Of a DNA stretch of 24,169 bases, positions 1 to 24,169 are shown piece after piece. The notes under the pieces are model-generated. The model ran no database searches. It was not told the DNA's origin and worked only from the letters and a program-made list of their open reading frames with translations. Position 1 is the first letter of the stretch; the number at the start of each line of letters is the position of its first letter. This DNA is from a virus. The position numbers and the translations under genes were made by a program. The stretch is from positions 1 through 24,169 of the IMG/VR virus record IMGVR_UViG_3300048903_000122; one strand, 5' to 3'.

Positions 1-1
1 T

Positions 2-724
2 TCGCACCTGACGCTCGAGGGCACCAACCGGACGTCGGTCGTCACCGAGACGCCCGCTGGCACCGCAGCTCACGTCCGCGGTTCGACGATCACCAATGGC
101 ACCATGTTCAAATCGCTGTTCCTGCAGCAGTCGATGTCGCCGTCCATGTTCCTCGTCTATCCCGGCGCCTACGTGGCGCGCATGACGCTCTCCGGATCGG
201 TCGGCAACTTCTTTACCGGTGCGATCGATATCGTGGCGAAGGACGAGGACAACAACACCACCGACTCCTCGACCGGCGCCATCATCGCCGCGCCAACGAA
301 TACCGTCATGGACCCGGTCACCGGGTTCGTCGGCGCATTTTGGAACGGGGCGCCGATGGTCGGCACGCTCGACCAGATGGCAGTCACGCTGGAGAACACC
401 GGGGCAGCGCCAGAGTATGGCCTCGGCAATCAGCTTTCTGTCGGCATCCTTAGCGGCACGTTCAGCGCGAGCGGCACGTTCCGCATGTACTTCAACGATT
501 TCACAAACTACAATCTGTTCACCACCGAGACGCTCGGTGTGCTCACTTTCATCATCCAGGGCAACACTGGCAATTCCTACGCCATTACGTTCCCGAACGC
601 GTTCATGATGGTGAAAATGAACGCCCCTGGCCCAGGACAGCCGGTCTACGCCGAGGTGACGTTTGAAGCCAACCCGGCACCGACCGGCGGCACCGTCATC
701 ATCGACCGCCTGCCCAACACCTAA
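2..724 (+). CDS. Phage tail tube protein, first paralog (5' end outside window)
   Basis: This is the C-terminal part of a major tail (tube) protein, which would polymerise to form the siphovirus tail tube. The reading frame is open from base 2, and the first in-frame ATG, at 104, is internal. Codons upstream of it (SHLTLEG...) align with SHITVNG in the next gene, so the true start lies left of the window. The two proteins share blocks such as VGNFFTGAID and LENTGAAPE, plus the closing pattern VTFEANPAPTGGT versus VTFEVNPDPVAGGT. Position just before a tail chaperone and a tape measure fits a tube protein. The family is probably the Phage_tube_2 type, but this is recalled and was not searched. 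It ends in TAA, 24 bases before the second copy. Confidence 0.75.
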   Translation, partial: SHLTLEGTNRTSVVTETPAGTAAHVRGSTITNGTMFKSLFLQQSMSPSMFLVYPGAYVARMTLSGSVGNFFTGAIDIVAKDEDNNTTDSSTGAIIAAPTNTVMDPVTGFVGAFWNGAPMVGTLDQMAVTLENTGAAPEYGLGNQLSVGILSGTFSASGTFRMYFNDFTNYNLFTTETLGVLTFIIQGNTGNSYAITFPNAFMMVKMNAPGPGQPVYAEVTFEANPAPTGGTVIIDRLPNT

Positions 725-748
725 TCCGCCAGCGAGGGAGATGCGGCC

Positions 749-1963
749 ATGCCCGCGACTTTAGGTTATCAGGCTGGCGTCGAAGCCAACCAAACGCAGC
801 TCTCATATGGCGTCGAGGTTACGTGGGGCGCGCGGCCTTTGGTGCAGTTCCAGGCGATCCGGTACATGTCGGACACGCTCGCGCTCACCAAGACGAGGCA
901 GCGTCCTAGCGAGATCAACGTCTCGCGGGAAGTCTCGCAGGCGCTCACGACGCAGCAAGTCGCAGGCGGCACGATCAACTACGCTCTGAGCTACGGGAGC
1001 TATGACGACTTCTTCGCGTCGCTGATGCAGAACGACTGGACCCCGCCATTCGCCATCGCCTCCATCGGCGCCGACATCACGATGACGTCGACTGGCACTA
1101 CCAACCAGACGCTGTCGTCCACCCTGGCGACCAAGTTCACCAGCATCAACGTCGGGCAGTACATACGCGTGTCCGGTTTCACGACGATTGTGCAATACAA
1201 TAACTGGTGGCGGGTGACGGCGAAGGCCGACAACAGCCACATCACCGTCAACGGCAATGCAGTGGGCGCCGCGACCGAGACGTCGAGCGGAGCCAATGTC
1301 CTGATCACCGGTTCGACGCTCAACAACGGCACGACATTCAAAAGCCTGTACGTCCAGCAGAAGTTTTCCTCCAACAAGTTCCTGCGCTACGGCGGCACCT
1401 ACGTGACGCGCATCACGCTCGGGACCAGTGTCGGCAACTTCTTCACTGGCGCGATCGATGTCGTCGCACAGTCGGAGATCTCAGCGACAGTCGAAGCATC
1501 GACCGGCGCCGCCCTGCCCGCGCCATCAGGCCCGGTGATCGATCCAGTCTCAGGCTTCGTGAAGATCCTCTACAACGCTGGCGCCATCGTCGGCCTGCTC
1601 GATCAGCTTTCACTGACGCTGGAGAACACTGGCGCTGCGCCTGAGTTCAGCCTCGGTGGCACTGCCGGTGCTGACGGCATGCTCGGCGGCACATTCACGG
1701 CGTCCGGCGCCTTCAGGATGTATTGCAAGGACTTCATCATCTACGACCGCTTCCAGACGGAGTTTTCCGCCGACATGCAGATCTATCTGCAAGATGCGGC
1801 CAAGAACTCCTACGTGCTGTCGTTCCAACAGGTCGTGTTGTTCTGCAAGATCAACGCCACCGGTCCAGGCACAGCGCTGTTCGTCGACGTCACCTTTGAG
1901 GTGAACCCCGATCCCGTCGCCGGCGGCACATTCCAGATCGACCGCAACCCCACACCGAACTGA
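749..1963 (+). CDS. Phage tail tube protein, second paralog
   Basis: A 404-aa tail tube-like protein, complete here. The ATG at 749 follows a purine-rich Shine-Dalgarno (GCGAGGGAG, 732-740) at good spacing. The N-terminal third (MPATLGYQAGVEANQTQLSY, then YMSDTLALTK) is only visible in this copy because its twin is cut by the window edge. The middle and C-terminal parts match the upstream paralog along their whole length. It lacks a signal peptide or membrane segment, as expected for a structural protein. Two tandem tube-like genes suggest either a mixed tube or one copy specialised for another ring or for decoration. The sequence does not decide between these. Gene order (tube, chaperone, tape measure) supports the assignment. 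Confidence 0.82.
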   Translation: MPATLGYQAGVEANQTQLSYGVEVTWGARPLVQFQAIRYMSDTLALTKTRQRPSEINVSREVSQALTTQQVAGGTINYALSYGSYDDFFASLMQNDWTPPFAIASIGADITMTSTGTTNQTLSSTLATKFTSINVGQYIRVSGFTTIVQYNNWWRVTAKADNSHITVNGNAVGAATETSSGANVLITGSTLNNGTTFKSLYVQQKFSSNKFLRYGGTYVTRITLGTSVGNFFTGAIDVVAQSEISATVEASTGAALPAPSGPVIDPVSGFVKILYNAGAIVGLLDQLSLTLENTGAAPEFSLGGTAGADGMLGGTFTASGAFRMYCKDFIIYDRFQTEFSADMQIYLQDAAKNSYVLSFQQVVLFCKINATGPGTALFVDVTFEVNPDPVAGGTFQIDRNPTPN

Positions 1964-2029
1964 GCAGCAGTTCATCGCGAGATCGGCGTCCCACCGGGCG
2001 CTGATGGCAGGCGGGACGTTTCCTCCCCG

Positions 2030-2074
2030 CCGGTCGGCGCGTGGCTGTTGCCGACCGGGCTTCGGCCACGCGCC
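2030..2074 (+). promoter_or_regulatory. Two mutually exclusive hairpins between tube and chaperone genes
   Basis: The 139-base gap before the chaperone contains two strong inverted repeats that overlap. CCGGTCGGC (2030-2038) is complementary to GCCGACCGG (2050-2058). GGCGCGTGGC (2036-2045) is complementary to GCCACGCGCC (2065-2074). They share bases 2036-2038 and interleave, so both cannot form fully at once. No T-run follows, so it is not a canonical terminator. It could set the expression ratio between the abundant tube protein and the scarce chaperone, by attenuation or mRNA processing. That role is inference. Confidence 0.5.
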
Positions 2075-2102
2075 ACAACCTTCCAACCGGTCAGGAAGCA
2101 CA

Positions 2103-2540
2103 ATGGCAAACTTGAAAGAGTTCCGCTCGGATGTCCGAGCGATCAATGACGGCATCTGGGTGCGCGTGAACGAGGCCTTCGGGGATCTTGAGATCCAAGT
2201 GAGGGGCTTCACCGACGGCTTTCACGACGCACGCGCCGCACGCACCAGCGCCGCAGCAGAACCCTATGCCGGGGATGAAAAGCGGATCCCGAACGCGGAG
2301 CAGCGGCGGATCAATGCATCGCTGATGGAGGACTTCCTCATCATCGGCGTGCGCAACCTCAACGACGAGGATACCAACGAGCCTGTGACGCTCGAGCAGT
2401 TCCACAAGCTGCTCTACCAGCCCGACTACGGCAGGCTGTCCAGGCTGTGCTGGGAGGCTGCGGGCCGCGTCTCCGCGCGCTCTGTCGCCCAGGTCGAGGC
2501 AGCGGCAAAAAACTCACCGTTGGACTCCGGCTCGAGCTGA
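2103..2540 (+). CDS. Tail assembly chaperone, short form (gpG-like)
   Basis: A 145-aa protein beginning MANLKEFRSDVRAIND. The ATG at 2103 is preferred over an upstream in-frame start at 2004 because AGGAAG (2092-2097) lies just before it and the upstream extension is low-complexity. It sits between the tail tube and the tape measure, where siphophages encode the G/GT-type chaperones that coat the tape measure before the tube polymerises. The WVRVNEAFGDLEIQVRG segment resembles such chaperones (recalled resemblance). The decisive evidence is a slippery heptamer near its 3' end that leads into the overlapping frame, which is the hallmark of this gene pair. Translation without slippage ends at TGA 2538-2540. 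Confidence 0.8.
   Translation: MANLKEFRSDVRAINDGIWVRVNEAFGDLEIQVRGFTDGFHDARAARTSAAAEPYAGDEKRIPNAEQRRINASLMEDFLIIGVRNLNDEDTNEPVTLEQFHKLLYQPDYGRLSRLCWEAAGRVSARSVAQVEAAAKNSPLDSGSS
2507..2513 (+). other. Programmed -1 ribosomal frameshift site A_AAA_AAC
   Basis: The heptamer AAAAAAC is positioned exactly as X_XXY_YYZ relative to the zero frame of the chaperone: GCA, AAA (2508-2510), AAC (2511-2513). Slipping by -1 gives AAA AAA CTC and enters an open frame that runs to 2908. The zero-frame stop is only 25 bases downstream of the heptamer. A modest stem, CGAGC (2533-2537) with GCTCG (2547-2551), lies 19 bases further on and could act as a weak stimulator, although its spacing is long. Confidence 0.85.
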
Positions 2541-2908
2541 ACTACGGCTCGCTCCGCGCACGCCTGATGAAGCGTCGTCAGGCACAACTCGATGCAGGGC
2601 AGCGACCCGACATGTCCGAAGCGGACATGCCCCCCGCCCCGTTCATCGAACCCCAATTCCTGTGGATCTGGCGGGCCTGGCACCGGCTTCATCCCGATCG
2701 TCCGCAGCATGGCGGCGGGATGGGACCAGCGGTGCCAGGAGACATCCCTTGGATGGTGGTGCGCGAGTGGGCCCGGTTCCATCACCTGTCACGCCCCGAG
2801 TTCGAAATGCTCGATCGCGTGATGCAGGCGATGGACGGCGAATATCGCGACTGGTGGATCGAGAGACACCCGCCGGATCCACCGACGCCATCACGGAGGC
2901 CGCGCTGA
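2507..2908 (+). CDS. Frameshift extension of tail assembly chaperone (GT-like long form)
   Basis: This is the second half of the chaperone, expressed as a fusion by -1 slippage. The long product would have about 137 residues from the short form plus about 131 residues from this frame, about 268 aa in total. A standalone ORF can be drawn from 2447, but its first 20 residues are out-of-frame noise. The protein-like sequence begins right after the heptamer (LTVGLRLELNYGSLRAR). The extension has a tryptophan-rich middle (QFLWIWRAWHRLHP, then IPWMVVREWARFHHL) and a charged tail. In lambda-type phages the T part contacts the tube protein while G contacts the tape measure. The stop TGA overlaps the next ATG as TGATG. 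Confidence 0.8.
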   Translation, partial: KKLTVGLRLELNYGSLRARLMKRRQAQLDAGQRPDMSEADMPPAPFIEPQFLWIWRAWHRLHPDRPQHGGGMGPAVPGDIPWMVVREWARFHHLSRPEFEMLDRVMQAMDGEYRDWWIERHPPDPPTPSRRPR

Positions 2909-3582
2909 TGCCATCGCTCACCGCGGCAAACGCTGGTGCAAACCTCCTCAAAATCACGCGTCGGATGCTGGACCGTCAGGTCCAGTCACCCGATGCGAGC
3001 AGGCGCGTGGCCAAGCACCTGAAGGAACGCCTTGAGGAGATGGCGCACGGCGGTCAGTTGCCGGTGTATCGGCAGTTCGTCGACGGCAAAGAGACGAAGG
3101 AACTGAGCACCGTCACGTTTCGTGGCTCTGTCATCACCATCCAGTTCCAGCTGCTCGATGGCGTTGCACGCGCGATGCTCGCCTACGCGAAGGCCATATC
3201 GCCGCGCCAGACCGGCGCGTTCGCGGATGCGTGGTTCCTGTTGGTCGACGGCGTGCCGTACACCGACTTCACGCAGCAAATCCCCCACAACTCGGCCGTC
3301 ATCCTGACCAACTTCGCCCCCTACTTCCGTCGCTTGGAAGAACAGGGGCGGCTTGGTCGGAGCGGACGGCTGTCTTCATACGTGCGGCCCGAACTCGTCG
3401 TCACCGAGCGCACGCGGCAGTGGGCGCAGAAGCAGTTCCCTGGCGCGCTCATCGAGCGGCTGTTCGTCGTCCTCCCTGGCGGCGGCTTCGCACGCGGGTG
3501 GCAGGTTCCCTACGTCCTGAAGCGCGGCCCGCACCGCGGCGAGACGATCACCTACCCGGCTCTCAGGCTGACCGAGCGCTGA
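2908..3582 (+). CDS. Conserved tail-region protein of unknown function
   Basis: A 224-aa protein starting at ATG 2908, which overlaps the previous stop by one base (TGATG). An in-frame upstream extension to 2662 lies inside the chaperone and is rejected. Residues near the middle (ISPRQTGAFADAWFLLVDG, then NFAPYFRRLEEQGR) faintly recall HK97 gp10-like tail-completion or neck proteins, in which a P-x-x-T-G motif is followed by a small barrel. That resemblance is from memory and weak. Such proteins normally sit upstream of the tube gene, so a position between chaperone and tape measure would be unusual. It has no membrane segment and no cysteine motif. Co-transcription with the tail genes makes a structural or assembly role likely. 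Confidence 0.6.
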   Translation: MPSLTAANAGANLLKITRRMLDRQVQSPDASRRVAKHLKERLEEMAHGGQLPVYRQFVDGKETKELSTVTFRGSVITIQFQLLDGVARAMLAYAKAISPRQTGAFADAWFLLVDGVPYTDFTQQIPHNSAVILTNFAPYFRRLEEQGRLGRSGRLSSYVRPELVVTERTRQWAQKQFPGALIERLFVVLPGGGFARGWQVPYVLKRGPHRGETITYPALRLTER

Positions 3583-3583
3583 G

Positions 3584-6500
3584 ATGTCAGGCACCGATCA
3601 AACCCGCGAAAACTATACGCTCGGCCTCAACACCGACGATCAGGCCACCCCGAAGCTCGACAAGCTCAAGGACACTCTCGACGGCGTCACCAAATCGGCT
3701 GCGGGCGCCGCTGCGGCGGTCACTGGAGCCGGTGTCGCTGCCGAGGGTGCTGCCACCAAGGTCACCGCCGCCTCTGCCGCGTGGGACCGCGTGGCGCGCC
3801 GGAACGACGACGTCACCGCTGCGGCCTACCGGCTGAAGTCTGCGCAGGAGGAGCTGACCCGCGTCACCGCCCTGGCGAACAAGGCGATGGCTGACGGCGG
3901 TGCCGATCAGGACCAGACCGCGAGGGTGCTGCAGAGGCTCGCTGACAACGTCGACCGCCTGAAGGCAAGCCTGATCGCGACGCGCGAAGCGCAGGAAGGT
4001 GCCGCCCAGGCGCAGAAGCTGTGGCAGGCCGGTCTTGAATCCGGCGACGAGCTGCTCACCGGGCTGGCGACGTCGGCAGCGGCGACCTCGGCTGCCTTCG
4101 TCAAAGGATCGGCAGAGGCTGCCGTCTACGGCCAGTCGCTCGACTCGCTGCGCGCCAGGTTCGACAGCACATTCGCCGCGTCGAAGGCCTACGAGGGCGA
4201 GCTTGCCTTGCTCACGCGGGCATTCGAACTCGGCGCGATCAAAGGGCCACTGGCGCAGGCCAAGGCACTCGATGAACTCAACGCCAAGTACGGCCAGACC
4301 ACGGGCACCGCCAAAGCGCTCGCAGCCCAGCAGGAGGCGGCGGCAGCGGCGGCGCAAAAGCAAGCAGATGCGTGGAAGATCCTGGGCGACTCGATCGCCA
4401 ACCTCACGGCCAAGAACGAGGCGAACCGGGCCTCTTACGACAGCGTGTTTCGGGTATCGAAGGAGTACGAGGCGCAGCTCAACAAGATGACTGCCGACCT
4501 CAACGCGAACCGCATTTCGCAAGAGCAGTTCAACGTCTTCCTCGATAAAGCCAACGCCACCATGGCCAATGCGGGGCGAACAGTCGCCGCCTACGCCGCT
4601 GGGCATGGTCAGGCCGCGTTCGCCACCCGCCAGCTTGGCGTGCAGACCGTGCAATTCTTCTCATCGCTCGAAAGCGGCATCCCGTTCATGACCGCCCTCG
4701 TCGAGCAAGGTCATCAGCTCGTTGACGTGGCGCTGGCGACCGGCACCGGCTTCGGTGTTGTCGGCCAAGCGGTCAAGGCGGCGTTCGCTGCACTCATCAG
4801 CACGACCGGCCTGGTGGTCACTGGCGTCACCGCAGTTGTCGGGGCTGTCGTGCTGATGGGCTATTCAGCCGAGTCCAGCCAACGGCAGCTCCTGGGGCTG
4901 CAGAACACGCTGCGCGCGACGCGTGACGACTACCTCGGTCTGGCGAACGTGGTTAACCAAGCGTCGAGGAATGTCGCGTCCAGCAGTGGTCTAAGCGTGT
5001 CGGAAGCGCGAACCGCAGGAGCGACGATCGCTGGCGCACCCAGGTTTGAGGGCACACAGCGAGAACTGGAGGATCTGATCCGGCTGTCGGGTGATCTGGC
5101 GGTCACCTGGGGCGTCAAGGTGCCCGATGCGGCGAAGGTTCTGGCCGACGCCATGGAGGATCCCGCCAAGGTCGCTGACGACCTTGCCAAAAAACACTTC
5201 CCCGGAATGACCGCGGAACTCGCGCGACTGATCGAGCGCATGGCGAACTCAGGCGACGCCGCGGGCGCCTACAATGCCGTCATCAAGGTGCTTAAGGACC
5301 AGAACGATCACGCCAGTGATTCACTGACGCATCTGCAACAGGCATTGCGCGATACTGCCAACCTCTTCACCTCGTCGAAAACCAGCGGCAGTAGCTGGGG
5401 AGACGTGATCAATCAGACCGTGGCCGACGTGATCGACCACTTCAATACCCTGATCAGGAAGATCCAAGAGACGCGGCAGGCTGCGAAGGACGCGCAGGCA
5501 GCCACGCCGCAAGGTCCATCCCCGGCGGCAGTCGATATTGGTATCGCGGAACCGTTCGACAGCACCGTTGGACAGTTGCCCAGCGTCGCGGCGAGGGTCG
5601 CGAACATCCCCACCGCAGCGAGCGCGCAACAGCCTGACACCCGACTGCCAGGTCTGACTGACGCGATGAAGAACCTCGCGCTGGATGCAGCGAAAGCCGT
5701 CGATACGTTCAACGCGGCGATGGACAAGGCGGTCAACCTCGTCAAGGCGAGTCCGTTCGGCAAGCTGCAGGATGCCAGCGACGCCGTTACAGGCCTGACG
5801 ACAGCGCTCGATACGCTCGGCCCAAGGACCGTGGAGAATGCCAAGCGGTTCGATGAACTGTCGCTGTCGCTACAGATTTCACAGAAGGCACTGGACGACG
5901 CGCAGATAGCCGCCAACAACTATTTCAAGACGGCGACTGACAAATCGGTCGAAGCGACTGAAGCGCAAGCGCAGGGGCAGCGCGACATCGCCGCGGCTTA
6001 TGCTGACGGCAATGATGCCGTCATCCAGGCCACGGCATATGCGAAGGCCTACGAGGCCGCGTTGTCCCAAGAGATCCCTGGCACTGACAGGTTCACCGCC
6101 GCTGTCATCCGCATGACGGTGGCGAACGTGGACAACGCGCGGTCAGTTGGCGCGGTCAAGGCGGCTGAAGACTCGCGCAACATCGACGACCAGATCGAGC
6201 TTATCAACGCCGAGACGACGGCGATCCTCAACAACACCGCGGCGAACCGCGCGAACGTCCAAGCCATCAAGGACAAGCAGGCCGTCGATAAGCTCGGTGA
6301 AGCGGGTGCGTCACCGGACGCACAAGCTCATGCACTGGCGCAGAGGATCTCGCTCGATGCGGCCACTGCTGACAAGCAGTTGGCGACCTCGGCGGCGTCA
6401 TTGGCCGACAAATACAAACCAGCGGAGGTTGCGCAACTCAACGAGAAGATCGGCGAGTTCAGAGACAAATTGAAAGAACTCGGGCCGCGCACTGAGGAGA

Positions 6501-9500
6501 ATGCAGCGGTCGTCGACAAGTATGCGAACGCGATCAAAGGCGCCGAGGCCGAGATCACCCGGCTGAACAAGACGCACGAGGTGCATCGCGCCGAACTGGA
6601 CAAGCAGCAGGACAAGCTCGGCGCCCAGATCGATGCACAGAACAAACTGACCAAGGCCTACGGCGAGGGCGGCGAGGCAGTGCTGCTCATCACCGCGCAG
6701 ATGAAGGCGCAGGAACAGGCGATCTCGGACAACCTGAAGCCTGGGACAGAGAAGTTCGCCGCCGCCGTGAAGCAACTGACGCAAGAGCAACTGGCGTATG
6801 CACGCGCGCAGGCAGAGACGAAGGCAGTTCAGGAGTCGAACGACCTCGCCCAGGACATCAAGGTCGTGCAGGCCGAAACCACCTCGCTGCTCGATAACAG
6901 CGACGCGCGTGCGCTGATGATCCAGCACATGAAGGACGAGTACGAGATCCGGAAGAACAATGTCGGCCTGACGGAGAGTGAAAAGCAGGGACTGATCGCG
7001 CAGAAGGATGCGCTGGCACAGCTCACCCAGGTGCTTGCCAACAGGCAGCAGACACTGAGCTACCTGTCGCAGCAGTTCAGCTCGGCGTTCGATGCCATCG
7101 GCAACGCGGTGACGCAGGCGTTCGTGCAAGGTGAGGGTGCCGCGGTGAAGTGGGGCAACGTGCTCCATGGCGTGTTGACGCAAGTGCTGCAGATGTTCGC
7201 CCATCTGGCGATCCTCAACCCGATCATGAATTCGCTATTTGGCCAGAACAACCCGACCCTCAGTTCGGTGTTTGGGCTGTTGGGTGGCGGCAGCAGCACC
7301 AGTAGCGCCAGTGGCCTCGTCGGCAGCGCACTGAGGCTGGTCGATCTCGGCGGCGGTCAGCAAGGCCTTCAGCTCGTTGGCGGCGCGGCAGGCGGCGTCG
7401 GTGGCATCAGCTCTCTGATCGGCACACAAGAGGTCGGTGCCGGTCCAGGCATCGGCGGCGTCTTCGGTGGTGGCACGATTGGCGGGTTGGCGGGCCTCTA
7501 TGCGATGGGTGCTGGCCAGGGCGGCGGCGGCACAGCAGGCAGTTCGCCCGGTTTCCTTTCCAACCTTTCGAGCCTGTTCCAGCTTGGCAGTGGTGCGAAC
7601 ACGCTGTCTGGCGGTTCGCTTGTGAATTCACTCGGCCTCAAGGGGCTGTTCAGTGGCGGCGAGGGCAATGTCGGCCTGTTCGACACCGGAGGCTTCTTCG
7701 GCTCGGGCGGCACGGTTGCGAACTTCCTGTCCACTCCGGTCATCGGCTCGGTGTCGGCAAGCGCCACTGATACTGCATTGGCTGGCCTGGGGACGGGCGT
7801 CTACGGTCCTGCAACAGAGGCCGCGTACTCTGCGGCGGGCGGTGCGGTTCCGATCACCGTAGGTGGCCTGACCAGCATCGCTGGTGGCGTCATTGGTGGC
7901 TATGGCATCGGCTCGACTGTCGGCGGCTTTGAGCAACGAGCGCTCGGGAAGGTCGGGCCAGCCCCCCAAATCGGCGCTGCCCTCGGTGCGGTTGCTGGTG
8001 CTGGCATCGGGTTCGTTGTCGGAGGGCCAGGAGGAGCACTTATCGGTGGTCTGCTCGGTGGCACTCTCGGTGGTGCGGGCGGGGGACTGATCGGGCCGAA
8101 AGCGCCAAGCCCGTTTTCGAGCACCATGATCACTGTCGGGCCAGACGGGTTGCTGTCGGTCGGTGGCACAGCATCCCAACTGGTCGACACATCCGGCGAG
8201 CGCTCCGGTGCCATCAGTGACGCCGCTTCCATCAACCAGATACTGCAAGCGCGCGGCCTGAGAGTCACGAGCCTGGAGGGCGCGAACACTGGCGCGCCGT
8301 ATCTGCAAATCGGCCAGAACACACCGGGCGGATTCCAAGATCCATCCAAGTATAGCTCCCTCGGCGCTGCCTTCCCGAGCCTGCGCTTCCAATCTAACGA
8401 CCCGCTCACCCAGCAGTTCATCCAAAACCGCTTGTTCCAATCGCCCGAGGAGCTGCAAGGCGTCACGACATCGCTGGCGGATTTCGAGACTGCGCTCAAG
8501 GGCACCAAGGCCGAGTCCGATACCATGGGCATCGCGCTGCGCGCCCTGGCCAATGCAGCGAACACCGACGTGCAGCCTGCGTTGCAGAAAGCCGCCACAT
8601 TCATCACCGCAACCTTCCCCACGCTGACGGCGGGCAACCCCGGTTCGCTGGCGACCGCCCAGAGCCAGGTCTACGCGCAATACAGCGATGCGCTGGCCGT
8701 GTCGCGCCAGATCGGTTTCGGCACCGACGAACTCCTGGCCGCACAGCAACGCGCCTACGACAAGAACAACAAGGCCGCGCAGGACGCGCTCGACGCATCG
8801 GCAGCGAGTGTGCAGAGCCGTTTCCTCACCGCACAAGCCACGGTTACCGGCAGTCCGCAGGACGCGATGAACGCACAGTTGGTGGCGTTCGACTCCAATG
8901 CGAAGCAGACACGCCAACAGCTTTCCGACACGCTCACCGGCATCTGGGGCGACGCCTACGCGACGACGGCTGACTACGCGCAGCGGATGGCGGACAACGA
9001 CAAGGCGACCGCCGAGGAACGCCTCGCGATTCAGGTCCAGTTCAACAAGCAGCAAGTCCAACTGATCGAGGCGAGCAACGAGCAACTGTTGACCTTGCAG
9101 GCCCGCGCCGCGACGGCTGCGGCTGCGCTGACCGGCGATCCAACGCGGATGCAGGCCGCACAGGTTGGCGCGTTGAATGCCCAGCAAGCGATCGAGCGCA
9201 ACCAGTACATTCAAAGCGAGCAGCAGACCTATGGTGATCTGTTCGGGACCGCCGACCCCAACAACCTGGCAAAGTGGCTCGCTCTTCTCAGCTCGCAAAA
9301 TGACGAGATGGCGCTGCTCAACCAGCAGATCGCCAGGGCGAACCTGCAGCTTAAGGTTGCCAGCGATCAGCAGGACCAAACCATCGCCCTGCGGTTCGGG
9401 AATGCGCAAGCGGCGCTCAACCCGAGCCTTGCCCCGTCGGCGGCTCTATCTTCGTTCGACGTTCAGGCCTCGCAGGAACGGCAGAACCTGTACCTCAGCC

Positions 9501-10345
9501 TCACCGCGACCTATGGCAATGCCTACGCTGCGACGCAGGAATACGCCGACAAGCTGAATGCGCTGGTGAAGACCCAAGGCGAGGAGCGACTGGTCCTCGA
9601 GCAGACGTTGCACGACCGGCAGATGCAGCAGGCTGCCGCCAGCCAGCAACAGGATGCGAGCTTCGCAACCCGCTACGAGAACGCCGCGGCCCAGGTCAGC
9701 GGCAGCGTGGCTGATCAGAAAAAGGCGGCTCTCGATGCGCTCGATGAACAGCAGAGGGAAGAGCGGACCAGCCTCTATATGAACCTCACCGCGACCTACG
9801 GTGCCGCCTACGCCCTGACGCAGGATTACGCGAACAAACTCACCGCGCTGCAGAAAGCACAGGGCGAGGAAAGGCTCGCGCTACAGAAGCAGCAGGACGA
9901 CGCGCTGAAGAGCCAGGCATCCGCCTCGATCGCCTCGCTCAACCAGTACGCCATCAGCCTACAGACATCGGACAAGTCGCCGCTATCGCCGCAGGCCCAG
10001 CTTGCCCTGGCGCAGCGGCAGTTCGACACCCAGGCGAACCTCGCCGCGAGCGGCAACTACGGGGCCGTGCAGACCTTGCAGCAATACAGCGACGCCTATC
10101 TGAGCGCAGCGCACAATGTCTACGGCAGCGGCATCGACTACGTGCAGGCCTTCGGCAAGGTGATCACCGCGCTCGCGACGGTCGGTGCGCAATCGCCGGA
10201 TCTCCTGACTGCCTCGGTGCTGCAGACCGAAACGCGCACGCAGACGGCGATCTTGGTCGAACAGCTGCAAGATTTGCAGGACGAGGTGAAGCAGCTCCGC
10301 GTGCAGTTGGCACAAGGAACATCGGCGCCGGCGAGGGTATCGTGA
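3584..10345 (+). CDS. Tail length tape measure protein
   Basis: A 2253-aa tape measure, the scaffold that sets tail length and is ejected with the DNA. The ATG at 3584 follows the previous stop by one base. Residues 1-360 are Ala/Gln-rich helix with a duplicated SK-x-YE segment (FAASKAYEGELA and FRVSKEYEAQLN). Residues of about 350-430 carry the membrane-like stretch typical of TMP_2-family proteins (GIPFMTALVEQGHQL, then hydrophobic Val/Ala/Gly). Residues of about 745-1140 hold two 221-residue repeats. Residues of about 1231-1504 are extremely glycine-rich, with glycine-zipper character. Residues of about 1690-2170 carry helical repeats of about 95 residues, and the end is a coiled coil. No peptidase or lysozyme domain is apparent. 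Long antisense ORFs in this region are codon-bias shadows. Confidence 0.93.
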   Translation: MSGTDQTRENYTLGLNTDDQATPKLDKLKDTLDGVTKSAAGAAAAVTGAGVAAEGAATKVTAASAAWDRVARRNDDVTAAAYRLKSAQEELTRVTALANKAMADGGADQDQTARVLQRLADNVDRLKASLIATREAQEGAAQAQKLWQAGLESGDELLTGLATSAAATSAAFVKGSAEAAVYGQSLDSLRARFDSTFAASKAYEGELALLTRAFELGAIKGPLAQAKALDELNAKYGQTTGTAKALAAQQEAAAAAAQKQADAWKILGDSIANLTAKNEANRASYDSVFRVSKEYEAQLNKMTADLNANRISQEQFNVFLDKANATMANAGRTVAAYAAGHGQAAFATRQLGVQTVQFFSSLESGIPFMTALVEQGHQLVDVALATGTGFGVVGQAVKAAFAALISTTGLVVTGVTAVVGAVVLMGYSAESSQRQLLGLQNTLRATRDDYLGLANVVNQASRNVASSSGLSVSEARTAGATIAGAPRFEGTQRELEDLIRLSGDLAVTWGVKVPDAAKVLADAMEDPAKVADDLAKKHFPGMTAELARLIERMANSGDAAGAYNAVIKVLKDQNDHASDSLTHLQQALRDTANLFTSSKTSGSSWGDVINQTVADVIDHFNTLIRKIQETRQAAKDAQAATPQGPSPAAVDIGIAEPFDSTVGQLPSVAARVANIPTAASAQQPDTRLPGLTDAMKNLALDAAKAVDTFNAAMDKAVNLVKASPFGKLQDASDAVTGLTTALDTLGPRTVENAKRFDELSLSLQISQKALDDAQIAANNYFKTATDKSVEATEAQAQGQRDIAAAYADGNDAVIQATAYAKAYEAALSQEIPGTDRFTAAVIRMTVANVDNARSVGAVKAAEDSRNIDDQIELINAETTAILNNTAANRANVQAIKDKQAVDKLGEAGASPDAQAHALAQRISLDAATADKQLATSAASLADKYKPAEVAQLNEKIGEFRDKLKELGPRTEENAAVVDKYANAIKGAEAEITRLNKTHEVHRAELDKQQDKLGAQIDAQNKLTKAYGEGGEAVLLITAQMKAQEQAISDNLKPGTEKFAAAVKQLTQEQLAYARAQAETKAVQESNDLAQDIKVVQAETTSLLDNSDARALMIQHMKDEYEIRKNNVGLTESEKQGLIAQKDALAQLTQVLANRQQTLSYLSQQFSSAFDAIGNAVTQAFVQGEGAAVKWGNVLHGVLTQVLQMFAHLAILNPIMNSLFGQNNPTLSSVFGLLGGGSSTSSASGLVGSALRLVDLGGGQQGLQLVGGAAGGVGGISSLIGTQEVGAGPGIGGVFGGGTIGGLAGLYAMGAGQGGGGTAGSSPGFLSNLSSLFQLGSGANTLSGGSLVNSLGLKGLFSGGEGNVGLFDTGGFFGSGGTVANFLSTPVIGSVSASATDTALAGLGTGVYGPATEAAYSAAGGAVPITVGGLTSIAGGVIGGYGIGSTVGGFEQRALGKVGPAPQIGAALGAVAGAGIGFVVGGPGGALIGGLLGGTLGGAGGGLIGPKAPSPFSSTMITVGPDGLLSVGGTASQLVDTSGERSGAISDAASINQILQARGLRVTSLEGANTGAPYLQIGQNTPGGFQDPSKYSSLGAAFPSLRFQSNDPLTQQFIQNRLFQSPEELQGVTTSLADFETALKGTKAESDTMGIALRALANAANTDVQPALQKAATFITATFPTLTAGNPGSLATAQSQVYAQYSDALAVSRQIGFGTDELLAAQQRAYDKNNKAAQDALDASAASVQSRFLTAQATVTGSPQDAMNAQLVAFDSNAKQTRQQLSDTLTGIWGDAYATTADYAQRMADNDKATAEERLAIQVQFNKQQVQLIEASNEQLLTLQARAATAAAALTGDPTRMQAAQVGALNAQQAIERNQYIQSEQQTYGDLFGTADPNNLAKWLALLSSQNDEMALLNQQIARANLQLKVASDQQDQTIALRFGNAQAALNPSLAPSAALSSFDVQASQERQNLYLSLTATYGNAYAATQEYADKLNALVKTQGEERLVLEQTLHDRQMQQAAASQQQDASFATRYENAAAQVSGSVADQKKAALDALDEQQREERTSLYMNLTATYGAAYALTQDYANKLTALQKAQGEERLALQKQQDDALKSQASASIASLNQYAISLQTSDKSPLSPQAQLALAQRQFDTQANLAASGNYGAVQTLQQYSDAYLSAAHNVYGSGIDYVQAFGKVITALATVGAQSPDLLTASVLQTETRTQTAILVEQLQDLQDEVKQLRVQLAQGTSAPARVS
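5816..7000 (+). repeat. Two tandem ~221-residue repeats inside the tape measure
   Basis: Matching landmarks recur at a fixed offset. LGPRTVENAKRFDEL starts at residue 745 and LGPRTEENAAVVDKY at residue 966. Within each unit come an AYADGNDAV/AYGEGGEAV element, a PGTDRFTAAV/PGTEKFAAAV element and an AETTAILNN/AETTSLLDN element, in the same order. The copies have diverged considerably at DNA level, so the duplication is old. The end coordinate is approximate. Confidence 0.75.
8660..10120 (+). repeat. ~95-residue helical repeats in the tape measure C-terminal region
   Basis: The aromatic-Gly signature recurs with regular spacing: W1788 (TGIWGDAYATT), Y1883 (QTYGDLFGTA), Y1977 (TATYGNAYAAT) and Y2072 (TATYGAAYALT). 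These steps are 95, 94 and 95 residues. More divergent flanking copies appear around residue 1700 (VYAQYSDAL) and residue 2159 (NYGAVQTLQQYSDAY). Between signatures lie Gln/Ala-rich helices with a repeated EERL element. Copies three and four are the most similar and look like the latest duplication. Confidence 0.75.
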
Positions 10346-13300
10346 CGAGCTACTTCTTCGCCATCGAGCAGGCCATTCGTAAGCCGAGCGATGGCGGGCT
10401 TACCCTCGACGTGGGCCACGCCACGCGCCCGCACGGCGCGCTGTCGATGCTCGAAACCACCTACACCGACAACACCATCCTGGCGTCGGACGCGGGCTAC
10501 TGCTCGCGTCCCTCCGACCCGTTCGGACCAGTGCCCTACCCGCCCCGCGTTCAGGAGGCCTTCGCGATCGACGCGATGGTCAATCTGGATCCATCGGCAT
10601 CGGCTGTCGGTGCCTCGTGGGGCGCCATCAAACTCGCCAACAACGACGGCAAGTATGATCCGATCATCAACGGAGGCTGGGTGGCCGATGGTCGCGACAC
10701 GCATGTCCTCTACGGCGTGAAGCTACTGGAGAACTTCGTCGGCTTTGGCACCGCGCGCAGCACCCCGGCCACTGCTCTCGACCAGACCAACACGCTACAG
10801 CTCGCGACTCCGAATGCTGTTCGCCAGGACTACACCGGAGCCATCACGCTTGATCAGGCCGCGACGAATTCGGTGCGCAATTCGACCGGGACCGGTGCAG
10901 TGGCTGGCACGATCGGGTCGGGCGGTGTGATGCCACCTGGCTGGTCCGCAGCGGCAACTGGCCTCGCGATCGATCTGTCATTCTACCGGACCACGCTCGC
11001 CGGCGGCACCGCGACCGTGATGCGGCTGCGCTATCATGGCACCACCACCGCAGGCAGCGGCTCGCTCCTCTTCAGCACGACCGGCGGCGTTTCCGGCATG
11101 CCCGTCAACCAAGCGATTGCACAGTCGGTATACGTCGCGCGGGCCTCGGGCAACTTCACTGGCGTCGCGTCGATCGTCCACTGGCTCGCGGCCTCCGATG
11201 CCGCAGGCGCGGGGGTCGGTACCACGCAGCCCAACTTCATGGCGTCGATCACCACGACGCTGACGCGGTTCTCGCGCACCCAGAGCATGCCAGCATCGGG
11301 TGCAGCGCCGTTCACCACAGGCAATGCAGGCGTCGTGTTCTATTGGGCGATCGGCGCCGCGATCGACTTCACCATCGACGTCGCCGCTCCCCAGGTCGAG
11401 CTTGGCGCGGTGGCGACGCCGTTCATCCCGACCTCGGCGGGCGAGGTGTCGCACGGTGACGGCGCGGTGAACTATCTCGCCTGCTCCGACATGACCGGTG
11501 CCGTGGCGGGCACACCGGGCACGCTGCCGAATGGGTGGGGCCTCGCGCTTGGCGCCGGTCTTTCACAACAGGTCGTGGCGGTCGGCACCGATGCGGTGAC
11601 CGGACGCAAGTACATCGATCTGCGGGTGTTCGGCACGACCGGCAGCACGCAGACGACCCTGGCATTCGCACCGGGCAACGCCATTGATGCCAACGCCGGT
11701 CAGGCGTGGTGTCCGAGCGTCTACGCGCAGTTCACCGCCGGATCTCAGGCTGGCGTAACCTTCCAGTTGGGCACTCGCGAGTTCGACAGCAGCGGCACGG
11801 TCGTGCGGTTCGGCGGCGAAACCCCGTCCGCGCTGTCGGTCAACACGATCAGCCGTTCCCGACGCATCGCGCCGTTCGTCACCGCCCAGGCGACCACTCG
11901 CTATGTGCAGCCCTATCTGCTGTTGACCTACGGCAACGGTGTCGCGCTCAACGTCACATGCCGTCTCATGGCGCCGCAGTGCGAAGGCGGCGCGGTCGCG
12001 AGCGCGTTCATCCCGACGACCGCAGCCGCGGCTGGCAGGCCCGCAACCTACAGCGTGACCGGAACGCCTGTTCTGCTGAACGAGCCTGACGCGACCAACT
12101 ACGTCCGCTCAACGCAGACCCCAGGCACCGGCAACGTCACGGTCGCGGCCTCGACCGACGTGCCAGCGATCTATGCTGGCGTGCCGGTGTGGAAGCACAC
12201 GCGGACAGTGACGGCGACGGACACCAATTACGGCACGATCGGCGTCACCGCCATGCCGTCGCCCGCCACCCCGATTCGTGCCTCGGCGTGGATCTGGCTG
12301 CCGTCGTTCCTGGCGGCGAAGACCGCGATCAGCCTACAGATCGAAGGGGCAGCCGTGAGCGGCTTGGTTGTCGGTCACGTCAACCTCGCGCTCGTCGACC
12401 AGTGGCAGCGCGTCACCACCAGCGCGATGCTCGCGGTCGGCACGACCACGGCAAGCATCGTCTTCCGCGTCACCCCCCAGGTCGCCGGCGACGTCCTCTA
12501 CACGGCGGCGTGGCAGATGGAGGTCGACACCGGGGCGGTGACCTCGTTCATCCCGCCGGGGGCGGTCGCAGCCGCGCCGCGTGCAGGCGACTATCTCTAC
12601 ACCGCGCGCAACATGCTGATCGACCCGCCCTACGCGAGCCTGGTGCCCGCGTTCAACGGTGTCGCGGGGACGCTCACCGCCGACGACACCGAGGTCACCA
12701 TCCCGCTGCGCGACGCCAGCTACTGGCTCGAGCGTCCCCTGCTCCGCTCCACCTATGGCGGCAACGGTCAGTACGACGGGACATCGACGCTGACGGGCAC
12801 GCTGAAGCCCTTGGTGATCGGCGGTTCGACGAAGGTGGGGACGGTCTTTGATGGGCCGGTCAACAACATCACGCCGGTCCTCGTCGATCCTCCAGCGCTG
12901 ATCTACCAAGTGAATGACGGGCCGGTTGCGAAGATCCAACTGTGGGAAGGCGGCAATGCAGGCTGGCCGAATGCGGGCGACGTACCCGATCTCTATGTCG
13001 GCTCGACACCCGCCGGTCAGTATCGCACCTGTCTTGCGCGTGGCTGCCTGCAGCTCGGATCCACGCCAACATTCCAGATCACATGCGACGTCAATGGCGC
13101 CCCCTTGCAGGCATCGTCGACCGCACTGGCTGTCGCCTACTACGTCCTGACCTCACTCGCTGGCGTTCCGACGAACCTCGTCGCGTCGAGCGGCGGGCAA
13201 CTGGCCGCGATCGGTTCCACCCCGCCGTTCAACCACGGCTGCGCAGTGTTCCTCGGGCCGCAGGACAATCCCACCGGAGTGGATCTGCTGACGCGGATCC

Positions 13301-13902
13301 TGGCGCCAGCCTGCATGAAGCTCGTCGCCTGCCGCGACGGCTTACTGCGTGCGTTCGTCATAGCCGCGCTGCCAGGATCGCCAACGATCAAGGCCGCGCT
13401 TGATGACCGCAACATCATCTCGATCACTCCGATCGCACTGCCAGCAGGCGTCTCCCCGCCGCCATACCGCATGCGCGTCGGATATGATGACAACTACACC
13501 GTGCAGACCACAGGCCTGTCTCCGCTTGCGACTGCTGGCAGGGTGCAATACCTCGCCACGCCCAACAGCGTCGTGCAGGCGAACTCGCCAACCCTGTTCT
13601 CGGCAATTTCACGACCGAACGATCCACCCGTCATCACCGGGTCCATCGTCGACCACGTCACCGGCTATGGCGCGCTCGATGAAGCGCAGTTTGTCGCCAA
13701 CCAGTACATCGCGCTGTGGGGTGTGCGGCGGCGGCTCTATGGCATCGAGGTGCCGTTCATCGTCGGCGTGACGCTGGAGTATGGCGACGTGGTGTCGATC
13801 ACCACCGAGATCGGTGACCTCGCCGGCACGACGCTGGGTCAGATCGTCGGCTACAGCTACCGCTCCGAGGACTCCTCGATCACGTTGAGGATCTTGGTAT
13901 GA
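10342..13902 (+). CDS. Tail tip/hub protein with three carbohydrate-binding-like modules
   Basis: An 1186-aa protein. The start GTG at 10342 overlaps the tape-measure stop as GTGA. The N-terminal part (residues about 1-170) has an IKLANNDGKYDP element, then WVADGR, a pattern I associate with tail hub or central tip proteins. Three cassettes follow, opening at residues of about 176 (NSVRNSTG), 377 (NYLACSDM) and 586 (NYVRSTQ). They close with related motifs at about 350 (PQVELGAVATPFIPTSA), 545 (PQCEGGAVASAFIPTTA) and 724 (WQMEVDTGAVTSFIPP). These look like beta-sandwich carbohydrate-binding folds. The C-terminal part (about 790-1186) is hub-like again and ends SSITLRILV. The layout suggests binding modules inserted into a structural core. 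No enzymatic motif is recognised. Confidence 0.78.
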   Translation: MTSYFFAIEQAIRKPSDGGLTLDVGHATRPHGALSMLETTYTDNTILASDAGYCSRPSDPFGPVPYPPRVQEAFAIDAMVNLDPSASAVGASWGAIKLANNDGKYDPIINGGWVADGRDTHVLYGVKLLENFVGFGTARSTPATALDQTNTLQLATPNAVRQDYTGAITLDQAATNSVRNSTGTGAVAGTIGSGGVMPPGWSAAATGLAIDLSFYRTTLAGGTATVMRLRYHGTTTAGSGSLLFSTTGGVSGMPVNQAIAQSVYVARASGNFTGVASIVHWLAASDAAGAGVGTTQPNFMASITTTLTRFSRTQSMPASGAAPFTTGNAGVVFYWAIGAAIDFTIDVAAPQVELGAVATPFIPTSAGEVSHGDGAVNYLACSDMTGAVAGTPGTLPNGWGLALGAGLSQQVVAVGTDAVTGRKYIDLRVFGTTGSTQTTLAFAPGNAIDANAGQAWCPSVYAQFTAGSQAGVTFQLGTREFDSSGTVVRFGGETPSALSVNTISRSRRIAPFVTAQATTRYVQPYLLLTYGNGVALNVTCRLMAPQCEGGAVASAFIPTTAAAAGRPATYSVTGTPVLLNEPDATNYVRSTQTPGTGNVTVAASTDVPAIYAGVPVWKHTRTVTATDTNYGTIGVTAMPSPATPIRASAWIWLPSFLAAKTAISLQIEGAAVSGLVVGHVNLALVDQWQRVTTSAMLAVGTTTASIVFRVTPQVAGDVLYTAAWQMEVDTGAVTSFIPPGAVAAAPRAGDYLYTARNMLIDPPYASLVPAFNGVAGTLTADDTEVTIPLRDASYWLERPLLRSTYGGNGQYDGTSTLTGTLKPLVIGGSTKVGTVFDGPVNNITPVLVDPPALIYQVNDGPVAKIQLWEGGNAGWPNAGDVPDLYVGSTPAGQYRTCLARGCLQLGSTPTFQITCDVNGAPLQASSTALAVAYYVLTSLAGVPTNLVASSGGQLAAIGSTPPFNHGCAVFLGPQDNPTGVDLLTRILAPACMKLVACRDGLLRAFVIAALPGSPTIKAALDDRNIISITPIALPAGVSPPPYRMRVGYDDNYTVQTTGLSPLATAGRVQYLATPNSVVQANSPTLFSAISRPNDPPVITGSIVDHVTGYGALDEAQFVANQYIALWGVRRRLYGIEVPFIVGVTLEYGDVVSITTEIGDLAGTTLGQIVGYSYRSEDSSITLRILV

Positions 13903-14675
13903 ACAACGCGCTGATCGGCTACACCAACTTCGTGAAGAGCGGCACGGTGACGTCGAACAACGCCGCGACGAATTTTCCGGTGACGAACCTACAGGGCGAT
14001 TCCGGCGCGGCTGCGGATGGCTGGCAGACCACGATCTTGACCGGGATCCTGCTGACCATCACCCCGGCTCTGACGCGGCAGACATTCCGACTGCTCGGCC
14101 TGTTCCGCTCCAACCTGACCTCGGCTGCGGTGCTGGTGTTCTCAGTCTATACAAACCCATCAACGCTGGTCTGGACGGTTCAGGTCGGTGGACCGGTGAA
14201 CGGCAGCCGCCAGGTCGTCGTCGATACCGGCGGCGTCGTCGGTGACTATGCCACGGTCAGCATCAGCGATGCTGGCAATCCCGATGGGTTCGTCAACGTC
14301 CCCCTGGCGTTCGCTGGTCCGGCATGGAGTCCGCTCTCGACGCTGTCGTTGAACACCAGCTATGGCCGCGACGTGACGACCGACGAAATGGTGTCGCATG
14401 GCGGGCAGGAATACCCGGTCTATCGGTTCCAGCGCCGTCGCTGGGATCTCGACATGCAGGGCGTGCGCACCAGTTCCGAACTTTGGCCATCGCTCGATGC
14501 TTTGATGCGCGTGGCAGCACCTGGCGCCAACATCCTCGTGGTGCCCGACAACGGTTCGGTCGACATGAGCACCGAGGCAACCTTCGGACGCCTGAAGCAG
14601 ACCGCCGACGTGCGGTACCCACTCGGAACGGCAGACCGGAGATCATGGGCGGGGCAGCTCACCGAAAGGGTTTAG
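13899..14675 (+). CDS. Tail tip protein, putative beta-sandwich
   Basis: A 258-aa protein whose ATG overlaps the preceding stop as ATGA, so it is translationally coupled to the hub gene. The first 150 residues (TNFPVTNLQGDSGAAADGWQ, then LTRQTFRLLGLFRSN) look like the discoidin-like, ligand-binding N-terminal region seen in many tail-tip proteins of alphaproteobacterial phages. The second half (YPVYRFQRRRWDLDMQGV, then PDNGSVDMSTEATFGRL) resembles minor tail proteins that clamp onto the hub. These family links are from memory. There is no signal peptide. It ends in TAG four bases before the next ATG. A direct role in tip assembly or host recognition is inferred from position. Confidence 0.65.
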   Translation: MNNALIGYTNFVKSGTVTSNNAATNFPVTNLQGDSGAAADGWQTTILTGILLTITPALTRQTFRLLGLFRSNLTSAAVLVFSVYTNPSTLVWTVQVGGPVNGSRQVVVDTGGVVGDYATVSISDAGNPDGFVNVPLAFAGPAWSPLSTLSLNTSYGRDVTTDEMVSHGGQEYPVYRFQRRRWDLDMQGVRTSSELWPSLDALMRVAAPGANILVVPDNGSVDMSTEATFGRLKQTADVRYPLGTADRRSWAGQLTERV

Positions 14676-14679
14676 CGTT

Positions 14680-15744
14680 ATGGTCGAGAAGGTCGGCAAC
14701 CTCATCCTCGAGCTTGTGCCCGCGCCTGGGGTCGGCAGCTTCACGCTCGGAACTGCGGCGCCACGGCGGCTGCCGTGGTCGTATGGCGTCGCATCTGGGC
14801 TGTGGGTCGCACCCGCCCAGGTCTACTACTTCGCTGACGACACCACCCAGCAGGAATGGGGCTATGGCACCTACACCGCTGGCAGGCTGACGCGCGACCA
14901 GGTGATCTGGACTTCAAACAACAGCAACGCGCGTGTGAATTTCGCGACCTTGCCGGTGTATCTCTATCCGGAGATCCCGGCGGAACGCATGGTCTACCGC
15001 GATCCGGCAACCGGACGGCTGATCGCGAACTACGACATCACCGCGGCGACGATGAACCTCGGGCCCCTGGCAGGACATCGCAACCGCCTCATCAACGCCG
15101 GGTTCCAGGTCAACCAGCGGAACTATGCCGGTGCCGCCACCGCCGCAGGCCTCTACATGCACGACCGCTGGAAGGCGGGCGCGGGCGGCTGCACCTACAG
15201 CATCACCGCGTCGCCGTTCAACACGATCACCATCAGTGCGGGCACGCTGCAGCAGGTTATCGATGCGTCGCAGATCGAGGGCGGCACCTACACGCTGGGA
15301 TGGCAAGGCACCTCCGTAGCGCGGGTCGACAGTGGTGCCTATGCCGCCAGCCCGCTGACCGTGACCGGCCTTGCCCCTGGCGTCTCCCACACCGTGGAGT
15401 TCAACGCTGGCACGGTGCTGAAACCGCAGTTCGAAACCGGTGACGTCGCGTCGCAATTTGAGATCAGGCACGACGAGCAGGCCATGTGCGATCGGTATTA
15501 CAGCTCGGGCAATTTCAACTACCAGGGCTGGAACGGCGGAAGCAATCCGATGGTGTTCACTATCAGCCTGCCACAGAAGATGCGCGCCAACCCGACGCTG
15601 ACGCTCAACGTGACCACCATCACCAATCTCAGCGGCCCCACACTGACGGCGTTGAACAGCCGCGATCTGGCGCTCGCCGTCTTCGGGGTGGCGGCCAATC
15701 CCTTCACGTTGTTCGGCACCTACACCGCGTCAGCGGAGCTTTAG
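14680..15744 (+). CDS. Tail fibre/appendage protein with carbohydrate-binding-like domain
   Basis: A 354-aa protein, last of the rightward tail genes. The ATG at 14680 is preceded by GAAAGGG (14664-14670). The N-terminal 110 residues (ETDQ-poor, containing YYFADDTTQQEWGYGTYT and TSNNSNARVNF) resemble fibre attachment regions. At about residue 135 comes NRLINAGFQVNQRNY, then YMHDRWKAG, a well-known signature of phage fibre carbohydrate-binding domains (N-x-L-I-N-x-x-F-x-V-x-Q-R followed by D-R-W). Near residue 268 is EQAMCDRYYSSG, which matches the E-x-x-x-C-x-R-Y-Y motif of the same class. It probably contacts host surface glycans. It has no lyase or esterase motif that I can see, and no separate chaperone gene follows. 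Confidence 0.78.
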   Translation: MVEKVGNLILELVPAPGVGSFTLGTAAPRRLPWSYGVASGLWVAPAQVYYFADDTTQQEWGYGTYTAGRLTRDQVIWTSNNSNARVNFATLPVYLYPEIPAERMVYRDPATGRLIANYDITAATMNLGPLAGHRNRLINAGFQVNQRNYAGAATAAGLYMHDRWKAGAGGCTYSITASPFNTITISAGTLQQVIDASQIEGGTYTLGWQGTSVARVDSGAYAASPLTVTGLAPGVSHTVEFNAGTVLKPQFETGDVASQFEIRHDEQAMCDRYYSSGNFNYQGWNGGSNPMVFTISLPQKMRANPTLTLNVTTITNLSGPTLTALNSRDLALAVFGVAANPFTLFGTYTASAEL

Positions 15745-15781
15745 ATCGCGAGGTGCATGCACGAAGTCGTCAGCCCACAGG

Positions 15782-16066
15782 CTATGACTGGCGCCGCTGC
15801 AGGAACACGCACTCAGGACAGATCGCGGTGCGCTGGTCGGCGGGCGAGGCATACCAGTAGTCACACGACTCACAGCGGCGCTTGACCATCCCTGGCAGCG
15901 GCTCCCACGGCTCCTCGTTGATCGCGCGGGAACGCTGCTCGGGACTGCCTCGGTCGTGCAGGCACTCGTCCTGACGGAGGATGTATTGGCATTCGCCTGG
16001 GCATCGCCGCCGCGGATACCGGTGGCAAGGCGGCAATGGTTGTTGACGCGGAGGGATCATGTTCAT
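15782..16066 (-). CDS. Small leftward zinc-ribbon-like protein
   Basis: A leftward ORF of about 94 aa, read from ATG 16066 (other in-frame starts: GTG 16078 and ATG 16060). Its C-terminus is a convincing zinc ribbon: CESC, 14 residues, then CPEC. Two more cysteine pairs occur upstream (CPGEC and DECLHD). The composition is not the arginine-rich noise of shadow ORFs. It points against the tail fibre (gap 37 bases) and overlaps the start of the lysin gene on the other strand, and no good ribosome-binding site is visible for any of the starts. A shorter version from about 15889 would keep only the ribbon. If it is not real, 15745-16058 is an empty 314-base gap. Confidence 0.45.
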   Translation of the reverse strand: MNMIPPRQQPLPPCHRYPRRRCPGECQYILRQDECLHDRGSPEQRSRAINEEPWEPLPGMVKRRCESCDYWYASPADQRTAICPECVFLQRRQS

Positions 16067-16433
16067 CGCCACAGACACTCATCGCTATCTCGGCAAGGTC
16101 GTCGGATCTGGTCAATGCATGGCACTCGTGCAGCTGGTCGATCCTGGCGTGCCGCACTCATCCAAATTGCGCCAGGGCATCAGGGCGCGCGGTGCCGATC
16201 TGCCGCCAGGGACCGTGATTGCGACGTTCAACAGCGAGGGACGCTACGACAACAAGACCGATGGCTCCTCGCATATCGCGATCCTGCTGGAGCAGCTCGA
16301 CGACGGGTTGCGCGTGATCGACCAGTGGGTGCTTCACCCGGTCGCGGAGAGGATCATCCGCTTCAAGGCTGGTGCTGGCCCCGCGTGCGACGACGGCGAC
16401 CGCTTCTGCGTGGTCGAGGCGGTGGAGAGCTGA
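16059..16433 (+). CDS. BPSL0067-family (NlpC/P60-like) hydrolase, probable endolysin
   Basis: A 124-aa protein with the pattern of the BPSL0067 family, a compact NlpC/P60-like papain fold. The likely catalytic cysteine is C20 in GSGQCMALVQ, the histidine is H72 in DGSSHIAILL, and an acidic partner could be D88 in RVIDQW. GTVIATFNSEGRYDN, before the histidine, is also characteristic. Such enzymes cleave peptide bonds in peptidoglycan. Placed just after the tail genes, the simplest role is lysis of the host wall. It has no signal peptide, so a holin or pinholin is needed, and none is recognised next to it. A strong GGAGGG (16050-16055) precedes the ATG at 16059. Confidence 0.75.
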   Translation: MFIATDTHRYLGKVVGSGQCMALVQLVDPGVPHSSKLRQGIRARGADLPPGTVIATFNSEGRYDNKTDGSSHIAILLEQLDDGLRVIDQWVLHPVAERIIRFKAGAGPACDDGDRFCVVEAVES

Positions 16434-16566
16434 CGACCGAGATCCCGGCGGGGTGAGGTCGGAGGGCGGCACCGCGCTTGGTCCAGACGAACACCAAGCG
16501 CGGGCGACTGCTGCCCTGGTGGGAACGGATTGTGCTGGCGGCGCGCGGGGATCTACATTTTGACGG

Positions 16567-16857
16567 ATGCCTGATGCCACCACGTTCTTCAAGCCGTGGA
16601 TGTGCAGCCGGTGCGGCTACGTCATGGACGCCGCGTCGGCGCTGGGTGAGAACGCCGTCCCGGCGCAGGGCGACGTCTCCATCTGCTTGAACTGCGGCGC
16701 GCTCTACATGCTCGACGACCGGAGGCTGTGGCGAGCGGTGACCCCGGCTGACCTTGCCATGCTCGAGCCAGCGTTCCGGCGGGAAATCACGACCATCCAG
16801 ATGGTGCGGTCCAGGGCTGGCATCCCCGATCTGGCAACGCGCGGAGGGCGGGCCTGA
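16567..16857 (+). CDS. Conserved phage zinc-ribbon protein
   Basis: A 96-aa protein starting MPDATTFFKPW. It carries a zinc ribbon: CSRC at residues of about 13-16, then CLNC about 25 residues later in DVSICLNCGALYML. Proteins of this outline (FKPW-x-C-S-x-C-G-Y, then GDVS-x-C-x-N-C-G-A) are common in phages of Alpha- and Betaproteobacteria without known function; this is recalled. The ribosome-binding site is weak. The stop overlaps the next ATG as TGATG. The second half is a plain charged helix (MLEPAFRREITTIQMVRSR). The 133-base space before it holds no convincing gene. Confidence 0.68.
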   Translation: MPDATTFFKPWMCSRCGYVMDAASALGENAVPAQGDVSICLNCGALYMLDDRRLWRAVTPADLAMLEPAFRREITTIQMVRSRAGIPDLATRGGRA

Positions 16858-17201
16858 TGCGCGACTTCGATGCAGTGTTCTGCGTGGTCGGCGGGAAGGA
16901 TGACCTGTCGGACAGCACGCTGGCGAGCGTCCTGCAGCACCTCAACACCACGGTGCGCACCGGCACGACCGGCGATATTCACCTCGCGCTCGACGGGTTC
17001 GACGCTGATCCGCGCGAGCTGTGGGAGATCCCCGAGGTGCGGGACTACATCAGGCGCCTGATCTACGGCATGGATCTGGAGCTGATGTCCCGCCTCGATC
17101 CGCTGTCGAGGATCCTTGGCTCGGTGTGCTGCGGGATGCTGCGCCCGGTCTGGAAAGATCCGGTGACCGGCAACACCCGATTCGAGCGAACGGACCTGTG
17201 A
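16857..17201 (+). CDS. Hypothetical phage protein
   Basis: A 114-aa acidic protein (MRDFDAVFCVVGGKDDLSDS...) coupled by TGATG to the zinc-ribbon gene before it and by GTGA to the one after. I do not recognise a family. It has no membrane segment, signal peptide or paired-cysteine motif; three cysteines are scattered (FCVV and VCCG). Predicted structure is mixed helix and strand. Position in a run of small genes after the lysin suggests an accessory or host-takeover role, but nothing in the sequence specifies it. Confidence 0.6.
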   Translation: MRDFDAVFCVVGGKDDLSDSTLASVLQHLNTTVRTGTTGDIHLALDGFDADPRELWEIPEVRDYIRRLIYGMDLELMSRLDPLSRILGSVCCGMLRPVWKDPVTGNTRFERTDL

Positions 17202-17425
17202 CGCGACCGTATCGCGTGAACTGGGCGCGCCGCGACGCACGCAGGGCCGCAGCCGAGGCGAAGCACGCTGCCGCGCTCGCCGACTTCCACGGACGCCATC
17301 GGTGCTGCCAGTGCGGCGAGGCGGCGAACGTCTTCGTCGTCAGCGCCGTGCGCGCCGCCGGATCTCTCAAGACAAAGGCGGTCACGCGCGATTACTGCAC
17401 TGACCATGCGCCGAAGACCGTGTAG
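17198..17425 (+). CDS. Small zinc-binding phage protein
   Basis: A 75-aa protein from GTG 17198, chosen because GTG overlaps the preceding TGA as GTGA and the conserved-looking sequence begins there (MTRPYRVNWARRDARR). Longer in-frame extensions lie inside the previous gene. It has a basic helical N-terminus, then CCQCGEAAN and, about 30 residues later, YCTDHA. This gives a CxxC...CxxH metal site like that of small treble-clef or zinc-knuckle proteins. It is the last rightward gene and ends 18 bases from the stop of the convergent leftward operon. Confidence 0.6.
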   Translation: MTRPYRVNWARRDARRAAAEAKHAAALADFHGRHRCCQCGEAANVFVVSAVRAAGSLKTKAVTRDYCTDHAPKTV

Positions 17426-17443
17426 AGTGTCGCGGGTCCGCGC

Positions 17444-17944
17444 CTACGTCGCGACTGGCGGCTCGACCACCTCACGCAGGATGATCGAGCCGATCGCGGT
17501 CGGCTCCCAGATGCAGCCCGACGCGCAATCCCACCCGTAGTACCACATGTTCTCCTGATTGAGGCGGATCGACCATTGGTATGGCGTGATCACGATGCCG
17601 CCCCAGCGTTGGATCACGCGAACCCAGTTGATCGCGTAGATCGTGCCCAACGCGTTCAACCGGGCGCCTGGACCATCTGTCATGGCGAACTCGTGCCCGA
17701 ACGCAATGATCTCCTCGGGCGTGCGAAGGAACTTGATCTCGGCAGTGTTGGACAGCGTGACTTCGTGGACGTGGGTCAGCAGATCGAGATGGAAATTCTC
17801 AGCGATGCACCACTCGCGCCAGCCGAAGTCGTCCTCGTCGGACACCCACAGGCCCGTTGGCTAGAAGCTGCCGTTCTCGTCCTGGCCGCGCGCGATCAGC
17901 GTGTCGAGCTGCACCGGGGCGTTGCTGAAGTGGATCAGTCGCAT
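17444..17944 (-). CDS. Conserved phage protein interrupted by an in-frame amber codon
   Basis: Read leftward from ATG 17944, the frame encodes MRLIHFSNAPVQLDTLIARG..., meets TAG at 17863-17861 (codon 28), then continues without a break as PTGLWVSDEDDFGWREWC to the stop at 17444. Both halves look like one protein: the motif F-x-P-x-G-L-W-V-S spans the amber. The full product would be 166 codons. The uninterrupted part alone is 17444-17845 (133 aa from a GTG with no good Shine-Dalgarno). ITPYQWSIRL and WYYGWDCASGCIW near the C-terminus are distinctive. Function is unknown. The start overlaps the previous gene by 10 bases. It may be a decaying gene, a sequencing error, a suppressible gene or a readthrough site. 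Confidence 0.65.
17861..17863 (-). other. In-frame amber (TAG) inside a conserved gene
   Basis: On the minus strand the codons read AAC GGC AGC TTC TAG CCA ACG GGC CTG TGG. A single A-to-T change of AAG would create it, and lysine there would be natural. TAG is used as a normal terminator elsewhere in the window (14673-14675, 15742-15744, 17423-17425), so whole-genome amber recoding is unlikely. Confidence 0.7.
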
Positions 17945-18216
17945 GGCTCATCCAGGGGCGATCGAGGCGGCTCGCAGAAGTCGATCGCGATCACTCTGCC
18001 GCGGCTGATGGTGGTGCTGATCGCTGTCTCGCTCGGCAAGCGGTGCGACCACTCCAGATCCTGCCGCCGCGTTGCCGCTGCCGTGCTGCCGCTGCCGTAG
18101 CGGACGAACACGTAGGCGGCACTGATCGACGAGATGGTGCCCTCCTCGATCTTCCGCAGGCCCAGGTCGCGGTAGATGACCTTGCGACCGATGTCGGCCA
18201 GGGTTGGCTCGATCAC
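17935..18216 (-). CDS. Conserved small phage protein, KOW/SH3-like
   Basis: A 93-aa protein starting at GTG 18216, which overlaps the preceding stop (GTGA) and is preceded by a very strong purine tract (GGGGAGGGGAG). The pattern L-x-DIGRKVIY, then KIEEGTISSI, then YVFVRYGSG, then ATRRQDLEW is the outline of a widespread small phage protein family with a KOW or SH3-like beta-barrel feel (recalled; function unknown). The C-terminus (RVIAIDFCEPPRSP) is less conserved in look. It may bind nucleic acid or a host RNA polymerase component, but this is speculation from fold resemblance only. Confidence 0.65.
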   Translation of the reverse strand: MIEPTLADIGRKVIYRDLGLRKIEEGTISSISAAYVFVRYGSGSTAAATRRQDLEWSHRLPSETAISTTISRGRVIAIDFCEPPRSPLDEPCD

Positions 18217-18518
18217 CTCCCCTCCCCTTCCGTCAGCTCGACGACCTCTCCGGTGACGATGGAGCAGAAGCTGCCGTCGTCATCCTGCAGCACCGGCATC
18301 ATCCCGACGTGACCGTGCAGGATCGCCTCAAACTGGAGCATCAGCGACTTGCCGTTGCCCGACGCGAAGATCACCACTCCAGGCGTGCGGTCAGCGCCGA
18401 TGGCGATCATCACGCGGTCGTCCTTGCGCCAGCGATGCCCGTCAGACCATTCGCACACACCGCCGACGTGCCACGTCCTGGCCCCGCACCTCGGGCAGAA
18501 TTGCACCGTCTCGCTCAT
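18213..18518 (-). CDS. Zinc-ribbon phage protein
   Basis: A 101-aa protein from ATG 18518, which overlaps the upstream stop as ATGA. The longer frame to 18617 is rejected as it only adds sequence from inside the neighbour. The N-terminus holds FCPRCGARTWHVGGVCEW, a zinc-ribbon half-site (CPRC, then a third cysteine and a histidine nearby). The rest is beta-rich (VMIAIGADRTPGVVIF, then GSFCSIVTGEVVEL), again SH3/KOW-like. No family is recognised. It is embedded in the leftward chain of overlapping genes. Confidence 0.6.
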   Translation of the reverse strand: MSETVQFCPRCGARTWHVGGVCEWSDGHRWRKDDRVMIAIGADRTPGVVIFASGNGKSLMLQFEAILHGHVGMMPVLQDDDGSFCSIVTGEVVELTEGEGR

Positions 18519-18721
18519 TGTTTCCGAATGACCGATGGCGCGCAGTCCACGCACACCTTCATCGGCCTCCTGGGCGCAGTCGGACGATGCTGGACGATAT
18601 GGCCGCACACCCCGCACTTGGCCCGCAGGTTATCTGGCAAGATAGGCGGGTTCGTCCACGGCATGCACACCATCACGTCGGCCTCCTCGGCCTGCTCGGT
18701 GGTGACGAACTCGATCTTCAC
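18515..18721 (-). CDS. Small zinc-finger protein
   Basis: A 68-aa protein starting at GTG 18721 (GTGA overlap with the upstream stop). The track-length frame to 18868 adds only out-of-frame noise. The sequence is MKIEFVTTEQAEEADVMVC..., then KCGVCGHIV and KVCVDCAPSV, giving a clear CxxC...CxxC zinc site with about 19 residues between pairs. This resembles a minimal treble-clef or rubredoxin-like knuckle. Function is unknown. It is one of eight Cys-pair proteins in the right part of the window. Confidence 0.6.
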   Translation of the reverse strand: MKIEFVTTEQAEEADVMVCMPWTNPPILPDNLRAKCGVCGHIVQHRPTAPRRPMKVCVDCAPSVIRKQ

Positions 18722-18966
18722 AGCGGATCGATGCCGCTGGCGAGCGCCTCGGCAGTCAGCCGAGCGGAGGCGGCAAGCTGCCTCTCGATGTGCTGAATCG
18801 TTGCCCATTGACCGGCGGCAAACCACTCGGGGCGATCCGGCAACTCCCGCAAGATCAGCACGGCCCACGCCATGCGTTCCGGCGTGTTGACCGTGTAGAA
18901 GTCGCCAATCCCGATCGTGCTTAAGGCTGCGGCTGTAATCGCTGAAATCGAGATGGTGTCTCTCAT
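18718..18966 (-). CDS. Hypothetical phage protein ending SGIDPL
   Basis: An 82-aa protein from ATG 18966 (ATGA overlap with the upstream gene). It contains NTPERMAWAVLILRELPD and then a helical C-terminus (IQHIERQLAASARLTAEAL). It ends in ASGIDPL, the same last residues as the neighbour upstream, and the DNA encoding that end is identical for 19 bases. No family is recognised. There is no signal peptide; the N-terminal Ser/Ile/Ala stretch (ISISAITAAALSTIGIG) is mildly hydrophobic but too weak for a confident membrane call. Confidence 0.58.
   Translation of the reverse strand: MRDTISISAITAAALSTIGIGDFYTVNTPERMAWAVLILRELPDRPEWFAAGQWATIQHIERQLAASARLTAEALASGIDPL
18722..18740. repeat. 19-bp direct repeat (second copy at 18967-18985)
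   Basis: AGCGGATCGATGCCGCTGG occurs identically at 18722-18740 and 18967-18985. Each copy encodes the last residues (SGID P/L) of consecutive leftward genes. Identity includes third codon positions, while the rest of the two genes is unrelated. It may be a small duplication or a conserved DNA or RNA site. Confidence 0.6.
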
Positions 18967-19226
18967 AGCGGATCGATGCCGCTGGTTTCGAACGCCAGTT
19001 CCAACCAGTCGTGAATGTCTCGCCGGGTGACGATCTCCTCGACGCGCGTCCGCAGTGGGTCGATCATCGGCCCCCTCCAGCCGGGTGCGTTGATCCATTG
19101 CCGCAGATACGCGCGCATGGCCGCGATCTGCCTGGGCGTCATCTCCGCGCCATGCAGGTAGGCCTCGACCGCAGGCCGCAGCACCCCCGAAGTCTCGTGC
19201 ATCCAGAAGCCAGGTGCGTCGTCCAA
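18963..19226 (-). CDS. Conserved phage protein (PAVEAYL/AYLRQWI type)
   Basis: An 87-aa protein read from TTG 19226, directly abutting the upstream stop (TGATTG). A start at the internal ATG nine codons later is possible. Distinctive elements are WMHETSGVLRPAVEAYLHG, MTPRQIAAMRAYLRQWI and the terminal ETSGIDPL. I recall very similar small proteins in many alphaproteobacterial phages, always of unknown function. It is all-helical, acidic and soluble. The conserved core makes it one of the safer calls in the operon. Confidence 0.65.
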   Translation of the reverse strand: MDDAPGFWMHETSGVLRPAVEAYLHGAEMTPRQIAAMRAYLRQWINAPGWRGPMIDPLRTRVEEIVTRRDIHDWLELAFETSGIDPL

Positions 19227-19547
19227 TCAATCGCTCCTCGGCAGATCACCGAACGCCGCCCTGGTAGCCGCCTGCTCGGCCTCAAGCCGCTGCAACAGGG
19301 GCGCCGCCTCCTCCAGCGTGCTGAACCGCGTGCGCCCGACCTCGTAGCGCCACTCGTGCGGCGGCGCGTGGCAGAGCCCGCACCACGGGTTCAGCAGGGC
19401 AGCCTGCAACGCCTTCTCGACCGCCTCCCGCAAAGGCCACGCGATATCTGCGCTGGCTGCCTCCGCGCTGTCGGCCACGCCGGTCGCCGCCAGGATGCAA
19501 TGCCGATCCGGACACAGGCATTGCGCAACCCAGACCCTCGCGCTCAC
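19227..19547 (-). CDS. Cysteine-rich phage protein, unknown function
   Basis: A 106-aa protein from GTG 19547, chosen because GTG overlaps the preceding TGA (GTGA) and is preceded by GGTGGGGGA. It has WVAQCLCPDRHCILA near the N-terminus (C-x-C...H-C, a possible metal knot) and later NPWCGLCHAPPHEWRYEVGR, a CxxC-H element. The C-terminus is a helix (TLEEAAPLLQRLEAEQAAT). I recall similar proteins in phages of Alphaproteobacteria, without a known role. The frame extension to 19613 is rejected. Confidence 0.6.
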   Translation of the reverse strand: MSARVWVAQCLCPDRHCILAATGVADSAEAASADIAWPLREAVEKALQAALLNPWCGLCHAPPHEWRYEVGRTRFSTLEEAAPLLQRLEAEQAATRAAFGDLPRSD

Positions 19548-19705
19548 CAGATCCCCCACCTGATCAGCCAAGCCGCGGCAACGAGCCCGGTCGCGAGGCC
19601 GCACACATACCAAGCGGCGCAGATCCGCACCCAGCGTCGCTCCAGGCTTGGCGCCGGCGACGACGCAAATTCCGGCAGCCCCGCCGGTCCCATTCCGTCA
19701 GGCAT
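19544..19705 (-). CDS. 53-aa predicted single-pass membrane protein
   Basis: A short leftward gene, ATG 19705 to TGA 19544, fitting exactly between its neighbours. Its start overlaps the upstream gene's stop by 8 bases, and its stop overlaps the next GTG as GTGA. Residues 1-24 are Pro/Gly-rich and end in ERR. Residues of about 25-48 are hydrophobic (VRICAAWYVCGLATGLVAAA), followed by IRWGIW. This is an N-in or N-out single membrane span with a very short tail. It could be a holin-like, pinholin-like or superinfection-exclusion peptide. Nothing beyond topology supports a choice, and it lies in the operon opposite to the lysin. Confidence 0.6.
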   Translation of the reverse strand: MPDGMGPAGLPEFASSPAPSLERRWVRICAAWYVCGLATGLVAAAWLIRWGIW

Positions 19706-20129
19706 CGTGGGTCAGCATCGGCAATCCCTTTTCCGCGAACCGCTCGTACAGCGTCTCGCCGCTCGGCAACTGGGCATAGGGCAGGAACACCTGGGGCAGC
19801 GTCGCCTGCCCTGCATCGATCACGGCGAGCTGCGCCTCGATCCACGACCGCAGCACGCGCCACGCCACCCGTGCCGCCGCCTCCCGCGAGCGCTGCGCCC
19901 GCGACAGCTTGGTGTCCCGCGTCAGCATGGCATGCACGCCGTCGATGTTCGCTGGCAGCCGATAGGCGATCAGGCCGTGCGGCGTCTCGATCCGGAACGC
20001 CAGATGCGTCAGCACCCCGGCTTCGTATTCCATCATCACCGCCTGCGCCCTGGCGCGCACCAGCCGCGCCTGGATCTGGCCCGCCGTGCGCTCGATCGGC
20101 ACCTCGGTGTGGCGGTTGAGGATGGTCAC
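19698..20129 (-). CDS. Conserved phage protein of unknown function (TEVPIERT/YERF type)
   Basis: A 143-aa protein from GTG 20129 (GTGA overlap with the preceding stop; the extension to 20216 is rejected). Its sequence follows a pattern I recall from very many siphophage genomes: TEVPIERTAGQIQARL, ARAQAVMMEYEAG, RLPANID, AARVAWRVLRSWIEAQLA, VFLPYAQLPSGETLYERF. The family appears mostly helical with an N-terminal alpha/beta part. It is usually annotated hypothetical and found near replication or recombination genes. No catalytic motif is clear. Conservation makes it the best-supported gene of this operon. Confidence 0.75.
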   Translation of the reverse strand: MTILNRHTEVPIERTAGQIQARLVRARAQAVMMEYEAGVLTHLAFRIETPHGLIAYRLPANIDGVHAMLTRDTKLSRAQRSREAAARVAWRVLRSWIEAQLAVIDAGQATLPQVFLPYAQLPSGETLYERFAEKGLPMLTHDA

Positions 20130-20296
20130 TTGTTGACCGCCACATAGAGGAAGTCGCACGCCTGACGCGCCTTGAACCACGCCTGGGCCTCCTCGGGCGT
20201 CAGGTCGTCCAACCACCCTTTGACGCGCTCCAGGCGCTGCACGCAGTCCGCAGCGGCGTTGCCAGCCTCGTGCAGAGCCATCTCGCGGTCGTTCAT
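20126..20296 (-). CDS. Small helical protein
   Basis: A 56-aa protein from ATG 20296 (MNDREMALHEAGNAAADCVQ...), four bases after the upstream stop. It contains VKGWLDDLTPEEAQAWF and ends in VNK, overlapping the next GTG by four bases. It is acidic and all-helical, with no cysteine pairs or membrane segment. No family is recognised. Its tight packing between coupled genes and a normal amino-acid composition are the main support. Confidence 0.55.
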   Translation of the reverse strand: MNDREMALHEAGNAAADCVQRLERVKGWLDDLTPEEAQAWFKARQACDFLYVAVNK

Positions 20297-20300
20297 CGCA

Positions 20301-20459
20301 TTACACCCCGCAGATGCTTCGTAAGTGCCAGTCGAACGAGCTGAAGGTGATCTCGCCACGCAGGAACTTGGCCTCCATCTCGCGGTTGAGCGCGACAAAG
20401 GCGGGATCGCAATCCGGCTCGGCACGCGGCGGGCGTTCGCGAGGCTCGGTGTCGCTCAT
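20301..20459 (-). CDS. Small hypothetical protein
   Basis: A 52-aa protein from ATG 20459, which overlaps the stop of the preceding 30-aa gene as ATGA. The N-terminus is charged and proline-rich (SDTEPRERPPRAEPDCDP). The C-terminal half is a likely helix and turn (FVALNREMEAKFLRGEITFS, then FDWHLRSICGV). No known domain is apparent. It is the second gene of the leftward operon. Confidence 0.55.
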   Translation of the reverse strand: MSDTEPRERPPRAEPDCDPAFVALNREMEAKFLRGEITFSSFDWHLRSICGV

Positions 20460-20548
20460 GGCTGGCGGATCCCGCAGCGACCGCAGCGCGGACAGTAGGG
20501 CACCGACGCCCAGGCGATGTTGCAGGCCGAGCAATACCAGACGCTCAT
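20456..20548 (-). CDS. 30-aa zinc-ribbon microprotein
   Basis: A very short gene, ATG 20548 to TGA 20456. Its product has WYCSACNIAWASVPYCPRCG: two CxxC pairs 9 residues apart and one more cysteine, a complete four-cysteine zinc site in 30 residues. A strong GGAGGGGG lies about 8 bases before the ATG, and the stop overlaps the next gene as ATGA. A candidate -10 box lies 25 bases upstream, so this would be the first gene of the operon. The longer frame to 20995 is antisense noise through the promoter region. Confidence 0.6.
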   Translation of the reverse strand: MSVWYCSACNIAWASVPYCPRCGRCGIRQP

Positions 20549-20572
20549 CCAGAACCCCCTCCCCGCGCCGAA

Positions 20573-20601
20573 ACTATAGAGGCACGGCACGTTCCTTTCC
20601 A
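20573..20601 (-). promoter_or_regulatory. Candidate promoter of the leftward small-gene operon
   Basis: On the minus strand TATAGT (20578-20573) matches the -10 consensus at five of six positions. A weak -35 (TGGAAA, 20601-20596) lies 17 bases upstream. The start codon of the first gene is 25 bases downstream. The upstream stretch carries CCACAAC at 20636-20642 and 20660-20666, a related CACACAAC near 20600, the palindrome GCAGCGCTGC (20675-20684) and CGTTTC/GAAACG (20689-20704), all possible operator elements. Confidence 0.4.
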
Positions 20602-20721
20602 CACAACCCAGAATTTTGTGCAGCACGGGATTTCGCCACAACCTCCGGTATGCCTCTCCCCACAACAAACGACAGCAGCGCTGCCACGCGTTTCCCGTGA
20701 AACGAACGGAGAACGGGAGAA

Positions 20722-21312
20722 TCAGACTCGAGTCGCTCCCATGCGCGCCCGCCGCAGCGCCTTTTCCTCGGCAATCTTCGCCGCGACTCGAGCCGCCCGC
20801 GCGACAGGGTCCGTCACCGGCAGCGCTGCGACCGTCACGGCGGCGGTGATAGAAGATTGAAGATATAAGCTCTTGATAGGAGGGGGTGCGGGTGGCGTCG
20901 GCGGTGGCCCTCCGTCCTCTCCCGGCACGATCAGCACGTAGGCGTTTGACGTCTGCTCTGCCCGCCACCCGTTCCGGACGATCCGGCGATCCCAATCCAG
21001 CAGGCCGAGCGCTCGAGCATCCGCCAGCGCCCGCTCGACCGTTCGCTCCCCGATGCCAGCATCAGCCGCCAGACGGGCGTGGGACGGGTCACAGCGCCCA
21101 TCGCTGGCCAGATAGTCCGGTAGCACCTCCAGCGCCCAGGCGCCCTTGGGACCGATCCTGCCCGCTCTGACGTGGACGTGGACGATGTACCGCCACCGCG
21201 ATTTGAGGTTGCGATCCATGGGACGGCGTCGCCCTGGCCCGAACTGCGAGCCGCGGTGGAACGGTTTGCAACGGCTGGAGCTTGGTCGGCGGTGAATGCG
21301 TGGCTTTTTCAT
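20722..21312 (-). CDS. HTH_36-type helix-turn-helix protein (possible replication initiator/regulator)
   Basis: A 196-aa protein. The ATG at 21312 is chosen because GGAGG (21323-21319) sits six bases before it. A later Met at 21219 lacks one. Residues of about 40-125 match the winged-helix HTH_36 outline: GAWALEVLPDYLASDGRCDP, then ARLAADAGIGERTVERALAD, then ARALGLLDW. This domain is common in plasmid and phage replication proteins and in regulators. A proline-rich linker (GGPPPTPPAPPP) and a basic, alanine-rich C-terminal helix follow. It is flanked upstream by a 270-base noncoding region full of inverted repeats, which fits either an origin or an autoregulated promoter. No helicase or primase accompanies it in the window. 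Confidence 0.7.
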   Translation of the reverse strand: MKKPRIHRRPSSSRCKPFHRGSQFGPGRRRPMDRNLKSRWRYIVHVHVRAGRIGPKGAWALEVLPDYLASDGRCDPSHARLAADAGIGERTVERALADARALGLLDWDRRIVRNGWRAEQTSNAYVLIVPGEDGGPPPTPPAPPPIKSLYLQSSITAAVTVAALPVTDPVARAARVAAKIAEEKALRRARMGATRV

Positions 21313-21383
21313 CGGTTTCCTCCGATGCCGAAGCCAGCCGTCAGGACACAGTTCTCCAGCAGCCAAAGTGAGGCTTGATTTTT

Positions 21384-21443
21384 GGCCTTGCTTGTTGGAT
21401 GTTCGGGACTGTCAGATCACCGAACAAACCAGCTAGCAAGGCC
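21384..21443 (+). ncRNA. Long imperfect hairpin, possible small RNA or origin element
   Basis: GGCCTTGCT (21384-21392) is the exact complement of AGCAAGGCC (21435-21443). Inward come a T/T mismatch, five more pairs with one G-U, a small internal loop, and TGTTCGG (21400-21406) paired with CCGAACA (21420-21426) around a 13-base loop. That is about 21 pairs in 60 bases. Because a rho-independent terminator follows directly on the plus strand, a plus-strand RNA is the simplest reading, but no convincing promoter is visible. An origin hairpin for the neighbouring HTH protein is the alternative. Confidence 0.5.
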
Positions 21444-21472
21444 GTCCCTTCGGGGGCGGCTTTCGGCTTTTT
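21441..21472 (+). terminator. Rho-independent terminator (plus strand)
   Basis: GCCGTCCC (21441-21448), loop TTCG, GGGGCGGC (21453-21460) with one G-U pair, then TTTCGGCTTTTT. The UUCG loop and T-run are canonical. There is no plus-strand gene between 17425 and here that it could serve, which points to an unannotated plus-strand transcript. Confidence 0.7.
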
Positions 21473-21505
21473 AGGTCATAGGGTTACGGCACTCCTGCGC
21501 CCGCG

Positions 21506-21547
21506 AATCGGGCTGCACCCACCACTGTGACGTATATGCAGCCGATT
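21506..21547. repeat. Inverted repeat with a single bulge
   Basis: AATC-G-GGCTGCA (21506-21517) is complementary to TGCAGCCGATT (21537-21547) apart from one bulged G, giving 11 pairs around a 19-base loop. It lies in the gap after the 87-aa gene. No T-run follows on either strand, so it is not a simple terminator. It could be a protein-binding site. Confidence 0.5.
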
Positions 21548-21582
21548 TGGCGAGATGGAATTCTCTGTTGGCGGGACGAGCC

Positions 21583-21846
21583 CTACTCCAGCATCTCGAT
21601 CGTCACGCGCACCCGCTTGCCCATCAGGCTGCGGAACAGCGTGTGGTTGAGCGGCTCCTCCTCCTCCCAACTGTGCAGCCTGACAAAGAAGGCCGGGTCA
21701 TAGGGCGTCGGTTGAGCCTCGTCCCGTAGGTCTTCCGTCGAGTGGTACATGATCGCGGCGTGCCCGCTGTCCTCAAACTTGACGCCGCAGACACCCCCGC
21801 TGTCATCCGGCGGCACGGTGAATTCCTGCTGCCAGACGATGCTCAT
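21583..21846 (-). CDS. Small hypothetical phage protein
   Basis: An 87-aa acidic protein (MSIVWQQEFTVPPDDSGGVCG...). Its ATG overlaps the stop of the upstream RHH-like gene as ATGA, so both are translated from one mRNA. It contains AAIMYHSTEDLRDEAQ, a tract of acidic residues (SWEEEEPLNH) and a beta-rich end (MGKRVRVTIEMLE). No family is recognised. The partner position after a putative regulator could indicate a co-regulator or antitoxin-like product, but there is no motif evidence. It ends in TAG. Confidence 0.6.
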   Translation of the reverse strand: MSIVWQQEFTVPPDDSGGVCGVKFEDSGHAAIMYHSTEDLRDEAQPTPYDPAFFVRLHSWEEEEPLNHTLFRSLMGKRVRVTIEMLE

Positions 21847-22235
21847 GCTGCCGTGTCCATCTCATTGAGATCGCTGGGCTCGACCGGTTGAGGCGCAGCC
21901 AATTGGGCAATTTCGGTTCGCCTCTCCGACAGTCTCTTCGGCGGCTTCGGCGGCACTGCCCCGATCGTCTCGCCAAGCAGGCGATAGACACGACGACTGA
22001 ACCACTGCGGCTTGCCATCCAGAGCGGCCATAGCGATCAGCCTGTCTTGGTCGGTTTCGGGCTGTGGCCCGGTCATATCGTGCGCGGGAACAGAGTTCCC
22101 ACGTTCCGTGGCCACATATGCGCGGATCGCTCGACCGAGCCACACGGCCACGTTGACATTGCCTCGTTGAGCGGCCTTGACAGCCTCCTGGCTGTCGGCC
22201 TCATCCATGCTCCGGATCTTCCACTCATGTGCCAT
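21843..22235 (-). CDS. Ribbon-helix-helix-like regulator
   Basis: A 130-aa protein from ATG 22235; GTG 22250 is an alternative start five codons earlier. The first 45 residues (EWKIRSMDEADSQEAVKAAQ, then VNVAVWLGRAIRAYVATER) fit a MetJ/Arc-like fold: a short strand, a helix, a G-x-V-x-V/W-L turn and a second helix. The rest is a linker with RRVYRLLGETIGAVPPKPPK and an acidic end (DLNEMDTAA). RHH proteins bind tandem or inverted short repeats in their own promoters. The DNA directly upstream contains just such an array (22243-22302), which suggests autoregulation. The fold call is by pattern only. Confidence 0.6.
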   Translation of the reverse strand: MAHEWKIRSMDEADSQEAVKAAQRGNVNVAVWLGRAIRAYVATERGNSVPAHDMTGPQPETDQDRLIAMAALDGKPQWFSRRVYRLLGETIGAVPPKPPKRLSERRTEIAQLAAPQPVEPSDLNEMDTAA

Positions 22236-22242
22236 TGGTTCT

Positions 22243-22318
22243 GTTCCCACGTCCTGTTCCTACACGTTGCCACGCTGCATCATGTGGGAACCGTGTGGCA
22301 ACAAGGCGTGGCCACGCC
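22243..22318. promoter_or_regulatory. Octamer-repeat operator array plus 14-bp palindrome
   Basis: Five related octamers lie within 60 bases. On the plus strand they are GTTCCCAC (22243-22250), GTTCCTAC (22256-22263) and GTTGCCAC (22266-22273); inverted copies are GTGGGAAC (22284-22291) and GTGGCAAC (22295-22302). Spacings are 10-13 bases, about one helical turn. Immediately beyond is the perfect palindrome GGCGTGGCCACGCC (22305-22318). The array sits just upstream of the RHH-like gene. A further GTTCCCAC (22095-22102), inside the perfect inverted repeat GGGAAC-AGA-GTTCCC (22086-22100), lies within that gene. Confidence 0.6.
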
Positions 22319-22389
22319 GCCGCGACATCAGCCCGAGACTGTGGCGGCGGCGCAACATTGCCGCGCTCGCCTATCTCCGGATGCCGCCC

Positions 22390-22430
22390 CAAAAAGAGGC
22401 CCGGTGTGCATGTGCAGGGACCGGGCCTTG
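22390..22430 (-). terminator. Rho-independent terminator of the PEP-CTERM gene
   Basis: Read leftward after the stop codon: AGGCCCGGT (complement of 22428-22420), a loop of about 14 bases, ACCGGGCCT (complement of 22405-22397), then CTTTTTGG. This is nine perfect pairs followed by a T-run. It isolates the secreted-protein gene from the regulator gene downstream. Confidence 0.8.
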
Positions 22431-22451
22431 AAACCTCAGACAGACGAAATG

Positions 22452-23102
22452 CTAGGCCTTCCGACGACGATTGGCCATGAAGCCCAGTCCCAGCAGTCCA
22501 GCCCCGAGCACACTCAGGCTGGTCGGCTCTGCCACGTCGGCAGCCGACACGGTGCCGGTATAACTCGCGGTGAACGCGGAGATGGTGCCGTTGGCTGCGG
22601 TGAGGCCACCGCCGCCGATGTTGCTCAAGCTGAGATCGAACGTGTTGGGCGCGATCAGCTTCGCCGGGTCGATCACGTCGGAGGTCAGCACCAGCGAATC
22701 CGGTGGGTTGTTGACGTTGATCACCAGACCGGGCCCGCCGCTCTTGCCGAGCGCGGCATCGGTGAACACACCGGACAGCAGATCGACGCCGCCGCACCCG
22801 GCCAGGGTGGACAGGCAGAACGTGCCGCTGAAGTGCTGCACGATGATCCCAGCGAACACGACCGCCGCGCCGTCGCTGTCGGCGGTGAGCTGGAAGAACG
22901 CGGATGGCGACGGCGGGTTGTCCAGTAGCGCGGCGAGGTTGATCGAGGCGTTGGCGGCGAGGTGCGTGGTGGTCGCCGTGGGGTTGGTGGCGATCAGCGT
23001 GTTGCTCAGGCCGTTCTGCGCGAACTGGCTGATCTGGCCAGCGCGTGCTGGCAGCACGGCCAGAGCGGAGATCGCCAAGGCAGCAAGCAGGATGTTCCGC
23101 AT
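22452..23102 (-). CDS. Secreted PEP-CTERM-like sorting protein
   Basis: A 216-aa protein from ATG 23102, with AAAGGA six bases upstream. It has a clear signal peptide (MRNILLAALAISALAVLPARA, cleaved before GQ if typical). The mature part is Ser/Thr/Gly/Asn-rich and beta-like, with two cysteines (GTFCLSTLAGCGG). The C-terminus from about residue 190 is VAEPTSLSVLGAGLLGLG followed by FMANRRRKA: a PEP-like motif (AEP rather than PEP), a membrane span and a basic tail. In bacteria such tails are processed by exosortase for export or surface display. In a phage this would be cargo that alters the host surface. It is a stand-alone unit with its own AT-richer leader and terminator. Confidence 0.85.
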   Translation of the reverse strand: MRNILLAALAISALAVLPARAGQISQFAQNGLSNTLIATNPTATTTHLAANASINLAALLDNPPSPSAFFQLTADSDGAAVVFAGIIVQHFSGTFCLSTLAGCGGVDLLSGVFTDAALGKSGGPGLVINVNNPPDSLVLTSDVIDPAKLIAPNTFDLSLSNIGGGGLTAANGTISAFTASYTGTVSAADVAEPTSLSVLGAGLLGLGFMANRRRKA

Positions 23103-23262
23103 ATCATGTCCTTTCGTAATAACGACGACCGGGCTTTACAGAGTAGCCCGCTCGGTTAACTCGAAAGTGTAAGATCGACATTTCGCAATCTTCTTGCGAG
23201 CCAAACGAAATCAGCGGCTTATCTTGGCTCGTCCGTAATGGTCTAATTTGTGAGGCAGCTTT
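23103..23262 (-). promoter_or_regulatory. AT-richer leader/promoter region of the PEP-CTERM gene
   Basis: This 160-base gap is visibly richer in A/T than its neighbours. It holds a leader hairpin CGGGCT (23130-23135) with AGCCCG (23145-23150), and a perfect inverted repeat TCGCAA-TCTTC-TTGCGA (23183-23199) that may be an operator. I could not place a convincing -35/-10 pair. TACACT on the minus strand near 23170 is a weak -10 candidate. Confidence 0.4.
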
Positions 23263-23442
23263 TCAGCCGTGTCTCATCTGTGAGGCGAAGTCGGGGGCGG
23301 CTGCCCTCAATAGCGCAGCAACCGCCTCGCGCAATTCCGCGACTTGCCGACTGAGATCGGCTTTCTCGTGCTCAAGGTTGCGGACCTGGGCGCGCAGTTC
23401 GGCCACGAGAGCGGTGTCGTCAGGTGTCGATGATGCCTCCAT
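23263..23442 (-). CDS. 59-aa coiled-coil protein
   Basis: A short leftward gene, ATG 23442 to TGA 23263, with GAGGT just upstream and 9 bases after the previous stop. The product starts MEASSTPDD and then forms a continuous heptad-like helix: LVAELRAQVRNLEHEKADLS, then RQVAELREAVAALLRAA. It is a probable dimeric coiled coil. Comparable small coiled-coil proteins in phages act as adaptors or anti-host factors, or have no known role. No domain beyond the coiled coil is present. Confidence 0.6.
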   Translation of the reverse strand: MEASSTPDDTALVAELRAQVRNLEHEKADLSRQVAELREAVAALLRAAAPDFASQMRHG

Positions 23443-23451
23443 AGCACCTCA

Positions 23452-23844
23452 TCATGACAGCCGCAGGCGGCGGGCTGGGGTACCGCGCGCCCTCATCGCT
23501 CGCATCGCTGCCGCTGCCTCCATGCGGCGGAACTCGCCGGCGACGAAGATCGCGTCGGCATCCGACATGCGGTCAAGCCAGATCCGGCGCCGCCCGGTGT
23601 CGACGTAGTCGGTCCCAGGCAGCGTGAACCGCCGGAACTGGGCGACGTAGCAGCGCGCGTCGGCAGGGCGGTCAGGAAACGGCACCAAGGCCGGATCGGC
23701 CCGCCGGTAGATGCCGCTCTCGGTCCTCTGCGCACACCAGCCGCAATAGTCGATGCGTGGTTCGCGCAGCCGCACTGGGCTTTGACCTGGCGGCTCGCTC
23801 GCTTGCCAGCAGGGATCGCACACGGCGTGGGTCCAACGCGACAT
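23452..23844 (-). CDS. Conserved phage protein with CxxC zinc site
   Basis: A 130-aa protein from ATG 23844, with AAGGAG five bases upstream; the longer frame to 23898 is rejected on that basis. The N-terminus, SRWTHAVCDPCWQASEPPG, then YCGWCAQRTESGIYRRADP, gives two CxxC pairs about 30 residues apart, a zinc-binding fold. I recall a common phage family of this outline (M-x-x-x-H-A-x-CDPCW, then C-x-x-C...SGIY-x-RADP) with no assigned role. The C-terminal half is a charged helix (DADAIFVAGEFRRMEAAAAM). It is preceded by a highly structured 150-base noncoding leader. Confidence 0.68.
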   Translation of the reverse strand: MSRWTHAVCDPCWQASEPPGQSPVRLREPRIDYCGWCAQRTESGIYRRADPALVPFPDRPADARCYVAQFRRFTLPGTDYVDTGRRRIWLDRMSDADAIFVAGEFRRMEAAAAMRAMRARGTPARRLRLS

Positions 23845-23869
23845 GTAAGCTCCTTCTTCTCCCCCCGTT

Positions 23870-24026
23870 CGGTCGGCAGGCCCCCCATTGGAAACCACGG
23901 TTTGGAGGAACCTGCCGACCGCCCCCAGGCACGCGGGTTCAGTGTTGCCTGGGTCGACGCCGCGTCCCGATGGGCACCATGCCCATCTGACAGGACGCAG
24001 GCCGATTCGTGGATGGCTCGCGCCAT
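23870..24026 (-). promoter_or_regulatory. Four consecutive hairpins: candidate structured leader or ncRNA
   Basis: Four inverted repeats fill this stretch in order. (1) CGGTCGGCAGG (23870-23880) with CCTGCCGACCG (23911-23921), 11 pairs, enclosing AAACC-AC-GGTTT. (2) CCCAGGC (23924-23930) with GCCTGGG (23947-23953). (3) GCGTCC (23962-23967) with GGACGC (23993-23998), enclosing GATGGGCA-CCA-TGCCCATC (23969-23987). (4) On the minus strand ATGGC-GCGA-GCCAT (24026-24013), a five-pair stem with a GNRA-type tetraloop. No T-run follows, so none is a terminator. The end is 25 bases before the ATG of the CxxC gene. Confidence 0.55.
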
Positions 24027-24169
24027 CATTCGATCGTTTCCATCCAATCGAGGATGCGCTGGGCGTAGTCGCACAGCGTCAGCCGCTGCTCACTGGCGGG
24101 GGCTTCACTGGCGGTGAGCAGTCCGATCATCGCCGCGGCGAACGCCTCGATCACCACCCCGGTCGGCTT
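24026..24169 (-). CDS. Partial hypothetical protein (5' end outside window)
   Basis: The C-terminal 47 residues of a leftward gene that enters from the right edge and stops at TGA 24028-24026. The visible sequence (KPTGVVIEAFAAAMIGLLTA, then RLTLCDYAQRILDWME) is protein-like and helical, with balanced composition. No family is recognised. The stop overlaps ATG codons in another frame (ATGATGG), but the frame following them is arginine-rich and unlikely to be coding. Confidence 0.55.
   Translation of the reverse strand, partial: KPTGVVIEAFAAAMIGLLTASEAPASEQRLTLCDYAQRILDWMETIE

Follow-up and report, generated by a model that had tools for sequence, protein, structure and literature searches.

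A conserved candidate antisense RNA unit opposite the leader of a winged-HTH gene in uncultured phages

Does a strong hairpin with a terminator pointing right, set among genes that point left, mark an antisense RNA in a phage genome? The question is raised by one locus in a 24,169-base stretch of a virus record (hereafter the window), which recurs in reverse orientation, at 99.99% identity, within a contig of 64.8 kb. A preliminary description had read positions 21384-21472 as a discrete plus-strand RNA antisense to the leader of the HTH gene, possibly of the kind that controls plasmid replication genes. As it stated, the neighbouring predicted genes (20722-21312, 21583-21846, 21843-22250 and 22452-23102) all lie on the minus strand. 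Comparison of 14 elements supports a discrete, plasmid-like RNA opposite this leader; the 3' end near 21472 is retained, and the predicted start moves to about 21408. The features are collected in Table 1.

Table 1. Features of the element and of the adjoining HTH gene in the window.
Feature	Position	Strand	Basis or remark
Putative sigma-70 promoter	21375..21403	+	TTGATT (21375-21380), 17 nt, GATGTT (21398-21403)
Predicted antisense RNA, ~65 nt	21408..21472	+	Promoter geometry, conserved first bases, terminator stem in 14/14 elements
Parts of the predicted antisense RNA		+	5' tail 21408-21437, terminator hairpin, U-tract 21468-21472
Terminator hairpin SL-I	21438..21463	+	Core GCCGTCCC-TTCG-GGGGCGGC; in 14/14 elements
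Lower stem extension GGCCTTGC/GCAAGGCC	21384..21443	.	Fold of 21384-21472; completes the 21-pair hairpin
Upper hairpin H2 (TGTTCGG/CCGAACA)	21400..21426	-	Arms pair far better than exchanged arms
Two-codon mini-ORF ATG ACC TAA (Met-Thr-stop)	21471..21479	-	ATG-NNC-stop conservation
Shine-Dalgarno GGAG of the mini-ORF	21492..21495	-	Spacer 12 nt in the window
Proposed start hairpin CATCGG-aggaaa-CCGATG of the HTH gene	21310..21327	-	Loop contains the Shine-Dalgarno; 3' arm contains the start codon
Gene of the winged-HTH protein, 196 aa	20722..21312	-	O-like replication-initiator domain

Hairpin, terminator and related elements

The segment 21384-21472 folds on the plus strand with -46.6 kcal/mol, compared with a mean of -28.1 kcal/mol (sd 3.1) for 200 dinucleotide shuffles, none of which reaches the native energy (z = -6.0). 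An inverted-repeat search recovers the stem GGCCTTGCTTGTTGG/CCAGCTAGCAAGGCC as repeat I4. Meanwhile, a terminator scan finds AAGGCCGTCCC-TTCG-GGGGCGGCTTT at 21438-21463 (+), followed by a T-rich tail and pointing right. The hairpin of about 21 pairs and its rightward UUCG terminator are real, as described. As a class, terminator-like sites show no enrichment across the region (5 against 3.7 expected), and no Rfam family scores above the gathering cut-off in the window. We notice that the tail 3' of the terminator stem is broken up (CTTTCGGCTTTTT), which counts against the antisense-RNA model.

The 14 distinct elements comprise that of the window and those of 13 further phage contigs (L numbers), mostly diverged and from uncultured phages. 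All protein relatives in viral contigs have an element of the same plan just 5' of the gene. Scans with DNA patterns added L037 through its promoter part and L041, L042, L048 and L056 through the mini-ORF, and these additions were confirmed by a profile, R1, at E <= 1e-7; two other scan hits, L012 and L017, are unrelated loci. R1 served as a sequence profile only, since misalignment of the hairpins by MAFFT leaves its model with only 5 base pairs. Near-identical contigs were counted once (the window with L002; L009 with L010 and L011). The element occurs exactly once in each of the 12 records searched whole. The downstream gene codes for a short HTH-type protein (~134-200 aa) in every case, the most distant of these proteins being ~22-33% identical to that of the window; in L003, a short ORF lies between the element and the HTH gene. 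Phage and plasmid collections searched for the locus and the protein gave no usable matches, and one scan of genome contigs gave no relatives.

What is conserved across the set is the upper stem together with the terminator. Only the window phage and its near-identical contig have the outer half of the hairpin of 21 pairs (21384-21391/21436-21443), and the lower stem was not found in the other elements. Loss of the stems in close relatives, which had been named as evidence against an RNA, is not what we observe; the stems are retained with compensatory change. When the 3' arms of H2 were exchanged between phages, pairing weakened from a mean of -16.9 kcal/mol for a phage's own arm to -8.7 kcal/mol, and the same exchange of the terminator stem gave -19.4 and -13.9 kcal/mol. 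In neither case did any of 20000 permutations equal the native value, with the qualification that the arms were chosen by hand and that the 14 sequences share ancestry and are not phylogenetically independent. Both stems co-vary, pairing being kept despite sequence change. A chance hairpin is ruled out by the shuffle z-score together with the arm-exchange permutations.

The two stems differ in the strand that they favour. The terminator stem is more stable on the plus strand than on the minus strand in 14/14 elements (Wilcoxon p = 1e-4), whereas the folding energy of H2 in the 14 elements has no strand preference (p = 0.92). Because a G-U pair turns into an A-C mismatch in the opposite strand, wobbles report the strand on which a stem acts. 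Automatic folds of the terminator stem contain 37 G-U pairs on the plus strand and none on the minus strand. In the core stems of nine elements aligned by hand, SL-I has 7 plus-strand wobbles and none on the gene strand, while H2 has 5 on the gene strand and 1 on the plus strand; adding five later elements read by eye brings the counts to 11:0 and 6:1 (Fisher p 0.0004), again for hand-chosen arms in related sequences. This strand preference argues firmly that the terminator stem acts as a plus-strand RNA structure. The opposite wobble bias of SL-I and H2 fits an RNA that starts inside H2. The gene strand lacks a T-run behind the hairpins, and intrinsic attenuation of the mRNA was rejected on that ground.

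Predicted promoter and plus-strand RNA

On the plus strand, the pattern TTGnnn-17-GATRNT is present in 12 of the 14 elements, among them all four that were recovered solely via the mini-ORF, and in 25 of 4000 shuffled elements. In the other two, L006 and L009, the spacer measures 18 nt and the -10 region diverges, with no clear -10 hexamer. In the window, the putative promoter agrees with the consensus at 7 of 12 bases, a weak match to an E. coli consensus that may not be that of the host. A generic promoter scan misses this site because its hexamers fit the E. coli consensus weakly. Across the set, -10 hexamers that are poor measured against E. coli, and unclear in L006 and L009, speak against the antisense-RNA model. 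The spacing of the hexamers is constant across elements although the sequence of the spacer varies.

In most elements, the motif A(C/T)TGNSAG begins five bases past the -10 hexamer, which itself sits within the arm of H2 that is the 3' one viewed from the gene. We therefore predict that transcription starts in the loop of H2. With the promoter likely at 21375-21403, the predicted RNA would begin near 21408 and exclude the 21-pair hairpin, which the preliminary description had counted as part of the RNA; its start falls within that hairpin, and the lower stem is specific to this phage. Across elements the predicted length is ~54-87 nt. The U-rich 3' end would coincide with the stop codon of the mini-ORF on the other strand. 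The first 12 nt of the predicted RNA are mostly unpaired in 10-11 of the 14 elements, the exceptions being L007, L020 and L042. YUNR is a motif of antisense recognition loops, and 11 of the 14 elements carry it in the H2 loop segment complementary to the RNA's 5' end. No coding gene lies opposite the predicted RNA, and the next upstream gene ends ~110 nt past it. Conservation of the promoter-like hexamers together with the terminator gives good support to a discrete plus-strand transcription unit opposite the leader of the HTH gene.

The HTH gene and its leader

The best start of the HTH gene is the ATG at 21312 (-), behind the Shine-Dalgarno sequence GGAGG. Its product matches PHROG 391, 'replication initiation O-like', at E 2.3e-9 over the HTH region only; of the 10 relatives scanned, 4 match PHROG 391 as well, all at E <= 7e-7, and the distant proteins L008, L009, L048 and L056 have no O-like match. 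The AlphaFold prediction (mean pLDDT 67; core confident over ~34-127) consists of helices with a two-stranded wing. Among viral folds its nearest matches are HTH proteins, including a putative replication protein O, and the PDB matches, above E = 0.001, are generic winged helices. Features of a full-length O protein, namely an in-gene origin and a domain contacting the helicase loader, were not found: the proteins have only ~134-200 aa, the matches cover the HTH alone and no iterons were found. Since the PHROG match is confined to the HTH and the PDB matches are generic, 'O-like' is a domain assignment rather than a demonstrated function. A designation as a replication gene is likely only in so far as nearer homologues match O-like initiators over the HTH; distant ones do so weakly or not at all. 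We also considered an origin of replication at the element and rejected it, as iterons, an A+T-rich stretch and a skew extremum are all missing there.

The leader on the gene strand has the order Shine-Dalgarno sequence, mini-ORF, complement of the terminator stem, H2 and start hairpin. The arrangement of a Shine-Dalgarno sequence and ATG-NNC-stop occurs in 10/10 elements that were not chosen by the mini-ORF and in 14/14 overall, and in 26 of 4000 shuffled leaders. The stop codon is TAA, TAG or TGA and the middle codon ACC, CCC, ATC or AGC. Nine other unselected elements have a spacer of 6-8 nt behind the Shine-Dalgarno sequence. The frame upstream of the mini-ORF is open for between 0 (L007) and ~140 codons, differing between phages; because these lengths differ so widely, the mini-ORF is not the tail of a longer ORF common to the phages. 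From the mini-ORF to the main start there are ~135-175 nt.

The loop of H2 and the 5' end of the predicted antisense RNA are complementary. Across elements H2 has variable arm spacing and bulged stems, and in L007 and L042 a longer structured insert takes the place of the loop. H2 likely forms in the mRNA leader; since its folding energies do not tell the strands apart, this assignment rests on the wobbles in hand-picked core stems and on promoter geometry. The start hairpin reads CATGG..CCATG in several relatives, so that the sequence changes while the pairing stays, which suggests that this hairpin, too, is conserved.

Conserved, largely non-coding blocks lie ~60-400 nt upstream of the mini-ORF in L003, L004, L007, L020, L037, L042 and L048. 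They include a GGCGGGACGCAGCCGG..TACGTCCC hairpin and CCCCATGGCTGC, and some carry a small ORF, MAAxKLHGF, that terminates in different frames. These blocks may be a second leader element.

Several features of the surrounding genome were noticed in passing. GC content is 62-64%. Products encoded by the 64.8-kb contig include exonuclease VIII, a QueE-like and a queuine tRNA-ribosyltransferase-like protein, and DNA methyltransferases. Genes for a QueE-like radical SAM protein, a queuine tRNA-ribosyltransferase-like protein, a weakly Mom-like protein and a DNA methyltransferase are found in the L002 contig (G001), L023:7657-11827, and judging from these genes the phage probably modifies DNA bases. 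In the gene 21843-22250 (-) and directly 5' of it, imperfect repeats at 22086-22115, 22243-22264 and 22286-22315 contain operator-like dyads (GTTCCCACGT / GTGGGAAC / GTGGCCAC). The predicted protein of 22452-23102 (-), which has no Pfam match, terminates in AEPTSLSVLGAGLLGLGFMANRRRKA; such an end, which we take to resemble a PEP-CTERM sorting signal, is odd in a phage protein. Downstream of the HTH gene, minus-strand ORFs 20126-20425 and 20301-20534 overlap. The phages of L004 and L007 match parts of the stretch 20126-20534 at 81-88% identity, which makes a real gene likely there.

Possible action and comparison with known systems

On the basis of the conserved signals, we give a probability of roughly 0.6 to a cis-encoded antisense RNA unit, which probably lowers expression of the initiator-like protein. 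The promoter would start the RNA in the loop of H2; the RNA would run away from the HTH gene and halt at its own terminator over the stop codon of the mini-ORF. Both parts of the RNA have their complement in the leader: the 5' tail in the loop and 5' arm of H2, the 3' half in the sequence that separates H2 from the mini-ORF. The tail could nucleate on the loop, and pairing would then progress along the 5' arm of H2 and across the spacer as far as the mini-ORF. Such pairing would, in the manner of copy-number RNAs, reduce the amount of initiator-like protein, either because a positive effect of the mini-ORF is removed or because the leader is exposed to RNase III. We infer from this arrangement that the RNA is transcribed and pairs, at which step and in which direction it acts, and that it has a part in replication.

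Antisense RNAs opposite a leader with a short ORF 5' of an initiator gene are known from CopA/CopT-Tap of plasmid R1 and its relatives. The phage unit shares this plan, but the ORF in its leader is a two-codon one placed 5' of the hairpins, and one main stem-loop is predicted for the RNA, not two. In architecture, the closest system is RNAII of plasmid pMV158, which consists of a single hairpin between a single-stranded 5' tail of 17 nt and a U-rich 3' end and inhibits translation of repB, acting via its tail (PMC4485353). As in RNAII, the predicted signals of the 14 elements place an own promoter and an intrinsic terminator opposite an initiator leader, with a short RNA whose build may be similar. 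The likeness concerns architecture, and we claim no homology. In contrast to pMV158, the phage leader has a two-codon mini-ORF and a hairpin loop that contains the predicted antisense start, the carrier is a phage and not a rolling-circle plasmid, and an O-like HTH protein takes the place of RepB as the target.

The mini-ORF has parallels of its own. The two-codon minigene mg2 of axe-txe (ATGactTAA, Met-Thr-stop) raises txe expression in cis (PMC8708949). Both mg2 and the ler leader minigene likewise combine a Shine-Dalgarno sequence and Met-X-stop in the leader of the regulated gene; in 10/10 unselected phage elements we find the same Shine-Dalgarno sequence, ATG, one codon and stop, in an independent frame. 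The phage mini-ORF differs from known minigenes in that it is present in all 14 elements and adjoins a predicted antisense RNA, and the distance to the main start is ~135-175 nt, compared with 15 nt in the known case. If the phage mini-ORF acted like the txe minigene, the antisense RNA would counter it. We tentatively extend the antisense reading to a copy-number switch of the plasmid type, in which the dose of initiator-like protein is set by the minigene together with an antisense RNA that terminates at the minigene's stop codon. Such switches could, with similar reserve, define a new family of antisense RNAs in phages without a recognisable lysogeny module, setting a ribosome on AUG-X-stop against an antisense RNA in one leader. 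The conserved two-codon minigene is the unusual part of this proposed antisense control at an initiator-type leader.

In position, the closest system is OOP of phage lambda, a cis RNA of 77 nt made from promoter pO beside gene O (PMC12197685, PMC5869508). In the phage element, the flanking gene matches PHROG 391 and a short, self-terminated RNA is predicted to start just upstream of this O-type gene and to run away from it. This geometry would suit an unlikely alternative, that the RNA is made but that what matters is RNase III cleavage of the mRNA or the act of transcription, not translation control. No integrase was found in the nine contigs scanned for a tyrosine integrase, some of which are fragments, so that a cII lysogeny switch is not an obvious need. 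However, OOP pairs with cII mRNA, whereas the phage element opposes a non-coding leader with nothing coding opposite its RNA, and repeated iterons and a skew extremum are absent from the element. The likeness to OOP is thus one of position, and homology is not claimed; the carriers differ in being phages without a recognisable integrase, and Rfam gave no match.

Conservation of the mini-ORF and H2 on the gene strand raises the question of whether the plus-strand signals are incidental and the mRNA leader itself, with its mini-ORF, two hairpins and start hairpin, controls the HTH gene, possibly through ribosome occupancy, protein binding or autoregulation by the HTH protein. Leader minigenes of two codons do alter downstream expression (PMC8708949). 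We regard this explanation as quite improbable: in 14/14 elements the plus strand gives the terminator stem its better fold, all wobbles of this stem are on that strand, and the promoter spacing is kept while the spacer sequence differs. That H2 is instead a DNA operator palindrome for repressor immunity, with an RNA of little function, is very improbable. H2 does overlap the putative -10 hexamer and varies between phages as operators do, but its variable arm spacing, its bulges and the long loop inserts of L007 and L042 would be unusual in an operator, and no repressor or integrase was recognised among the scanned proteins. A small RNA acting in trans on host or other phage messages would account for the fairly constant, seed-like 5' end A(C/T)TGNSAG, yet the rest of the tail varies between phages and always faces the same leader, and we give this almost no weight.

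The antisense unit that we favour is short, single-copy and defined in 14 contigs, so that the role of a minigene in antisense control can be tested with reporter fusions. If the RNA is made and active, these phages would dose an initiator-like protein by an antisense switch of the kind used by plasmids, and the element would be a natural, repeatedly conserved case in which an antisense RNA is coupled to a minigene of two codons.
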